Part shown: positions 1-64,000 of the stretch, one piece after another
How positions within the stretch are numbered: position 1 is the stretch's first letter
Layout: the number at the start of each line of letters is the position of its first letter
Source of the DNA: Candidatus Paralachnospira sangeri
GTDB lineage: Bacteria > Bacillota > Clostridia > Lachnospirales > Lachnospiraceae
Direction of reading: 5' to 3'
Length of the DNA stretch: 64,000 bases
Assembly: GCA_904397815.1 (NCBI GenBank)
Contig: CAJFOT010000113.1
Coordinates: 16,642-80,641, forward strand
Program-made: the position numbers and the translations under genes
The notes under the pieces: generated by a model
What the model was told of the DNA's origin: nothing
Databases searched by the model: none
What the model saw: only the letters and a program-made list of their open reading frames with translations

Positions 1-15
1 TCCGATGAATGGTAC

Positions 16-1302
16 ATGGGGCTTTTTTCACAGCTTCTTTTCACTGGCATTTATTTCGCCGTATCCAGGTTTGGAACGATCCGTGAGTGGCCGGCCTGGG
101 TGGCCGGCGCCGGCGGAGGACTGACCTTTCTTCTGGCGTATCTCCACAGATTCCGCATTGATCCCCTGGGACTGTATGAGGGAATATCCGACTATTATCA
201 GGTGCTCTTTCTCGGCACCATCGGACAGGCTACCTGGTATTCCAGCTACATCTGCGTTGTACTTCCGGTGATGATGGGCATCTATATGACCTGTCCTTAC
301 GGCCGGTCACTGCCGGGTCGACTGAAACAGCTGGCAGTCGGCGGATTCATTTTTCTGGGCTTTGCCACGTCTGTTACCCAGAACAGCGACAGCGTTTATA
401 TCGGACTGGGTCTGGCTCTTTTATTTCTTCTGTGGTTCGCCCTGGAAAACGGCCGAACATGGCGGCGTTATCTGGAAATTCTTCTGCTGGGATGCGGCGC
501 GGCCAAATTAACCGGTCTGCTCCAGACTGCTTTTCCCGAGCGGGTTCCTGATCTGGAGCCTCTTTCCATTTTTATTACCCAGAGTTCCCTGGGATGGATC
601 CTTCTCACTGTCCTGCTGCTGATCTATGCCCTCACGCTGGCAGCCGGCTGTTGCCTCAGTCTGCGGCAGCCGTCAGCTTCCGGAACCTGTTTTCCCATCC
701 GCACTCTGGTTCGCCGTTTTCGGCTTATCTTTTATGTTTTGATTGCTGCCTCTGTACTGGCGCTGCCGGTTCTGATGTGGATGGCTACCACAGGCCGCAT
801 ATCTGTCAGTACCGGTCTCTGGCAGCAGACCGGTTATCTGATATTCGACGAGGCCTGGGGCAGCGGTCGGGGTAAAACATGGCGCTATGCGGTGAAAATC
901 CTGAACGAATTTCCCCTTACCATGAAATTGTTCGGCTGCGGTCCTGACGCCATGACCTTCTATTCCGAAGCCTTGCATGCAAAAGAAATTGAAGCGATGT
1001 GGGGCGGACTCAGCCTGACCAACGCCCACAATGAATGGCTGACTGCTCTGATCGACTATGGCTTTATTGGCTTCGCTGCCTACCTTGTCATTTTTCTCTC
1101 ATCCCTGGCATGCATCATCAGAAGCTGGCGCCGCTGCCCGGTGCTGCTGGCTTTCGGTGCGGCCATTGTGGCTTATATGGGACATAATTTTTTCTGTTAT
1201 CAGCAGGCAGTGTGTACGCCTCTGATTTTTATCGCCATGGCTGCAGCGCAGCGTCTCAGCCGGGATGCCGGCGCAGCCGGAACACAGACCCAAAATCCAT
1301 AG
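16..1302 (+). CDS. O-antigen ligase-like polytopic membrane protein (start may lie upstream of the window)
   Basis: Multiple hydrophobic segments; late 'NAHNEWLTALIDYGFIGFAAYL' motif typical of the Wzy/O-antigen ligase family; ORF abuts the window edge. Confidence 0.7.
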   Translation: MGLFSQLLFTGIYFAVSRFGTIREWPAWVAGAGGGLTFLLAYLHRFRIDPLGLYEGISDYYQVLFLGTIGQATWYSSYICVVLPVMMGIYMTCPYGRSLPGRLKQLAVGGFIFLGFATSVTQNSDSVYIGLGLALLFLLWFALENGRTWRRYLEILLLGCGAAKLTGLLQTAFPERVPDLEPLSIFITQSSLGWILLTVLLLIYALTLAAGCCLSLRQPSASGTCFPIRTLVRRFRLIFYVLIAASVLALPVLMWMATTGRISVSTGLWQQTGYLIFDEAWGSGRGKTWRYAVKILNEFPLTMKLFGCGPDAMTFYSEALHAKEIEAMWGGLSLTNAHNEWLTALIDYGFIGFAAYLVIFLSSLACIIRSWRRCPVLLAFGAAIVAYMGHNFFCYQQAVCTPLIFIAMAAAQRLSRDAGAAGTQTQNP

Positions 1303-1369
1303 CCATTTTCTCCTGCCTGTGTTATAATAACAATGGCATATTTTCTATTGCAATTGGAGGGACACAAAT

Positions 1370-2215
1370 ATGACAAATAAAGAAATGACCGCTGAACAGC
1401 TTCTGATACAGGCGGAAGGTCTGATGCAGGATGTCCATAACTTTGAATGTCAGTTAATGGTATCCGTTACCCTTTTAGGCAAGGATCAGCGCATTATCGA
1501 AAACCAGTTAAGCAATCATTCTGTCATTTTTCAGGACAAAGCCAAAGTCGAGATCGCAACCCGTTTCTACGGCATGGACCTGGCTCAGACATCCTACTGG
1601 GTGACAGAAGGAGAACATTATTATGAATATTCCAGCGACAGCCAGGGATGGAAGCGAAACGAATACAGGCAGGGGAATTTTCTGAGTTATCTGGAATCCT
1701 TCTATATGCTCCTGAATTTCCCGTCCTTTTTCAGAGATAAAAAATCCTTTGAGATAATCGGTACTGACACAGTCAATGGACGCAGCTGCATCGCCCTGAG
1801 GGGAATCATACCGGGCGAATTCAGCAAGCCGGTCCTCAGTCTGGTCGCCAGCATGACCCTGCTGAGTATCCTGACCGATGATGAATCATTTTATGAAGAC
1901 ATGCCTGATATTCCGATTCATGCTTATCTGGATGAAGAAACCGGCCATGTAGTCAAGCTGGTATTCAGTCTGAAAGAAGCGGAAGAAAAAATACTGGACA
2001 ATGCTTACGGCCCCGACCAGCCCCGGCCGATGGCCGGTATCTGGGGTGCCGTATCCACACTGGTCTACCAAAATTATGGACAGGCACCAGATTTCCGGAT
2101 TCCGGACGAAGTGCTGAAAAATTATGTGGATATCAGCCCGCAGAATCCGGCTGAGGAAACACACAGTCATTCGCATGACGATGGCAGCTGCGAATGCGGC
2201 TGTCACAACCATTAA
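1370..2215 (+). CDS. Hypothetical LolA/DUF6612-like protein with a His/Cys-rich C-terminal tail
   Basis: Good RBS (ggaggg); 281 aa; ends ETHSHSHDDGSCECGCHNH. Confidence 0.6.
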   Translation: MTNKEMTAEQLLIQAEGLMQDVHNFECQLMVSVTLLGKDQRIIENQLSNHSVIFQDKAKVEIATRFYGMDLAQTSYWVTEGEHYYEYSSDSQGWKRNEYRQGNFLSYLESFYMLLNFPSFFRDKKSFEIIGTDTVNGRSCIALRGIIPGEFSKPVLSLVASMTLLSILTDDESFYEDMPDIPIHAYLDEETGHVVKLVFSLKEAEEKILDNAYGPDQPRPMAGIWGAVSTLVYQNYGQAPDFRIPDEVLKNYVDISPQNPAEETHSHSHDDGSCECGCHNH

Positions 2216-2225
2216 AACAGAATTC

Positions 2226-2286
2226 AGGTCCGTTTTTCGGCATCAGGCTTTTCTCAAAAATATGCCCTGTCCTGAAAAACGGACCT
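2226..2286. terminator. Bidirectional intrinsic terminator between convergent genes
   Basis: Perfect 13-bp inverted repeat AGGTCCGTTTTTC (2226-2238) / GAAAAACGGACCT (2274-2286). Confidence 0.7.
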
Positions 2287-2290
2287 TCCT

Positions 2291-3130
2291 TTATTTTTTC
2301 TCTATCGCGTCTTCCGTCTGTCTGATTTTTCCTTCTTTCATCAGCCTTCCCACCGCACGTTTAAAAGCATTTTTGCTGAGGCCGAATTCTTTCTGGATCA
2401 CCAGAGGGGCTGTTCTATCGGTAAAAGGCATGACGCCGCCCCGTTCTTCCAAATATTTCATAATCAGTTCCGCATCTGCATCCATCTGAAGATAGGCTTT
2501 ATCCCGCAGGGTCAGATTTAGTTTTCCATCAGGACGGACGCTGAGGATTCTGGCATGTACGATATCTCCTGCTTTTTTGTTCTGGAAAAATTCCTGCCGG
2601 GGAATCATGCCATGATATTTATTTTCCACTGCCACCAGCGCGCCCAGCTCCGGTTTTACCTCATAAATCGTACCGGTTACGTACTGCCCCTTCTGAAACA
2701 GCCCTTCCGGCGCAGGTTCCAGAAGGTTGTATACCTTCATCGTTGCGCAGAGCCGGTCGCTTTTATCAATATACAATGTGACCAGACACAGATCACCTGT
2801 ATGGATTTTATGGGTTTGCTCTTTAAATGGAAGAAATAAATCTTTATCAAGGCCCCAGTCCAGGAAAGCGCCGATGGTGCTCAGCTGTGCTACCCGCAGC
2901 AGCGCCAGCCCGCCCAGTTCCAGCTTGGCTTTCTGAGTGGTAGCTACCAGTCTGTCCTCTGAATCCTTGTAGATAAAAACTTCCAGTGTATCGCCTTTTT
3001 TATACCCCTGATTCAGATATTTTTTGGGGAGAAGCACCTCTTCCCTGCTGTCATCCGGCCCCAAATAAGCACCATGCTCTGTGGTCCGTTTCCATATCAG
3101 CTGCTGTGTTTTTCCTAACTCTATTTTCAC
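2291..3130 (-). CDS. S1-like RNA-binding protein, CvfB family
   Basis: Tandem S1-like domains and C-terminal winged helix (EFGLSKNAFKRAVGRLMKEGKI). Confidence 0.85.
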   Translation of the reverse strand: MKIELGKTQQLIWKRTTEHGAYLGPDDSREEVLLPKKYLNQGYKKGDTLEVFIYKDSEDRLVATTQKAKLELGGLALLRVAQLSTIGAFLDWGLDKDLFLPFKEQTHKIHTGDLCLVTLYIDKSDRLCATMKVYNLLEPAPEGLFQKGQYVTGTIYEVKPELGALVAVENKYHGMIPRQEFFQNKKAGDIVHARILSVRPDGKLNLTLRDKAYLQMDADAELIMKYLEERGGVMPFTDRTAPLVIQKEFGLSKNAFKRAVGRLMKEGKIRQTEDAIEKK

Positions 3131-3155
3131 TTTTTTTCTCCTTCGTTTTGATCTG

Positions 3156-3866
3156 TCATTCTTCTGCTTCTACCACCGCATAAGGATTTCCTTTTTCATC
3201 TGCCAGCACCACCCAGTACACTCCTTCTTCTTCCAGCACAGAAGGATAAATCTGATCGCCCATGACTGCCGCTGTTTTATACTCTACCTGCAGTCTGCGG
3301 CAGCGGAAATCTTCCGGCAGGTACTCCCAGGCCATCAGCGGATAACAGCTGTTATTGACATGATGATTGGTGTCGATCTCATGCCGTCTTACCGGAAAAG
3401 AGGGCAAAGATATAAATGTACGGTCCCTGGGTATTTTGATCTTTCTGTCACGGTATTCCATATCCAGCCGGGTCTCCTGGCCATAGGCCGCCACATCTTC
3501 AGGATTGGCCTTCACCGGATGGCCGGTATCGGTATTTACATAAACCCAGACAGAATTGGCTTTCACCGCATAATCTCCCTGGCTGTCTTTTATAAAAAAA
3601 TTTCTCAGGCCGAAAAATCCTCTGAAATCATACGGAAACGTACCGATCTCTATCTCCTCGCCAAAATCCGGATATCGGGTCACCTCAATCTGCCAGGAAT
3701 TCAGCAGCCATGCCCGATGCTTCTCCTTGAGCGCGTCAATACCGATATGCACCGCCTCTGACTGGAAAGTGCTGCAATCCTGAAAATAATTAATGATGCT
3801 GTACATCGTCAGCTTTTCATCATTTCCGATCTCACTGTAACGTACTCTGCCGCGAAATGTATACAT
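3156..3866 (-). CDS. Acyl-ACP thioesterase family protein
   Basis: Hot-dog fold pattern: RVRYSEIGNDEKLT..., HEIDTNHHVNNSCY. Confidence 0.85.
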   Translation of the reverse strand: MYTFRGRVRYSEIGNDEKLTMYSIINYFQDCSTFQSEAVHIGIDALKEKHRAWLLNSWQIEVTRYPDFGEEIEIGTFPYDFRGFFGLRNFFIKDSQGDYAVKANSVWVYVNTDTGHPVKANPEDVAAYGQETRLDMEYRDRKIKIPRDRTFISLPSFPVRRHEIDTNHHVNNSCYPLMAWEYLPEDFRCRRLQVEYKTAAVMGDQIYPSVLEEEGVYWVVLADEKGNPYAVVEAEE

Positions 3867-3880
3867 ATTTCATCCTTTCT

Positions 3881-4927
3881 TCATCTGTACGAGACGCGCT
3901 CACAAGTCTCGGCGCAAGATCCGGGGAGGGTTCTTTCATCTGATAAAATCTCCCGGAACACTCTCATAACATTTTTATAAAATATTTTTTCAATTTCGGA
4001 TTCAGAAAAACCGGCCCTGCCCATTGCCTCAGCCAGCTGCTGCATCATGGAGCAGTCTCTGATTTCCACCTCACAGTCTATCCCGTCAAAATCTGTTCCC
4101 AGACCTACGCAGTCCATTCCCCCCACATTGGTCATATACCGGATCTGCGCCACCATATCCTCTGTTTTGCTCAGAGACAGGGTCTTTCCCCCGGCTGCGT
4201 CCAGAAACCGGCTGTAGAAATTAATACCGGCCACACCGCCCCGATCCGCCAGACACCTGATCATATCATCCGTCAGGTTTCTCGGATGGGGCGCCAACAC
4301 CCGGGCATTGGAATGACTGGCAATAAACGGCTGGGCGGTGTGACGGGCCACATCCCAAAAGCCATCGTCAGAAAGGTGGGAAACATCTATGATGATACCC
4401 AGCCGTTCCATTTCTTCCAGAAATGCAATGCCCTGATCTTTCAGTCCTCTGCCTCCTGAATGCCCTGCTTCCTGTCCTCCGCCGGACAGCTGCGGATAAG
4501 CCAGTTCATTTTCAAAATTCCATGTCAGAGTCAGCATCCGCACTCCCAGACGGTAAAAGGTACGCAGCAGGCTGACATTTCCCCGGCACAGCCCGCCGCC
4601 TTCGACAGACAGCATGGCAGACAGTTTTCCTTCGGCCCAATTTTTCTCGATCTGATCCGCCGCGGTCACCGGCCGGATCAGATCCTGATTTTTTTCCATC
4701 TCCTGCCAGAACAGATCCGCCTGTTCCAGCCCCGATTCCAGAGGATCTTTCTCATCCGCATCAGAAAATATGGCAAAAGTCTGTACCATATATCCCCCTG
4801 CCTTCATCTTCTCCAAATCGATATGGCATCTGCTGCGCCGCAGTTCTGCGTCCTTTCCCATCCGCCTTAACAGCTGGAGCATCGACAATGTGTCGCAGTG
4901 CATATCCGCCACTCTTACAGCCCCCAT
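3881..4927 (-). CDS. Membrane dipeptidase (peptidase M19)
   Basis: DMHCDT, SVEGG, IDVSHLSDDGFWDV, GLGTDFDGID motifs; start re-assigned to 4927 (RBS ggaggaaaagag) instead of the track's 5158. Confidence 0.85.
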   Translation of the reverse strand: MGAVRVADMHCDTLSMLQLLRRMGKDAELRRSRCHIDLEKMKAGGYMVQTFAIFSDADEKDPLESGLEQADLFWQEMEKNQDLIRPVTAADQIEKNWAEGKLSAMLSVEGGGLCRGNVSLLRTFYRLGVRMLTLTWNFENELAYPQLSGGGQEAGHSGGRGLKDQGIAFLEEMERLGIIIDVSHLSDDGFWDVARHTAQPFIASHSNARVLAPHPRNLTDDMIRCLADRGGVAGINFYSRFLDAAGGKTLSLSKTEDMVAQIRYMTNVGGMDCVGLGTDFDGIDCEVEIRDCSMMQQLAEAMGRAGFSESEIEKIFYKNVMRVFREILSDERTLPGSCAETCERVSYR

Positions 4928-4995
4928 CTCTTTTCCTCCTCCATCCTTTTGATCCGGCCGCCGCGCCGCCCTGCCGCGCCCTGTATGCCTGCTTC

Positions 4996-6558
4996 TTACA
5001 AAAGAGGCGCAAAGACACGCAGCACCATCTGGAACAATCCTTTCCAGAAACCCGGCGTACAGTCCCGCTCTGTAATCTGCCGGCTTTTTTCCTGGGTTTC
5101 CAGAAAATCCCTCTTCACCTGTGCCACCACAGGCGACTCGAAGAAGTAGGTGCCGCATTCAAAATGCAGATACAGGCTTCGGTAATCCGTGTTAATGGTT
5201 CCCACTGTAGCAATTTTATCGTCGGAAACAAAACATTTGCCGTGGACGAAGCCCGGCGTATATTCATAGATTTTCACCCCATAGCGGATTAAGCCCTCAT
5301 AATAGGACTGCGTCAGCAGAAAGACAGCCTTTTTGTCCGGGATTCCCGGCGTGATGATCCGTACATCCACCTGCCGCTTGGCCGCCAGCGTCAGCGCCGT
5401 GACCATATCATGATCCACAATCAGATAAGGGGTAAAAATATAAACATATTTCTGTGCCTGATTAATAATATTCAGGTATACATTCTCACCTGTCGTCTCA
5501 TTGTCCAGAGGGGTATCCCCATAGGGCTGAATATACCCGGTTCCGTCAAAGGGCTCCGGATGCCAGACACGGGGACGGAACCGCTCATAATTATAATCCT
5601 CCGGCCGAAAAGCGTTCCACATATCCAGGAACATCACCGTATAATTCCAGACCGCCTCCCCCTTCAGCATGAATCCATTGTCCTTCCAATGACCATATTT
5701 CACGATCGTATTGATATATTCATCTGCCAGATTGATGCCGCCGCTGAAGGCGGTATGGCCGTCAATCACCATAATCTTTCTGTGATCCCGGTTATTCATC
5801 ACAACGGAAAAAATCGGCACAAAGGGATTAAAGGCAAAGGAGCGGATTCCCATCTCTTCCAGCTCCCAGTGATAATCGCTGGGAAGGCTGGTGGGCAGGC
5901 AGCCGATATCATCATAAATCAGACGCACATCCACCCCTTCCTTTACCTTTTCTTTCAGGATATCCAGAATCCCCTTCCACATATTATCATTGGCGATAAT
6001 GAAATATTCCATAAAGATAAAGTGTTCTGCCTTTTTCAGTTCTTCCAGCATCACCGGATAAACATCGTCTCCCAGAGGATAATAAACTGCCTCTGTGTTT
6101 TTGTACACCGGATAGCCGGTATAATTCAGATATTTGCATTGTCCCGCCACATAAGCGTCTTTTTCCTCTATCTCTCTTAAAATCTCAGGACTCTGAATCA
6201 GCAGACCTTTTGATTTTCTGGCAGCCATATCCAGCTTTCTCCGCATCTTCCTGGCCGGACGCTTTGTCCCCAGAGTCAGATACAGCAGGCCGCCCAGCAG
6301 CGGCAGCGCCATTACTGCCATAATCCATGGGATCTTCAGATCCGGGTTCTGATCCTTGCTGACAATCACCAGAACCACTACCACGCTGAGCACAGAGAAA
6401 AATATAGTGATCGGCACCGAATAATTGGCCAGTTCCCAGAACAGGATAATATACCAGGCAAACTGGAGCACCAGACAGGTACCGAAAATCACGATACGAT
6501 TCATAAAAAGCTTCAGTATCTTCACAAAATGCCTCCTTCGTAACAGCAGTGACAACAA
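4996..6558 (-). CDS. cls: Cardiolipin synthase (two PLD/HKD motifs)
   Basis: N-terminal TM pair plus DHRKIMVIDG and VHGKCFVSDD motifs; start may be a GTG slightly downstream. Confidence 0.9.
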   Translation of the reverse strand: MLSLLLRRRHFVKILKLFMNRIVIFGTCLVLQFAWYIILFWELANYSVPITIFFSVLSVVVVLVIVSKDQNPDLKIPWIMAVMALPLLGGLLYLTLGTKRPARKMRRKLDMAARKSKGLLIQSPEILREIEEKDAYVAGQCKYLNYTGYPVYKNTEAVYYPLGDDVYPVMLEELKKAEHFIFMEYFIIANDNMWKGILDILKEKVKEGVDVRLIYDDIGCLPTSLPSDYHWELEEMGIRSFAFNPFVPIFSVVMNNRDHRKIMVIDGHTAFSGGINLADEYINTIVKYGHWKDNGFMLKGEAVWNYTVMFLDMWNAFRPEDYNYERFRPRVWHPEPFDGTGYIQPYGDTPLDNETTGENVYLNIINQAQKYVYIFTPYLIVDHDMVTALTLAAKRQVDVRIITPGIPDKKAVFLLTQSYYEGLIRYGVKIYEYTPGFVHGKCFVSDDKIATVGTINTDYRSLYLHFECGTYFFESPVVAQVKRDFLETQEKSRQITERDCTPGFWKGLFQMVLRVFAPLL

Positions 6559-6636
6559 TCACTGTGTTAATCATAATATATCCTGAGAAAAGACGCAAGA
6601 CCAGGCCCGTCAAAAAATAGGGGTCTGGTCTTAATT

Positions 6637-7053
6637 TCAGTGCATATTATATTTACTTGAAATCCGCAGTCTGGACATCGCTCTGGCCAATGCCGCCTGA
6701 GTCTGATGGTATTCCTGAATGCTCTGCTTCTGCCGCAGCTGTTCTTCCGCCCTCTCCATGGCCAGCTGGGCACGCTTCACATCGATATCCTCCGGCCGCT
6801 CTGCCGTATCCGCCAGCACTGTCACCCGGTTATTGGCAATCTGGACGAAACCCACACCCACAGCCGCCTCGATCCAGCTTCCCTCCTCTGTCTGGAGCCG
6901 CAGATCCCCGGCGGTAATGGCAATTACCATATTTTCATGATGGGCCAGGATGCCGATCTCCCCGTCCACAGCCGGTATAATCAGCTGGATACATTTTCCG
7001 TCATAAAAAATCTTATCACTGGCGATTACCCGCAGTGTAAACGTACTGCCCAT
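6637..7053 (-). CDS. atpC: F1 ATP synthase epsilon subunit
   Basis: FTLRVIASDKIFYDGKC...GEIGILAHHENM; last gene of the atp operon. Confidence 0.95.
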   Translation of the reverse strand: MGSTFTLRVIASDKIFYDGKCIQLIIPAVDGEIGILAHHENMVIAITAGDLRLQTEEGSWIEAAVGVGFVQIANNRVTVLADTAERPEDIDVKRAQLAMERAEEQLRQKQSIQEYHQTQAALARAMSRLRISSKYNMH

Positions 7054-7078
7054 AAGATGATCACTCCTCTGACCGGCG

Positions 7079-9411
<2,333 letters not shown>

Positions 9412-9422
9412 ATCCTGTCACC

Positions 9423-11228
9423 TTACTTATTATGAAAATCTGCCGCTTCATTCTGATCCGGCAGCACTGCCTGAACATATTCCCTTGCCACAGCCAGAAC
9501 CCGCTCTGTCAGTTCATCTGTCAGTTCTTTCTTTTCCTCTATCTCCCGGCCGATCTCAGGATGGGATGTCTCAAAATAGTCCAGCATCCCTTTCTGGAAT
9601 TCCTTCATCTTCGGCCGTTCTACATTCAGCATCACCTTGTGGGTAGCCGCCAGCAGCGTGATCACCTGCTCATGCATACTCATGGGATTGCACAGAGGCT
9701 GCTTCAGCAGTTCCATCAGTCCGTTTCCATACTGGAGCTGCTCTTTGGTAGAAGCGTCCAGATCAGAACTGAACTGGGTGAACACCTCCATCTCGCGGAA
9801 CTGGGCCAGATCGATACGGATGCTGCCCGATGCCTTCTTCATCGCCTTTGTCTGCGCCGCTCCGCCTACACGGGAAACTGACAGACCGACATTTACCGCA
9901 GGCCGCATACCGGCGAAGAACAGGTCGCTCTCCAGGAAAATCTGACCGTCAGTAATGGAAATCACATTGGTAGGAATATATGCAGACACATCTCCCTCCT
10001 GGGTTTCAATAATAGGAAGGGCTGTGATTGACCCGCCTCCCAGCTCATCGCTCAGCCGGCTGGAACGCTCCAGCAGACGAGAATGAAGATAAAATACATC
10101 GCCGGGATAAGCCTCACGCCCGGGAGAGCGCTCCAGCAGCAGGGACAGCGCCCGGTAAGCCACTGCATGCTTCGACAGATCATCATAGACAATCAGCACA
10201 TCTTTTCCCTGATACATGAAATATTCCGCCAGCGCTGTGCCGGAATAGGGAGCCACATACTGGAGGGATGCCGGGTCACTGGCTGTCGCTGACAGAACAA
10301 TCGTATAATCCATGGCATTATGAGTCCGCAACGTATTGACGATCTTCGCCACAGTTGATGCCTTCTGTCCGATAGCCACATAGATACAGATCACATCCTT
10401 CCCCTTCTGGTTCAGGATGGCATCCACCGCAATGGAAGTTTTTCCTGTCTGCCGGTCACCGATAATCAGCTCTCTCTGCCCCCGGCCAATAGGGAACATA
10501 GAGTCAATAGCCAGAATGCCCGTTTCCAGCGGCACGCTGACAGACTTTCTGTCTACGATACCAGGCGCCTCATGTTCAATCGGACGGTATTCACTGCTTT
10601 CGATCTCACCTCTTCCGTCAATGGGCGCCCCCAGAGCATCTATAATTCTGCCGAGAAAAGCATCTCCTACCGGTACTCCGGCCATTTTGCCGGTGCGCAC
10701 CACCCGGGATCCCTCCCGGATTTCGCTGTCCCGGCCAAAAAGAATGCATCCGGTTTCTTCCCGCCGGATATCCTGCACCATGGCTTTTACTCCATTGTCA
10801 AAAAGAAGGATCTCTCCATACATGGCATGGTGAATCCCTTCTACGATAGCAATTCCGTCACCCACCCAGGTTACAAATCCCACTTCCTGACTGGATGCTG
10901 TCTCGCCCTGAAAATCCTCTATCCTGCCTCTGAGGATGGGGATGATATCTTTCATTTCTGTGGCTTTCTCACGGCCGGACCCGGAGAACATCTGCTGTTT
11001 CAGCTGTCTTAACTGTCCTCTGGCACTGAAGTCAAACTCCATGCTGTCAGCCCGGAGAATAAATCCGCTGATCAGACCGGGCTCTTCCTCCATGACCAGA
11101 TTCACACTGCCGCAGCCGGTTTTTCTCCGGAGAAATTCTTTCATCTGCTGTACCTGTTCTTCCGAGGGAGCCGTCACATACAGCAAAACCGCGTTCAAGG
11201 TTTCCTGCTTAATTTCCTCTTGCTTCAT
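9423..11228 (-). CDS. atpA: F1 ATP synthase alpha subunit with an N-terminal delta-subunit (OSCP) C-terminal domain
   Basis: First ~80 aa match the delta C-terminal domain ([20 protein letters not shown]...[29 protein letters not shown]); then canonical alpha ([18 protein letters not shown]...GDRQTGKTS). Start taken at ATG 11228 behind AGGTGG. Confidence 0.9.
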
Positions 11229-11712
11229 TCGAACCACCTGCTTCTGATAAAAATGCGTCATAGATCATCTGATCCTCTGCCGGGCTGTTCTTTTCCTTCA
11301 GGATTTTCTCCGCGGCGTCTACGGCCAGAGAAGCAATCTCTGACTCCATCTCTTTCAATGCTTTTTTCTTTTCCTCATCAATGGCCGCCTGCGCTTTCGC
11401 AATCATCTGTCCCGCCTGGGCACCGGCTTCGTCCACAATACGCTGATATTCCGCCTGACCGTCCGCTTTCGCCTGATCCAGAATTTTAACAGACGTTTCC
11501 TTCGCCTCACTGAGGGATTTTTCATACTGTGCCTTCATATCCAGCGCTTTCTTCTCCGCTTCACCGGCAGAAGCAAACTGGCTGTCAATCAGCGCTTTTC
11601 GCTGTTCCATCACCTGGATCACACGGCCGAATAAAAACTTTTTCATTAATAAATAAAGCACCAGAAGGTTCACCACTGTCCACAGGATGTTCCAGAAATC
11701 AATTCTCAGCAC
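11209..11712 (-). CDS. atpF: FO ATP synthase b subunit
   Basis: Single N-terminal TM, long amphipathic helix; 3' end overlaps the delta/alpha fusion by about 20 nt. Confidence 0.95.
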
Positions 11713-11738
11713 TTTATTTCACCTGCCTTTCTCTGTCA

Positions 11739-11963
11739 TCAGCCTAAGAATAAGATAATTAACAGCGCAATTACGAAACCATAGATAGCGGTTGCCTCCG
11801 CCAGGGCGCAGCCCAGCAGCAGGGACTTGCTGATTTTACTCTCCGCCTCAGGCTGTCTGGCGATTGCGTCCACCGCCTTTGCCGTAGCGATTCCGATGCC
11901 GATACCTGCTCCAATACCTGTCAATACTGCGATACCTGCTCCAAATGCGATTAATGTAGACAT
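11739..11963 (-). CDS. atpE: FO ATP synthase c subunit
   Basis: Two-helix hairpin with ARQPEA loop and ALAEATAIYGFVIALLI carboxylate helix. Confidence 0.97.
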   Translation of the reverse strand: MSTLIAFGAGIAVLTGIGAGIGIGIATAKAVDAIARQPEAESKISKSLLLGCALAEATAIYGFVIALLIILFLG

Positions 11964-12030
11964 AATGTAATTTCTCCTTTTCTTTCAGATTTTCCGGGAA
12001 ACAGCCTCTATAGCCCGGCCTTCCCATTAT

Positions 12031-12720
12031 TTAGTCATCGATAGATTCTTTAATAAAAAGTGATGTCAGAAACACAAACACATAAGCCTGAATAAATCCG
12101 TCAAAAATATCAAAATAAAGGCTGAAGGGAATGGGGATGATCGCCGGTATGATCATCTTAATCAGCTCCATAACAACAAACGCTCCCAGCACATTGCCGA
12201 ACAGACGCATGCATAATGATAAGGGACGGATAAAAAGCTCCAGAATATTAATCGGGGTAACAATCGCCACCGGTTCCGTGAAGCTTTTCAGCCATTTTTT
12301 AACACCTTTCTCGTGTACACCTGCATACTCAATCAGCACAATACTCATCAGTGCCAGAGCCGCAGTCACATTCAAATCCTTCGTGGGGGATTTAAAGCCA
12401 AACAGGCCGATAATATTGGCAATACCGATATAAATCACCACCGTACACAGATAGGGAATATACCTTCTGCCCTTTCCACCTAAAATGCTGTCGAAAAAAT
12501 TGTACAGAAAACTGACGCCGGCTTCCAGCAGCAGCTGTTTTTTCCCCGGGGACTCTACCTTCAGGTTTCTCGCCAGCAGGATGGCCAGCAGAACCATAAC
12601 CGCCATAATGATCCATGTCACCACAACAGATTCAAATATTTCGATTCCGCCGAATACAGGTATGGTAAACACAGTCTCACAATTCAGCTCTTCCATGAGT
12701 CTTTCAGCCAAATTTTCCAT
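12031..12720 (-). CDS. atpB: FO ATP synthase a subunit
   Basis: SLCMRLFGNVLGAFVVMELI motif; start set at MENLAERLM behind ggaggg. Confidence 0.95.
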   Translation of the reverse strand: MENLAERLMEELNCETVFTIPVFGGIEIFESVVVTWIIMAVMVLLAILLARNLKVESPGKKQLLLEAGVSFLYNFFDSILGGKGRRYIPYLCTVVIYIGIANIIGLFGFKSPTKDLNVTAALALMSIVLIEYAGVHEKGVKKWLKSFTEPVAIVTPINILELFIRPLSLCMRLFGNVLGAFVVMELIKMIIPAIIPIPFSLYFDIFDGFIQAYVFVFLTSLFIKESIDD

Positions 12721-12797
12721 CTTCTGTCTCCCTTCCTTCCTCGTAGTATTCTTTATGTCAGAAAATATCTTAAGTTCATTTATTTTACTTGTCAACA

Positions 12798-12838
12798 AAA
12801 TAAAAGAAAGAGCATTTCTTCTGCCCTTTCTTTTGTTT
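12798..12838 (-). terminator. U-rich hairpin in the atp operon leader (terminator/attenuator candidate)
   Basis: Minus strand AAAAGAAAGGGC-N9-GCTCTTTCTTTT followed by T-rich sequence, upstream of atpB. Confidence 0.45.
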
Positions 12839-13080
12839 TTTGTTTATTTTTTCTATAGTTTTATGAAATATTCATGACTTTTTATATATTTTTTATCTTG
12901 TATATTTTTCAATACAAATGAAATCTATCCCTGAGTCAGTTTCTTTATCAACAGTGCAAAAAAAAATCTTGTGAAAATAGTAAGAAATTTATGTGTTTTC
13001 ACTCTGAGGGCTGCGCAACCCGGCAGGTATCAGCAGCCGCAGCAGAACGCTGTATCCGGACAGCCCTGTCCCTTAACGCC

Positions 13081-13172
13081 TTTGTTCCCGGCCTGAATAA
13101 ATTCTAAGCAGCCAGGCGAACCTTTTTCCGTTCGGGTCGCCTGGCGCAAGCCCCCCCTGAACAAAAATATGT
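13081..13172. repeat. Copy of a dispersed intergenic repeat with internal stem-loop
   Basis: TTTGTTCCCGGCCTGAATAAATTCTAAGC recurs inverted at 27033-27063; stem GCCAGGCGAACC (13111-13122)/GGGTCGCCTGGC (13134-13145); tail CCCCCTGAACAAAAATATGTC resembles 27213-27234. Confidence 0.65.
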
Positions 13173-13174
13173 CG

Positions 13175-14578
13175 TTACCTCTCGTCCTCAACCACCGGAA
13201 CCGGGTCTTCATCCCAGACATCCAGGTTATGAATATATTTTTTCGTCTCCTTTGATATCACATTTGACAGCAGCAGTACGGCAATCAGATTTGGCACTGC
13301 CATCAGCGCGTTCAGAATGTCTGCGATATCCCAGACAATATCCAGCGCTACCACCGGCGCGATAGCCGCTACCGCTACATAGAGGACGCGGTAGGGAAGC
13401 AGCCCCTTCTTTCCCGCAAAGTACTCAACTGCTCTCTCCCCGTAATAAGCCCAGCCTAAAACAGTAGAAAAGGCAAAGCAGATAATACCGAGGGTCAGCA
13501 CAACCGGTCCGAAGTAAGGGATCTGACCGAAGGCCAGTGTCGTCAGAACGCCGCCGTCAGAAATATCTCCCATGTTAATTGCCGGATTTTTCATAATCGT
13601 CGTTACCAGCACCAGTCCGGTCATCAGACAGACTACTACCGTATCCCAGAAAGTGCCTGTGGAGGATACCAGAGCCTGGCGCACAGGGTTTCTCGTCTGA
13701 GCCGCGGCAGCCGCAATCGGCGCAGATCCCATACCGGATTCATTGGAAAACAGACCTCTGGCGGTACCATAGCGCATGGCCGCCATAATGCCCGTACCCA
13801 CCAGGCCGCCGGCAGCCGCTCCCGGCTGAAATGCCAGCCGGATAATGGTCTGAATAGCCGGTATAACAAAATCATAATTGATGCCCAGAATAATCAGACA
13901 GCCCGCCACATAAAAAATCGCCATAAAAGGCACCAGCTTTTCGCAGACATTCGCGATCGATTTGATGCCGCCGAAAATCACCACGCCAGTCAGCGCGGCC
14001 ACAATCAGGCCGATGATCCAGCCCGGAATGCCGACATTCTCTTCCACAATATTCGCAATGGCGTTCACCTGAGTCGCGCAGCCGATACCGAAGGAAGCAA
14101 CTCCCGCAAAGACTGCGAAAAGCATCCCCAGAACAACGCCCAGTTTTTTCCATTTCAATCCTCTGGAAAGAGCGTACATGGCGCCGCCCTGCATACGGCC
14201 GTCCTTTTTCTTCACCCTGTATTTCACGGCAATCAGAGACTCTGCGTATTTCGTGGCAATGCCGAACACGCCTGACAGCCAGCACCAGAGCACAGCGCCC
14301 GGTCCTCCCAGCGCCACAGCAGTGCCCACGCCCACGATATTTCCGGTTCCGATGGTCGCCGCCAGCGCAGTAGTCAGCGCACCGAAATTTGACACTTCAC
14401 CCTCTGCGTCAGGATCCTTTGTCACAGAAAGCTTAATCCCTTTTGTAATAGAATACCGCTGGATAAAGCCCGTCTTAAAGGTCATAAAAATGTGGGTGCC
14501 CAAAAGCAGAATGATCAGCCACCACCCCCAGACTGCATCGTCAATTGCAGTAATCACATTCCCGATTGTTTCCATCAT
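13175..14578 (-). CDS. Sodium:alanine/glycine symporter (AGCS family)
   Basis: Polytopic; GTGNIVGVGTAVALGGPGAVLW, NESGMGSAPIAAAAAQT motifs. Confidence 0.93.
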   Translation of the reverse strand: MMETIGNVITAIDDAVWGWWLIILLLGTHIFMTFKTGFIQRYSITKGIKLSVTKDPDAEGEVSNFGALTTALAATIGTGNIVGVGTAVALGGPGAVLWCWLSGVFGIATKYAESLIAVKYRVKKKDGRMQGGAMYALSRGLKWKKLGVVLGMLFAVFAGVASFGIGCATQVNAIANIVEENVGIPGWIIGLIVAALTGVVIFGGIKSIANVCEKLVPFMAIFYVAGCLIILGINYDFVIPAIQTIIRLAFQPGAAAGGLVGTGIMAAMRYGTARGLFSNESGMGSAPIAAAAAQTRNPVRQALVSSTGTFWDTVVVCLMTGLVLVTTIMKNPAINMGDISDGGVLTTLAFGQIPYFGPVVLTLGIICFAFSTVLGWAYYGERAVEYFAGKKGLLPYRVLYVAVAAIAPVVALDIVWDIADILNALMAVPNLIAVLLLSNVISKETKKYIHNLDVWDEDPVPVVEDER

Positions 14579-14671
14579 AAATGAGTTTCTCCTTTCCTGC
14601 CTCCCTTTTCTTCTGACAGTATTATACACCATCTGCTAAATTACGTAAAACAAAATTCGAAAATTTTTTCG

Positions 14672-15661
14672 CTAATTCCACATTTGTCGTATTTTTTCCT
14701 GTACTTTTTTGTCTCTGGAGATGGCAAAAAGGATAATGACGCATTTGATAATTCTCTGCCAGTAATAAGGAACCCCCACATATCCCATATAATTCTGCAG
14801 GATTCCCCACAGATAGGCGCCGGCCATCGCCCGCAGCACAGAAGCTTTTCCGCCGGAAATCCGGTTTCCGCCCAGCAGATTGCCGACGATGCCGTCATAG
14901 GCATAGCTGGACCCTGTCGTCATCGAGCCATAGCCCACTCTGGCTGTATAGACAACGCCGATAATGCCCGCCACCACGCCGACAATGCAGTAGTTGATAA
15001 AGATGATCTGTCTTACGTTAATCCCTGCTGCCCAGGCTGTGGACTCCCTGTATCCCGCTGCCAGCAGATATCTGCCGTAAAGTGTATTGTTCAGCAGAAA
15101 CTGAAGCACCGCCGCCACAGCCAACAGAATCCATACATACAGCGGCACATACAAAAATTCACTCTGTGCCAGCGGCTGAAGAGCTGTCGTTCTCAGAATA
15201 AAACCTCCGCTGCCTACAATATAGGACAGCCCCTCAAAGCCAATCTGTGTTGCCAACGTCACATAAAAAGATGCAAGCCCCTTCACCCCTACAAACCAGC
15301 CGTTCACCATTCCCATCAGCAGCCCCGCCGCCACCGGCCCCACTACAGCCAGAGGGACGCTGCATCCTTTATACAGCAATAGCGCACAGGTCATATTGGC
15401 CACCGCGACAGCCGCGCCAATAGACAGGTCAAAATGGCCGGCTGCCATCACCAATGCCACACAGCCACTGACAGCAGCAACCGTAGCAATCTGATTTGCA
15501 ATCAGCAAAAGATTCGAACTGGTAAAAAAACCGGGCGCATACAGCCACGCTGCTGCAATCCCCCCAAAAAGCACCAAAACAAAACGATATTCACGCACCA
15601 CCCGGCGGTTAAAGCCATTTCTCATTATAAAACTGTTTTTCAAAAAACGATATATGCCCAT
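14672..15661 (-). CDS. RbsC-like ABC transporter permease
   Basis: FDLSIGAAVAVANM and LLGGNRISGGKASVLRAMAGAYLWGILQN motifs; start set at MGIYRFLKN. Confidence 0.88.
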   Translation of the reverse strand: MGIYRFLKNSFIMRNGFNRRVVREYRFVLVLFGGIAAAWLYAPGFFTSSNLLLIANQIATVAAVSGCVALVMAAGHFDLSIGAAVAVANMTCALLLYKGCSVPLAVVGPVAAGLLMGMVNGWFVGVKGLASFYVTLATQIGFEGLSYIVGSGGFILRTTALQPLAQSEFLYVPLYVWILLAVAAVLQFLLNNTLYGRYLLAAGYRESTAWAAGINVRQIIFINYCIVGVVAGIIGVVYTARVGYGSMTTGSSYAYDGIVGNLLGGNRISGGKASVLRAMAGAYLWGILQNYMGYVGVPYYWQRIIKCVIILFAISRDKKVQEKIRQMWN

Positions 15662-15704
15662 GTTTTTCACCTGCCGTCTCTTTTCTCTGTATCCTCTCCG
15701 CGCT

Positions 15705-17132
15705 TCACTTTCCATAGCGCAGCAGACCCTGCGGGTCATAAACCTTATCGCAGATCTCCATCGCCTCCTGCTCCCGGTTCATGCAGTACAACACGGCGAT
15801 TCCCCGCTGCCTGCATACATTCAGCAGCTGATACAGATAATTCTTTTCTACCTCGTCCGATGTCTCCAGCACTGTGCTGAGCACCAGCAGGCCCGGCCGG
15901 GCCGCCGCCCAGGACAGCAGAGGAAACATAATATTCCTCAGATGGTCTGTCTGCTGCAGTTCCATAATGGTCTGGTTCGTAGAAATACGCCAGGCATGGG
16001 CATTTTCATCCGCGATAAACCGAAGAATTCTCCAGTTCAGGAATCCCATCCTGGTATGATCCCGATAACTCCTGATCATCAGATTTTCATACACGGACAG
16101 ATCAGGAAAGTTCAAATCATTTCCCTGGGCATAGCTCACACAGCCCACACCATATCTGGAAGGCATCTTCCATTTCCGGGCATCCATCCACCGGTTTTTT
16201 ACCCAGAGGCGCCCCTCCATTGCACGTTCTCCCTCCATTGCCTCAAACAATGCCAGCGCAGTCTGGCTGTCCGCATAAACGCCCGCGATTTCACCCTTAT
16301 GAATTTCCAGATCCAGATACAGCTGTGTCCCGGATACATGAAGCTGTTTCGCGCAGAAAACCAGGTCATTCCGCCTCGGCTTATGCAGTTCTATTGTGGG
16401 ATTTTCTCTTTTTTTCATTAAAATGCTCTGAATCATCTGAGAATCGTAATCCTTCCTGTCCATCACGCCGGCCACTTTTCCTGCCGTAATGATTGCCATC
16501 CGGTCTGCGGCAGCCATCAGGTTGCTGACAGAGGTATCCATGTAAATGACGGAAATATCCATTTCCTTCAATTTTATCAGCCACAGTCGGAAGATGTCCA
16601 GCTCCTCCGTGGAAAATTCCCTCCCCACCTGATAAAAGATCACGATTTTGGCATGGTTGTATATCGCCCTGGCGATTTCCACCTGGCACCGTTCAAAAGA
16701 ACTCATCTCCCCGATTCTGCTGTTCAGAGAAATCGGTATCTCATTTTCCTCCAGGAATTCCATCATCCGCCGCTGCAGCTTCCTGCGGCTGACAAAAAAA
16801 TCCGGACCGGCGAAGGAGTGAATCCCGCCGATATTTTCCGCGACAGTCAGATTGGAAAACAGAGCGGATTCCTTCTGAATCAGGTAAATCCCCTTCTGAC
16901 GGGCTTCCATCATATTTTTAAAGGAAACCTTCTGCCCGTCATACCAGAATGTTCCCGTGTCTGCCTGGTCCTGGCCGCTGAGCAGCTCGCACAGAGACAG
17001 CAGACTGCTGTCGTTCTTTCCCAGAATGCCAAGGGTTTCCATCTCAAACAGCGTCAGAGCCACATGGCGCAGAACCCGCTGATGGTTTTTCCGCTTGCAT
17101 ATATTGTACAGATACAGCAATTCCCTTTTCAT
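15705..17132 (-). CDS. RbsA-like duplicated ABC ATPase lacking catalytic motifs (pseudo-ATPase)
   Basis: Full-length two-NBD layout, but P-loop reads GKNDSSLLSL, Walker B KIVIFYQVG, signature MSSFERCQ, H-switch YMDTS; second NBD equally eroded. Confidence 0.8.
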   Translation of the reverse strand: MKRELLYLYNICKRKNHQRVLRHVALTLFEMETLGILGKNDSSLLSLCELLSGQDQADTGTFWYDGQKVSFKNMMEARQKGIYLIQKESALFSNLTVAENIGGIHSFAGPDFFVSRRKLQRRMMEFLEENEIPISLNSRIGEMSSFERCQVEIARAIYNHAKIVIFYQVGREFSTEELDIFRLWLIKLKEMDISVIYMDTSVSNLMAAADRMAIITAGKVAGVMDRKDYDSQMIQSILMKKRENPTIELHKPRRNDLVFCAKQLHVSGTQLYLDLEIHKGEIAGVYADSQTALALFEAMEGERAMEGRLWVKNRWMDARKWKMPSRYGVGCVSYAQGNDLNFPDLSVYENLMIRSYRDHTRMGFLNWRILRFIADENAHAWRISTNQTIMELQQTDHLRNIMFPLLSWAAARPGLLVLSTVLETSDEVEKNYLYQLLNVCRQRGIAVLYCMNREQEAMEICDKVYDPQGLLRYGK

Positions 17133-17149
17133 CCTGTCACATCCTCTCC

Positions 17150-18142
17150 CTACATCCTGGGTACCATAACCTCCACCGTGGTCCCCACCCCCTCTGTGCT
17201 GAACACATGCAGCCCGTAGCCGTCGCCGAAGTAGTGATGAATCCGCTGATTCAGATTCGACAGAGTATTAGGCACCGCGCCGGCGCTTTCTTTTGCCATA
17301 GACCAGGGTTTGGGATGGTACAGTTCCTGCTGCAGCTTTTCCAGCGCTTCCGGCGGCATTCCCACGCCATCGTCTGTCACCACGATCAGCATCCGGCTCT
17401 GGGTGGCCGTCACCTTCAGACGGATCGTCCCCCCGCCCCGTTTTTTCTCCAGTCCATGCATAATCGCGTTTTCCACGATGGGGGAGAGGGTCAGAACCGG
17501 CAGGATACAGTCCCGCACATCCTCCTCATCATATTCCGCCTCGAAACGGTACAGATTGCCGAAGCGGTACCGCTGGATCAGCATATAGTTGTCCACATAG
17601 GACATTTCCTCCCGGAAGGTGGCCATCTCCCCCGTCCGGTTGATCCGGAACCGGAAGAGCATGGCCAGCGCTTCCACGATATCCACGATGTCCTGCCCGC
17701 CATAATCCAGGGCTTTCGCCCGTATGGTCTCCAGCGTATTATAGAAAAAATGAGGGCTGATCTGGTTCTGCAGCGCGTTAAATTCCGCCTGCATGTGAAG
17801 CATTTTGATCTTATAGGGATTATAGTCCTCCGCCACCAGCTCTTCCAGGGCATGGTCCAGCTCTTCCAGCGGCCGCATACAGTCTTCCAGGGTCACTTTC
17901 CTCGGCTCATCCCCTTCCAGCTTCATACGGATCCAGGACAGTCTCTGCCGGAATGCCCGGAAGAAAAACCAGGCCGTCGAGCACACGGCCAGCACCAGAC
18001 AGAATGTCAGCAGCGCCAGAACCGTCCTGCCGGGCGGCCTGCCGTTCAGGGCCGCTCCCCACACAGAGACCAGCAGGATCAGACATACGGCCATCAGAAA
18101 AAAGAGATGGCCGGGAGCCCATTTTGAAAATTTTCCGTTCAA
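17150..18142 (-). CDS. LytS/YesM-type sensor histidine kinase
   Basis: SPHFFYNTLETIRAKA H-box, SPIVENAIMHG N-box, DDGVGMP G-box; two N-terminal TMs with a very short loop. Confidence 0.92.
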   Translation of the reverse strand: MNGKFSKWAPGHLFFLMAVCLILLVSVWGAALNGRPPGRTVLALLTFCLVLAVCSTAWFFFRAFRQRLSWIRMKLEGDEPRKVTLEDCMRPLEELDHALEELVAEDYNPYKIKMLHMQAEFNALQNQISPHFFYNTLETIRAKALDYGGQDIVDIVEALAMLFRFRINRTGEMATFREEMSYVDNYMLIQRYRFGNLYRFEAEYDEEDVRDCILPVLTLSPIVENAIMHGLEKKRGGGTIRLKVTATQSRMLIVVTDDGVGMPPEALEKLQQELYHPKPWSMAKESAGAVPNTLSNLNQRIHHYFGDGYGLHVFSTEGVGTTVEVMVPRM

Positions 18143-18160
18143 CTAGACACCTCATTTCCG

Positions 18161-19774
18161 CTATTGCGCGTAATATTTCCGGTATTCCGCCGGCTTCACC
18201 CCGGTCGCCTTAAAAAACAGCCGGCTGAAATACTTTTCATCGATATATCCCACCTGCTCCGCCACCTTTTTCACCGGCAGATTAGTCGTTCTCAGCAGTT
18301 CCTTTGCCTTGCCGATCCGCACATTCTGCAGATAGGCGGTGAACTTTTCCCCGGTCTGCTCCTTAAATACAGCGCTGAAATAAATCGGATTCAGGGACAC
18401 CACCTCAGCCGTCTCATTCAGGCCGATCGGCCTGGAATAATTTTCATTGACAAAGGCCTTCGCCGTTTTAATGACTTTGCTTTCACTTCGGTGAAAAAGT
18501 TCATCATAGTAGCGTATCCGCTCTGCCAGCCAGTCCTCCAGCTTCCGTATCACATGCTCCAGGCAGGAACAGTTGTCCAGCACTTCCTGGATGCCCTCCC
18601 CCGCCTCCGTCTCTACGGCGGTATCCGCCATTGAAATCAGTTCCGCCTCTGTCAGTTCCATAAACTGCTCCGCCATTGCGTAATAATAGCCGCCCTTTCC
18701 CTCCGGCACTCTGACAGTCTCAAATAAACGCTTCATCTCCATGACAGCAGCTTCCTCATCCAATTTCTGAAGAGCACCGAAATACCGCTCCATCATCTCT
18801 CCGTTCAGCAGCTTTTCCCCGTTCCAGTACTTCCGGCTTTCATACTCCAGTATCTTACCTGCCCCAAACTCGATCCTGCCATGGAGGGTAATCAGGGCGT
18901 GCAGAAAGGAAAGCGGCGCCTCCGCCAGGGTCTCCTGCCGGGAACCGATGCAGATGGTCGCCGTCAGATGACCTTCATATTTATAATTTTCTTCTTTGAT
19001 ATATATATTGTATCGCTTATGCAGGGTGTCCCACATCTCACTGGTAACATTGTGGCACAGAAGAATATATCCCTTATTTCCATCGGTAATATATTCCATA
19101 TCCGCGCACAGGCTCTCTGCCCCCTGCATCACATACCGGCTCACGTCCCGGGTATATTTACTGACATCCTGAGCTGTGATGCCCTCCTGCCAGTCAAAAT
19201 GATCGATTTTCACCACAATTCCCTGCACATACCGGTAGCTGCCGTCGAAGCAGTCCGGCGACGCGAGAAACTCCTCCGCCGCGTCTGTCATATCCAGCGC
19301 CCGGCTGACCGCCGACTGCAGCCAGCTCTTTTTTCTGACGGAACGGTTTTCCTCATCTATCCTCTGCCTGCGGGCTGTCTGCGTGATCTCCCGCGCCCCG
19401 CTTCCCTCCCGCCGCTTTTCCATCAGTTTCTCCAGCGCTTCCAGGAGCTCTGACTGGCGGATCGGCTTCAGCAGATACTCTGTCACGCCCAGCTTCAGCG
19501 CATGGTAGGCATATTCAAAATCCTGGTAACCGCTGATCATAATAAAGTCCATATCCGGATACCGCTCCTTCATCTGCCGCACCATGTCCAGGCCAGACAG
19601 CTCCGGCATACGGATATCACTGATAACCACATCGGGACGCAGCTGGCTGGCCAGCTCCAGGGCCTCTTCGCTGCTCTGTGTCGCCGCCACGATCTCCATC
19701 TCCGGGCTGGTGATGAAATGTCTCAGTAAATTCAGCACGCTCCGCTCATCATCCACCAATAAAATCTTTATCAT
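18161..19774 (-). CDS. Response regulator with AraC-type HTH (YesN-like)
   Basis: VVISDIRMPELSG receiver phosphosite; C-terminal AraC HTH (VKKVAEQVGYIDEKYFSRLFFKATGVKPAEYRK). Confidence 0.95.
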   Translation of the reverse strand: MIKILLVDDERSVLNLLRHFITSPEMEIVAATQSSEEALELASQLRPDVVISDIRMPELSGLDMVRQMKERYPDMDFIMISGYQDFEYAYHALKLGVTEYLLKPIRQSELLEALEKLMEKRREGSGAREITQTARRQRIDEENRSVRKKSWLQSAVSRALDMTDAAEEFLASPDCFDGSYRYVQGIVVKIDHFDWQEGITAQDVSKYTRDVSRYVMQGAESLCADMEYITDGNKGYILLCHNVTSEMWDTLHKRYNIYIKEENYKYEGHLTATICIGSRQETLAEAPLSFLHALITLHGRIEFGAGKILEYESRKYWNGEKLLNGEMMERYFGALQKLDEEAAVMEMKRLFETVRVPEGKGGYYYAMAEQFMELTEAELISMADTAVETEAGEGIQEVLDNCSCLEHVIRKLEDWLAERIRYYDELFHRSESKVIKTAKAFVNENYSRPIGLNETAEVVSLNPIYFSAVFKEQTGEKFTAYLQNVRIGKAKELLRTTNLPVKKVAEQVGYIDEKYFSRLFFKATGVKPAEYRKYYAQ

Positions 19775-19863
19775 CCGGTTCTTCCTCTCTGTTCAATCCT
19801 TCTATGCCTGCGCAAAGAAAACATATGTTTCAAAAGAGTATCATAACATATTTTCACCATAAA

Positions 19864-19889
19864 GAAAACAGCGCTTCCGCACTGTTTTC
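19864..19889 (-). terminator. Intrinsic terminator-like hairpin downstream of the esterase/liv block
   Basis: GAAAACAG (19864-19871)/CTGTTTTC (19882-19889). Confidence 0.5.
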
Positions 19890-19908
19890 CCGTGGTATGT
19901 ATGTAAAA

Positions 19909-20775
19909 TTATAGAAACTTTCTGCCTTTCAGTCCTCTCCACTCGTCTGCGTGGGGTACTTTCTCAGTGCCGAAGAAATCCATGGCCTTCTCGATATAGG
20001 GATCCCAGAACCGCCATTCATGGCCCATGCCAGGCTCTTCTTCAAATTTAATATTCATATTTTTTTCCTGACACATCGCTTTAAACGCGGTGTAGTAGTC
20101 ATAGAGAAAGTCTTCTGTTCCGATGCAGAAATACAGCTTCGGCAGCTTTCCCGCCTCATGGAGCGCAATCACCTGTCTCCAGCTGTTCTCCATGGAATCC
20201 TTATACGCCTGGATGCCTCCCGCGTTGTTCACGCCGTTCATCAGCCGGGCGGTATCTCCTCCCATCGCCTGGGTAAACATCTCCTCGTCCGACAGGCTGT
20301 CCAGATCCATGGGCGCATAGGAGAGAACCGCTCCGGCGCCGAAGATCTCCGGACAGTTCAGGGCAAATTTCAGGGCGCCGCCGCCGCCCATAGACAGGCC
20401 GGCCACAAAGTTGTCCTCCGGCTTATCCGATGCCGGCAGCCAGTTGTGCACCAGCGGAACCAGTTCCTCGGTAATCATCCGGAACATGTCAAATCCGGTG
20501 GCGAATCCGGGCCAGTCCCCATAGTTGGAGTTCAGGGCGCTGGGCATCACCACGATCAGCTCCCGCTCTCTGGAGTATACCTCCACCTTGCTCTTTCTCA
20601 GCCAGTCCGTATGATCCCCGTGAGTTCCATGGAGCAGCCAGAGAACTTTATACTTTTTTCCACTCTGAAAAAAATCCTTATTGTCCACTGCCCGGCTCCG
20701 GTCCGGCATGAAAATCGATACCTCCGTGTTTCCTCCCAGATACTGGCTCTCAAAATTCAAATCAATTAATGCCAT
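19909..20775 (-). CDS. Alpha/beta-hydrolase, tributyrin esterase/EstA-like
   Basis: LLHGTHGDHTDW, VAGLSMGGGGALKFAL (GxSxG), GMGHEWRFWD. Confidence 0.88.
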   Translation of the reverse strand: MALIDLNFESQYLGGNTEVSIFMPDRSRAVDNKDFFQSGKKYKVLWLLHGTHGDHTDWLRKSKVEVYSRERELIVVMPSALNSNYGDWPGFATGFDMFRMITEELVPLVHNWLPASDKPEDNFVAGLSMGGGGALKFALNCPEIFGAGAVLSYAPMDLDSLSDEEMFTQAMGGDTARLMNGVNNAGGIQAYKDSMENSWRQVIALHEAGKLPKLYFCIGTEDFLYDYYTAFKAMCQEKNMNIKFEEEPGMGHEWRFWDPYIEKAMDFFGTEKVPHADEWRGLKGRKFL

Positions 20776-20788
20776 CGTTCTTCTCCTC

Positions 20789-21508
20789 TCAGCCTCCCAG
20801 ATAGGCTTTCTTCACATCCTCATTTTTCAGCAGATTCTGACAGGTATCTTCCATCACAATTTCCCCCGTCTGAAGCACATATCCCCGATCGGCAGTGTTC
20901 AGCGCGATCTTGGAGTTCTGTTCCACAAACATGATGGTTACCCCTTCGTCTCTGATTTTTTTGATCGCCTCAAAAATCTCCTGTACCACCAGGGGCGCCA
21001 GGCCCATGGATGGCTCATCCAGCAGCAGCAGCTTCGGATTGCTCAGCATCGCCCGGCCGATGGCCAGCATCTGCTGCTCCCCGCCTGACAGGGAGCCTCC
21101 CAGAGAGTTTTTCCGTTCCTCCAGACGGGGAAACAGTTTAAAAATATCCTCCTGAATTTTCTTCTCCACACTGGCCTTATCCTTAATCAGAAAAGCGCCC
21201 ATCTGAAGATTCTGCACCACATTCAGCTTCGGGAAGATGCACCGTCCCTCCAGTACCTGCGCCATACCTGCGCCGGTGATCTTATGGCCCTTCCAGCCGG
21301 TGATATTTTTCCCGTCAAACAGGATTTCCCCTCTGACTCCTTTCGGATCTGTCAGTCCTGACAGGGTCTGAAGGGTCGTGGTTTTCCCCGCGCCGTTGGA
21401 ACCGATCAGCGTGACCATCTCGCCTTCATCCACATGAAAGCTGACCCCTTTCAGCGCATGGATATTTCCGTAGTAATAATGCAGATCATGTACTTCCAGC
21501 AATGCCAT
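20789..21508 (-). CDS. livF: Branched-chain amino-acid-type ABC transporter ATP-binding protein
   Basis: GSNGAGKTT, LSGGEQQMLAIGRAM, LLLDEPSMGLAP. Confidence 0.93.
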   Translation of the reverse strand: MALLEVHDLHYYYGNIHALKGVSFHVDEGEMVTLIGSNGAGKTTTLQTLSGLTDPKGVRGEILFDGKNITGWKGHKITGAGMAQVLEGRCIFPKLNVVQNLQMGAFLIKDKASVEKKIQEDIFKLFPRLEERKNSLGGSLSGGEQQMLAIGRAMLSNPKLLLLDEPSMGLAPLVVQEIFEAIKKIRDEGVTIMFVEQNSKIALNTADRGYVLQTGEIVMEDTCQNLLKNEDVKKAYLGG

Positions 21509-21510
21509 AG

Positions 21511-22263
21511 TCAGTTACCTCCCAGATAAGCAGTGATCACCTCAGGATTATTCTGTACCTCTTCAGGCTTTCCCTCTGCCAGAAGAAATCCGTCATTCAT
21601 CACATATACATAGTCAGAAATATTCATAATGACATCCATATCATGTTCAATAACCAGAACCGTAATCCCCATGGAGGCGATTTTTTTAATCAGATCATTC
21701 AGCACCACCTTCTCTGTGGCGTTCATGCCCGCTGCCGGTTCATCCAGCAGCAGCACCTTCGGTTCAGTACACAGCGCCCGGGCAATTTCCAGCAGGCGCT
21801 GCTCCCCGTAGGGCAGCTGACCGGCCCGCAGGTCTTTTTTATGCTCCAGGCCCACGATCTTCAGCTTTTCCAGCGCATCCGTCCTGGCCTTTTCCTCCTC
21901 CCGGCGCATCTTCGGCGTACCGAACAATGCGCTGAAAAAACCATAGTTGGTCCGGCAGTGCTTTCCGATCATGGCATTGTCCAGCACAGAAAGACTGTGG
22001 AACAGGTTAATATTCTGATAGGTCCTGGCAATTCCCTCTTCACAGAGCTTAAATCCCCGCCCGTTGGTAATATCCCGGCCTTCATAGTAGATTTTTCCTT
22101 CCGTCACATTCTGTACACCGCTGATACAGTTAAAAAATGTGGTTTTCCCCGCGCCGTTGGGACCGATCAGTCCGGTAATCTGTCCCTTGCGCACATGTAT
22201 GGAGACATGGTTTACCGCCGAAATGCCGCCGAACTGTACCAGCACGTTTTCTGCCTTAATCAT
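21511..22263 (-). CDS. livG: Branched-chain amino-acid-type ABC transporter ATP-binding protein
   Basis: GPNGAGKTTFFNCISG, LLLDEPAAGMNATE. Confidence 0.93.
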   Translation of the reverse strand: MIKAENVLVQFGGISAVNHVSIHVRKGQITGLIGPNGAGKTTFFNCISGVQNVTEGKIYYEGRDITNGRGFKLCEEGIARTYQNINLFHSLSVLDNAMIGKHCRTNYGFFSALFGTPKMRREEEKARTDALEKLKIVGLEHKKDLRAGQLPYGEQRLLEIARALCTEPKVLLLDEPAAGMNATEKVVLNDLIKKIASMGITVLVIEHDMDVIMNISDYVYVMNDGFLLAEGKPEEVQNNPEVITAYLGGN

Positions 22264-23263
22264 TTTTCTCCACTCCTTCCGCTGCTGTTTCCTTTTTCCC
22301 CATATTCAGTCTGGCAGCCAGTTTTCCTTCCAGCTTTTTCAGCGCGCCCATGCAGCCGCCGGGCAGGAATGCTATAAACAGAAGCACTACCCCGCCGAAG
22401 ATAATATCTCTCCAGGCTGTGGCAGAAGCCAGCGCTTCATTGATAAACTGAAATACCACCGCGCCGATAACCGGCCCGAAAATCGTATTCACACCGCCGA
22501 AAATACACATAATCACGTAGTTGAAGGCATTGGACTGAATGTATGTATTGCTGACAACCAGCTCATTCAGATGGGCCGCGCAGGCGCCGGCGAAGCCTAC
22601 ATAAAAGGTGCTGATCGCAAACGCCATTACTTTATATTTCCGCACATTGATTCCCATGCCGTCAGCAGAACGGGTGTTATCCCGGCAGGCCATAAAAGCC
22701 CGGCCGATTTTAGATTTTACAATCATATGCTTCGCCAGCAGGGCGATCACCACGCATACCAGAATAAAATAATAGGTATACCGGTAATTGGAATTCAGAT
22801 TAATGCCGAAAATGCTCAGAGGCTCTACCTTCAGTCCGCGGTAAGGCTCCAGAAAACTGATATTGCAGATCAGCTGGTAGATAAAGTTTGCGAAAGCGAT
22901 GGAAGCCAGCGCCAGAAACTGGAATTTCAGTTTGGAACAGGGAAGGGCTACCAGTGCTCCTGCCGCCGCCGCCACAACTGCCGCAATGAGCATGGAAGCC
23001 ACAACCGGAATGCCGGTATACGTGGTCAGCAGCGTCGTCACATAAGCACCGATGGCGTAATATGCAATATGCCCGAAGGAAATCATGCCTGCATAACCGA
23101 ATAAAATATCCAGGCCGGAGGCTGCCACGATATAAATCCCTACGAAGGAAAAGAAATACAGCCGGTAACTGTTGGTGATCAGCAGCGGCAGAATCACCGC
23201 CGCAAGCCCCACGATCAGCAGAATGATCCGGTTCAGTTTTTTTATGGACAGATTCTCTCTCAT
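22256..23263 (-). CDS. livM: Branched-chain amino-acid-type ABC transporter permease
   Basis: LDILFGYAGMISFGHIAYYAIGAY. Confidence 0.92.
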   Translation of the reverse strand: MRENLSIKKLNRIILLIVGLAAVILPLLITNSYRLYFFSFVGIYIVAASGLDILFGYAGMISFGHIAYYAIGAYVTTLLTTYTGIPVVASMLIAAVVAAAAGALVALPCSKLKFQFLALASIAFANFIYQLICNISFLEPYRGLKVEPLSIFGINLNSNYRYTYYFILVCVVIALLAKHMIVKSKIGRAFMACRDNTRSADGMGINVRKYKVMAFAISTFYVGFAGACAAHLNELVVSNTYIQSNAFNYVIMCIFGGVNTIFGPVIGAVVFQFINEALASATAWRDIIFGGVVLLFIAFLPGGCMGALKKLEGKLAARLNMGKKETAAEGVEKND

Positions 23264-23280
23264 ATGCTACCTCCCTCTGC

Positions 23281-24156
23281 TTATACGTCGCGGACTGCCT
23301 GCTCGTTAAACAGACCGGTGGGACGGACTGCCAGAATCAGGAAAAGGATCAGATAAGCGATCATACTCTTCCATGTAGAATTCACATAACCGCCTACCAG
23401 CGACTCAATCAGACCGATGATAATGCCGCCCACCATCGCGCCGTAAATATTCCCCATGCCGCCTGCCACAGAGCTGGCAAAACCCATCTGCGAGAGATTT
23501 GCGCCCAGCAGGAGGGTGACGCCGTAAATCGGTCCCAGCATCATACCGCACATCGCCGCTACCACAGAAGCCAGCCCCCATGTCAGACCGTTGCTCTTTA
23601 CTACATCAATGCCGCAGGCTTCTGCCGCTTTGCTGTGCATCGCACAGGCCTGCATACCGATGCCGGTTTTGGTTTTGGTCATAAATAAATGTACCAGCAG
23701 CATGGAAATCAACGCCAGAAACAGACACATAATTCTTTCCGGCTGCAGATGGGCGCCTAAAATATTTACTGTAGAAATATTGAAAATAGAAGGGAACCGT
23801 TTCGCGTTAGAACCGAATATCAACGCCTCCCCTCCATTGATAACCCTGGAGAGGCCGAAGGTAATCAGCAGCATATAAACGCCGGTTACGCCCCGCTTCT
23901 GATATTTGGCCACCAGCCCTTTCTGAATCAGCACGCCGAAGGCAAACATAATCACAACGGTTAAAATCAAAGCTACCCCATAAGGCAGTCCGCATACACC
24001 GAAAAAGGTGTATCCCAGAAAGGCAGACAGCGTAATCAGCTCACCCTGCGCCAGATTCATAATGCCGGACGCCCGGTAGATCACACTGTATCCCAGACCG
24101 ATCAGACCATAAATACTTCCCATGATCAGTCCGACTATAATAAGAGATTTAAGCAT
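23281..24156 (-). CDS. livH: Branched-chain amino-acid-type ABC transporter permease
   Basis: GLIGLGYSVIYRASGIMNLAQGE. Confidence 0.92.
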   Translation of the reverse strand: MLKSLIIVGLIMGSIYGLIGLGYSVIYRASGIMNLAQGELITLSAFLGYTFFGVCGLPYGVALILTVVIMFAFGVLIQKGLVAKYQKRGVTGVYMLLITFGLSRVINGGEALIFGSNAKRFPSIFNISTVNILGAHLQPERIMCLFLALISMLLVHLFMTKTKTGIGMQACAMHSKAAEACGIDVVKSNGLTWGLASVVAAMCGMMLGPIYGVTLLLGANLSQMGFASSVAGGMGNIYGAMVGGIIIGLIESLVGGYVNSTWKSMIAYLILFLILAVRPTGLFNEQAVRDV

Positions 24157-24214
24157 TCTGAACTCCTCCTGTTTGAAACAAATGAACTTTTCTCCGGTTT
24201 CGGAACATATAAAA

Positions 24215-24254
24215 GCGGCGCCCGTCTGACGGGCAAATCAGTCCGGGCCGCCGC
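24215..24254 (-). terminator. Intercistronic GC-rich stem-loop between the binding-protein and permease genes
   Basis: GCGGCGCCCG...CGGGCCGCCGC with a nested CCCGTCTGACGGG; followed by TTTTATAT on the minus strand. Confidence 0.6.
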
Positions 24255-24273
24255 CTCTATAGATCCTTACTGT

Positions 24274-25581
24274 TTATTTTTCTCTTCCGGTCGCGGATTT
24301 GTACGCGTCATATCCGCCGTCCGTCAGCCAGTTGTCGAAATTCTTGGAACCGCCGTCCACATAGATGGTTCTCATGAATTCGTGGCAGGGCTCACGATCG
24401 CCTTGGGTAAAGTCTACCGGTCCCATACAGAGGCTGATGTCATTGATTCCCAGCATCGCTTCTATAATCGCGTCAGAATCATGGTTTGTGCCGGCCCGCT
24501 TCGCTGCCTCCAGCAGCAGATAGCAGCTGTCATAACATCTGTATGTAATACCAACGGTCGGCAGAGAACCTGTCTTTTCCTGGAACTTCTCCAGGAATGT
24601 GATAACTTCCTCTCTGGCTCCTGCTTCCTGGGCAGCTTCGATAGTTTTGTAGGTTGTGTAAGCTACGCAGCCCATCAAATACTGGGAATTTGCTTCACCA
24701 ATCTGATCTACATGAGAAGTCATCCATTCGTCTTTGTTCATCACAATGCCGTTATATCCATACTCACGAAGCTGTTTCACAAAGTTTACACCTGCGCCTG
24801 AGCATACAACATACACCACATCCGGATTGGAATCTACAATTTTCAGGCACTGCGCGCTGTAATCGGTATCACTTTCTGTACCGGTCTCCACCGCTACCAC
24901 ATTCAGCCCTGCTTCTTCCAGCGCCGGCTCCATACTCTCCCAGTTGGCGATGGAAGCTTCGTCCTGGCCGTAGAATACCGCTATATTTTCATACTGCAGT
25001 TCCTGCATCGTCTCGATGAACTGCGGAATACTGTAATCGGCGTTAAACGCGCCTCTGACAGAATACTTCTGATCATCTGTAACCAGAGAGCCGGATGTTC
25101 CCATGAATACATTGGCGATTCCCGCGTCCTCCAGATAAGGAAGAGCAGCCACTACGTCAGATGACTGGAAGGAACCGATGACCGCGTCCACATTCTGTCC
25201 GATCAGGTACTGCGCCGCCGTCACAGCTGTCTCCGGATTGTTGGTGGTATCATAATAAATAAAGTTAACTTCTTCGCCATTCACAGTGCCGCCGATATCT
25301 TCCACAGCAATCTCAAAGGCAACCTTCATCTCCTCACCAATGGTCGCCGCATTGCCGCTCATCCACTGATATACGCCGATGTTGAAAGCACCTTCCTGGG
25401 TGGTACCTTCTTCTCCCTCAGCCGCCGCCTGGGTATCACCGGAAGCAGCCGTTGTTTCTGCAGCCGCGCCGGTATCATCGGCAGCCGCTGTGGTCTCTCC
25501 GCTTCCGCCGCCGGAGCAGGCTGTCAGTGAGAATGTCATTGCGAGAGCAAGCACCAGAGCTAAAATTCTTTTTTGTCTCAT
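24274..25581 (-). CDS. ABC transporter substrate-binding lipoprotein (LivJ/K, type-1 periplasmic binding fold)
   Basis: Lipobox LTACSGGGSG; start set at MRQKRILALVLALAM. Confidence 0.92.
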   Translation of the reverse strand: MRQKRILALVLALAMTFSLTACSGGGSGETTAAADDTGAAAETTAASGDTQAAAEGEEGTTQEGAFNIGVYQWMSGNAATIGEEMKVAFEIAVEDIGGTVNGEEVNFIYYDTTNNPETAVTAAQYLIGQNVDAVIGSFQSSDVVAALPYLEDAGIANVFMGTSGSLVTDDQKYSVRGAFNADYSIPQFIETMQELQYENIAVFYGQDEASIANWESMEPALEEAGLNVVAVETGTESDTDYSAQCLKIVDSNPDVVYVVCSGAGVNFVKQLREYGYNGIVMNKDEWMTSHVDQIGEANSQYLMGCVAYTTYKTIEAAQEAGAREEVITFLEKFQEKTGSLPTVGITYRCYDSCYLLLEAAKRAGTNHDSDAIIEAMLGINDISLCMGPVDFTQGDREPCHEFMRTIYVDGGSKNFDNWLTDGGYDAYKSATGREK

Positions 25582-25856
25582 TTGTCCAATTTCCTCCTTT
25601 TTTTGCCCGTGTTTATTGTATGACTTTATTATATTCATCTTTACTCAAATCAACAAGGTAGCCATTTTCAACAATCAGGGGGACAAATTCAAGATTGGGT
25701 TGATTAAAATAGTCAGATGTTTTACGATAGCCATAACAGCGCCGGCTGCTTCATACGCCGGTCCGGACGCCGATGCTGTACACTTACTGTCTGTTTGCGG
25801 CAGCGGCGCTGTTCATTTTAATCTTTTATGTTACGCAGAAAGGGGAAACTGATCCA

Positions 25857-26672
25857 ATGGCATTTGTAGAATTGAATTATGGTTCTTATAACCTGGGCAT
25901 GGACAGCAGCGTGTCTGTTTTTCTTCCAGAGAAGCGGCTTCAAAAGCCGGTATCCCAGCCCGACCGGAAATATCCGGTGCTCTATCTGCTCCACGGACAT
26001 TCCGACGACCACACTGCCTATGTGCGCAAGGGTATCACGGAGATCCTGGTGCGGGATCTGGATCTGATCGTGGTAATGCCCAACGGCCACAGAAGCTTCT
26101 ATACCAATGCAAAGCAGGGCCATTTATATGAAAACTTTATTACGCAGGAACTTCCTGTCGTAATCGAAAACTATTTTCCCGCCTCCTCCAGCCGGGAGGA
26201 CCGCTTTATCGCCGGCCTCTCCATGGGCGGATATGGCGCCCTGAAGCTGGCGCTCAACCATCCTGACCTGTACGCCGCTGCCGCCAGCATGTCCGGCGCC
26301 GTATCGCCCAGGATGACGGAAAATGAAAAAACAAAGGGGATGTTCGCAGTGCCTGATATGTTTCAGAATCTGGAAAATATATTCGGTTCGGAAGAGGACT
26401 ACAAAAACAGCGGCAGCGACCTGATGTACATGGCCAGAAAGGTAGATGAATCTGAAGGCCCCAAGCCCCGGATCTTCCAGTGCTGCGGCACCGAAGACCC
26501 GCTGATCGACGACAACCGGGCACTGCGGGATGTGTTCCAGAACGAGCTGAAAAATATTCCATATGAATATAAAGAATCGCCGGGGATCCATAACTGGTTT
26601 TACTGGAATCAGGCACTGGTGGATATTCTGGAGTTTTTGGGATTTGCGGTGGATAGAAATGTAGTGCTGTAA
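25857..26672 (+). CDS. Alpha/beta-hydrolase, tributyrin esterase-like
   Basis: LLHGHSDDHTAYVRKG, IAGLSMGGYGALKLAL; start re-assigned to MAFVELNYG. Confidence 0.88.
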   Translation: MAFVELNYGSYNLGMDSSVSVFLPEKRLQKPVSQPDRKYPVLYLLHGHSDDHTAYVRKGITEILVRDLDLIVVMPNGHRSFYTNAKQGHLYENFITQELPVVIENYFPASSSREDRFIAGLSMGGYGALKLALNHPDLYAAAASMSGAVSPRMTENEKTKGMFAVPDMFQNLENIFGSEEDYKNSGSDLMYMARKVDESEGPKPRIFQCCGTEDPLIDDNRALRDVFQNELKNIPYEYKESPGIHNWFYWNQALVDILEFLGFAVDRNVVL

Positions 26673-26764
26673 GGCAGGGGCGTATAGCTTTTTATTCACA
26701 GTGCAGGCGGGAGGGACGAACCGCCGGAGGGGGAGAACGGGGTTTGGGGCAGCGTGACCGGACA

Positions 26765-27170
26765 GGGCCTCCCCTGATTCGTCTCCGCAGGGACAGGGGG
26801 TATGGAACGCAGCGCAGGCAGTATCCAGGCACAGACAGGCGCAGAGGGCGGCGGGCGGAGGATTTCTGCCATGTGACATGCATGTGGAGGCCTGTTATAA
26901 ATTCTTAGCGGGCAGGCAGGCCGTTTTCCAGACAGAACCAGGCGCACAACGCCTGGTTCTGAGATTTTCGCGAAGAAAAAGTATCAGACTTTTTCTGAGT
27001 GTAAAATCGGTTCTGGAAAACGGCCTGTCTGGCCGCTTAGAATTTATTCAGGCCGGGAACAAAGCATGTCACATGACAGAACCCTCCGCCCGCCGCCCTC
27101 TGCGCCTGTCTGTGCCGTCCGGACCGCATTCTGTACCTCTGCGGTGACAATCCGGGGAGGCATGTCCCGA
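26765..27170. repeat. Large composite imperfect inverted repeat in a convergent intergenic region
   Basis: 34-bp block identical in inverse orientation at 26828-26861 and 27083-27116; further arm matches CATGTGACATGC and AGGCCGTTTTCCAGA; nested hairpin CAGAACCAGGC/GCCTGGTTCTG (26933-26943/26951-26961). Confidence 0.9.
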
Positions 27171-27235
27171 GGCGGCGTTCCCCGGTTTGCTTTTCCGTCC
27201 GGGTGGGTGACAGCCCTCCTGAACGAAAATAGTCA

Positions 27236-28324
27236 TCAGCGCTTGATGTCGTAACTCATGTTCATCAGATTCCGTATGGTCTGCACATCGTCTGTGATAT
27301 TGGCATCGCCGTGGATGGTGTGTTTGATGGCGCTGCTGGCTACGGCGAAGTTGACCATGTCCATGGGACGGTATTTGTGGATCATCGCGTAGATCAGGCC
27401 GCTGGCGAAGGCATCGCCGCCGCCCACGCGGTCCAGGATGTTGAAGGTGAACAGACGGCTCTCGAAGGTATGACCCTCATACCACATAAACGCTTTCAGG
27501 CTGTTCTCGCTGCCGCTGTGGGCATAGCGGATATGGCGGGCGATACATTTCAGATTGGGGTATCTGCGCACAAAGGCCTGGAAAATCTCATCCTGCTGCT
27601 CGTAGGAAGGCTGAAGGGGCACGCCGTCCTTATAGTCTCCCTTTCTGTGGTCGTCCTCGTCTCTCCACAGATGATAGGGCTCGATGCCCAGCAGCACATC
27701 CACATAGGGCAGACATTCCGTACAGAAATCCCGGGCCTCTTCCCATGTCCAGAGGGCGCTGCGGAAGTTTCCGTCGAAGCTGACTGTCAGACCCAGCTCC
27801 TTCGCCGTCTTCAGGCTGTCCATCACCAGCTTCCGGCAGTTATCGCTGAGCGCCGGCGTAATGCCGCTCAGATGAAGCCAGTCGAATTCCTGCAGCAGGG
27901 CATGGAGATCCACATGGCTGTAATCATATTCAGAAAAGGCGCTGTGCATCCGGTCATAGATTACCTTGCTGGCCCGGATTCCATAGCCGTTTTCCAGATA
28001 ATATGTACCCATCCGGTTGGTAGGCGTGTCCTCGGGATTGCTCAGGATCACCGGCGTACAGTGCACATCGTTGCTCCGCAGCATTCTGATCGCGCTCTTG
28101 CCGATGCTGTTGTTGGGCACGACGCTGAAAAAGGTGCTGTCTACCCCCAGATTGGCCAGAGCCAGGGCAATATTCGCCTCGCTGCCGCCATAGCTGGCCT
28201 CAAAGCTGCTGGCCATCCTGATTTTTTCATAATTCGGCGGGCTCAGACGAAGCATAATCTCTCCAATGGTAAAAAATTTCTGAGGGCTGTCATTGTTCTG
28301 CAATAAAGGATTAAAATGTTCCAT
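27236..28324 (-). CDS. PfkB-family sugar kinase (2-keto-3-deoxygluconate kinase-like)
   Basis: GEIMLRLSPP, YGGSEANIALALANLG, DRVGGGDAFASGLIYA. Confidence 0.88.
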   Translation of the reverse strand: MEHFNPLLQNNDSPQKFFTIGEIMLRLSPPNYEKIRMASSFEASYGGSEANIALALANLGVDSTFFSVVPNNSIGKSAIRMLRSNDVHCTPVILSNPEDTPTNRMGTYYLENGYGIRASKVIYDRMHSAFSEYDYSHVDLHALLQEFDWLHLSGITPALSDNCRKLVMDSLKTAKELGLTVSFDGNFRSALWTWEEARDFCTECLPYVDVLLGIEPYHLWRDEDDHRKGDYKDGVPLQPSYEQQDEIFQAFVRRYPNLKCIARHIRYAHSGSENSLKAFMWYEGHTFESRLFTFNILDRVGGGDAFASGLIYAMIHKYRPMDMVNFAVASSAIKHTIHGDANITDDVQTIRNLMNMSYDIKR

Positions 28325-28523
28325 ATCTGCTCCTTAACTGGTTTTGTTGTTTGTGACCGGCTATGGAATCTCATCGGGTACAGAATATTCTTTCACTTTC
28401 CCCGTCCATATCCAACTTGTATATAAAAAGATAAATTTATTATAACATTTTAACAATTGAAAATAAAGTCATTTATATATCTTTTCCTGCCGGCAACAGT
28501 TCAGCAAAAACAGACAGCCAGTT

Positions 28524-29396
28524 TTATTTCTGCCACCGCACCGCCGCAATCGCATCCTCCAGCGCCCTCAGGTTTTTCGGGACAGGCAGGGAGGCTTCCA
28601 GTATTCCCTTCTCCGTCAGCCGCTGAAACAGTTCCAGCACCACCGGCGGCTCCAGATTTGTATGCCTGAGAGCCTCATGATCGGCAAATACCTGCTCCGG
28701 CGTCCCGCTGGTCAGAATCTTCCCCTCATGAAAGAGGAGAACCTCATCCGCCCACTCATAGGCATAGTTCACATCGTGGGTGGCCATCAGCACTGTGATG
28801 CCGTTCTCCGTCATCTGATCCACGATATGGTTGACCATCGTGGTATGCTTCGGGTCCAGGGCCGCGGCAGGCTCATCCAGAATGATGATATCCGGATGCA
28901 TGACCAGAATATCCGCGATGGACACCTGCTTTTTCTGCCCGCCGCTCAGGGCGTGGGTCGGCCTGTGGCGGAATGGCGTAATCTCCAGATAGTCGATCAC
29001 CGCCTCCACCTCTTTCTTTGCCTCCTCCTCCGGCACCCCCAGATTCAGTATCCCGAAGGATATCTCCTGGTAGACGCTGGCGGAAAAAAGCTGGTTGTCC
29101 GGATCCTGGAAGACAATGCCCACCTTGCTTCTCAGATCCAGCAGCCCCTTTTTATCATAGTTCACCTCCCGGCCGCCCACATACAGCTTTCCCTTCTGAG
29201 GCCGGCAGATTCCGACGCAGCAGAGAAAAAATGTCGATTTTCCGCTGCCGTTGGCCCCCATAAAGGCCACTTTCTGTCCCTTTCCGATTTCCAGGGAGAG
29301 GCCGTTGAGGGCATAGGTCTGATTATCATCGTAAGAGTAAAATAAATCCTCTGCTTTTAAAATCGTTTCATCTGTCATATCAGCCATCTCCTCCAT
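28524..29396 (-). CDS. cbiO: Energy-coupling-factor ATPase of cobalt transporter
   Basis: GANGSGKSTFFLCC, LSGGQKKQVSIADIL, IIILDEPAAALDP. Confidence 0.93.
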   Translation of the reverse strand: MEEMADMTDETILKAEDLFYSYDDNQTYALNGLSLEIGKGQKVAFMGANGSGKSTFFLCCVGICRPQKGKLYVGGREVNYDKKGLLDLRSKVGIVFQDPDNQLFSASVYQEISFGILNLGVPEEEAKKEVEAVIDYLEITPFRHRPTHALSGGQKKQVSIADILVMHPDIIILDEPAAALDPKHTTMVNHIVDQMTENGITVLMATHDVNYAYEWADEVLLFHEGKILTSGTPEQVFADHEALRHTNLEPPVVLELFQRLTEKGILEASLPVPKNLRALEDAIAAVRWQK

Positions 29397-30151
29397 ACCG
29401 CAAATAAAAATAGAACTGTGTCGAATGCCGCAATCCAGCAGATCACTTTTTTCTTCGGCGGCCTGCTCTCTGAAAGCACCCGTATCCTGCCGTCATAGCA
29501 CCGGGCCTCCATGGCATCATACAGACGGTTGGAGCGCCCTACGGCCCGAACCATCAGCACAGACCCCAGCATCCCAAAGGATTTCAGGGCAGTTTTGTAA
29601 TCCTTATTGCCCAGACGGCAGTCCTGGGAGATGGAAATGGAAGAGGCCACATGGAGCAGCACAAAAATGAATCGGTAAATCAGCAGCATCAGTTCAATCA
29701 TCAGAGCCGGCACATGAAGTTTCCGCAGCACCTCCAGAATATCCGGCATCGGCGTGGTAAAGGATAAAAAATAAAGACAGGATACCGCGCCCAGCGCCGT
29801 CAGGATCAGCTGCACCGCATAGTGGAAAGAATCTGTGCTGGAAGTGATATACCAGCCGCCCACCGGAATCGCAAACAAATCCAGTGGTGTCCTGGACACC
29901 TGAAACATGATGGCGATAGTACTCAGCAGCAGAAAAGCCAGAGGCGCAGTCAGATATTTGATATAACGAGAGGCAGGGATTCCGCCCTTGTAAACAGTCA
30001 GAATCCCTGTTGCCGCCAGAACAATGCAGGCTACCGAAATTGAACGGCTCATAACGCAGATGCACAGTGTAATCACCGCAAAAGCAAATTTCTCGCCGGC
30101 ATTTTCATAGCGGAGTTTTGAATTGTAGCAAAGCTTATCAATTGTAATCAT
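29375..30151 (-). CDS. cbiQ: Cobalt ECF transporter T component
   Basis: CbiQ-like polytopic protein (MVRAVGRSNRLYDAMEARCYDGRI), between cbiN and cbiO. Confidence 0.92.
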   Translation of the reverse strand: MITIDKLCYNSKLRYENAGEKFAFAVITLCICVMSRSISVACIVLAATGILTVYKGGIPASRYIKYLTAPLAFLLLSTIAIMFQVSRTPLDLFAIPVGGWYITSSTDSFHYAVQLILTALGAVSCLYFLSFTTPMPDILEVLRKLHVPALMIELMLLIYRFIFVLLHVASSISISQDCRLGNKDYKTALKSFGMLGSVLMVRAVGRSNRLYDAMEARCYDGRIRVLSESRPPKKKVICWIAAFDTVLFLFAVWRRWLI

Positions 30152-30473
30152 GGGCGGGTACCTGCTCAGAAGTCTGGGTTTCCTTCATCCACTTTTTCCG
30201 TTCTACAAAACGGCCCATGAAAAAGGCGATAATGCCTACGCCGATCCCGGTCTGGAGACAGAACAGGAGGCTCTCCACCTCTCCCGGCAGCTCACCGCCC
30301 AGAATCTGTTCCAGCACAGGAGTCGCCCAGGGCTCATAGGAAGAATCCACCTCTTCCACCACAGTGCTGCCCGCGTCATCCGAGCCGCCGAATTCTGCGT
30401 CCGGCCGCAGAAACAGAGGCAAAAATGCGATCAAAAGTACCACAGCGACTGCCAGAATCACATATTTTTTCAT
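30138..30473 (-). CDS. cbiN: Cobalt transporter accessory protein CbiN
   Basis: FGGSDDAGSTVV...YEPWATPVLEQI...GEVESLLFCLQTGIGVGIIAFFMG. Confidence 0.88.
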   Translation of the reverse strand: MKKYVILAVAVVLLIAFLPLFLRPDAEFGGSDDAGSTVVEEVDSSYEPWATPVLEQILGGELPGEVESLLFCLQTGIGVGIIAFFMGRFVERKKWMKETQTSEQVPAHDYN

Positions 30474-31220
30474 TTATTTTGCCTCCTTTAAAAATCCGAT
30501 TGCTTTCAGCTCCGGCTTTGCGTAGCTTTCCAGTCCCATCACAATCACCACGGTAAGGATCCCCTCGATAATCGCCAGGGGGATCTGGGTGGGGGCAAAT
30601 ACTGCCAGGAACTTCACCAAAGCGCCGCCAATGGTAGTATCAGCATGATGAGCCAGGGCCATCTGACAGGCAGTCACGCAATATGTAAAAAAATCACCCA
30701 GGGCAGCTGCCAGGAATACGGATACCTTCCGATTTACATTGGCCTTCTTACAGACGGTATAAATCCCGTAAGAGACAAAGGGACCCGCAATCGCCATCGA
30801 AAAGGTATTTGCGCCAATGGTGGTCAGTCCGCCATGTCCCAGAAGAAGCGCCTGGAAAAGCAGGACGATCAGCCCCAGTATGGAAACCGCGGAGGGCCCG
30901 AATAAAATCGCGCCAAGCCCTGTCCCCGTCATATGAGAACAGCTCCCCGATACAGAGGGGATTTTCAGCGATGAAATCACAAATACAAAAGCGCCCGACA
31001 TCGCCAACAGGGTGATCAGATTTCTGTGCTCTGCCAGCTTTTTCTTAATCGACATAAATCCCGCAATAATAAACGGAACGCACAGCACACCCCAGGCGAT
31101 ACAGTAGCCCCCCGGCAGATACCCCTCCATGATGTGCATGGCATTTGCGGCGGGTCCGATGCCGAAGCTCAGGGCAAACACAGCGGCCAGCATAATAATT
31201 CTTTTTTGACGTTTGCTCAT
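30474..31220 (-). CDS. cbiM: Cobalt ECF transporter substrate-binding component
   Basis: [17 protein letters not shown]; start set at [11 protein letters not shown] behind ggagaa. Confidence 0.94.
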
Positions 31221-31252
31221 TTTTCCTTCTCCCTTCAGATGTAGATTTAACG

Positions 31253-31286
31253 AAAAAAATCGCCTGACGGATTCTCCGGCAGACGA
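31253..31286 (-). terminator. Rho-independent terminator in the cbi leader (riboswitch expression platform)
   Basis: Minus strand CGTCTGCCGG-AGAAT-CCGTCAGGCGATTTTTTT. Confidence 0.7.
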
Positions 31287-31388
31287 TACTGGAAGAACAA
31301 GCGGTGATAGGGCTGTAATCGAATTGAAACCGCTATGAGCCAACCTGTTCTTACACCAGGCTATCTCTCGTAACCCGTGTAAATTTCG

Positions 31389-31550
31389 TGTACAAAGCAG
31401 GTTTTCTGACTCGGATTTCCTCACTGTATTTTGCCTTCCCAGTCTCCCAGTGGCCTTCGTAAATACAGCTCCTTCCTTACAGCGGCGTGACCGTGTGAGC
31501 TTTTCACTCAGCTTCCCTGCCGCCCTTTTCAGGACAGCGCTCTTTGTACA
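31389..31550 (-). ncRNA. Cobalamin (B12) riboswitch
   Basis: Minus strand contains CACGCCGCTGTAA, GCCACTGGGAGACTGGGAAGGC and CCGAGTCAGAAAACCTGC; P1 TGTACAAAG/CTTTGTACA; upstream of cbiM. Confidence 0.94.
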
Positions 31551-31643
31551 TTCAATTCTCTAGTAATTGTATCACGTCTCTGATAAATGTCAATCTTTTG
31601 GGATATGCCAAAAAAGAATACACAAATGTTTCCTTATTTTTTG

Positions 31644-32294
31644 CTAATGAGAAATAATTTCTTTAAGACTTTCGAGGCTGTCAGCTATGTAATCCGCCCC
31701 GGCAGCCTCCAGCTCCTCCCGGCTTCCATAGCCGTACAGAACACCGGCGGAATCCAGCCCGTTCTTTTTGGCCCCGATGATATCATGCTCCCTGTCTCCC
31801 ACCATCAGCGCATGGCTCTTATCTGTGACTCCCGCAGCTTCCAGCACATAGGCAATCACCTCCGCCTTATCCGTCCTGGTTTCATCCAGGCCGGAACCTC
31901 CGACATAGGCAAAATACTCCGCCAGATGATAATGCTCCATAATCTGTCTGGCAAAGGGCTCCGGTTTTGACGTGGCCACCAAAAGCATCCTTCCGCTGTC
32001 CCGCAGGCCCTCCAAAAATTCCTCCATCCCGTCATACACCCGGTTTTCCCAGATTCCTTTCTCCTGGAAATACTCCCGGTAGTATCGGATCGCCTGTCTG
32101 GCCTCCTCTTCGGAAAAGCCGCAGAACCGCTGAAAAGATTCCAGCAGCGGCGGCCCGATAAACCGGTACAAGCTGGTTCTGTCCGGCACATCAGCCCCCG
32201 ATTTTTCCAGCGCATAGGCCACTGAATTGGTGATTCCGACACCCGGGTCTGTCAGAGTCCCGTCCAGATCGAATAAAACTGTCTGATATTTCAC
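31644..32294 (-). CDS. HAD-family hydrolase (phosphoglycolate phosphatase-like)
   Basis: VLFDLDGTLTDPGVGI; GTG start at 32294 behind AAGGAGGAAATAACA. Confidence 0.9.
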   Translation of the reverse strand: MKYQTVLFDLDGTLTDPGVGITNSVAYALEKSGADVPDRTSLYRFIGPPLLESFQRFCGFSEEEARQAIRYYREYFQEKGIWENRVYDGMEEFLEGLRDSGRMLLVATSKPEPFARQIMEHYHLAEYFAYVGGSGLDETRTDKAEVIAYVLEAAGVTDKSHALMVGDREHDIIGAKKNGLDSAGVLYGYGSREELEAAGADYIADSLESLKEIISH

Positions 32295-32382
32295 TGTTAT
32301 TTCCTCCTTACACCTCATATGATCCTGTTCCTTCCGCCCGGCGCCTCTCTCCGGCCAGCCGCCGGACATTTCGCAGGCTGTC

Positions 32383-33084
32383 TCACTGCCTGCCGCGGGC
32401 AGAACGGACAGAGATATAAAGGCCGGCCGCCATCATCATGATTGCGATCACCTGTATCACAGCGACAATATAGTCTGAAACAGAGCCAATAAGCGCCAGA
32501 GCACAGGCATTCATCAGCAGCCCCACTGTCAGCAGTGAAGAAAATCCTTTTTTCGTTTTATTGTAAACCATGTTACCTTTCCTTTCCCTCAGTTCTTCTA
32601 TAATATTGCGGATTCTGATACTTTCATTGATACACCCTGCAATAAAAGCGCCGATCAGACATACCGCAGCATAGCCCATCGGCTGTCCCTGGATACCCAC
32701 CCAGACCTCCATCAGAAGGCACAGTGTCTCCAGGGCCACCACCCCATGCAGCATCCGGCGGATCTTCGTGTAATGCTCAATGGTGGAATCCACATCGGTA
32801 TACAGCTCAAAGGGGCCGTCGGCAGCCGGCCTGCGCAGAATGATCCAGTAACCCCACAGCTGAACAATCTCCACACCGGCATCCTCCATGAATTCCCGGT
32901 AATCATCGCTGACATGGTACAGCCTGCTGCCAAAATCCACCTGGTAAATATACTGTCCCGGCTCACATCTCTCAAACTGGTAAAACCCGGCAAAAAACCG
33001 TTTCATCGCCCAGCCCTTTTCTACCATCTGATTCAGCCATTCGGTCTCACTGTCTTTGTCCAGATACAATCGAAACTTAATCAT
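32383..33084 (-). CDS. DUF2812 domain membrane protein
   Basis: MIKFRLYLDKDSETEWLNQMVEKGWAM...FYQFERCEPGQYIYQVDF; coupled to PadR gene. Confidence 0.85.
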   Translation of the reverse strand: MIKFRLYLDKDSETEWLNQMVEKGWAMKRFFAGFYQFERCEPGQYIYQVDFGSRLYHVSDDYREFMEDAGVEIVQLWGYWIILRRPAADGPFELYTDVDSTIEHYTKIRRMLHGVVALETLCLLMEVWVGIQGQPMGYAAVCLIGAFIAGCINESIRIRNIIEELRERKGNMVYNKTKKGFSSLLTVGLLMNACALALIGSVSDYIVAVIQVIAIMMMAAGLYISVRSARGRQ

Positions 33085-33403
33085 CTCCCAAACCCTCCAT
33101 TAACTGTCCGTTTTCCAGCAGTTCCTTCAGCCGGGCCATCTCAGCGGCAAACACTTCTCGCCCCTCCCCAGTGATCACATACTCCTTCTTTTTCCGCGAC
33201 TCTGTGTCCACACTGTAGATCTGAATCCATCCCCGCTTCTGCAGGGTCTGGATTGCCCCGTACAATGTCCCGGGCCCCAGGGCCACACGCCCGTCCGTCA
33301 GCTGCTCCACCTCCTGGATAATGCCGTAGCCGTGATTCGGCCGCCTCAGCGCCAGGAGAATATAGAAAAAAGCCTCCGTCAGCGGACTGTCTCTGTCTGT
33401 CAT
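33077..33403 (-). CDS. PadR-family transcriptional regulator
   Basis: ILLALRRPNHGYGIIQEVEQLTDGRVALGPGTLYGAIQTL. Confidence 0.93.
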   Translation of the reverse strand: MTDRDSPLTEAFFYILLALRRPNHGYGIIQEVEQLTDGRVALGPGTLYGAIQTLQKRGWIQIYSVDTESRKKKEYVITGEGREVFAAEMARLKELLENGQLMEGLGDD

Positions 33404-33501
33404 AACATCACACCTCCCCTTCCTACCATACCGGGACATCTGCATTTCACCCTCCCCGCAAACGGATATGCAGCAATTATGTTACAGGTTTCGTTTCGTC
33501 T

Positions 33502-33558
33502 CCCGATATATCATGTTACGATATATCGTACTTATAATATATCGCGCCACGATATATT
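33502..33558 (-). promoter_or_regulatory. PadR-type operator region
   Basis: Repeated palindromes CGATATATCATGTTACGATATATCG and AATATATCGCGCCACGATATATT upstream of padR. Confidence 0.75.
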
Positions 33559-33755
33559 TGTCAAGAGTTTTCCTGAATACCATGATTCCTTTGCGTTCTG
33601 AAGATGTATTCGCAAAAATATACTGCCAATATTAAGATTAACAGAATTTTCAAATATTTTTCATACTTGCAATATAATTATTAAGCATTTAAAGATATGC
33701 TATATTTATGTTAAATAACAAAATTTTACATTTTGTTGACAAGGAGGGGAGGCCA

Positions 33756-34405
33756 TTGAACACAAAACAGCATATGGAGATATTTGTATATTTTAGTAAT
33801 CTGTGTTTTTAAAGAAAGAATGAGGTAACGATCGGAATTGCAAACCCAACTTGTGTTCAGGCCGCTGAAAACAATCAGCAAATGAACAATTATATCGAAA
33901 ACTATTTAACAAGTGAAATTGAAAAAAGTGTCGATGAAAATGGAGACGCAACCATTAGAGTTACGAATTCCGAATATGGTATCAACGATATATTGGTCTT
34001 AGAAAATGATAGCAAAAACATTCTGCTTAATGGAGAGATTGCTGGATGCTTTACTTCAACAGGCAATACTGATCCATACCTCTTCATGAATCCTACGGCA
34101 CCTTCAAACGCCTCCGAAAATTGGACTTATCGTGGGACAACCGATTATACGATAACATCTACCGGGGCAACAGCTGTAGCTACAGTTCTTGGGATTTTGT
34201 CTTTGCTTCTGAGTCCCGCCATAGCGGAGCAAATCCTGGGGGCAGTTTAGCTACCATTATAGCAACCGGAACTCCCGGCGGTACCCTGACAATCAGTACA
34301 TGGGACAGAACAATCGCTTCTCAGTATTATGTTAAATCAAGTATAAAATTTACTACCGCTACAGGAGAAGTATGGGGGCCCGTTGAAACTATTCATACGC
34401 TTTAA
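33756..34405 (+). pseudogene. Broken secreted small-protein gene (bacteriocin/secreted-peptide-like)
   Basis: RBS AAGGAGGGG, TTG start at 33756, in-frame TAA at 33810, then ...CVQAAENNQQMNNYIENY...SLLLSPAIAEQILGAV* at 34250; the 34121-34405 ORF continues in the -1 frame (LATIIATGTPGGTLTISTWDRT...). Confidence 0.55.
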
Positions 34406-34419
34406 GGAGAAACGCGATA

Positions 34420-34608
34420 ATGACTGACGATATTTGCCGCTCTATCATTATAATTATATGCTTTATGATTGTTATAGCCGTTATCTGGGTGAAAGAATTC
34501 AAAACTGCCAAAAGAAAAGGCGCCAAGATAAGAAGGCAACCTGCATTTATGCTATTATGGATGTTTCTCCTGGGGTGTTATATGTTGTACCGTTTGATAA
34601 GCGCCTGA
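34420..34608 (+). CDS. Small two-TM protein (immunity-like)
   Basis: 62 aa, TM - basic KRKGAKIRRQ loop - TM; paralogous to the next ORF. Confidence 0.6.
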   Translation: MTDDICRSIIIIICFMIVIAVIWVKEFKTAKRKGAKIRRQPAFMLLWMFLLGCYMLYRLISA

Positions 34609-34692
34609 ATCATTGTATCTGTTTATATTGCAGCAAGAAAGACAGATGTTGAATATTGAAATCATTCATACATTTTTGGAAAGGAAATCATC

Positions 34693-34896
34693 ATGCAAGA
34701 CGCTATTCGTGGCTCTGTCATTGTAATAATCGGTTATACCATTGCCACAATCATTGGTCTGGTAAAAAGCGCAAGAAAGGCAAAGAAAAATGGTACCAGT
34801 CTGAAAAAATCAACAGCTTTGTTCATAATATTATGGATGGCTTTCTGGGCTGGCTTTATGGTGTACCATTTCCTGACGAATCCTGTCGTCCAGTGA
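34693..34896 (+). CDS. Small two-TM protein (immunity-like), tandem paralog
   Basis: 67 aa, GSVIVIIGYTIATIIGLVKSARKAKKNGTSLKKSTALFIILWMAFWAGFMVYHFL; RBS aaaggaa. Confidence 0.6.
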   Translation: MQDAIRGSVIVIIGYTIATIIGLVKSARKAKKNGTSLKKSTALFIILWMAFWAGFMVYHFLTNPVVQ

Positions 34897-34936
34897 CATG
34901 CAAACGGAACATATGCTGTCCGCTGCAGTCATACGT

Positions 34937-34974
34937 AAAAAAGACTTCCGGAAATTTTTCTCCGGAAGTCTTTT
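34937..34974. terminator. Intrinsic terminator
   Basis: AAAAAAGACTTCCGGA / TCCGGAAGTCTTTT. Confidence 0.85.
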
Positions 34975-34991
34975 CCATTTCGGCCTGTCAA

Positions 34992-35045
34992 TTATTCGAT
35001 GATGGAAACAACACGTCCTGATCCTACTGTACATCCACCCTCACA
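34992..35045 (-). pseudogene. tuf: 3'-terminal remnant of an EF-Tu gene
   Basis: Minus strand reads *YCEGGCTVGSGRVVSIIE*, matching [17 protein letters not shown] of the intact tuf at 35616. Confidence 0.88.
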
Positions 35046-35070
35046 GTATCAGAACGGCATATTAAAATAA

Positions 35071-35448
35071 CTATTTTGAAAACAAAGCATCATTTCTGGA
35101 AAGAAGATATACGCAATATTGATTCATACTGATTCCTTCTCTCTGAGAATGCTCTGCCAGTGATCTGTGCAGGCTTCGCGGTATCCTCAATTTAAACTGT
35201 CCGGAATAATTTTCCAGACTGTCTGGCTCATGAATCTCCACTCCTTCTTCAAGTGCTGCCTCAAGCCATGCTTTTTTTGCATCCAACGCATTTGCTATCG
35301 CACTTTCCACCGTCTCACCGCAGGTAATACAGCCGGGCAAATCCGGATAGGAAACCACGAATCCGCCTTCATCCTTATCCTCAACAATTTCCATACGATA
35401 GGACATCGCCATATAATCATCCAGCGTCTTCATCATTATTCGCCTCAC
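35071..35448 (-). CDS. hicB: HicB-family antitoxin
   Basis: DKDEGGFVVSYPDLPGCITCGETVESAIANALDAKKAWLEAALEEG plus C-terminal RHH-like helix. Confidence 0.88.
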   Translation of the reverse strand: MRRIMMKTLDDYMAMSYRMEIVEDKDEGGFVVSYPDLPGCITCGETVESAIANALDAKKAWLEAALEEGVEIHEPDSLENYSGQFKLRIPRSLHRSLAEHSQREGISMNQYCVYLLSRNDALFSK

Positions 35449-35521
35449 TTTCCACTATCTGCCTTACCATTTCTACATATACTTTTTTGATCGGTTCATG
35501 CCTCGGTATTGTGATTGGCAT
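35417..35521 (-). pseudogene. HicA-like toxin remnant (C-terminal part only)
   Basis: MPITIPRHEPIKKVYVEMVRQIV resembles the HicA C-terminus; no N-terminal half upstream. Confidence 0.55.
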
Positions 35522-35551
35522 GAAATCCCAGATTGTAATTAATATATTGCA

Positions 35552-35580
35552 AAAACCCCAGAAACCGAAGTTTCTGGGGC
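35552..35580 (-). terminator. tuf terminator
   Basis: CCCCAGAAACCGAAGTTTCTGGGG stem-loop followed by T-rich sequence on minus strand. Confidence 0.75.
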
Positions 35581-35615
35581 TAATTTCAAATATATATTCT
35601 GATAACAGACTATAA

Positions 35616-36809
35616 TTATTCAATGATCGTAGCAACACGGCCTGATCCTACTGTACGTCCGCCTTCACGAATAGCGAATGTAAGACCCTGCTCCATAGCG
35701 ATGGGGTGAATCAGCTCGATTGTCATTTCTACGTTATCACCAGGCATGCACATTTCTGTGCCTTCAGGCAGGTTGCAAACGCCGGTAACGTCAGTTGTTC
35801 TGAAGTAGAACTGAGGTCTGTAGTTGTTGAAGAAAGGTGTATGACGGCCACCCTCGTCCTTGGTCAGTACGTAAACCTGTGCTGTGAATTTTGTATGGCA
35901 GGTTACAGAACCGGGTTTTGCCAGTACCTGTCCTCTTTCGATCTCGTTTCTCTGCACACCACGCAGCAGAGCGCCGATGTTGTCACCAGCCTGGCCTTCA
36001 TCCAGTAATTTGTGGAACATTTCGATACCGGTGCAGACAACCTTACGGTTTTCTTCTTTCAGACCAACGATTTCAACTTCATCAGATACGTGAATGGTAC
36101 CTCTCTCTACTCTACCAGTTGCAACAGTACCACGGCCTGTGATGGAGAATACGTCCTCGACAGGCATCAGGAACGGCTTATCTGTATCACGTACCGGATC
36201 AGGGATATAAGAGTCAACTGCCTCAAACAGCTCGATGATCTTGTCTCCCCAAGGTCCCATGGGATCTTCCAGAGCCTTTAACGCTGAACCACGGATAATC
36301 GGGGTGTCATCTCCCGGGAAGCCGTACTCATCCAACAGCTCTCTGATTTCCATCTCTACTAACTCCAGCAGCTCTTCGTCGTCTACCATGTCGCATTTGT
36401 TCATGAATACAACAACGTAAGGAACGCCTACCTGGCGAGCCAGCAGGATGTGCTCTCTTGTCTGAGCCATAACGCCGTCGGTAGCAGCAACAACCAGGAT
36501 TGCGCCGTCCATCTGAGCCGCGCCGGTGATCATGTTCTTTACATAGTCAGCATGGCCGGGGCAGTCTACGTGAGCGTAATGTCTGTTGGGTGTCTCATAC
36601 TCAACGTGTGCGGTAGAGATTGTGATACCACGCTCTCTTTCTTCGGGAGCCTTGTCAATCTGATCGAAAGCCACTTCCTCACCTAAACCATATCTTCTGT
36701 TCAGAGTTAAGGTAATAGCAGCTGTTAATGTTGTTTTACCATGGTCTACGTGGCCGATTGTACCAATGTTACAATGGGGTTTGGTTCTTTCAAATTTAGC
36801 TTTAGCCAT
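35616..36809 (-). CDS. tuf: Elongation factor Tu
   Basis: [24 protein letters not shown]. Confidence 0.99.
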
Positions 36810-36924
36810 TATAAAATGTCCTCCTTGATTTGTACCCGGTGCGGGTTATAATTCGTTTTAATATTATCAAAAATAAACAGCCAGCTGGTATTATTATATG
36901 GTATAATACCGAGTTTTTCAAGCA

Positions 36925-39042
36925 TTATTTCTGTTTTGCGGCAATAACTTTTTCCTGTACGGACTTGGGCGCCTGCTCATATTTGCTGAAGAACATGGAG
37001 TAGGAACCACGGCCCTGTGTTTTGGAACGAAGGTCTGTCGCATAGCCGAACATTTCTGCCAGCGGAACATAGCCGGTAATCAGCTTGGAGCCGTTTACAT
37101 CCTCAAAACTCTCGATCCGTCCGCGCCGGGAGTTGATATCGCCGATAACGTCGCCCATATACTCTTCCGGTGTGGTAACTTCAACCTTCATAATCGGCTC
37201 TAACAGAACAGCGTTGCCTTTTGCCATCGCATCCTTGAACGCCATGGAACCGGCAATCTTAAACGCCATCTCACTGGAGTCGACTTCGTGATAGGAACCG
37301 TCGTACACATCAGCTTTCACGCCCAGTACCGGGAAACCGCCCAGGATACCGGATTTCGCAGCCTCTTCGATACCTGCGCCTACTGCCGGGATATACTCCT
37401 TCGGGATTGCGCCGCCGACTACGCTGGAAACGAATTCAAATGTCTGCTCACCATTGGGGTCCATAGGTGTAAACCGAACCTTACAGTGACCATACTGTCC
37501 GCGTCCGCCTGACTGCTTCGCATACTTGCTGTCCACTTCCACAGGCTTGGTAAAGGTTTCCTTATAAGCAACCTGAGGCGCGCCTACATTTGCCTCTACC
37601 TTGAACTCACGAAGCATACGGTCTACGATAATCTCCAGATGAAGCTCGCCCATACCTGCGATAATTGTCTGTCCTGTCTCCGGGTTGGTGGACACACGGA
37701 AGGTGGGGTCTTCTTCTGCCAGCTTCGCCAGCGCTTCGCCCATCTTGTCCTGGCCGGCTTTTGTCTTAGGCTCGATCGCCACCTCGATAACCGGTTCAGG
37801 GAATTCCATGGACTCCAGGATAACCGGGTGCTGCTCATCACAGATCGTATCGCCTGTGGTGGTAACTTTCAGGCCTACCGCTGCGGCAATATCGCCGGAG
37901 TAAACCTTATCCAGCTCCATTCTCTTATTAGCATGCATCTGCAGGATACGTCCCACACGCTCTTTCTTTCCTTTTGTTGCATTCAGTACATAAGAACCGG
38001 AGTTCAGTGTACCGGAATACACACGGAAGAATGCCAGTTTTCCTACGAAGGGATCAGCCATGATCTTAAATGCCAGCGCAGAGAAAGGCTCGTCATCAGA
38101 AGAATGTCTTTCCACTTCGTTGCCGTCCAGATCCACGCCTTTGATAGCAGGAATGTCTGTAGGAGCAGGCATATACTCTAAAACTGCATCCAGAAGTTTC
38201 TGAACACCTTTGTTTCTGTAAGCGGAACCGCAGCATACCGGGATGATCTCAACAGAGATGGTTGCTTTTCTCAGAGCTTTTTTCAGGTCCTCTGCAGAAG
38301 GTTCTTCACCATCCAAGTACTGCATCATCAGATCATCATCTGTCTCGCAGATCGCTTCGATCATGTTGGTTCTGTACTCCTCAGCCTGTTCCTTCATATC
38401 TTCCGGAACATCCACTACGGAGATATCATCACCCTTGTCATCATTATAAATATAGGCCTTCATCTCAAACAGGTCGATCAGGCCCTTGAAATCATCTTCC
38501 TTTCCGATCGGAAGCTGAATCGGCACCGCGTTATGCCCCAGTCTGGTCTTAATCATGCTTACCGCATTGTAGAAATCCGCGCCCATGATGTCCATCTTGT
38601 TGATGAACGCCATACGGGGAACGTTATACTTGTCAGCCTGTCTCCATACGTTTTCAGACTGAGGCTCAACACCGCCCTTTGCGCAAAATACGCCGATGGC
38701 GCTGTCCAGCACACGCAGGGAACGTTCTACTTCTACAGTAAAGTCAACGTGTCCTGGTGTATCGATGATGTTAATACGATGCTCCAGAGCACCTTTTTTC
38801 GGTTTTGTCTCTTCTTCCAGAGTCCAGTGGCATGTGGTCGCAGCCGAAGTGATTGTGATACCGCGCTCCTGCTCCTGTTCCATCCAGTCCATGGTAGCAG
38901 TTCCCTCGTGGGTATCGCCAATCTTATAGTTAACACCGGTATAATACAGGATACGCTCTGTCAGCGTGGTTTTACCCGCGTCGATATGAGCCATAATACC
39001 GATGTTTCTGGTTCTCTCTAATGGATATTCTCTTCCAGCCAA
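36925..39042 (-). CDS. fusA: Elongation factor G
   Basis: [30 protein letters not shown]. Confidence 0.99.
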
Positions 39043-39086
39043 CGGATTTTCCTCCTTATGCTATACGAACAGAATGTTTCGGTCGA

Positions 39087-39557
39087 TTAAAATCTGTAAT
39101 GAGCGAACGCTTTATTAGCCTCAGCCATCTTATGCATATCTTCTTTTCTCTTCACAGCTGAGCCAGTGTTGTTTGCCGCATCCAGAATCTCATTCGCAAG
39201 CCTTTCTTCCTGTGTTTTCTCGCCTCTTTTGCGGGAAAACATCGTCAGCCAGCGAAGGGCCAGCGCCTGCCGTCTGTCCGGTTTTACCTCGATGGGTACC
39301 TGATAGGTAGCGCCGCCGATACGTTTTGCCTTTACTTCCAGCACAGGCATCAGATTATTCATCGCTTCCTCGAATACTTCCAGGGCAGGTTTTCCGGATT
39401 TCTCCTCCACTCTGCTGAAAGCCCCGTATACGATCTTCTGCGCAACACCCTTTTTACCGTCTAACATGATGTTGTTGATCAGCTTGGTCACAACCTTGTT
39501 ATTGTAAAGCGGGTCTGCTAATACGTCTCTTTTTCCAGTAACTCCTTTACGTGACAC
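39087..39557 (-). CDS. rpsG: 30S ribosomal protein S7
   Basis: S7 signature, str operon position. Confidence 0.98.
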
Positions 39558-39735
39558 GTTACTTCCCTCCTTAATACCGCCTGCCGGTTCATCCGGTTCA
39601 GGCTTGTTAATTCATCGGTACTCACATTTGTCCGCGCCCTTTCAGGCGCATGTGTTCGTGCAGGTCAGGTGGATATTTAAAACTAATCGGTTCAAATATG
39701 CTTCATTCCGGCACTTAAACAAATCTCAGTATACC

Positions 39736-40149
39736 TTATTTTTTCGGTCTCTTAGCGCCGTACTTAGAACGAGCCTGTCTTCTGTTGGCAACACCTGCGG
39801 TATCAAGTGTACCTCTGACAATGTGATATCTGGTACCAGGCAGGTCCTTTACTCTGCCGCCTCTGATCAGAACAACGCTGTGCTCCTGCAGATTGTGGCC
39901 TTCGCCGGGGATATAGCTGGTTACCTCGATACCGTTAGAGAGACGAACTCTGGCAATTTTTCTAAGTGCTGAGTTAGGCTTCTTAGGAGTAGCTGTTTTC
40001 ACTGCTGTGCACACACCTCTCTTCTGAGGAGCAGCTTCGTTTGTGGATCTCTTTCTTAAAGAGTTGTAGCCCTTTAACAGAGCGGGAGCAGTGCTTTTCT
40101 TCTCAACAGTCTGTCTTCCTTTTCTCACTAACTGATTGAATGTAGGCAT
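39736..40149 (-). CDS. rpsL: 30S ribosomal protein S12
   Basis: [37 protein letters not shown]; start set at [11 protein letters not shown]. Confidence 0.98.
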
Positions 40150-40332
40150 ATTTTTCACCTCCTGTGATTCTGTATTTTGTGCCTTATCATAATGGGCGCA
40201 GTAAACAGTCCGTTTATCACGCACACTGTTTAATTATATCAGGTAAAAATCTCTTGTCAAGCGGTTTTCATTGATACATCGGCGATTTTCCGAGGTTTCA
40301 CTGTGATTTTACAGTTTTTTTACCATATCTGC

Positions 40333-42051
40333 TCAGCAGGAAAACTGAGACTGATACAGTTCCCAGTAGATTCCCTTTTTCTTCATCAGTTCCTCATGTC
40401 TGCCCTGCTCAGCGATCCGGCCGTCCCGGATCACCAGGATGTGGTCGGCGTTTCTGATAGTAGAAAGACGATGAGCAATGACAAAACAGGTCTTTCCCTC
40501 CATCAGCTTCAGCATGGCTCTCTGGATCTGCTTTTCTGTCCGGGTATCCACATTGGAGGTAGCCTCATCCAGAATCAGGATCTGGCCTGACGACAGCATA
40601 GCCCTGGCGATGCACAGCAGCTGTTTCTGCCCCTTGGACAGATTCAGGCCGTCCTCTGTCAGCATCGTGTCATAGCCCTGGGGCATCTTCATGATCTCCT
40701 CATGAATCCCCACAGCCCTGGCTGCTTCCTCCACTTCCCACTCCTCCGCCTTTCCCCGTCCGTAGGCAATATTCTCCTGCACAGTCCCCTGGAAAAGCCA
40801 GCTGTCCTGAAGCACCATGGCGAACCGTTTCCGCAGCTCTGTCCTCCGGTACAGGCGGATGTCCTTTCCATCCAGAAGAATCTGTCCCTGCTGAGGATCA
40901 TAAAACCGCATCAGCAGGTTAATAATCGTAGTCTTTCCCGCTCCGGTAGGCCCTACGATGGCTGTCACCTGCCCCGGCTCCGCCCGGAAACAGAAATCCT
41001 TCAGCACCGGCTGCTCCGGCTGATAGCCGAAATCCACATGGAGAAAATCCACCTGCCCGGCAACGGTCTCCGGCCGGCCCGCCTCCTGCAGATCCCGCTC
41101 CGGCTCCTCATCCAGCAGATGAAAGATCCGCTCCGCCGCCGCCATGTATGACTGGAACTCGCTGATCATATTGGCAGCCTCATTGATCGGTCCGGAAAAC
41201 TTTCTGGAATACAGAATAAAAGAAGAGATGTTTCCCAATGTAATCCTTCCGCGCAGAAACAAAAGGGCGCCGAACATACTGATCAGTGTGATAGATACAT
41301 TGTTCATCAGATTCACAGAAGGCCCCATCATCGCCGCCATATATTCCGCCTCGTAGGCCGCGTCTGCGGCGGCCCGGTTCACGCCGCGGAACTTCTCCAT
41401 CGTATTCTCTTCCTGACAGTATATCTTCAGTGTATCCATACCTGTCAGATTTTCTTCCGCAAAGCTGTTTAATTCTCCGTTTTTTCTGGACCGCACCCGA
41501 AACAGAGGCTTCACCACCCGGGCGCGCCGCCGGGTGATCCGGATGGTCAGCGGTATGGTAATGCAGAAAACCAGTACCAGCGGCGGCGAAATCGCCAGCA
41601 TCATCACCAGCGCTCCCACCACGGAAATCACACTGGAGCAAATAGTCACCACATCTGTGGAGAGGGATGTATTCAGCAGGTCGATGTCATAGGAAATCCG
41701 GCTGATAATATCCCCCGCGGGATGGGTGTCAAAATAGTAAGCCGGCAGCGTCATCAGCTTCTCGAACACATCCTGGCGCATCCGCGTAATGACACTGCGG
41801 GAAATGCGCAGCATCAGCACTGACAGACCGAAGGTCAGGATAAAGGACAGAACATAACAGACCGCCATCAGCCCCGCGTACCCCAGCGCCCGGGGGATAT
41901 CCACGTGCCCTGCTCCCGCGCTGACGCAGTCGATAGCCATGCCGGAGTACCGGGGGCCCAGCAGGGCAGCCACATTTCCTCCCAGAGACAGAATCACTGC
42001 CAGCAGGATGCCCGGCCACACCGGTTTTATATAGGAAAGAATCCGTCTCAT
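40333..42051 (-). CDS. ABC exporter, TMD-NBD fusion (heterodimer partner B)
   Basis: GPTGAGKTTIINLLMRFYDP, LSKGQKQLLCIARAML, ILDEATSNVDT. Confidence 0.93.
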   Translation of the reverse strand: MRRILSYIKPVWPGILLAVILSLGGNVAALLGPRYSGMAIDCVSAGAGHVDIPRALGYAGLMAVCYVLSFILTFGLSVLMLRISRSVITRMRQDVFEKLMTLPAYYFDTHPAGDIISRISYDIDLLNTSLSTDVVTICSSVISVVGALVMMLAISPPLVLVFCITIPLTIRITRRRARVVKPLFRVRSRKNGELNSFAEENLTGMDTLKIYCQEENTMEKFRGVNRAAADAAYEAEYMAAMMGPSVNLMNNVSITLISMFGALLFLRGRITLGNISSFILYSRKFSGPINEAANMISEFQSYMAAAERIFHLLDEEPERDLQEAGRPETVAGQVDFLHVDFGYQPEQPVLKDFCFRAEPGQVTAIVGPTGAGKTTIINLLMRFYDPQQGQILLDGKDIRLYRRTELRKRFAMVLQDSWLFQGTVQENIAYGRGKAEEWEVEEAARAVGIHEEIMKMPQGYDTMLTEDGLNLSKGQKQLLCIARAMLSSGQILILDEATSNVDTRTEKQIQRAMLKLMEGKTCFVIAHRLSTIRNADHILVIRDGRIAEQGRHEELMKKKGIYWELYQSQFSC

Positions 42052-43814
42052 AAAGTCCCCTCCCCCATCTGTATCTCATACATTTCCTGATAAAGCAGAC
42101 AGGTACGGAGGAGCTGTTCATGGGTTCCCAGCCCCGCTTCCTTCCCCTCATCCAGCACCAGGATCTGTTCTGCGTGCATAATCGAGCTGATCCGCTGGGC
42201 GATCATAATCACGGTACATTGCCCGTCCCTGCCTGCCAGCGCCGCCCGGAACCGGGCATCTGTGGCGTAGTCCAGAGCGCTGGAGGAATCATCCAGAATC
42301 AGGATCTCCGGCCGCCCGGCCAGGGCTCTGGCCAGCATGATCCGCTGCTTCTGGCCGCCGCTCAGGTTGGCGCCCCGGATATTCAGCAGCTCTCCCATCC
42401 CCTTTTCCATGGCAAAGTCCTCTGCCTGGGCCACCCGGAGCGCTTCATGTATCTCGCTGTCCTCCAGCTGCCGCCCCAGACGGATATTGCCCTCCATCGT
42501 ATCCTGAAAAAGAAAATCCTTCTGCAGCGCCGCGCCGAACCTTGCCCGCAGCTCATGCTCTCCCATCTCCCGGATATCGGTTCCATCGATGAGAATCCGT
42601 CCGCTGTCCGGAAAAAAGAACCGGATCAGCAGATTCACCACTGTCGTCTTTCCCGCTCCGGTAGGGCCGATGATACCCAGGGTCTCGCCCCGCTTCACAG
42701 TGAAGCTGATATGGGACAGATCCGGTGATCCCTTTCCCTTCCTGTATGAGAAGGTGACATCCTCAAAGACAATATGTGTCTCCCCTCTGTCCTTCTCCCC
42801 AGATGGACTTTCCGTATTTTCCCTGTCCGCCTCATAACACTTTGCCCTGTTCCGGCTCCCTCCAAAATCCGGGGGCTGTAAAAACAGCACCGACTGAATC
42901 CGGCTGGCGGAGGCAGAGGCCTTTGCGTAGCTTCTGAAAAATCGGGACAGAAACAGCATCCCATTCAGGATCAGTGTCATATAGGAAAGCATGGCAATCA
43001 GTTCTCCGGCCATCGTATCCCCGCTGTTCACCCGAAAGGCTCCCAGCACCACTGCCAGCACCATGCCCAGATTGAGACAAAGATTCATCCCCGGATTCAG
43101 CACCGCTGTCGTCTGGCCGGCCTGCTGATCTTTTCTGGCAGCCGCGTCGTTCACCTCCCAGAACCGCCGGTTTTCCTCCTCTTCTTTTCCGAAGGCCTTT
43201 ACCACCCGAATCCCTGCGATGTCATCCCGCACCACCCGGACGATATCATCCGCCAGGCGCTGGGCCTGGAGGAAAAGAGGCTGGGACAGGCGGTATACCG
43301 TCACCAGCAGCAGAACCATAAATGGCAGCAGCGCCACAATCGCGAGAGCCAGCACCGGATCCAGCACAAAGCTCATGATCAGGCCGCCCACTGTCAGGAT
43401 CGGCGCCCGCACCCCCATCCGCATCATCATATTGATAAACTGGTGAATATTATAAGAATCGGAAGTCACCCTCGAAATCATGGAAGGAAGTGTTATCTGC
43501 TGAAACTGGCTCTGAGAAATCTGCGTCATTTGCTGAAAGAGATCATCCCTCAGATCCTGGGTAATCCGCCGTGAGGCTCCCGACGCCAGCCGGTTGGCCC
43601 CGATATTCAGGCCGCAGGCTCCCAGGCTGGCCGTCAGCATCAGGCCGCCGAACAGCCAGATCCATGCCGGAACCTTCATCGGAATAATCTCATCCACCAG
43701 TTTGGACAGAATCCACGGAATCAGAAGTTCTGCCATAGAGCCTGTGAATTTTACAGTCATCGCCTGTATGATTTTCCATTTATATGGTTTTGCGTAGGCG
43801 AGAATCATTCTCAT
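42048..43814 (-). CDS. ABC exporter, TMD-NBD fusion (heterodimer partner A)
   Basis: GPTGAGKTTVVNLLIRFF, LSGGQKQRIMLARALA; Walker B ILDDSSSALD has non-catalytic D in place of E. Confidence 0.93.
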   Translation of the reverse strand: MRMILAYAKPYKWKIIQAMTVKFTGSMAELLIPWILSKLVDEIIPMKVPAWIWLFGGLMLTASLGACGLNIGANRLASGASRRITQDLRDDLFQQMTQISQSQFQQITLPSMISRVTSDSYNIHQFINMMMRMGVRAPILTVGGLIMSFVLDPVLALAIVALLPFMVLLLVTVYRLSQPLFLQAQRLADDIVRVVRDDIAGIRVVKAFGKEEEENRRFWEVNDAAARKDQQAGQTTAVLNPGMNLCLNLGMVLAVVLGAFRVNSGDTMAGELIAMLSYMTLILNGMLFLSRFFRSYAKASASASRIQSVLFLQPPDFGGSRNRAKCYEADRENTESPSGEKDRGETHIVFEDVTFSYRKGKGSPDLSHISFTVKRGETLGIIGPTGAGKTTVVNLLIRFFFPDSGRILIDGTDIREMGEHELRARFGAALQKDFLFQDTMEGNIRLGRQLEDSEIHEALRVAQAEDFAMEKGMGELLNIRGANLSGGQKQRIMLARALAGRPEILILDDSSSALDYATDARFRAALAGRDGQCTVIMIAQRISSIMHAEQILVLDEGKEAGLGTHEQLLRTCLLYQEMYEIQMGEGTL

Positions 43815-44182
43815 ATCTGTCTCCCTCCCCTCATCTTCTTCTATTTTATACTATTTTCCCCTGTTAAAGCAACATATCCCTGGTATGAATCCCGCACAGA
43901 CCACATTGTCCCCACCCCTGCCTATTGCTCTTTGTAATATAATGCAGGGGATTTCCCTGATTCGGTTAAAAAAATATCCCCCCGGGCGGCTTGCGGACAT
44001 GTATGGGGCAGGGTATAATCAGGCTATCCAATTCCATTCAATACAACATGATTTATATGCAGGAGCTTTTCCGGCAGTCCCATCCTTTGAATTTGTCCGT
44101 TTTTCGATTTATACGGTGAAAAGGGCGTGCTGCCGGCAGATTTCCCCTGCAGGCAGGGAAGCCGTCAGAGGAGGAGTCACAT

Positions 44183-44473
44183 TTGCATCAGCATTCACAG
44201 GAAGAAAACATGCGGCTGATCAACCGCCTGAACCGGATTATTCAAAATGCCTCGGACATTAAAGATATGCTGGAAAAAGGGTATGAAAACAAAGAGATCC
44301 TGACCCAGATCGCCGCGGTACGCACCGCCCTGAACAACCTGGGCAAGATCATCTTAAAAGAACATATGGAAGAATGTGTACTGGAAGGCATGTCGCTGAA
44401 CCATGATGACAGCCAGGAAACAGAAGATCTTTTAAATGATCTGATGGATGCCATCCACAAATTCACAAAATAA
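44183..44473 (+). CDS. CsoR/RcnR (DUF156) family regulator, TTG start
   Basis: RLINRLNRIIQNASDIKDML...EILTQIAAVRTALNNLGKIILKEHMEECV; RBS aggaggag. Confidence 0.85.
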   Translation: MHQHSQEENMRLINRLNRIIQNASDIKDMLEKGYENKEILTQIAAVRTALNNLGKIILKEHMEECVLEGMSLNHDDSQETEDLLNDLMDAIHKFTK

Positions 44474-44526
44474 CATGAGACGCCGGAAATTCGGAAGCAA
44501 CCGCGGACCGGCAGTCCCATGTTATT
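44473..44526. terminator. Bidirectional terminator between convergent genes
   Basis: AATAACATG...CATGTTATTTTTT. Confidence 0.7.
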
Positions 44527-44529
44527 TTT

Positions 44530-45495
44530 TCACTGATGCGCAGAGTATTCTCCGTAGGCAATCATGGGACCGTCTTTCAGCACGTTCAGACTGACTGTCT
44601 GATACAAAACAATTCCATCACACAGTGCGGTGCAGGTCTCCATCTCCTGCCCGAAGAAATCCTTTACCACACCCAGAACCGCCCCTTTCCGGAACCTGTC
44701 TCCCGCATGGAACCGGGGATACCAGCACCCTGTTTCCGCAGCGTTGATATAATGAACATTTGCAATCTCCCGTGGGAAATATTCGATGACCTGTCCGCCG
44801 TCATCCAGCACGCCCAGAAAACGGAGGATATTCTTCACATCCTTCTGATCAGCCTCCGCCTCCGCTTCCGACCATCTGCCCACACATCCTCTCTCTATCA
44901 GAATACTGGGGATCCCGCAGCCTGCGGCATAATTATAGGAGCCGCCGGTCAGCAGTCCGGAGGCCACAATATAGCCGCTGTCCACCCGGCACGCCATCTG
45001 TCTGGAGACTGCTCCCGTCTCCCCCGGCGCTGCCGCCGCATAATAGGTATAAGGAATCAGTTCCTCATATCCGTCCCCGCAGTGGAGATCAATATAGTAA
45101 TCCGCCTTTTTATGCAGTTCCTTCACCACCGCATCACAGATTTTCTCCGCCGCTGTGCCCTCAGGATTGCCGGGAAATTCCCGGTTCAGGTTTTTCCCGT
45201 CCTCATAAACCATACTCATTGTCCTGTGAGAAAATCCGCTTCTGTTCACCAGCGGCACCACAATCACATTTCCCCGGATATTGTGCGGTTCCAGCTCTTT
45301 CCCAATCCGGATCGCCGCCTCAATGCCCACATACTCCGCGTTATGAATCCCGCCGGTAACCAGAACCGTCTTTCCCGGCTTGCTGCCGCCCACTAATATC
45401 ACCGGCATCTCATTCTCCACGCCGGGGACCGGCAGATACCCCGTCACCTTCTCCCCTCTCCCCACCGTGAGAGGGCCAACCTGTAATCGACTCAT
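44530..45495 (-). CDS. Succinylglutamate desuccinylase/aspartoacylase-family (M14-like) hydrolase
   Basis: TGGIHNAEYVGIEA, NREFPG, YYIDLHCGDGYEE; start re-assigned to MSRLQVGPL. Confidence 0.85.
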   Translation of the reverse strand: MSRLQVGPLTVGRGEKVTGYLPVPGVENEMPVILVGGSKPGKTVLVTGGIHNAEYVGIEAAIRIGKELEPHNIRGNVIVVPLVNRSGFSHRTMSMVYEDGKNLNREFPGNPEGTAAEKICDAVVKELHKKADYYIDLHCGDGYEELIPYTYYAAAAPGETGAVSRQMACRVDSGYIVASGLLTGGSYNYAAGCGIPSILIERGCVGRWSEAEAEADQKDVKNILRFLGVLDDGGQVIEYFPREIANVHYINAAETGCWYPRFHAGDRFRKGAVLGVVKDFFGQEMETCTALCDGIVLYQTVSLNVLKDGPMIAYGEYSAHQ

Positions 45496-45682
45496 GAAAG
45501 CCTCCTGTCCGTCATCCTCTATTTCTCCTGATATCATATCACAACAGCAGTATCCTGAAAAGCCCTGACCGCAGACCACGCGTCACCGCTTTGATCACAG
45601 CTTCCACACATTTCGGTTTCGCTGTTACGATACTGATACACTGGTGCATATATGCCCTCCTGTTTGTTTTATGATACAATTA

Positions 45683-46930
45683 TTATTTTGTTGACGCATT
45701 AGGCAGAATCATGAAAATAACAGCCAGGAGTCCGCTGCACGCAGCTGACAGCAGAAAAGTCATGTCGTTGATTCCTCCAGCAATCGGCGTGATCACATAG
45801 GATGGAATCAGAAAAGCTCCCGCCATCATAACGGTACTGATCAGCCCACCGGCAGCTCCCATCTTTACGGGGCCGATTTCCGGCAAAATAGCAGGAATGG
45901 ACATAATCGTAGGTAAAAGCCCGCCCAGGCAGACAGCGCAAATCACAATCAATAGATTTCTCACTGCGGCAGAATCAGCCTTCCATCCCATATACAAAGC
46001 AACTCCGGCGACAACCGACAGTACTGCGCAAACAATCTTTGTATTTCTCTGTTTCCCAATCATCCCAGGCATCACAACGGAGCCGGTCAGGGCCACCAGA
46101 GAAAAAATAATAATCGTCATACTCGCCGCGCCGTCAGACACTCCCTTTGCCACAAGGCCAGGGCTCATCAGCGCAGATACTGACAGATTGACTCCCATAT
46201 AAAGTGCGGCACCCACAGCGGCTACCCAGGTATATTTGCTTTTCAGCACATCACCTAAACCCACCTCGGGACCTGTTCCCGCCTCCGGAATTTCAGTTTT
46301 TTTCTCTTTCACAAATATCAGCCACAGAACTGTCAGAACCGCAAAAACAACACCTCCATAGAGGAAAGCAGTTGACACGTCAGGGGATAATCCTTTTCCG
46401 ATCATCATTGCCAGAATCGTTCCGCCATTACCCGCCGCTACGACGATGCCGATGGCCAGACCCAGCTGTTCCGGAGAAAACCAGGCGCTCATCAGCTTTG
46501 CGTTATTAGAGTTTAATACCGTTCCGGCCACGCCCATCAGAACTGTAACCAGAAGCAGCGTTCCATAAGAGGGAACAAAAGCGCGGGCAACCGCCCCGAC
46601 TGTCGTAATTACCAGCGCGGCAAACACTGTTTTTTTCACACCAATCCTGTCTCCCAGAGTGCCAGACAGGAAGCTGATAAAAACGCCTACCAGCATCGGA
46701 GCCGTCGCAATGGCAGCGTACTGCTGCTCTGTCATGGACAGCGCTTCTCCCGCAGGTGTCAGCGCCACTTTTCTGGTCGTGCGGTCAAACAGGCGGAAAC
46801 CCAAACTGCCTTCCATATTGCTGATATGCTGGCTCATGGCGGTCTGGGTGATCTGACACTCATTTGCCGCTCTTGTAAAATTTAATGTTTCAGCCGCTTT
46901 CACAAAATATTCAATCCCATTAAGATCCAT
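45683..46930 (-). CDS. LysR HTH domain fused in frame to an MFS transporter apparently lacking TM1
   Basis: MDLNGIEYFVKAAETLNFTRAANECQITQTAMSQHISNMEGSLGFRLFDRTTRKVALTPAGEAL then SMTEQQYAAIATAPMLVGVFISFLSGTLGDRIGVKK... Confidence 0.85.
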   Translation of the reverse strand: MDLNGIEYFVKAAETLNFTRAANECQITQTAMSQHISNMEGSLGFRLFDRTTRKVALTPAGEALSMTEQQYAAIATAPMLVGVFISFLSGTLGDRIGVKKTVFAALVITTVGAVARAFVPSYGTLLLVTVLMGVAGTVLNSNNAKLMSAWFSPEQLGLAIGIVVAAGNGGTILAMMIGKGLSPDVSTAFLYGGVVFAVLTVLWLIFVKEKKTEIPEAGTGPEVGLGDVLKSKYTWVAAVGAALYMGVNLSVSALMSPGLVAKGVSDGAASMTIIIFSLVALTGSVVMPGMIGKQRNTKIVCAVLSVVAGVALYMGWKADSAAVRNLLIVICAVCLGGLLPTIMSIPAILPEIGPVKMGAAGGLISTVMMAGAFLIPSYVITPIAGGINDMTFLLSAACSGLLAVIFMILPNASTK

Positions 46931-47225
46931 GGTGTTCTCCTTTCCGGATTACCGGCGCAGATATATATTCTCACTAAACTCATCCTTCGCCTTCGGCTCG
47001 GATTCGTTAAGTGTTCATATTATATCATTTTTTTTGGTAAAAGCTCTATATATTAATAAAAAATATAATAATATCATTTATTTTAATAAACAAGAAATTG
47101 GTCAGATTGACTTTTTTCTTTATGTTTGATACCATATTTTTATTATTTTTATCCAATACCTGACATCAATGGCCTAGAGCCATACCGACTCAGTGCGGCA
47201 TTATTACGAAGGAGGAGGTTATCAA

Positions 47226-47762
47226 ATGAACATAAAATCTACTGACCCGAAATCTGCGGGGAAAACTCCGGGATATGGAAACCATATCGTACAGTATTCT
47301 CCGGAATATTCTTTCTGCACCGGCTGTGTTTCCTGTACAATCATGTGCGGCCTGACCCATGAGGGCTTTACCGGGCGGGGAAACAGCCGTATCCAGGTGG
47401 ATCTGGACGCCCGTTCCCTGGTTCACCATGTGCTGGCCTGTCAGCAGTGCGAGGATCATCCCTGCTATGAGGCCTGTCCCAAAAAGGACGAGACGATGTG
47501 TATCGATCCTGATACAGGAATCGTCTATATCAATGAAGAAAACTGCATCGGCTGCGGCAAGTGCCAGAAGAACTGTAGGTTCACCCCTTCCCGTATCTCT
47601 ATGAAGAAACACAAAGACCGTAAAAAATGGAAAGCGGTAAAATGCGATCTCTGCCGGGGAAACCCGAAAGGCCCTCAGTGTATCAAATGGTGTCCGGTAC
47701 GCTGTCTCGGCCTCAGCGAGGATTCAATCCTGCTGCCAGAGGGTGTCCGCCCCAATACCTGA
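47226..47762 (+). CDS. 4Fe-4S ferredoxin-type electron-transfer protein
   Basis: CTGCVSCTIMC, CQQCEDHPCYEACP, CIGCGKCQKNC; RBS gaaggaggagg. Confidence 0.9.
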   Translation: MNIKSTDPKSAGKTPGYGNHIVQYSPEYSFCTGCVSCTIMCGLTHEGFTGRGNSRIQVDLDARSLVHHVLACQQCEDHPCYEACPKKDETMCIDPDTGIVYINEENCIGCGKCQKNCRFTPSRISMKKHKDRKKWKAVKCDLCRGNPKGPQCIKWCPVRCLGLSEDSILLPEGVRPNT

Positions 47763-47792
47763 TTCTGTTGAGGGAAGATTAAAAGGAGGACA

Positions 47793-49967
47793 ATGATTAT
47801 GCCAAATTATAGTGTTGAGGATGTTTTGGGGAATCCGGCCAATACCCGGCAGCTGTACGGCTATTGCGGAAGGATCGCCCGTATTAATCTGACCACCGGA
47901 GAAATCTCCGAGCTGGATACTTATCAGTATGTGCCCAAATATGTGGGCGGACGTATGCTGATCCACCGGATTTTCTGGGACGAGGTTCGCCCCGGAACCG
48001 GAGCTTTCGACGAGGGAAATAAATTCATCTATATGAGCGGCCCCACCACCGGCACCGGGATTCCCGCCGGAGGCAGAAGCGCAGCCTGTGCCATCGGCGC
48101 CAGCGTGAATCCGGAGCAATTTACCTTCGGAAATATCGGCGGCTGGTTTGCCACCGAATTAAAATATGCCGGATACGATGGTTTTATCATAGAAGGAAAA
48201 GCCGCTGAGCCCTCTATCATTAAGATTGATGACGACAAAATCGAAATCCTTCCCGCCGGGCAAATGTGGGGCATGCGGGTACATCAGACACAACGGGCCC
48301 TGGAGGAGCAGTTCGGCCATGACTTTAAGTCTATGGTAATCGGCCCCGCGGGGGAAAATCTGGTGCGTATCGCCAGCATCACCTCCGCCAATGACTGCTG
48401 TCTGGCCAAAGGCGGCTTCGGCGCTGTCTGGGGCAGCAAGAATTTAAAAGCTGTCACGGTTCACGGCACCGGCGTTGTGGTTCCTGCCGACCTGAAAAAG
48501 ATCGAGTACCTGCGAGTGAATATGAACAATCCCAGCATGTCCCCCTCTCCCATCCTGCATCTGGATAAGATCGGCGTACCCGGCGGAGAGTTTGACGTGA
48601 AGTATGACAGGGGGAACGTGGCCTGCAGCCCTGGCTGCAACCAGCGGTGCAACGCCCTTCTGATGAACGGCGTCAGCGCTTTTGAGGACCATCCGGTCAA
48701 CCATGTGGAAAAATGCGTAAGTGTCAGCACCTTCAGCTGGATCGCGGACATTCCCAGTACCGTCGGAATGTTCTGGCCCTCTGAGAAAAATTATTGCGCG
48801 CCCTGTAAGCTGCTGGGGCGGGATTTCCCTGCGCCGGATCCATCCGATCCTTATTTTGAGGATCAGGGCAAGGTTCTTCTGCCCGATGTATACAATCTGT
48901 GGAAGCCAGATTATGAGAAAGGCACCATTATCAATGACCTCTGCAATGAATATGGCATTGATAAATGGGAGATTGACGTATGGCTCCAGACATGGCTGGC
49001 GATGTGCTCAAAAGAAGGGCTCTTTGAAGGCATGGATCTGGGCACCGGCATGGAAGTGGATGTGGAGAATGTTGAATTTATGAAAACCTTCATCACCAAT
49101 CTCGTACACCGGACAGGATACTACGGAAATTTATTCGCCGAGGGTATGTCCAGGGCGATCCGGGAGATGGGCTACGAGAAATATAGCGATACAATTTACC
49201 ATGGCCGCTTCTCTACTGAACTGGGCGGACAGAGAACCGATGTTCCTGTCAGTCTGGAGGGCGGCTGGGGACAAAGCGTCCACTGGCAGGGCAGAGGCTA
49301 CGAGGGCAGCGTGGAAAAACCCACCTGGCTGGCAGCCAATATCATCCGTATGCAGTCCACCAGAGACGCCAATACGGTGGAGCATTTCCACAGCAAAATC
49401 GATTACCATCAGGAGGCCATGGCCGATCCCTACCACAGCCCGAAACTGATCGACTCGATCATCAATGTACAGAACAATGCGGAAATCAAAGATTCTGTTA
49501 TGAGCTGCGAATGGCAGAGCCCCGATCCCTGGTGGCCCACCATGGAGGCGGAAATGTACGCCGCCGCGACCGGCTATCCGATGACAGCGGAGGAACTGTA
49601 CGACGCGGCCTACCGTTCAAAATTGCTGATGCGGGCTATCCTGATCCGAAACCACGGACGGAACAGGCGGATGGAAATTGAACAGGTATGGCGGGTAATG
49701 TCGATTCCTGATTCATGGAATGAGGTAGCCGACTGGCAGCAGTGGAACGAAATGGTGGATCTGGTCTATGACGCCAGAGGCTTCGACCGGGAGACCGGAT
49801 GGCCTTACCGGGAAACCTATGAGAAATATGGCTTAAAGGATGTGGCAGACGAGATGGAACAGCTGGGTCTCCTGCCCCAGCATCCCGAAACTCCCTGGCA
49901 TGAATACGGCGAACCTCCCTATGTGCCTTTTGTGGAAAACCGGAAACGGGAGGCGGAAGCCAAATAA
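47793..49967 (+). CDS. Aldehyde:ferredoxin oxidoreductase family (tungsten enzyme)
   Basis: GYCGRIARINLTTGEIS, GPTTGTGIPAGGRSAACAIGASVNPEQFTFGNIGGWFATELKYAGYDGFIIEG; C-terminal AOR domain. Confidence 0.92.
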   Translation: MIMPNYSVEDVLGNPANTRQLYGYCGRIARINLTTGEISELDTYQYVPKYVGGRMLIHRIFWDEVRPGTGAFDEGNKFIYMSGPTTGTGIPAGGRSAACAIGASVNPEQFTFGNIGGWFATELKYAGYDGFIIEGKAAEPSIIKIDDDKIEILPAGQMWGMRVHQTQRALEEQFGHDFKSMVIGPAGENLVRIASITSANDCCLAKGGFGAVWGSKNLKAVTVHGTGVVVPADLKKIEYLRVNMNNPSMSPSPILHLDKIGVPGGEFDVKYDRGNVACSPGCNQRCNALLMNGVSAFEDHPVNHVEKCVSVSTFSWIADIPSTVGMFWPSEKNYCAPCKLLGRDFPAPDPSDPYFEDQGKVLLPDVYNLWKPDYEKGTIINDLCNEYGIDKWEIDVWLQTWLAMCSKEGLFEGMDLGTGMEVDVENVEFMKTFITNLVHRTGYYGNLFAEGMSRAIREMGYEKYSDTIYHGRFSTELGGQRTDVPVSLEGGWGQSVHWQGRGYEGSVEKPTWLAANIIRMQSTRDANTVEHFHSKIDYHQEAMADPYHSPKLIDSIINVQNNAEIKDSVMSCEWQSPDPWWPTMEAEMYAAATGYPMTAEELYDAAYRSKLLMRAILIRNHGRNRRMEIEQVWRVMSIPDSWNEVADWQQWNEMVDLVYDARGFDRETGWPYRETYEKYGLKDVADEMEQLGLLPQHPETPWHEYGEPPYVPFVENRKREAEAK

Positions 49968-50053
49968 ACAATCAGCCGGAGGAGGTATATGGAAAGTCCC
50001 GGACTTTCCATACGCCTTCTCCGGCTGTCCTCTTATTCAATATGCAGAATGCG

Positions 50054-50251
50054 CTAATGACGTGCATGGTTTTCTGAATGTGCTGTCCCGGAACTGATGT
50101 GGGCGCAGCCCGCACACCCGCCGCAGCCGCCGCAGCCGCTGCACGCGTTTCCGCTTTTACGGTCTTTCCGGATGCTTCTGACCGCCAGGACTACCAGCAG
50201 AACCACCGCCAGCCCTACCAGGAAGGTAGAAAGATTCATAATCATAAACAC
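50054..50251 (-). CDS. FeoB-associated Cys-rich membrane protein
   Basis: One TM followed by CSGCGGCGGCAGC; adjacent to feoB. Confidence 0.88.
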   Translation of the reverse strand: MFMIMNLSTFLVGLAVVLLVVLAVRSIRKDRKSGNACSGCGGCGGCAGCAHISSGTAHSENHARH

Positions 50252-50288
50252 ATCCCCTTTTCATGCTTGATGCTTATATTTATACAGC

Positions 50289-52433
50289 TTATGCCTTTGC
50301 CGTCCGTTTTACATTTACCTTCAGAGTCTCACTCTCTTTATAAGGCCTTACCAGGAGGTAAATGAATACGATCACCAGCGCGATCGCCACAACTGTTCCG
50401 ATGCCGAAGCCGCCGCCTGTGAACAGGGTTCCCAGCTGGTATACACACAGGGATACCGCATATGCGAATACCGTCTGATATCCGATGGCGAACCAGGTCC
50501 ACTTTGCGTTGTTCATCTCACGCTTGATGGCGCCGATGGCCGCGAAGCAGGGCGCGCACAGCAGGTTGAAGGTCAGGAAAGAATATGCCGCGGGAGCGGT
50601 AAAGCTTGCCGCCAGGGTTCCCCAGATCTCCACGCCGTCCTCTGCCACTTCCGCAAAGCCGTACAGGATACCGAAAGTACCTACCACATTTTCCTTTGCC
50701 ACCAGGCCGGTGATCGCTGCCACAGCAGCTCTCCAGTTGCCCCAGCCCAGAGGGGCGAAAATCCACGCAATTGCGCTGCCGATGTTTGCCAGAATACCCT
50801 GGCTCAGATCATCTACCATGCCGAATCCGTTTTCGGTAAATCCGAAGCTGGAAGTGAACCAGATCACGATGGTAGACAGCAGGATCACAGTGCCGGCTTT
50901 TTTAATGAAGGACCAGCCTCTCTCCCACATGCTTCTCAATACATTGCCCACTGTCGGCCAGTGATATGCGGGAAGCTCCATAACGAAGGGCGCCGGATCT
51001 CCTGCAAACATCTTGGTTTTCTTTAAAATAATGCCGGAGCAGATAATTGCCGCGATTCCCACGAAGTAAGCGCTGGGCGCTACCCAGGAAGCACCGTCGA
51101 AGATCGCGCCTGCGATCAGGGCGATAATCGGCAGCTTTGCGCCGCAGGGGATGAAGGTTGTGGTCATAATCGTCATCTTGCGGTCACGGTCATTTTCAAT
51201 GGTACGAGATGCCATAACACCGGGCACGCCGCAGCCGGTTCCGATCAGCATCGGGATAAAGGATTTGCCTGACAGACCGAATTTCCTGAAAATACGGTCC
51301 ATAATAAAAGCGATACGTGCCATATAACCACAGGATTCCAGGAATGCCAGGAAAATGAACAGCACCAGCATCTGGGGTACAAAACCCAGAACCGCGCCTA
51401 CACCCGCCACGATACCATCCAGGATCAGGCCCTGCAGCCATGCCGCACAGTTGATGCTTACCAGAAAGCTTTCTATAGCCGGCGGAATAATCTCGCCGAA
51501 CAGCACGTCATTGGTCCAGTCTGTCACATAAGTACCTACGGTGGTAACAGAGATATAATATACAAACCACATCACCACCGCAAAAATCGGCAGCGCCGCC
51601 CACCGATTTGTCACAATCCGGTCAATCTTGTCGGAGGTGGTCATCTGGCCTTTCCGTTTTTTAGTATAGCATTTATCGATGACAGAGGCAATATAGGAAT
51701 ACCGCTCATTGGTGATAATACTCTCTGCGTCATCATCCATCGCCTCCTCGGCCTTTTTGATGATGCTCTCCACATCAGGAGCTGATTTCATCTGCGCCGC
51801 AATCTTGTCGTCTCTCTCGAACAGCTTGATCGCGTAGAACCGCTTCTGTTCAGCCGGGATGTCCGGGCCGATGTATTCTTCGATTTCTTCCAGCACAGAT
51901 TCTACATTCTGATGGAATTTATGTACCGGGACAGACGCGTTTTTATTCTGCGCCGCCTGTACGGCCTTGTTGGCAGCCTCTGTGATTCCTGTTCCCTTCA
52001 GCGCGGAGATTTCCACCACCTCGCAGCCCAGGTCTTTGGACAGCTGTCTGGTATTAATCTGGTCGCCGTTCTTCTGAACCACGTCCATCATATTAATCGC
52101 CATCACCACCGGGATGCCCAGCTCCATCAGCTGTGTGGTCAGATACAGGTTGCGCTCCAGATTGGTTCCGTCCACAATGTTCAGAATCGCGTCGGGACGT
52201 TCCGCAATCAGATAATTTCTGGCCACAACCTCCTCTAAGGTATAGGGTGATAAAGAGTAGATGCCGGGTAAATCCATGATGACCACATCTTTATGACCTT
52301 TTAATCTGCCCTCTTTCTTCTCCACCGTAACGCCGGGCCAGTTTCCCACAAACTGGTTGGAACCGGTCAGGCCGTTAAACAGGGTGGTTTTGCCGCTGTT
52401 CGGGTTTCCGGCAAGCGCAATTTTAATCGCCAT
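50289..52433 (-). CDS. feoB: Ferrous iron transporter B
   Basis: ALAGNPNSGKTTLFNGLTG, DLPGIYSLSPYT, Gate/nucleoside-recognition TMs. Confidence 0.98.
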   Translation of the reverse strand: MAIKIALAGNPNSGKTTLFNGLTGSNQFVGNWPGVTVEKKEGRLKGHKDVVIMDLPGIYSLSPYTLEEVVARNYLIAERPDAILNIVDGTNLERNLYLTTQLMELGIPVVMAINMMDVVQKNGDQINTRQLSKDLGCEVVEISALKGTGITEAANKAVQAAQNKNASVPVHKFHQNVESVLEEIEEYIGPDIPAEQKRFYAIKLFERDDKIAAQMKSAPDVESIIKKAEEAMDDDAESIITNERYSYIASVIDKCYTKKRKGQMTTSDKIDRIVTNRWAALPIFAVVMWFVYYISVTTVGTYVTDWTNDVLFGEIIPPAIESFLVSINCAAWLQGLILDGIVAGVGAVLGFVPQMLVLFIFLAFLESCGYMARIAFIMDRIFRKFGLSGKSFIPMLIGTGCGVPGVMASRTIENDRDRKMTIMTTTFIPCGAKLPIIALIAGAIFDGASWVAPSAYFVGIAAIICSGIILKKTKMFAGDPAPFVMELPAYHWPTVGNVLRSMWERGWSFIKKAGTVILLSTIVIWFTSSFGFTENGFGMVDDLSQGILANIGSAIAWIFAPLGWGNWRAAVAAITGLVAKENVVGTFGILYGFAEVAEDGVEIWGTLAASFTAPAAYSFLTFNLLCAPCFAAIGAIKREMNNAKWTWFAIGYQTVFAYAVSLCVYQLGTLFTGGGFGIGTVVAIALVIVFIYLLVRPYKESETLKVNVKRTAKA

Positions 52434-52460
52434 CTTACATATCCTCCTCTGATATAAAAA

Positions 52461-52476
52461 GTTAGAATATTCTAAC
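52461..52476. promoter_or_regulatory. DtxR-like operator, feoB promoter
   Basis: Perfect palindrome GTTAGAATATTCTAAC. Confidence 0.75.
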
Positions 52477-52513
52477 TTTCTGTCTTAAAAAAACGCAGTA
52501 GCCATTCTGCTTT

Positions 52514-52735
52514 TTACTGAACCTCTACCATTTCAGCATCGGCTTTTCTTAAAGAAAGCTCATATCCCCGCACTGTCACTTCCACAGGGTCGCCCAGGGG
52601 TGCCACTTTTCTCACATAGACAGAAGTGCCTTTGGTAATCCCCATGTCCATAATTCTGCGTTTCACCGCTCCCTCGCCGTGAAGCTTCACGACAGAGACA
52701 GTCTGGCCGCATTTCACATCCTTTAATGTCTGCAT
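52514..52735 (-). CDS. feoA: FeoA family protein
   Basis: MDMGITKGTSVYVRKVAPLGDPVEVTVRGYELSLRKADAEMVEV. Confidence 0.92.
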   Translation of the reverse strand: MQTLKDVKCGQTVSVVKLHGEGAVKRRIMDMGITKGTSVYVRKVAPLGDPVEVTVRGYELSLRKADAEMVEVQ

Positions 52736-52750
52736 TTGTTTTATCTCCTT

Positions 52751-52999
52751 TTATATCATTATTTTATTCGCCATCTCGCGGCTGATCGCCACACGGGAAT
52801 CCTTTACGTTCACAATCACATTCCCGTTGATCTCAGACACAACCGTAACAGTGCCGCCGGGTACAAAGCCCAGGCTCTCCAGAAACCTCCTGGTTTCTTC
52901 CTTCCCCCCGACTTTTTTGATAGAATTCACTTCACCGGTATTTGCCATCGTTAAAGGCATCATAATCACTCCTTTGGCTTTTGCTGTTTCAGTAAGCAT
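52751..52999 (-). CDS. Second FeoA family protein
   Basis: LESLGFVPGGTVTVVSEINGNVIVNVKDSRVAISREMANKI. Confidence 0.88.
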   Translation of the reverse strand: MLTETAKAKGVIMMPLTMANTGEVNSIKKVGGKEETRRFLESLGFVPGGTVTVVSEINGNVIVNVKDSRVAISREMANKIMI

Positions 53000-53065
53000 T
53001 TGCTAACCATACATTCAAAAAATAGTTAGCATTTTCTAACCTTCTACAGGTTACCACTAACTAAC
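52992..53065. promoter_or_regulatory. Cluster of three DtxR-like operators upstream of the feo operon
   Basis: GTAAGCATTTGCTAAC (52992-53007), GTTAGCATTTTCTAAC (53025-53040), GTTACCACTAACTAAC (53050-53065). Confidence 0.7.
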
Positions 53066-53244
53066 CTAAAAGTCAACCATTTTTTTAACTTTGTTTATAT
53101 TTTTTTCATTTTTTCAGCCGGAAATATGGTATAATGTTTGCAAAGTGAGCATTATACCTGCGCATCCGCTGAAGGCCCCTGGCCGCACAAGCGGACATGG
53201 TATCATGTTCATTATAAAGCATGATACGAAAAGGAGCGTTTTTT

Positions 53245-53619
53245 TTGAAGATACATGAATCAGCGGAAAATTATCTGGAAACCATACTGATCCTGAGTCA
53301 CCGGAAGCCTCATGTTCGGTCTATCGACATTGCCACTGAGCTGGATTTTTCCAAGCCAAGCGTCAGCGTAGCGATGAAGAATCTGCGGAATAACGGCTAT
53401 ATTCAGGTTGACCGGGAGGGCTACATTACCTTAACCGAATCCGGGCGCCAGATTGCCGAGATGATTTATGAGCGCCATACACTGCTGAGTACCTGGCTGA
53501 TTGCCCTGGGGGTGGATGAGAAAACCGCAGCTGAAGATGCATGCAGAATCGAACATGTCATCAGCGCAGAAAGTTTCGAAGCGATTAAGCGCCACGCCGG
53601 AGAAAAGACCGGGGATTAA
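53245..53619 (+). CDS. DtxR/MntR-family metal-dependent regulator (TTG start)
   Basis: ESAENYLETILILSHRKPHVRSIDIATELDFSKPSVSVAMKNLRNNGYI...HTLLSTWLIALGVDEKTAAEDACRIEHVIS; RBS aaaaggagcg. Confidence 0.92.
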   Translation: MKIHESAENYLETILILSHRKPHVRSIDIATELDFSKPSVSVAMKNLRNNGYIQVDREGYITLTESGRQIAEMIYERHTLLSTWLIALGVDEKTAAEDACRIEHVISAESFEAIKRHAGEKTGD

Positions 53620-53903
53620 ACCGCGGCGCACCGCTTTTCCAGAATTTCAGACAACGCGCAGCCGCTGCTGGTATGGCACCGCACAACCTCCACGTTGCTT
53701 CGCTTCGCCTCGTCCAGCGCGCACTTTACCATCTTATGGGACACAGTGTTCGTAAACAATACCAGCAGATCCGGCCTTCCGATCTTTTTGCCCAGCTCGG
53801 CGCTCATCTGGGTAAATACTTTCGCCTTGCAGTTGTAGCCCTTACAGATCTTTTTATACTGACATACCATGCGGTCATGTCCGCCCACAATTACAATACT
53901 CAT
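53616..53903 (-). CDS. DUF2325 domain protein
   Basis: MSIVIVGGHDRMVCQYKKICKGYNCKAKVFTQMSAELGKKIGRPDLLVLFTNTVSHKM. Confidence 0.85.
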   Translation of the reverse strand: MSIVIVGGHDRMVCQYKKICKGYNCKAKVFTQMSAELGKKIGRPDLLVLFTNTVSHKMVKCALDEAKRSNVEVVRCHTSSGCALSEILEKRCAAV

Positions 53904-53930
53904 ACATCCTCCTTTATAGAATCGAATGTA

Positions 53931-53970
53931 GTTAGTGTTTTCTAACTATATGTAATTAGTCTACACTAAC
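53931..53970. promoter_or_regulatory. Two DtxR-like operators upstream of the DUF2325 gene
   Basis: GTTAGTGTTTTCTAAC (53931-53946), ATTAGTCTACACTAAC (53955-53970). Confidence 0.7.
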
Positions 53971-54069
53971 TTTAGTATTTTGTCCAGTCTTTTTTAACAC
54001 AAAAGTTTCCGCTTCCCTGTTTAAAGAGATCCGGCGCTGCCTTTCCGTTCACACAGCCGGTGTCAAGAC

Positions 54070-54126
54070 GCTGACCGCCATAAAGGGAGGAAGGCATTCA
54101 GCCATCCTCCCTTTATGGCGGTCAGC
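54070..54126. terminator. Long perfect-stem hairpin (terminator or small palindromic element)
   Basis: 22-bp perfect inverted repeat GCTGACCGCCATAAAGGGAGGA (54070-54091)/TCCTCCCTTTATGGCGGTCAGC (54105-54126). Confidence 0.75.
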
Positions 54127-54167
54127 GCCGTCCGGATTTCCGGGGCCGCATGGAAAAGCAGCGTTTT

Positions 54168-54569
54168 TTAGAACTTCACCGTCTTCGGCTCTGCCGTAAA
54201 GGATGAGAATACGGCGGTAGCGTCCTTCAGATAAAATACCTGGGTGTTGCCGTCTCCCGGCTGATAGTTCGCTTTCAGGCTGGGATAGCCCTCCAGCATG
54301 TGCTCCTGCGCCGCGATCCTGTCGTCTTCCACAGCGGTCGCCGCGATCCGGATCCATGTACTCCCGTCAAATGCACAGATTTCAATCTTGGGATTTGCCA
54401 TCATCTGTTTCGACACATCCTTCACCTTCCCGGTCTGAATGTACAGCTTGTCCTCAAACAGATCAACAGTTCCGAAAGGACGTACCCTGGGCTGATCCCC
54501 CTCCACGGTAGCCAGATAATAAGTACCGCACTTTTTCAAAAATTCATAAACTTCCTTCATAAAATACAC
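54168..54569 (-). CDS. Pyridoxamine 5'-phosphate oxidase-like (FMN-binding split barrel) protein
   Basis: YYLATVEGDQPRVRPFG...LYIQTGKVKDVSKQMMANPKIEIC. Confidence 0.88.
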   Translation of the reverse strand: MYFMKEVYEFLKKCGTYYLATVEGDQPRVRPFGTVDLFEDKLYIQTGKVKDVSKQMMANPKIEICAFDGSTWIRIAATAVEDDRIAAQEHMLEGYPSLKANYQPGDGNTQVFYLKDATAVFSSFTAEPKTVKF

Positions 54570-54670
54570 CTCCTGAAATCAAAAATATTTGTCTTTTACG
54601 TTTTCCTCCTATATTATACCAGAAATCATCTGAAAATGGAAATATTCTGCCTGAACTGTTACACGTAATT

Positions 54671-56866
54671 CTATATACGCAGAATTTCACTGAAATCTTC
54701 CTTCAGTACCCGTCTCCCACCCAGATAATAGGCTAAGGCGACGAAAGCAAACACAGCCAGGCTGAAACCGGCGATCAGCAGCACCGGTATCTCAGGCCAC
54801 ACTTCGGCAGGATTCAGATAACTGGCATTTGCGGCAAAGATAACAAAGCAGACCGTCAGCGGAATGGTAATGACCACAGGCCGGCCGGCAATTACCAGCC
54901 CTTCGATAAAAAATATCTTTTTCAGGCCGCCGGGCGTAATGCCCACAGACATATATTGAGCGAACTCTCTCTTCCGCTGCCGCAGAAATCCCATCGTATA
55001 GGAAAAAACATTGGCGATGCCGATCACTGCCAGCAGGGCACAGAAAGCTCCTATCAATAATTTATAGCTGCTGATAATATCTGCGTTCGTATTGTGATCC
55101 TGAATACGGTTTTCACTTTCTGTCTCATAGGCAGGCTCCAGTAAGGAAACGGCCTCCTCCTGCAGCTGATTCAGTTCCTCCAGGTCTGCTCCCTCAGGAG
55201 CCAGCAGACGGATATAAAGATCTTCCTCTTCTCCGCCGATTTCAGATGATATGGTCTGCCACAGTGACAGCGGCATAAACTGAACCAGAGCGTAATCATC
55301 ATATTCCTCCCGCAGTGCCGGTGTCTCCTGAGTAAAACCCAGCACCGGAATCTCCGTCAGCCCCGCTTCATCTTCCATTTCCATAGATATTGCAGAGAGA
55401 GAAGAATCCACATAGGGAACATATTCCCGATACCGGAATACACTGTGGATGCTGTCCCAGAACTGGTTCAGCACCACAGAACCGTCCAGTCCGGAAGAGA
55501 TGCCGGCCGTCTCACAGTACCGGAGAAAGGAATCATTATCCATCACCACAACCGGGGCCTGAACCAGCCAGCTGTCTCCCTGCCGGCTGACCGCCTCACC
55601 TGCCACAGCCGCCGGACCTCCCAGAGCATCCAGCTCCTGGCTGACCGCCTCATCCGGAATCAGGCAGCTGCTTTCTGCTTTCTGGTAGACCACGCAGTCC
55701 TCCACACTGTCCAGTTCCTGCAGGGCCTCTGTCATGGTGAAATCGCCGATCTCTGTGTCTTTCACGGTTATCATCACATCCCAGGCATCCTGATAACGCT
55801 CCGTATATGTATATCGGGTACTCAGGTCTGTCAGCGCAAAAAAGCAGAGCATCATGGTAAATCCCAGAAAGGAAAAGACCAGAGACAGCGTAGAAGTGCG
55901 CAGGGATTTTTTCCGCGCCCGGAGCCCGTTTCCGGCCAGCTCGCCCTCGATGCCGAACAGAAACGCAAGAAGAGGCGAACTTTTCTTCCGTTTCAGACCC
56001 GCCTCCCCGGTTCCCCGGATCGCCTCCAGCGGCGTCATTCTGCTCAGCTTCCTGGCCGGCAGCCAGGCCGAGCACAGCACTGTCAAAGCCGCAGCCAGAA
56101 AAGCAGCCGCCGTGACGCCGGGATGACACTGAAAGGCCTGGCTGTTCCGTCCCGGAATGTCCGCTCCGATCGCATTCATCCCCTGCACCGCGCCATAAGA
56201 GAGGAGAATCCCCAGTATGCTGCCGATCACCACCGGAAGGGCACACAGAGCCGCCGCCTCCTGGACCAGGCAGAGCCGTATCTGCCCCGGCGTGGCGCCT
56301 ATACTGGAAAAAATCCCGAACTGCCGCACCCGCTCATTCATGGTTACCTCAAAAGAATTTCTGATCACCAGGATCAGGGACACCGATACAGCTGCCAGAA
56401 TCACCAGATAAAAGGTCAGCAGCAGCGGCGGGCTGTCATCCTCCGGGTCATGAATCAGATACTGAGACAGCAGCGTTTCATGATAGGTGACGGCATCCTT
56501 TCCCAGCCTCAGCTGGTCAGCGATCAGCGGCATTTCTTCATAGGTTCTTCCGACATCGCTGAAATAAACATCCACCACTGTCTCTCCCCGCTCTGACTGT
56601 TCCTCATTGATCTCCGCCCGCTCCACACCGGCGAAGTTCCTGACTGCCTCCAGATCATCCTCCCCGATCTCTCCTGTCAGCCGCCCATGCCAGCCGCCCT
56701 CTTCCAGCAGAATCTGATTCACATCGTAAACCCACAGATTATAAAACATACAGCACAGAAAGGACAGAAACAGGCTGGCAATCAGCGCTGCCGCCATCAC
56801 AGACAGGCTGGCTGCCCGGTTTTGCCTGACCGACTCCCGTGAGTAATCTCTCCACATACCTGTCAC
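54671..56866 (-). CDS. FtsX-like ABC transporter permease
   Basis: Two FtsX domains, RQFGIFSSIGATPGQIR, REFAQYMSVGITPGGLKK. Confidence 0.9.
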   Translation of the reverse strand: MTGMWRDYSRESVRQNRAASLSVMAAALIASLFLSFLCCMFYNLWVYDVNQILLEEGGWHGRLTGEIGEDDLEAVRNFAGVERAEINEEQSERGETVVDVYFSDVGRTYEEMPLIADQLRLGKDAVTYHETLLSQYLIHDPEDDSPPLLLTFYLVILAAVSVSLILVIRNSFEVTMNERVRQFGIFSSIGATPGQIRLCLVQEAAALCALPVVIGSILGILLSYGAVQGMNAIGADIPGRNSQAFQCHPGVTAAAFLAAALTVLCSAWLPARKLSRMTPLEAIRGTGEAGLKRKKSSPLLAFLFGIEGELAGNGLRARKKSLRTSTLSLVFSFLGFTMMLCFFALTDLSTRYTYTERYQDAWDVMITVKDTEIGDFTMTEALQELDSVEDCVVYQKAESSCLIPDEAVSQELDALGGPAAVAGEAVSRQGDSWLVQAPVVVMDNDSFLRYCETAGISSGLDGSVVLNQFWDSIHSVFRYREYVPYVDSSLSAISMEMEDEAGLTEIPVLGFTQETPALREEYDDYALVQFMPLSLWQTISSEIGGEEEDLYIRLLAPEGADLEELNQLQEEAVSLLEPAYETESENRIQDHNTNADIISSYKLLIGAFCALLAVIGIANVFSYTMGFLRQRKREFAQYMSVGITPGGLKKIFFIEGLVIAGRPVVITIPLTVCFVIFAANASYLNPAEVWPEIPVLLIAGFSLAVFAFVALAYYLGGRRVLKEDFSEILRI

Positions 56867-57543
56867 CTCCGTTTCTGATCGCTGATGATCCGGCCGTCCT
56901 CTATGGTGATAATCCGACTGGCTTCCAGCGCAATCTTCTCATCATGGGTAATCAGCAAGATCGTCTGGTTCAGGTTCCGGTTGGACAATTTCAGCAAATC
57001 CACTACTTCCCTGGAATTTTTCTGATCAAGGTTCCCGGTGGGCTCATCAGCCAGCAGAATGGCCGGACGGTAGATCAGTGACCGGGCGATGGCCGCCCGC
57101 TGCTGCTGCCCTCCGGACAGCTGAGCCGGAAGGACATTCAGCTTGTCTCCGATTCCCAGAGCATTTACCACTTCCATAAAAAAATCACGGTTCGGCTTTC
57201 TTTTATCCAGCAGCATCGGCATCAGAATATTCTTCTCTACCGTCAGCGTGGGGATCAGATTATAAAACTGATAAACCAGCCCCACCTTTCTCCTGCGGAA
57301 TATGGCTGCCTGCGTCCGGTTCATCTGGGAAACATCCGTCCCTTCCACCAGAACCCGCCCCGATGTAGGCTGCTCCACACTGCCTAAAATATGCAGCAAT
57401 GTAGATTTGCCTGAACCAGAAGCTCCTGTCACTGCGACAAACTCACCTTTCTCTACTGACAGATCGATTCCGTCCAGCGCTGTCACCTGCGCGGCGCCGG
57501 AACCATAAACCTTTCGGACATTTTCACATCTTAAAATTTCCAC
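56863..57543 (-). CDS. ABC transporter ATP-binding protein (LolD/MacB-type)
   Basis: GASGSGKSTLLHILG, LSGGQQQRAAIARSLI, LLADEPTGNLD. Confidence 0.94.
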   Translation of the reverse strand: MEILRCENVRKVYGSGAAQVTALDGIDLSVEKGEFVAVTGASGSGKSTLLHILGSVEQPTSGRVLVEGTDVSQMNRTQAAIFRRRKVGLVYQFYNLIPTLTVEKNILMPMLLDKRKPNRDFFMEVVNALGIGDKLNVLPAQLSGGQQQRAAIARSLIYRPAILLADEPTGNLDQKNSREVVDLLKLSNRNLNQTILLITHDEKIALEASRIITIEDGRIISDQKRR

Positions 57544-57710
57544 AACACACCCTCCTCAGCATAGGAATTTGAAAAGCACTCACCCAAACAGGTATCTTTT
57601 TGCAAATGGCAGTGCCTGTTTTTATCATAGCAGATGAAAGTGACATCCCGGTGACAGATTTCATGTTATAATGAAAATAGTAAAACAGGAAAGCATGAGG
57701 AGGCGATTTT

Positions 57711-58127
57711 ATGACAGATATCAGACTGCCCCACGACCATGGGCAGCATACCGAACAGAAACTGGCAGATATGCCTGGTATTGACGACTTTCAGATCGTG
57801 GCAGATATTTTTAAGCAAATGGGGGACAGCAGCCGGGTGCGCATTTTCTGGCTGCTCTGCCACTGTGAGGAATGTGTCATCAACATCTCAGCACTGGTAC
57901 AGATGAGCAGTTCCGCAGTCTCTCATCACCTGAAACAGCTGAGGGCTGCCCGGCTGATCATCAGCAGGAGGGAAGGAAAAGAAGTATACTACAAAGCCGC
58001 GGATACACCTCAGGCCCGCCTGCTCCATCATATGATCGAAGACCTGGTGGAAATCGCCTGCCCCGGGAAACCCGGCGCGGCAGCGGCATCGGATCGCCGC
58101 GCAGAAAGAAAAAATGGTACGAAATGA
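57711..58127 (+). CDS. ArsR/SmtB-family metalloregulator
   Basis: FKQMGDSSRVRIFWLLCHCEECVINISALVQMSSSAVSHHLKQLRAARLI. Confidence 0.92.
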   Translation: MTDIRLPHDHGQHTEQKLADMPGIDDFQIVADIFKQMGDSSRVRIFWLLCHCEECVINISALVQMSSSAVSHHLKQLRAARLIISRREGKEVYYKAADTPQARLLHHMIEDLVEIACPGKPGAAAASDRRAERKNGTK

Positions 58128-58231
58128 GACGAAATCAAAGTCTAAAAAACAGAGGGAATTCTCTCTGGTGCCGTGAGAACTCCCTCCGCACCCGGAAAAC
58201 TCCCTCTGAAGCCGGGGAACTTTCCCGGATT

Positions 58232-58705
58232 TTATGCGTCCGTTCTCAGTTCTCCCAGCATCTGGGCCGGATTGTCCGCTGCCTTTACTTTCCCGAAGGC
58301 TTTTGAAATGATTCCATTCTCATCAATGAGATACGTGGTTCTCACCACACCCATGGTTTTCTTTCCATACATATTTTTTTCTTTCCACACATCATAGGCC
58401 TGGATCGCAGTCAGCTCAGGATCGGACAGAAGGGTAAAGGGAAGGCCGTATTTCTCCTCAAATTTTTTATGGGAAGCAACGCTGTCTTTACTGATCCCGA
58501 TTACCACAGCCCCTTCCTCCTGAAACTGGGGATACAGTTCCCCAAAAGCGCAGGCCTGCTTTGTGCAGCCCGGCGTATTGTCTCTGGGATAAAAATACAG
58601 CACCACCCTTTTCCCTCTGTATTCCTTTAATGTATGCATATCTCCATTCTGATCCGGCAGTGTAAAATCCGGCGCTTCTGTTCCGATTTCCAGCATCTTT
58701 TTCAT
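58232..58705 (-). CDS. Thioredoxin-dependent peroxiredoxin (BCP/PrxQ type)
   Basis: PDFTLPDQNGDMHTLKEYRGKRVVLYFYPRDNTPGCTKQACAF; start re-assigned to 58705. Confidence 0.93.
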   Translation of the reverse strand: MKKMLEIGTEAPDFTLPDQNGDMHTLKEYRGKRVVLYFYPRDNTPGCTKQACAFGELYPQFQEEGAVVIGISKDSVASHKKFEEKYGLPFTLLSDPELTAIQAYDVWKEKNMYGKKTMGVVRTTYLIDENGIISKAFGKVKAADNPAQMLGELRTDA

Positions 58706-59075
58706 CCTCCTTCTGATTGTATTCACACCGGAACGGGACCGGCAGCGCCTGCGAAACCGGCAGCTGCAGCCCGCACCCCGGATATGCTCACTCTTTTCAG
58801 TATACAGCAGGGTGCCGGCCCGGACAAGGGTTTTCCGCATCTTTCCGGGATTTCTCTCCCGCAGCAGTTTTTTCTGTCTTGACAAACAGCGGTTTGCTCT
58901 GTAAAATGAAATCGTTTGCTCGGAGGGTATGTCATGCCACTGCAAAACTCTGCCGCTGGCCGGACAGCGCCGTATCAGGAGACAGTGAAGAAATGACAGG
59001 CTGGATAAGGCACAGACTGGGATGTCTGCTCTTGTCCGGCTTTTATTTTTATAAATCGTAGGAGGCATATCGCTT

Positions 59076-60410
59076 ATGGATTTTCTGAAAGGAAATATTA
59101 AATCAATCTATCTGAAATATCTGGCCGCAGCTTTCGGCAGCGCCCTGATTTCTTCTGTTTACGCCACTGTGGATATGGCTATGGTAGGCCAGTACCAGGG
59201 ACCGGAAGGCACAGCTGCTCTGGCTGTGGTAACGCCCATTTGGAATATTATCTACAGCCTCGGGCTCCTGATGGGCATCGGCGGTTCTGTCATTTTCAGC
59301 ATGCTGCGGGGACAGTCACGGGACAACCAGCGCCGCTCCAATGAATATTTCACCGCGGCTCTGATCGGTGCCTGTTTTCTGGCACTGGTCACCTGGGTTG
59401 GCATCGGCCTCTTCGACCGTCAGCTGCTGATCCTCTTCGGCGCCGATGAAACCCTGCTTCCTCTGGCCCGTGAATATGTGCTGCCGGTGAAATTCGCCCT
59501 GCCCACCTTCCTGCTGAACCAGATGCTGGCGGCATTTCTGCGCAACGACGGCAACCCCGGCCTCGCCACAAAAGCGGTTCTGTTCGGCGGCATTTTCAAT
59601 ATTTTCGGCGATTATTTCTGTGTGTTCGTGCTGGACTGGGGCATGTTCGGCGCCGGATTCGCTACTGCGGTAGGCTCTGTCCTCTCCTTCCTGCTGATGC
59701 TGACCCATTTCATCAGCAAGAAGAATACCCTGGCCCTGGTGCGGCCCCTGGCGCTGCCCCATAAGCTGCGGGAGATCGCCGTCACCGGTTTTTCCACCTT
59801 CTTCATTGACGTGGCAATGGGAATTCTGACCGTCTTCTTTAACCGTCAGATTCTGAAATATCTGGGAACAGATGCGCTGGCCGTGTATGGCATCATTGTC
59901 AATATCAGCACTTTCGTCCAGTGCTGCGCCTACAGCATAGGGCAAGCTTCTCAGCCTGTTATTTCCACCAACTTCGGGGCAGGCCAGGGCGGCAGAATCC
60001 GCATAACACTCCGATATGCCCTGGTCACTGCAGCTGTATTCGCTCTGCTGTGGACAGGCGTCAGCATAGCAGTGCCAAACCTGTATGTCCGTATCTTTAT
60101 GGCGCCCACTGCGGAGGTATTGGCGATTGCGCCCTATATCATCCGCTGCTACAGCCTTTCCTTTTTGCTGCTGCCTCTGAATATCTTCTCTACATATTAT
60201 TTTCAGGCAGTGATGAAGCCGGCCGCATCCTTTATTGTGTCTGTGGCCCGAGGCGTTGTGATCAGCGGCCTGCTGATCTTCCTGCTGCCGGTTCTGGCCG
60301 GACCTGATTCCATCTGGTTCGCCATGCCGGTGACAGAACTGGTGACATCCGTTTACGTTGTCTGGAAAATCAGGGAATATACCAGGCAGCTGCCGGAAAG
60401 GGCAGCCTGA
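59076..60410 (+). CDS. MATE-family efflux transporter
   Basis: 12-TM MatE pattern, SVYATVDMAMVGQYQGPEGTAALAVVTPI, GQASQPVISTNFGAGQ. Confidence 0.93.
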   Translation: MDFLKGNIKSIYLKYLAAAFGSALISSVYATVDMAMVGQYQGPEGTAALAVVTPIWNIIYSLGLLMGIGGSVIFSMLRGQSRDNQRRSNEYFTAALIGACFLALVTWVGIGLFDRQLLILFGADETLLPLAREYVLPVKFALPTFLLNQMLAAFLRNDGNPGLATKAVLFGGIFNIFGDYFCVFVLDWGMFGAGFATAVGSVLSFLLMLTHFISKKNTLALVRPLALPHKLREIAVTGFSTFFIDVAMGILTVFFNRQILKYLGTDALAVYGIIVNISTFVQCCAYSIGQASQPVISTNFGAGQGGRIRITLRYALVTAAVFALLWTGVSIAVPNLYVRIFMAPTAEVLAIAPYIIRCYSLSFLLLPLNIFSTYYFQAVMKPAASFIVSVARGVVISGLLIFLLPVLAGPDSIWFAMPVTELVTSVYVVWKIREYTRQLPERAA

Positions 60411-60440
60411 ATACAGGCACATGTAAGCAGGCTCCGCCCA

Positions 60441-61427
60441 TCACCCTGCCGGTTCGCAGATATACGCTACTTCCTGGTTTTTCCGCCTGATCCACTGGAC
60501 AGAAGCGTCCATGGCAGTCCGGCAGCCATTGGTCTGATCCAGGGCGTTTAACATGACAAAATCATGAATCATCCCCCGGATCTGCACTGCTGTAACATCC
60601 GCGCCGGCCCGCAGCAGTCTCGCCGCAAAAGCTTCTCCCTCACTGCACAGCACATCCGCCTGACCGTTAATCACCATAGTCGGCGGCATTTGCTGCAGCA
60701 GCCGGTCATCTGCCCGCAGGGGAGAAGCTGTGATCCGCCGGCGGTCTGTCGGATTCGGCGCATACTGCTGCCAGAACCACTGCATACCGGCCTGATAAAG
60801 ATAATATCCCCATGCAAACTGCCGATAAGAAGGCGTCTGAAAACAGGCATGGACAACGGGATAATAAAGCAGCTGCTTCTGAATATAGGGACCGCCCTCC
60901 TGACAGGCCATCAGACTGACGGCAATGGCCAGATTGCCTCCGGCGCTGTCCCCCGCTATGGTAAGGGTGTGCCGGTTTAAGTCTGGGAACTCCGGCTCTG
61001 TCAGCTCCCAGAGCATGGACAGCAGACGGAAGCACTGATTCAGCGCAGTGGGATATCGGGCCTCCGGCGCCCGGGCATATTCCGGAAAGACAACCAGAGA
61101 CTCCGTCCGGGCCGCCAGTTCTCTCACCAGCTTCTCGTGGGTATGAAAGCTGCCGAATACCCAGCCGCCTCCGTGGATATAAAAAATCACATGACGTATC
61201 TTCCTGCAGCTCAGGGGCCTGACAAGGTAAACAGGCACCCTTCCCCATCCGCCTGTATCTGTCAGCCTGACAGCAGTATCTGCCGGGTAAAGATAAACCG
61301 GCGCATTCTGGGCCTCCTCCAGCCTCCGGCGTCCCTCTTCCGGCGGCAGCTGAAAGATCAGCGGCGGGACAGCGCTCTGGTCACAAACCATCTGAGCGGC
61401 GGCCTCCAGCGGAATTCTCTGTCTCAT
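60441..61427 (-). CDS. Alpha/beta hydrolase (hormone-sensitive lipase-like)
   Basis: YIHGGGWVFGS (HGGG), IAGDSAGGNLA (GDSAG). Confidence 0.9.
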   Translation of the reverse strand: MRQRIPLEAAAQMVCDQSAVPPLIFQLPPEEGRRRLEEAQNAPVYLYPADTAVRLTDTGGWGRVPVYLVRPLSCRKIRHVIFYIHGGGWVFGSFHTHEKLVRELAARTESLVVFPEYARAPEARYPTALNQCFRLLSMLWELTEPEFPDLNRHTLTIAGDSAGGNLAIAVSLMACQEGGPYIQKQLLYYPVVHACFQTPSYRQFAWGYYLYQAGMQWFWQQYAPNPTDRRRITASPLRADDRLLQQMPPTMVINGQADVLCSEGEAFAARLLRAGADVTAVQIRGMIHDFVMLNALDQTNGCRTAMDASVQWIRRKNQEVAYICEPAG

Positions 61428-61532
61428 ACATGCTCCTCTCATAGAAATCCTCTGTCTCTATGATATGCCTGCCGTCTACGGAAAGTTCCTCTAAGCTGTC
61501 ACTGTGCCGTCTTTTTCCACTGGGATTATCGG

Positions 61533-61784
61533 CTATCCTTTCAGTCCTCTGGCCTGCCTGTCCATATCCTCTATCACAATGTCATAAATCTCCCCCAGAG
61601 ATGCACAGTATTCCAGCACCTTCCAGGGCTCATTGGTATGAAAATGAATCTTGATCAGATCCTCATCTCCCACTGCCAGCAGACAGTCCCCCTGAAAATG
61701 TTCCGTAAAGTAATCACTGATCTCATCCTCATCCAGGTTATCCCCTTCAATCAGCAGCTGTGTGTCATAACGAAATTCCAGCAT
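61533..61784 (-). CDS. Standalone FakA/YloV middle-domain-like protein (83 aa)
   Basis: LDEDEISDYFTEHFQGDCLLAVGDEDLIKIHFHTNEPWKVLEYCASLGEIYDIVIEDMDRQ. Confidence 0.7.
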   Translation of the reverse strand: MLEFRYDTQLLIEGDNLDEDEISDYFTEHFQGDCLLAVGDEDLIKIHFHTNEPWKVLEYCASLGEIYDIVIEDMDRQARGLKG

Positions 61785-61892
61785 CCTTATTCTCCTTTCT
61801 TTTCCTGATTGCTCTTTCTTATTCTGCTTCCTTTTATTCTTTCTCTGCTTATCTCCCGCGGTCTCCGGCTCCGGTCCGCTGCGGCTTCATGT

Positions 61893-62195
61893 TCATCTGC
61901 GCAGGCCCCGGCCATAGCCCCGGCCCCTGTATGCGGGCATCACAAACAGGTCCTCCAGATATATGCCTGCCCGGCCCAGAAAGGTGGAAAAATTATGAAA
62001 AAACAGGGCGAACCCTACTTCTCTGTCCCCCTCAAGGGCAAAGATGACCTCTGCTTTTTTTCTGTCAAACAGCCACTCTTCCAGCAGTTCCTCTGTCGCC
62101 ACCACCTGATCCAGCATATGCTCATAATCTGCCAGTGCCCTGATAAACTCCAGAATCAGCGGCACGTCCGATCTGTCCGCATACCGGAACCGCAT
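61893..62195 (-). CDS. GNAT N-acetyltransferase, apparently C-terminally truncated
   Basis: MRFRYADRSDVPLILEFIRALADYE...LFVMPAYRGRGYGRGLRR* stops right after motif A. Confidence 0.7.
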   Translation of the reverse strand: MRFRYADRSDVPLILEFIRALADYEHMLDQVVATEELLEEWLFDRKKAEVIFALEGDREVGFALFFHNFSTFLGRAGIYLEDLFVMPAYRGRGYGRGLRR

Positions 62196-62372
62196 TTCTT
62201 TCTGCCCCTGTTTTTCCTTCTTTTCTTGTTCTTTCCCCTGATCCTGTTTTTCTTCCTTGTTCAAAATAATCCTCCTTATACAGCCAGTATGCAGAACCGG
62301 CGGGCGGTTTGTACCTCCGGCCTGTCGTATACTGAACGGAAACATATACCCCATCCATTTCCAAACAGATGC

Positions 62373-63227
62373 CTACGGCACGCAGAGTGTTACAATTACC
62401 ACCTCCGGCCTGTTATTCACCCGAAACGGGAATACGCTGTTTCCCAGTCCCCTGCTGACTATCATGTTTGTTCTTCCTTCCACATACAGGCCGGCGTCAT
62501 ATTTCGGGAACAGCCCCTGGTTAGGGGCAATCAGTCCGCCGACCACTGGCAGCCGAAACTGTCCGCCATGGGCATGGCCGGTAAGTACCAGATCGATCTG
62601 CTGATTTACATAAGCGTCAAAGGTCTCCGGTCTGTGGGACAGCAGTATCCGATAACCGTCTGCCAGCTCCATGGCCGACAGCTTCTCTTCAAAATATGCC
62701 AGAGAATCCTTCAGTTCCTCATCCTGTTCCTCAAACCGGGGATCGTCCAGGCCGATCAGCTGAATCACCCCGCCCTCACGATCCAGGGTCACCGCCTCAT
62801 CTCTGAGGACCGTCACACCGACTGCCTCCAGCCGCCGCTCCAGTTCTTCATACTGTTCCTCCAGCCTGGCCTCATGATTCCCTGTTACAAAATAGCAGGG
62901 GGCAATTTGTACTGCTTCTTCGGCAAACTTCACTGCCCTGTCCATGTCTGTGTGAATAGAATCCACCAGGTCTCCGGTCAGCGCAATCATGTCAGGCTGC
63001 TCTGCCCGCAGCAGCATGAGCAGGTTCTCATTTTCCTCGCCGAATTCTCCGTTATGAAGATCAGAAACCTGGGCAATCCGCCAGCCGTCAAAGGAAGTCG
63101 GAATTCTTTCTGACACAATCTGAATTCTCGTCGTCTCCAAAGCCGTATTTCCCCAGGCAATCCACAGAATGAAAGCCAGCGCCGCAAACAAAATCACAAG
63201 CCATTTCATCACTTTCTTTTTCATCAT
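62373..63227 (-). CDS. Metallophosphoesterase (YkuE-like) with N-terminal TM
   Basis: IAQVSDLHNGEFGEEN, ALTGDLVDS, YFVTGNHEA, LTGHAHGGQFRLP. Confidence 0.93.
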   Translation of the reverse strand: MMKKKVMKWLVILFAALAFILWIAWGNTALETTRIQIVSERIPTSFDGWRIAQVSDLHNGEFGEENENLLMLLRAEQPDMIALTGDLVDSIHTDMDRAVKFAEEAVQIAPCYFVTGNHEARLEEQYEELERRLEAVGVTVLRDEAVTLDREGGVIQLIGLDDPRFEEQDEELKDSLAYFEEKLSAMELADGYRILLSHRPETFDAYVNQQIDLVLTGHAHGGQFRLPVVGGLIAPNQGLFPKYDAGLYVEGRTNMIVSRGLGNSVFPFRVNNRPEVVIVTLCVP

Positions 63228-63303
63228 TCTCTTTCTGATCCGCAGTCTTTCTTCATTTCTTCCATTCCTGAGAAATCTTTTTCCCTGATTTCATGCTCAA
63301 AAA

Positions 63304-63341
63304 GGAGACTGCCGGCATCAGTCTGACCAGCGGCAGTCTCC
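63304..63341. terminator. Intrinsic terminator-like hairpin
   Basis: GGAGACTGCCG (63304-63314)/CGGCAGTCTCC (63331-63341). Confidence 0.65.
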
Positions 63342-63356
63342 CTTCATCTGTCCCGT

Positions 63357-63860
63357 TTACACGAATTTACAATATTCTTTATATTTCTCCTCAAACACAG
63401 AAGGTTCCATGCCGGCTCTCTGCGCCGCAGCCTCCACAGAAAGGATTCCGTCTTCAACGAGACCAAACAGCGTCTCCAGTATTCCTTCCAGACGGCCTTC
63501 CGCTCTTCCTTCTGCCCGGCCTCTATCCAAAATTCCCGTACTCAGGTTACACATACGGCTCACCTCCTGACTGATTTTCTCGGTAACGTCAATATGAAAC
63601 TCTTCTGACAATACGACTTTCTTATCCTCGGCTGTCCGTTCCACAGAGAATATCTTGCTGAGGAGCCGTATGGCGTCGTCCTCGCTGTTTTCTCCGCGGG
63701 CACCCAAACGCATGACGATCACCCGCATCAGGTCGTAATTTCTCTCATCCTCCTGATAGGTTCCCCTCCTGCGTTTTTCCAGAAAACGGTATTCATTCAT
63801 TGCCTGGGCGCCTGCCACATCCAGGGTCCGGGCAATCTCACTCGCTGTTACATTTTTCAT
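63357..63860 (-). CDS. Hypothetical protein resembling the C-terminal part of Rpn/PD-(D/E)XK nuclease-family proteins
   Basis: RAEGRAEGRLEGILETLFGLVEDGILSVEAAAQRAGMEPSVFEEKYKEY tail; nuclease core not present. Confidence 0.5.
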   Translation of the reverse strand: MKNVTASEIARTLDVAGAQAMNEYRFLEKRRRGTYQEDERNYDLMRVIVMRLGARGENSEDDAIRLLSKIFSVERTAEDKKVVLSEEFHIDVTEKISQEVSRMCNLSTGILDRGRAEGRAEGRLEGILETLFGLVEDGILSVEAAAQRAGMEPSVFEEKYKEYCKFV

Positions 63861-64000
63861 GGGCTGTCCTCCGTCCGCCCTCCGTCACACAATCTGTTTC
63901 CCTGACTATATCCTGATTTTATCATGGAAACCTGGGGAGTTCAACATACAAAAAGTCCTTGACTCTCACGCTATGTTATAGTTTATAATTGCCTTACACG

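Follow-up and report, generated by a model that had tools for sequence, protein, structure and literature searches.

A stretch of 64,000 nucleotides from Candidatus Paralachnospira sangeri (contig CAJFOT010000113.1 of assembly GCA_904397815.1), referred to here as the window and the source of all coordinates below, rather probably encodes a transporter-coupled two-component system, in which an ATPase-dead homolog of the importer motor protein RbsA, here called pRbsA, would sit on an RbsC-type permease and relay the state of that permease to a histidine kinase, whose partner regulator would induce a transporter. This arrangement suggests that part of a nutrient pump became a nutrient receptor. 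The signalling system is apparently widespread in gut Clostridia and undescribed so far; a search of the open-access PMC literature, operators included, turned up no account of a pRbsA-YesMN system.

The four-gene unit and its ATPase-dead RbsA homolog

Reading frames for the regulator (RR), kinase (HK), pRbsA and RbsC-like permease are all present and collinear on the minus strand (19774-14672), and they are closely spaced, as an earlier note had described, with gaps of 18 bp between RR and HK, 17 bp between HK and pRbsA and approximately 43 bp between pRbsA and the permease (Table 1). The last gap is measured from a permease start at 15661; the listed frame begins at 15739 and overlaps the pRbsA gene, but a ribosome-binding site and the start of the ortholog in G002, a second species of the same genus, both indicate the later position. 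A stable hairpin, terminator-like in character, lies between the RR gene and the esterase gene and would separate the unit from the operon upstream. The grouping is more than chance, because its order recurs in G002 and, as RR-HK-pRbsA, in dozens of genomes.

Table 1. Positions of the four-gene unit, the predicted target operon and associated elements in the window
Feature	Position	Strand	Evidence
YesN-type response regulator (RR), 537 aa, receiver + AraC-type HTH	18161..19774	-	Pfam Response_reg 6e-29, HTH_18 4.5e-20
Short YesM-like histidine kinase (HK), 330 aa	17150..18142	-	Pfam His_kinase 1.7e-21, HATPase_c 8.7e-10
pRbsA, ATPase-dead twin-NBD RbsA homolog, 475 aa	15705..17132	-	Pfam ABC_tran E 1.5e-15; AF2; dN/dS
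RbsC-like permease, 329 aa from supported start	14672..15661	-	Pfam BPD_transp_2 1.4e-23 over 2-268/269
Stable terminator-like hairpin, esterase gene/RR gene interval	19862..19891	-	-22.8 kcal/mol, z -4.6
livH, livM, livG, livF + esterase, remainder of predicted target operon	19909..24156	-	G002 synteny
LIV-type substrate-binding lipoprotein, first gene of predicted target operon	24274..25638	-	Peripla_BP_6 4.5e-51; true start probably near 25581
-10 box TATAAT, 22 nt past operator	25628..25633	-	19-22 nt spacing in 25/31 sites
Predicted RR operator, tandem direct repeat TCTTGAATTTGTCCCCCT-GAT-TGTTGAAAATGGCTACCT, 21-bp period	25656..25694	-	score 12.4

The first two genes fit a YesM/LytS-type kinase, with His_kinase and HATPase_c domains, and a YesN partner with receiver and AraC HTH. 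The H, N and G boxes of the kinase are intact, and the extracellular sensor domain that this type carries between its two transmembrane (TM) segments is absent. A TM scan places the segments at residues 13-29 and 41-57, leaving a loop of 11 residues, and the AF2 model (pLDDT 81.7) shows a helical hairpin whose turn spans 4 residues and lacks an extracellular domain, which bears out the earlier description of a kinase with conserved boxes and no room for a sensor.

The ATPase is indeed eroded, as had been proposed. In both nucleotide sites the canonical residues are replaced (K>L, Q>K, D>Y, E>Q, H>T), and in NBD2 the signature, Walker A and Walker B are likewise gone, so that the window protein retains 0/7 canonical catalytic residues, compared with 7/7 in all 74 neighbouring intact RbsAs and at most 4/7 in all 82 pRbsAs. 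Half of the pRbsAs retain the Walker A lysine, and nucleotide binding is thus possible in some of them. The AF2 model of the window protein (pLDDT 89) has the twin-NBD fold and matches the twin-NBD importer subunits DppD and OppD with a query TM-score of up to 0.76; against the curated NCBIfam RbsA-type models the protein falls far under every cut-off, the best being AraG at 121 bits versus 689. Comparison with the G002 ortholog gives a dN/dS of approximately 0.17, and on the sequence evidence pRbsA has both lost its catalytic residues and remained under purifying selection. The Asn that follows each Q-loop (N100 and N350 in the window), taken as marking the permease-docking face, is kept in 85% and 100% of pRbsAs, respectively. 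A new N-terminal E4/R7 motif is found in the pRbsAs, and 73 of those linked to kinases form one group in a FastTree phylogeny.

Linkage of pRbsA to sensorless kinases

The conservation of gene order, a check that the earlier note had put forward, was assessed around short YesM-like kinases that lack a sensor, at 89 loci from 56 genomes of several families. These relatives were found by kinase-profile search; short peptide patterns run on genome contigs, too strict for distant relatives, recovered only the G002 copy, and the viral contigs searched gave no match. An operon of YesN regulator, kinase and pRbsA occurs at 87/89 of the short-kinase loci, and pRbsA occurs at 0/22 ordinary YesM loci. 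Among the best-scoring loci of six genomes all 18 pRbsAs adjoin a short kinase, while the 12 intact RbsAs do not. Gene order thus shows the linkage of RR, HK and pRbsA to be obligate. The system had been conceived as one of four genes, and that order does recur in G002, where pRbsA, kinase and permease are kept together, but by the same comparisons the conserved core is the three genes RR-HK-pRbsA and the dedicated permease is one variant.

The short kinases have a median TM loop of 10 aa and seven of them have no TM segment at all, from which it follows that their input must come from a partner. Cassettes that carry a permease and lack a nearby intact RbsA are enriched for TM-less kinases, an association with approximately 3 independent lineages behind it. 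An intact RbsABC importer is found near 71/89 loci, and the proximity of a complete binding protein-RbsA-RbsC set in most relatives indicates that pRbsA generally operates alongside a live transporter. No intact RbsA lies nearby in the window or at L104, L108, L128, L135, L147 and L156. Of these seven permease cassettes three adjoin LIV- or Opp-type importer genes, and a dedicated binding protein is encoded with the two-component genes at L104, L108, L128 and L147. Dedicated RbsC permeases that adjoin pRbsA and lack a nearby intact RbsA have several origins; at L103, L118 and L183 no permease was found in the stretch read. The distances of pRbsA follow those of RbsC (r 0.78) and HK (0.77) more closely than RbsC and HK follow one another (0.61), although gene linkage alone makes distances correlate.

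A predicted operator and its target operon

In relatives the importer promoter is marked by a predicted direct-repeat operator with a 21-bp period ahead of the -10 box, a motif found by period scan and Gibbs sampling, and the operator sits upstream of the transporter genes wherever these lie. A motif trained without the window scores 12.4 on the window operator, a value matched by 0/2000 shuffles of the 134 bp and lower than the scores in most relatives; the predicted site is near-invariant in G002. Motif and spacing together place the predicted operator ahead of a LIV-type importer operon on the same strand as the four-gene unit and directly upstream of it, and this operon is probably the regulatory target of the window RR. 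No such operator was found ahead of the window's own RR gene. The earlier note had seen no binding protein. Neither a CUT2-type binding protein nor an intact RbsA lies beside the unit, which upholds that observation in part, but the operon directly upstream encodes a binding protein of LIV type, which appears to be no obvious partner for RbsC.

Proposed mechanism, alternatives and known systems

The ATPase is dead yet conserved, the kinase is sensorless and the two are widely co-conserved, and on these grounds a transporter-derived kinase input is the best reading. The earlier proposal that a dead transporter feeds the kinase is thus supported in part, but pRbsA is usually found beside a live one. 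pRbsA, a twin-NBD fold with no catalytic site, would occupy the place of RbsA on an RbsC-type permease, whose conformation would shift upon binding of ligand or a ligand-loaded binding protein. Since pRbsA is unable to hydrolyse ATP, it is proposed to drive no transport and to hand this change to the YesM-like kinase; the kinase would phosphorylate the YesN regulator, which would bind the direct repeat of 21-bp period immediately ahead of the -10 box and activate the cognate transporter operon. Where an intact RbsABC stands next to it, as in most genomes, pRbsA would use that importer's RbsC, whereas the permeases of a LIV-type importer should not fit pRbsA, which may be why the window cassette carries its own RbsC. 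We infer the docking of pRbsA on RbsC, its contact with the kinase, the direction of signalling and the ligand. More tentatively, and with slightly more doubt than confidence, window-like cassettes may be ABC importers turned receptors, consisting of a permease with or without its own binding protein and an ATPase-dead RbsA that holds and controls the kinase (TM-less in some lineages), signalling without ATP hydrolysis and regulating LIV or Opp importers.

Several other explanations merit consideration. pRbsA might be a soluble regulator of the kinase, be it a scaffold, an inhibitor or a sensor of a cytosolic metabolite or nucleotide, that never sits on a permease, the transporter being merely a regulated target. 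The obligate linkage to the kinase, the seven soluble kinases, the retained Walker A lysines and the few cassettes with no permease in the stretch read are all compatible with this, but pRbsA tracks RbsC equally well as it does the kinase, the post-Q-loop Asn residues are retained and dedicated RbsC permeases lacking an intact RbsA in the vicinity have several origins, and we regard a purely soluble role as unlikely. At most loci pRbsA has one RbsC and an intact RbsA near it, which could also mean that pRbsA and RbsA compete for a shared permease, with pRbsA mainly throttling transport and kinase control a side effect; this is improbable given that the linkage of pRbsA is to the kinase and not to the transporter, and that it persists in the window and at the six other loci named above.

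Harder still to accept is that an RbsA from another part of the genome powers the window permease, which would leave an ordinary importer, a two-component system and a spare ATPase. Several RbsABC sets do lie elsewhere in the genome, which also has 12 matches to CUT2-type binding proteins, but the nearest permease outside the unit is only approximately 30% identical, the genes stay together in G002 and the pattern recurs across genera. That the ATPase is a decaying pseudogene in an accidental gene order is scarcely credible: all catalytic motifs are lost, but selection is purifying, the frames are intact and the proteins make up one conserved family over many genera. Random decay in single strains is ruled out by the dN/dS, the single tree group and the 87/89 linkage.

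Parallels with known systems are instructive. pRbsA and the window permease are homologous to components of the RbsABC/CUT2 monosaccharide importers that usually lie near it, but pRbsA lacks their catalytic motifs. In UhpA-UhpB-UhpC a transporter homolog, the MFS protein UhpC, is the receptor for a kinase that lacks its own sensor; here the proposed receptor is an ABC permease together with a dead NBD protein. In the BceRS-BceAB modules, too, an ABC transporter partner controls a two-TM, short-loop kinase that has no sensor domain (PMC10314905, PMC3023708), but the Bce transporter is functional, has a large extracytoplasmic domain and activates BceS by cycling, and BceS has a HAMP domain. In the pRbsA system a CUT2-type permease (in the window BPD_transp_2/RbsC type and not BceB) is instead combined with an ATPase-dead NBD protein, a kinase of YesM type and a regulator of AraC type, and a live transporter usually stands close by. 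A cytoplasmic linker also passes transporter state to a kinase with no canonical periplasmic sensor domain in PstSCAB-PhoU-PhoR (PMC6978683), a relay like that proposed here, although PhoU is not an NBD protein, whereas the pRbsA system would use a dead motor-protein paralog as its linker. Clostridial XylFII-LytS-YesN and CuaD-CuaS-CuaR are kinase-YesN three-component sugar sensors that control sugar ABC transporters (PMC10384115). There a binding protein touches the extracellular domain of the kinase, whereas the pRbsA system has a kinase with no such domain and an additional conserved component that is cytoplasmic; the dedicated binding protein encoded with those two-component genes is absent from the window unit.

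If the proposed mechanism holds, a nutrient-sensing architecture of gut Clostridia would have gone unrecognised behind the label 'sugar ABC transporter ATP-binding protein', and the source of input for the many YesM kinases that lack a sensor would be explained. It would provide an ABC example of a transporter-turned-receptor that works without ATP hydrolysis, and the predicted operator would allow targets, and with them hints of the ligands, to be read from genomes.

Sensorless kinases and their degenerate RbsA

The four minus-strand open reading frames claimed by the earlier note, encoding a YesN-type regulator (RR), a short YesM-like kinase (HK), a degenerate twin-NBD RbsA homolog (pRbsA) and an RbsC-like permease, were confirmed in position and named domains by an ORF listing and a domain search; 15661 is the most likely start of the permease. 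It is clear from a TM scan that the kinase has no room for a sensor domain, as had been proposed, with 11 residues between its two TM segments, and in its AF2 model a TM hairpin leads into the kinase core. The ATPase is eroded as described, with canonical residues replaced in NBD1 (K>L, Q>K, D>Y, E>Q, H>T) and both signature and Walker B missing from NBD2.

A kinase profile search across 299 genomes of the family separated short kinases (open frames of ~260-410 aa) from ordinary YesMs (~600 aa); among the matches listed, short kinases occur in at least 44 of these genomes, with a maximum of seven in one (G017), and further examples were found in eight genomes of an order sample and three of a phylum sample. 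At 87 of the 89 short-kinase neighbourhoods read a degenerate RbsA lies in the operon, nearly always directly after the kinase, which is itself preceded by the regulator; the exceptions are L087, which sits at a contig edge, and L113, whose RbsA-like protein is intact. No pRbsA was found at the 22 ordinary YesM loci examined (L158-L179). In the reverse test, a pRbsA profile applied to six genomes, the 30 best loci comprise 18 pRbsAs, which all adjoin a short kinase, and 12 intact RbsAs, none of which does so. Cassettes of the same order extend to families f5, f22, f24, f50 and f117.

Exactly two TMs are present in 64 of 78 kinases, the intervening loop spanning 3-26 residues (median 10). Seven are TM-less (L104, L108, L135, L142, L147, L149, L156), and for most of these a start much farther upstream is excluded by the regulator gene, whose end lies within ~50 bp; L112 was rejected as a contig-edge artefact. 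A kinase lacking both a membrane part and a sensor domain has to depend on a partner for its signal, and the partner conserved beside the sensorless kinases is pRbsA.

Catalytic death, ancestry and selection

All seven canonical-site residues are kept in each of the 74 intact RbsAs of the same loci, and 0-4 in the 82 kinase-linked pRbsAs; since these labels are partly motif-based, the fair count is that, where a full-length RbsA-like protein adjoins a short kinase, it is intact in one case of 83 (L113). Of the columns conserved in RbsA, pRbsA retains 18 of 82, mostly structural glycines plus two Asn residues behind the Q-loop, with N350 invariant; from general knowledge of ABC importers, we take these to lie at the permease-docking face. 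New N-terminal residues have appeared (E4 in 78/82, R7 in 69/82). FastTree places 73 pRbsAs in one group separate from RbsA (support 98), with L083 and L113 near its base, a branching order made unsure by long branches; these two are possible evolutionary intermediates. Half-size pRbsAs of ~250 aa with a single NBD are also linked to short kinases, at L033 and at L104, where a 254-aa ABC ORF lies upstream of the binding protein.

The window's genome (G000) is a fragmented assembly of 150 contigs. Co-conservation of gene order, a check named in the earlier note, is borne out in a second species of the genus (G002), on a contig that starts just before the kinase gene: HK, pRbsA and RbsC recur in the same order at 83, 76 and 70% identity. 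Their pairwise dN/dS values (NG86) of 0.13, 0.17 and 0.18, only approximate because dS is near 1, compare with 0.03-0.08 for the neighbouring symporter, AtpB and AtpF genes and point to relaxed yet clearly purifying selection, including on the pseudo-ATPase, for which this check had been suggested. G001, of the same genus, is without the window's cassette and carries another of the same kind (L106).

Transporter partners and probable targets

At 71 of 89 loci the stretch read includes an intact RbsA, usually accompanied by RbsC and a binding protein. In a second class RbsC adjoins pRbsA or shares its operon and intact RbsA is absent (window/G002, L104, L108, L128, L135, L147, L156); four of these cassettes include a Peripla_BP_4 binding protein, and their permeases have several origins, mostly on long branches. 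TM-less kinases occur in 5/7 RbsA-less cassettes versus 1/70 others (Fisher p 6e-6), representing only about three independent lineages. Distance correlations (pRbsA-RbsC 0.78, pRbsA-HK 0.77, HK-RbsC 0.61), all of which linkage alone raises, are compatible with a bridging role for pRbsA. In the RbsA-less cassettes L104 and L147, an N-terminal membrane anchor apparently replaces the lipoprotein signal of the binding protein.

Across 36 spacers separating pRbsA from the transporter gene that follows, a 21-bp direct-repeat period is prominent (z 10.8), followed by 20 and 22; in 113 unrelated spacers the effect is much weaker (z 4.9). Gibbs sampling yielded a putative operator, TCtAAAgATnnTCnCnTT twice, 20-22 bp apart. 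Leaving out the own sub-clade recovered 24/24 chosen sites, a test not fully independent because the sites were picked by score. At untrained loci with the transporter elsewhere, a site precedes the transporter (L100, 22.4; L115, 23.2; L106, 22.7; L144, 21.1; L096, 24.9), and at L126, also outside training, one (21.6) lies in the gap separating RR from a divergently oriented binding-protein gene; the motif found none at other untrained loci such as L085, L088, L129 and L136. The 22 control loci scored 8.8 at most. A -10 box lies 19-22 nt beyond the operator in 25/31 sites, a layout that matches expectation for an AraC-type activator and would link the regulator to the transporter operon.

Upstream of the window's four-gene unit, on the same strand, lies SBP-livH-livM-livG-livF-esterase, ending in a strong hairpin and syntenic in G002 as far as the contig end. 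Its promoter carries a credible operator (score 12.4, reached by 0/2000 shuffles) with TATAAT 22 nt beyond; the operator block is almost invariant in G002, where flanking non-coding DNA has diverged. Two other window spacers outscore it. The two-esterase layout around this operon is also kept in G002.

At L156, which has its own RbsC, an operator site precedes an Opp-type binding-protein gene, and an Opp-type importer adjoins the L135 cassette. Because the window, L156 and L135 have their own RbsC beside LIV- or Opp-type genes (three cases), we propose that pRbsA could borrow the permease of an RbsABC target, and that for a target of another family the cassette would supply its own RbsC. The divergent promoter at L156 has an operator-like site in each direction, towards the SBP_bac_5 gene and towards a pair of proteins of 458 aa, one of which weakly resembles ceramidases; this promoter hints at a ligand.

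Coordinates of features in the window and at individual loci
Feature	Position	Strand	Genome or locus	Remark
Esterase, PF00756	19909-20775	-	window	one flank of LIV-type operon
Esterase, PF00756	25773-26672	+	window	other flank, divergent from LIV-type operon across predicted operator
Predicted LIV operator	25694-25656		window	
Higher-scoring spacer	54557-54670 (54570)	+	window	
Higher-scoring spacer	46931-47229	-	window	
RbsA homolog	8572-10023		L113, G159	kinase-linked, intact
RbsA homolog	8661-10139		L083, G159	half-degenerate, with 565-aa kinase
Half-size pRbsA	7276-8031		L033	
Binding protein	2369-3427		L104	
Binding protein	5038-6261		L147	
Divergent promoter	2309-2531		L156	

Relation to known systems

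The nearest known systems are Bce modules, Pst-PhoU-PhoR, and XylFII-LytS or CuaDSR sensors, none of which, to our knowledge, has an ATPase-dead motor paralog, and no prior description of a pRbsA-YesMN system was found in the searchable literature. The RR-HK-pRbsA system falls outside the Bce, XylFII-LytS and functional CUT2 families and would act in the manner of a transporter-coupled two-component system; it merits experimental testing.

Follow-up and report, generated by a model that had tools for sequence, protein, structure and literature searches.

A four-gene operon on the minus strand of the window (the whole stretch of 64,000 nucleotides analysed here) encodes a response regulator, a histidine kinase without a sensor domain, a tandem-NBD protein of the RbsA type that has lost its catalytic motifs (pseudo-RbsA), and an RbsC-type permease. 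The first three of these genes were found in the same order, with a sensorless YesM-type kinase and a degenerate RbsA, in the window and in 62 further loci. Pseudo-RbsA is probably a dead RbsA paralogue that has been turned into a signalling subunit linking an RbsC-type permease to the sensorless kinase, and on balance we believe that the Clostridia hold a widespread, undescribed class of signalling complex, in which a permease and a dead ATPase together serve as the receptor for a sensorless histidine kinase. The first-pass annotation of the window had drawn attention to the loss of motifs; the widespread kinase-linked module, which it did not notice, outweighs that loss as a result.

The operon in the window

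On the minus strand the operon runs from the response regulator (19774-18161) through the histidine kinase (18142-17150) and pseudo-RbsA (17132-15705) to the permease (15661-14672). The YesN-like regulator (18161..19774) joins a receiver to an AraC-type HTH (Pfam Response_reg, 6e-29; HTH_18, 4.5e-20). The kinase (17150..18142; 330 aa), of the YesM/LytS type, matches Pfam His_kinase (1.7e-21) and HATPase_c (8.7e-10); its two TM helices, at residues 13-31 and 41-59, are about 10 residues apart, and no extracellular domain was found in it, nothing of the protein lying outside the membrane. Pseudo-RbsA (15705..17132) begins with an ATG 17 bp past the end of the kinase gene, and its 475-aa frame is uninterrupted, as had been noted before. 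The RbsC/AraH-like permease (14672..15661; Pfam BPD_transp_2, 1.4e-23; AraH model, 4e-45) keeps 29 of 44 conserved RbsC columns; its start was set at an internal ATG (MGIYRF...) by comparison with the corresponding locus of a second genome of the genus (L032), the longer ORF call running from 15739. Neither an SBP gene nor an active ATPase gene was found in the operon. A terminator-like hairpin at 19861-19889 (minus strand; aaaacagtgcggaagcgctgtttt, then tcttt) separates the regulator from an upstream esterase gene and, with a TATGAT just past it, indicates that the operon probably starts there.

Elsewhere in the window, a single ORF (45683-46930, minus strand) runs from a LysR-type DNA-binding N-terminus directly into an MFS transporter; it may have arisen by an in-frame deletion or through chimeric assembly, or it may be a genuine fusion.

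Loss of the catalytic motifs

AraG/XylG/RbsA models match pseudo-RbsA over residues 4-464 (best E 4e-35) and Pfam ABC_tran matches its first half (residues 21-165, E 1.5e-15); as judged from these sequence matches, the RbsA-type homology is not due to chance. The protein thus has the tandem NBDs of about 500 aa and the full-length layout of the CUT2 ATPases RbsA, MglA, AraG and XylG. It differs from them in forming a divergent clade, in its score (121 bits against a curated AraG cut-off of 689 bits, the other RbsA-type models being also far below theirs), in the canonical ATP site, each element of which (Walker A1, Walker B1, switch His and the LSGGNQ of NBD2) is replaced, and in its operon, where the permease is present but a kinase and a regulator stand in place of the SBP.

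The motifs were aligned to those of ordinary RbsAs encoded in the bacterial family to which the window belongs. In NBD1, the Walker A motif GENGAGKST has become GKNDSSLLS (16992..17021, minus strand, as are all of the following; GKNDSSLLSL), with loss of the Lys; the signature LSxxQQQ has become MSSFERC; Walker B has changed from MDEPT to FYQVG (16623..16646; IVIFYQVG), with loss of the Asp and Glu; and the switch ISH reads MDT (16530..16541; MDTS), without its His. In NBD2, the signature LSGGNQQK is replaced by TDHLRNIM (15924..15950; TDHLRNIMF), Walker B and the D-loop by LLVLSTVLETSD (15855..15890; LSTVLETSD for FDEPTRGID), and the switch SSD by MNR. The former P-loop of this domain, GVYADSQTALAL (16248..16283), is non-canonical in ordinary RbsAs as well, which already lack the Lys there (GLVGAGRTE), so that its loss is mostly ancestral. 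The earlier view that both sites are degenerate therefore stands for the motifs of NBD1 and for the second Walker B, but not for the domain-2 Lys; and while the losses it listed are real, it passed over the LSGGNQ signature of domain 2. In RbsA this signature completes the one canonical ATP site, and by the alignment its loss is the most telling of all.

Among 112 conserved columns, drawn from 31 ordinary RbsAs, pseudo-RbsA keeps 4 of the 44 catalytic ones (9%) as against 34 of the other 68 (50%), which shows that the loss of motifs was targeted and not uniform. Residues N100/I101 and N350/L351, invariant in a nine-member alignment, are retained; in ordinary NBDs this segment lies near the permease and has a contact role.

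Selection and fold

A congener, another genome of the genus, carries a protein 76% identical to that of the window (loci L031/L032), with the same gene order of kinase, pseudo-RbsA and permease, and the same residues as the window at Walker A1, Walker B1 and the first switch; when genome contigs were scanned, this copy was the sole match. In a third genome of the genus the window protein has no close counterpart, but a related sensorless kinase is present there, followed by a pseudo-RbsA of its own. Comparison with the congener gave a dN/dS of 0.186 for pseudo-RbsA (NBD1, 0.12; NBD2, 0.26), near those of both its operon neighbours (kinase, 0.146; permease, 0.205). With neutral drift at this divergence about 11 stops would be expected, and none of 1000 simulations remained free of stops. 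At the level of sequence, then, pseudo-RbsA is under purifying selection, and the earlier suggestion that selection favours a non-hydrolytic role gains from these values, from the concentration of the losses in catalytic columns and from the recurrence of degenerate motifs described below.

The predicted structure agrees with the proposed tandem layout. AlphaFold2, run with a ten-row alignment, returned two NBD-like halves (pLDDT 79.5, pTM 0.51; with only two rows the pLDDT was 37). Viral contigs contributed only two full-length RbsA homologues and some fragments, which served to deepen the alignment. On solved ABC ATPases, LptB and CbiO among them, the model of NBD1 superposes at Z ~25, and it is for this domain only that the fold test is sound: NBD2 was modelled at lower confidence, and how the two halves sit relative to each other is uncertain, hence the low full-length TM scores in Foldseek.

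Linkage of sensorless kinases to pseudo-RbsAs

Every locus recovered by an initial search with an ABC profile had the order regulator, kinase, ABC protein, and each kinase lacked a sensor domain. The profile, built from nine kinase-linked ABC proteins, pointed to a rare family present in 9 genomes; the figure was dropped as an undercount, since the more diverged members score below ordinary RbsAs. A search based on the kinase showed a wide distribution. Among 41 PF06580 kinases of four genomes, short frames (330, 347, 351 and 408 aa) occurred only before a degenerate RbsA, the remaining 37 kinases having frames of at least 494 aa. Sensor-bearing kinases accounted for 26 of 30 loci sampled in the same genomes; the next gene was mostly that of a regulator or an SBP, and only once (L069/L090) a degenerate RbsA. 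A kinase profile run against 397 genomes of the bacterial family detected about 100 short kinases, distributed over at least 59 genomes (a count made by eye on the profile listing), kinase length jumping sharply to about 600 aa below a score of about 270 bits; the genome counts are lower bounds, as scoring was limited to the five best candidates of each genome.

In all 39 neighbourhoods chosen on kinase score alone, the next gene was a degenerate RbsA, and the same was true of 13 of 16 further loci, 15 of which lie in different families of the class. For loci picked by the kinase alone, a degenerate RbsA was thus the next co-directional gene in 52 of 55, and over all loci (these 55 and 11 seeds, with members in several families) 63 of 66 conform. 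The distance from kinase to pseudo-RbsA has a median of -4 bp over 63 pairs and is at most 50 bp in 62 of them; such an overlap suggests translational coupling and a stoichiometric complex. A regulator gene lies directly upstream of the sensorless kinase in 63 of the 66 loci, and the other three are at contig edges. The exceptions to the linkage are L199 (G727:C30), where an intact RbsA/RbsC/SBP set comes directly after the sensorless kinase and pseudo-RbsA is absent, which may represent the ancestral state or a loss; L201, whose pseudo-RbsA is encoded on the other strand; and L209, whose pseudo-RbsA precedes the regulator. Conversely, none of 24 intact RbsAs had a kinase as neighbour.

What follows pseudo-RbsA is usually an intact transporter of SBP, RbsA and RbsC, with an intact RbsA lying no more than 6 genes downstream in 39 of the 63 module loci. 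The set of canonical-site residues is missing from 50 of 51 pseudo-RbsAs, and every key residue is kept in all 31 downstream partner RbsAs; several pseudo-RbsAs retain a good Walker A in NBD1. Most begin with M(K/R)xE(I/L)LR, and the Glu of this N-terminus was seen in 11/11 early members as compared to 0/31 ordinary RbsAs. Most module kinases keep the two TM helices, and one of 257 aa (L034) apparently has none at all. A permease follows pseudo-RbsA directly in the window, L032, L131, L138 and L154; beside some pairs (L135, L142, L144) neither permease nor transporter was present within the stretch read, and some neighbourhoods are cut off by the end of the contig. Fragmentary pseudo-RbsA ORFs (151 and 218 aa) occur in two relatives, L152 and L158, and may reflect real decay or assembly errors. 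The gene calls are mechanical, several of the genomes are fragmented MAGs, and the SBP, RbsC, RbsA, kinase and regulator labels of the module loci rest on small local HMMs.

Evolution of the module

A single change on the tree separates pseudo-RbsAs from intact RbsAs (support 99/97 in a careful tree of 42 rows), and this split holds when the long branches are removed and in a FastTree of 110 rows. A single origin of the pseudo-RbsAs is the simplest reading of these sequences, not a proof, no root having been inferred for the tree; its depth is unsure owing to the long branches. The module kinases are likewise split by one change from 21 others, with L090 counted among the module.

Two loci look like intermediates. 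The kinase-linked RbsA of L038 (G133:C26, 9072-10523), which follows a short kinase, is the only one of the 51 with the canonical-site residues; its lone motif change, DEP to DQP in Walker B2, is a substitution in common laboratory use for blocking ATP hydrolysis. In L090 (G133:C36:80000-96000, 4882-8139), a 565-aa kinase that still has its extracellular domain precedes a degenerate RbsA (DDTE in Walker B1, VGGNV for LSGGN), which indicates that loss of the sensor and loss of catalysis are not strictly tied. L131, L138 and L154 display the order pseudo-RbsA, permease, SBP, RbsA, permease, the permease directly after pseudo-RbsA, placed there as in the window, being on a branch of the permease tree other than that of the window. 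A dedicated permease thus accompanies pseudo-RbsA in window/L032 and in L131/L138/L154, two lineages that are distant and long-branched, which suggests that such a permease was recruited repeatedly.

Proposed role of pseudo-RbsA

We propose that pseudo-RbsA, co-produced with the sensorless kinase, would dock on an RbsC-type permease from the cytoplasmic side, at the site of a working ATPase. In the window this would be the dedicated permease encoded in the same operon, and elsewhere probably that of the adjacent SBP/RbsA/RbsC transporter. Pseudo-RbsA would then relay the ligand-dependent conformation of the permease to the kinase, which in turn would phosphorylate the AraC-type regulator and thereby switch on sugar-uptake genes. 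A receptor complex with pseudo-RbsA as its link fits best with the loss of the sensor, the loss of catalysis, the overlap of the genes and the constancy of an RbsC-type permease or transporter. The purifying selection on pseudo-RbsA, its near-obligate linkage to the kinase, the retained N100/I101 and N350/L351 and the split from intact RbsAs in the tree also speak for it. Several observations count against it: the window operon offers neither an SBP nor an active ATPase for a route of the ligand, the L034 kinase without TM helices is compatible with cytosolic sensing, and L199, L090, the fragmentary L152 and L158 and the long branches in the tree also weigh on that side.

One alternative, which we consider unlikely, is that pseudo-RbsA acts in the cytosol, as a sensor or as a regulator of the kinase, and makes no contact with a permease, its altered NBDs binding a sugar phosphate, a nucleotide or another metabolite and controlling the kinase directly. 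Such a scenario agrees with the constant core of kinase and pseudo-RbsA (63/66) and the variable genes downstream, with the L034 kinase, and with those members whose good NBD1 Walker A could bind ATP; against it stand the two TM helices of most of the kinases and the usual presence of a permease or a full transporter in the operon, a separate permease following pseudo-RbsA in two lineages, and no recognisable nucleotide site remains in the window member. Pseudo-RbsA could also regulate transport and not the kinase, by competing with active RbsA for RbsC and so throttling or holding the importer, the shared operon then meaning co-expression only. An intact RbsA is indeed found downstream in the same neighbourhood in 39/63 loci, and the RbsC docking surface could be common to RbsA paralogues; yet it is the kinase, not the transporter, that is the linked and overlapping partner, pseudo-RbsA persists at loci that, like the window, have no active RbsA close by, and the loss of the kinase sensor domains would be left unexplained, all of which renders this scenario distinctly improbable.

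It is very hard to maintain, despite the fragmentary copies of L152 and L158, that a redundant ATPase is decaying neutrally and its frame is open by chance: the dN/dS of 0.19, the expected stops and the recurrence of this gene order across several families (63 loci) effectively exclude it. We give equally little credence to a transporter ATPase that works by some unusual chemistry and imports a substrate with the downstream permease. That permease is the next gene in the window operon, but the Walker A Lys, the Walker B Asp and Glu, the switch His and both signatures are gone, and the operon has no SBP gene.

Should the signalling role of pseudo-RbsA be true, it would provide a concrete answer to what sensorless YesM-type kinases perceive, as well as a route from catalytic subunit to signal transducer with graded intermediates (the near-intact motifs in G133, the kinase sensor domain of L090). 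Annotation pipelines presumably label pseudo-RbsAs as sugar-transporter ATPases on the basis of model matches below the cut-off; such labels would hide a sensory architecture which is apparently common in gut Lachnospiraceae, at least 59 of the 397 sampled genomes having a sensorless kinase.

Comparison with known systems

In the open-access literature searched, no published description was found of this module, or of any ABC ATPase, dead or of the sugar type, that works with a histidine kinase. In MalK-MalT and Pst-PhoR a transporter ATPase, or the whole transporter, relays the state of transport to a regulator; the ATPase of these systems is active and also serves transport, unlike the window paralogue, which as far as its motifs tell is not catalytic. 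In the BceAB-BceRS antimicrobial-peptide modules, a sensorless histidine kinase with two TM helices perceives through an ABC transporter (PMC10314905). The window kinase resembles the Bce type in having no extracellular domain and two closely spaced helices. However, the Bce permease is of the BceB type with a large extracellular domain and that of the window is an RbsC-like BPD_transp_2 protein; BceAB is of the exporter type with an active ATPase, BceA, and the window paralogue has lost the motifs for this; and the window kinase and regulator are of the YesM/YesN type. By analogy, the window module would work like a Bce module, yet it is not one.

In XylFII-LytS-YesN and CuaDSR, an extracellular SBP is the accessory that binds the extracellular domain of the kinase (PMC10384115 and its reference 27). 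These clostridial systems share with the window module a YesM/LytS-type kinase and an AraC-type regulator encoded next to a sugar ABC importer and, if the role proposed here is right, a transporter-family protein as accessory sensor. The window kinase, however, has no domain to which an SBP could bind and its operon has no SBP, so that the accessory would be a cytoplasmic ATPase paralogue instead of an extracellular SBP. Five other loci of our sample (L060, L062, L071, L074 and L077) carry sensor-bearing YesM-type kinases with an SBP gene directly next, and are possibly XylFII-LytS-like three-component systems.

What the first reader, a model, noticed from the sequence alone, without database searches (positions are those of the whole stretch)
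33756..34896. AT-rich orphan locus: decayed secreted-peptide gene followed by two paralogous two-TM immunity-like mini-proteins
A strong RBS and TTG start lead into a frame stopped by TAA at 33810. The same frame continues after the stop with a signal-peptide-end-like CVQAAENN, a ~120-aa body with a hydrophobic helix (TAVATVLGILSLLLSPAIAEQILGA), then a -1 frame continuation (LATIIATGTPGGTLTISTWDRTIASQYYVKSSIKFTTATGEVW). Downstream lie two tandem 62/67-aa ORFs, each TM-basic loop-TM and mutually similar. This resembles a bacteriocin/toxin precursor with duplicated immunity genes, the immunity genes surviving after precursor decay. I cannot place the precursor in a named family.
Basis: partly seen in the sequence, partly recalled or inferred. 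Interest (0 to 1): 0.7.

Follow-up and report, generated by a model that had tools for sequence, protein, structure and literature searches.

The report
Broken bacteriocin-like gene, two immunity-like genes
In a Lachnospiraceae genome, a secreted protein gene that is intact in two related gut bacteria has been broken, while two small membrane-protein genes behind it remain open, which fits a bacterium that lost a bacteriocin-like weapon but kept its shield; no one has tested that function.

Summary
At 33756-34405 lies a broken gene for a Sec-type secreted protein: an in-frame TAA at 33810 and a frame change near 34247. Intact homologues (200 and 204 aa, signal-like N-terminus, hydrophobic helical hairpin, strongly conserved C-terminus) exist in two other Lachnospiraceae genomes, at least one from rumen. 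In both, a 57-59-aa two-TM protein gene follows 13-14 nt after the stop. The window has the same 14-nt gap, then two diverged paralogues (34420-34608, 34693-34896). Profiles built only from outside sequences recover both halves and both mini-ORFs (E 7e-22, 2e-12, 2e-20, 3e-8); shuffled frames give nothing. A third genome carries the two-TM gene alone; a sister species lacks the cassette. Pfam, NCBIfam, PHROGs, PADLOC, PDB sequences and Foldseek give no significant relative. So the gene pair is a real, rare, unnamed family. Best reading: a secreted membrane-active antibacterial protein with a membrane immunity partner; this lineage lost the weapon and kept two immunity-like genes. Linkage, operon-like spacing, lesions and a solo two-TM copy are shown; toxicity and protection are inferred. 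A maturation/export partner, a non-antibacterial role, or neutral decay are the main rivals.

The parts
33649..33678 (+). Possible sigma-70 promoter (TTCAAA, 18 nt, TATAAT)
   Evidence: Consensus scan, 10 of 12 matches; not proof of function. It starts at the left break with the sister species (33653), so it would come with the cassette.
33739..33758 (+). Ribosome-binding site AAGGAGGGG and TTG start (33756) of the broken secreted-protein gene
   Evidence: Sequence
33756..34405 (+). Broken gene for a secreted ~200-aa protein: TAA at 33810; signal-peptide region split over frames; frame change near 34247
   Evidence: Profile from two intact outside homologues matches 33813-34247 (E 1.8e-12) and the C-terminal frame to 34402 (E 7.2e-22)
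33813..34250 (+). Body, frame 0: end of signal-like region, beta-rich N-terminal part and first part of the hydrophobic stretch (TAVATVLGILSLLLSPAIAEQILGAV)
   Evidence: 30% identical to G208 over the overlap; found intact relatives on its own at E 7.7e-9 and 2.6e-8
34244..34405 (+). C-terminal piece in the -1 frame (LATIIATGTPGGTLTISTWDR...FTTATGEVWGPVETIHTL)
   Evidence: 65% identical to the C-terminus of G208; E 2.3e-28 (that model includes this piece); E 7.2e-22 with a model that does not
34420..34608 (+). First two-TM mini-protein (62 aa, net +7), 14 nt after the secreted gene's stop; immunity-like
   Evidence: E 3.2e-8 against a model without window sequences
34693..34896 (+). Second two-TM mini-protein (67 aa, net +7), paralogue; immunity-like
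   Evidence: E 2.1e-20 against a model without window sequences
33653..34938 (.). Extent of the accessory stretch absent from the sister species, where a ~300-bp FCD/GntR-type regulator fragment stands instead

Best explanation
This is a decayed member of an unnamed, rare Lachnospiraceae two-gene locus. In intact loci the first gene encodes a protein with a Sec-type signal-like N-terminus, a beta-rich N-terminal part, a Gly/Ala-rich hydrophobic helical hairpin and a very conserved beta-rich C-terminus. I propose that it is a narrow-range bacteriocin-like protein whose hairpin enters the membrane of related cells. The second gene, probably read from the same transcript, starts 13-14 nt later and encodes a small basic two-TM protein that would sit in the producer's own membrane and block that insertion or its receptor. 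In the window lineage the secreted gene has been broken while two diverged two-TM genes are still open, leaving an immune non-producer. Shown: architecture by sequence and prediction, gene linkage, operon-like spacing, the lesions, a solo two-TM gene elsewhere, accessory distribution. Inferred: killing, protection, the membrane as target, co-transcription.
For: Conserved tight pairing in both intact loci (gaps 13 and 14 nt) and in the window (14 nt). Signal-like N-termini and a second hydrophobic peak at residues ~128-150 of the intact proteins. AlphaFold2 model (pLDDT 74, pTM 0.67): hydrophobic helices 123-138 and 140-156 between beta strands. Two-TM gene alone in G062, with no secreted remnant in the adjoining DNA. 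Open two-TM genes next to a broken partner, and two divergent copies. Patchy distribution: 3 of 396 family genomes; absent at the same site in the sister species. Known analogies: tandem non-identical immunity genes and orphan immunity genes in firmicutes (PMC9484751; PMC10598978); small cationic hydrophobic immunity proteins of circular bacteriocins (PMC6131525); Sec-secreted 24-26-kDa antibacterial proteins with a C-terminal hydrophobic helix (PMC13176240).
Against: No relative has a tested function, and no sequence or fold match to a known bacteriocin or immunity protein was found. Only two intact loci were found. A distant homologue (G409, about 26-29% identical) has no two-TM neighbour. 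One orphan and one decayed case are few. Absence of the secreted gene elsewhere in G062 rests on sampled searches in which that genome is not listed by name.
Confidence: 0.55

Rival explanations
1. The two-TM protein is a maturation or export partner (as SdpA/SdpB are for the SDP toxin), not an immunity protein; the secreted protein may still be antibacterial.
For: Tight operon-like spacing; the secreted precursor with an internal hydrophobic hairpin resembles SdpC in size and layout (my recollection of SdpC); sdpA and sdpB are needed for toxin maturation (PMC13343845).
Against: A partner would be useless without its client, yet the two-TM gene stands alone in G062 and is open twice beside a dead client in the window. 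The distant homologue G409 does without it.
Confidence: 0.15
2. The pair is unrelated to killing: the secreted protein is a surface, adhesion or signalling factor with a small membrane partner.
For: No known toxin family matches; beta-rich predicted structure.
Against: Patchy accessory distribution, a solo two-TM copy, paralogue expansion and a hydrophobic hairpin are more typical of antagonism loci; no cell-wall anchor or binding domain is recognised.
Confidence: 0.2
3. Neutral decay: the whole cassette is dying, and the short two-TM genes are simply not yet hit.
For: They are short targets (189 and 204 nt against 650 nt); the remnant is recent (C-terminus still 65% identical to relatives).
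Against: The solo copy in G062 speaks for independent value of the two-TM gene. This rival does not conflict with the bacteriocin reading, only with present-day usefulness; two or more lesions in 650 nt against none in 393 nt cannot decide it.
Confidence: 0.25
4. The lesions are errors of the metagenome assembly and the gene is intact in the organism.
For: The genome is in 150 contigs and 84% complete; the change near 34247 lies by a run of five G; no reads are at hand.
Against: Neighbouring coding genes (DUF2812, PadR, EF-Tu, EF-G, S7, S12 and others) are full length; at least two separate lesions fall in this one gene, and the damaged signal-peptide stretch is not explained by one miscalled base.
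Confidence: 0.12
5. Programmed recoding (frameshift or stop read-through) makes a full protein from the broken frame.
For: Two frames carry conserved halves.
Against: Intact relatives use one open frame; no consensus slippery heptamer in phase at the junction (sequence); the stop in the signal region would need a second event.
Confidence: 0.02

Closest known systems
Geobacillin 26 / alicyclobacillin 24 (class III, Sec-secreted antibacterial proteins)
   Same: Sec signal peptide, one unmodified protein of about 20-26 kDa, hydrophobic helical segment toward the C-terminus, beta elements (PMC13176240).
   Different: The described core is mainly alpha-helical and the TM helix is near the C-terminal end; ours is beta-rich with a hairpin followed by a conserved beta C-terminus. 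That paper's text does not mention immunity. Sequences of Geo26/Ali24 could not be fetched.
SdpC / SDP system of Bacillus subtilis
   Same: Secreted precursor of about 200 aa with an internal hydrophobic stretch, dedicated membrane immunity (architecture of SdpC from my own knowledge; immunity and maturation genes from PMC13343845).
   Different: No match to the SdpC model TIGR04032 in the genome (the model does ring in B. subtilis) or in the intact homologues; no SdpA/SdpB-like neighbours seen; the immunity-like partner has only 2 TM segments.
Immunity proteins of circular bacteriocins
   Same: Small, cationic, hydrophobic membrane protein encoded beside the bacteriocin (PMC6131525).
   Different: No circular-bacteriocin precursor, DUF95 protein or ABC transporter seen beside the intact loci.
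TspA-TsaI and EsaD-EsaG tandem and orphan immunity arrays of firmicutes
   Same: Non-identical tandem immunity paralogues downstream of a toxin, orphan immunity genes, toxin fragments at the locus; TsaI acts against a membrane-depolarising toxin (PMC9484751).
   Different: Those toxins leave through the type VII system and TsaI is predicted to have five TM segments; here the secreted protein is Sec-type and the partner has two.

Membership tests
SdpC family antimicrobial peptide | Match to NCBIfam TIGR04032 (toxin_SdpC) | tested here: not met
   No match at E<=1 in the genome, while B. subtilis rings among the controls; no SdpC listing for the intact homologues at E<=1
SdpC family antimicrobial peptide | Neighbouring sdpA/sdpB maturation and sdpI/sdpR genes | tested here: not met
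   Not seen by inspection of the ORFs around L010 and L011 (L011 has only 290 nt upstream)
Geobacillin 26-like class III bacteriocin | Sec signal peptide and about 24-26 kDa precursor | tested here: inconclusive
   Hydrophobic N-terminal peak at residue 6 and 200-204 aa in the intact homologues; no signal-peptide predictor available
Geobacillin 26-like class III bacteriocin | Sequence or fold similarity to Geo26/Ali24 | not testable with these tools
   Ali24's plasmid record CP080468 is not held; no Geo26 sequence at hand; no geobacillin model appeared among hits
Bacteriocin-immunity locus (general kind) | Secreted protein gene tightly linked to a small membrane protein gene | tested here: met
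   Gap of 13, 14 and 14 nt in G208, G139 and the window
Bacteriocin-immunity locus (general kind) | Immunity gene can occur without the toxin gene | tested here: met
   G062 solo copy; broken partner in the window
Bacteriocin-immunity locus (general kind) | The secreted protein inhibits other bacteria and the partner protects | not testable with these tools
   Needs experiment
Circular bacteriocin cluster | Circular bacteriocin precursor plus DUF95 protein plus ABC transporter | tested here: not met
   None seen in the ORFs near the intact loci; no Pfam/NCBIfam match of the secreted protein
Cytotoxic necrotizing factor (CNF1) | Pfam PF05785 match above the curated cut-off | tested here: not met
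   16.5 bits against a cut-off of 25 for the window piece only, NCBIfam 10.7 against 950; no match in the intact homologues: chance

The most novel reading that the evidence does not exclude
A new family of Sec-secreted, membrane-inserting antibacterial proteins of gut Lachnospiraceae, with no detected sequence or fold relatives, paired with two-TM immunity genes that persist, multiply and move on their own after the weapon is lost.
Probability: 0.45. Interest if true: 0.6.

Novelty: new variant of a known kind. Interest (0 to 1): 0.42.

Why it matters
Routine bacteriocin mining relies on known models, and none of the searched family libraries sees this pair. If it is antibacterial, it adds an unseen type of weapon in a dominant gut and rumen family, and the window is a case of weapon loss with retained immunity. 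The two-TM gene then becomes a marker for finding further partners.

Tried and rejected
Family libraries: Pfam, NCBIfam, PHROGs and PADLOC gave no match above a curated cut-off for the secreted or the two-TM proteins. The weak CNF1 hit to one window piece was rejected as chance. Phage and plasmid records and viral contigs: no relatives. A first scan of genome contigs with the window body found nothing. PDB by sequence: nothing meaningful. Foldseek against PDB and BFVD: best E 0.03 and 0.02 with low TM-scores, rejected. A single-sequence AlphaFold run was poor (pLDDT 57); the four-row run was used. Weak genome hits L005-L009, L017 and L019 were not counted; the two that were inspected (L005, L008) lie against ordinary solute-binding-protein genes. 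Weak two-TM hits L024-L039 (E 6e-4 to 9e-3) were partial, many inside longer frames, and were not counted. A phylum-wide sample gave no further convincing relative.

Full report
Observation. The reading of the raw sequence is accurate. A ribosome-binding site and TTG at 33756 lead into a frame stopped by TAA at 33810. The same frame is open from 33813 to TAG at 34248-34250, and the -1 frame carries on to TAA at 34403-34405. Two mini-ORFs follow at 34420-34608 and 34693-34896. The stretch is 38-41% GC against 50.7% for the window.

It is more than chance. I built a profile from the two intact outside homologues only and searched all 1670 open frames of 20 aa or more in the window. It picked the two halves of the broken gene (E 7.2e-22 and 1.8e-12) and nothing else. 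A profile from three outside two-TM proteins picked the two mini-ORFs (2.1e-20 and 3.2e-8; the next frame 0.2). Composition-shuffled frames gave nothing better than 0.3. The two mini-proteins align with score 91 against 32 (sd 7) for shuffles that keep the TM and loop layout.

Relatives. The window body alone, used as a query over 249 genomes of the same family, found intact relatives in G208 and G139. They encode 200 and 204 aa with an N-terminal hydrophobic signal-like stretch. The public contigs are OMYS01000019 (uncultured Clostridiales, RUG094) and JAGBNK010000025 (Lachnospiraceae, water deer rumen). They are 61% identical to each other. The window C-terminus is 65% identical to G208, and the body about 30%, so the C-terminal part is the constrained one. 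The family is rare: 3 of 396 sampled family genomes. A more distant member is in G409, 26-29% identical.

Linkage. In both intact loci a 57-59-aa two-TM protein starts 13-14 nt after the secreted gene's stop. In the window the gap from the broken gene's stop is also 14 nt. The two-TM proteins share M-x-D, S-x-I-x-x-I in the first TM segment and WM...Y in the second. A further copy in G062 stands between ilvC and a LysR-type regulator. It has no secreted partner, and the adjoining 320 nt show no remnant in any frame on inspection. The distant G409 protein has no two-TM neighbour.

Accessory nature. The sister species G249 matches the window at about 90% identity up to 33653 and again from 35613. 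Between these points it lacks the cassette and has a fragment of an FCD-domain regulator instead. So the cassette is an insertion or a differential loss in a variable interval between padR and tuf.

Structure. An AlphaFold2 model of the G208 protein with four aligned rows has pLDDT 74 and pTM 0.67. It shows a signal helix, a beta-rich N-terminal part (residues 45-92), a strand (109-118), two hydrophobic helices (123-138, 140-156) and three strands to the end. Foldseek finds no significant match in the PDB or in viral models. No sequence library names either protein.

Mechanism. The favoured account is a secreted membrane-active antibacterial protein with a small membrane immunity partner. The hairpin would insert into the target membrane, and the two-TM protein would block insertion or shield a receptor. 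Support is by analogy: small cationic hydrophobic immunity proteins beside circular bacteriocins (PMC6131525), tandem non-identical and orphan immunity genes in firmicutes (PMC9484751; PMC10598978), and Sec-secreted antibacterial proteins of similar size (PMC13176240). The retained and solo two-TM genes favour immunity over a maturation role, because a maturation partner has no use without its client. Killing and protection are inferred, not shown.

Limits. Only two intact loci and one solo copy are known. The window comes from a fragmented genome (150 contigs, 84% complete), and no reads could be checked. At least two separate lesions in one gene among full-length neighbours make assembly error unlikely but not excluded. 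Whether the two-TM frames are kept by selection or have merely escaped so far cannot be decided from one genome.

Verdict. It is a real, unnamed and rare gene pair, of moderate interest.

Noticed in passing
window 34938-35044 and 35613-35700: The 3' end of tuf and its terminator occur twice. The copy at 34938-35044 matches the sister species' tuf end at 80%, while the real tuf end (from 35613) matches it at 94% over 88 nt. A HicB gene (35071-35448, minus strand) sits between the two, as if inserted at the tuf 3' end while restoring it.
   Followed up: partly
window 35071-35638, minus strand: HicB antitoxin gene (Pfam E 1.4e-14) without a complete HicA. The overlapping 35417-35638 frame has a short tail that looks HicA-like to me, but Pfam finds nothing there.
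   Followed up: partly
L043:5137-5379 (G249): In the sister species the padR-tuf interval holds a fragment of an FCD-domain (GntR-type) regulator instead of the cassette (Pfam E 2.6e-6).
   Followed up: yes
L011:1357-1581: Beside the intact G139 locus lies a 74-aa ORF with a weak match to the end of IS200-like transposase (PF01797, E 0.0045, below cut-off), perhaps a transposase remnant.
   Followed up: partly
L044:4156-4335 (G062): Solo two-TM gene between ilvC and a LysR-type regulator gene, without a secreted partner.
   Followed up: yes
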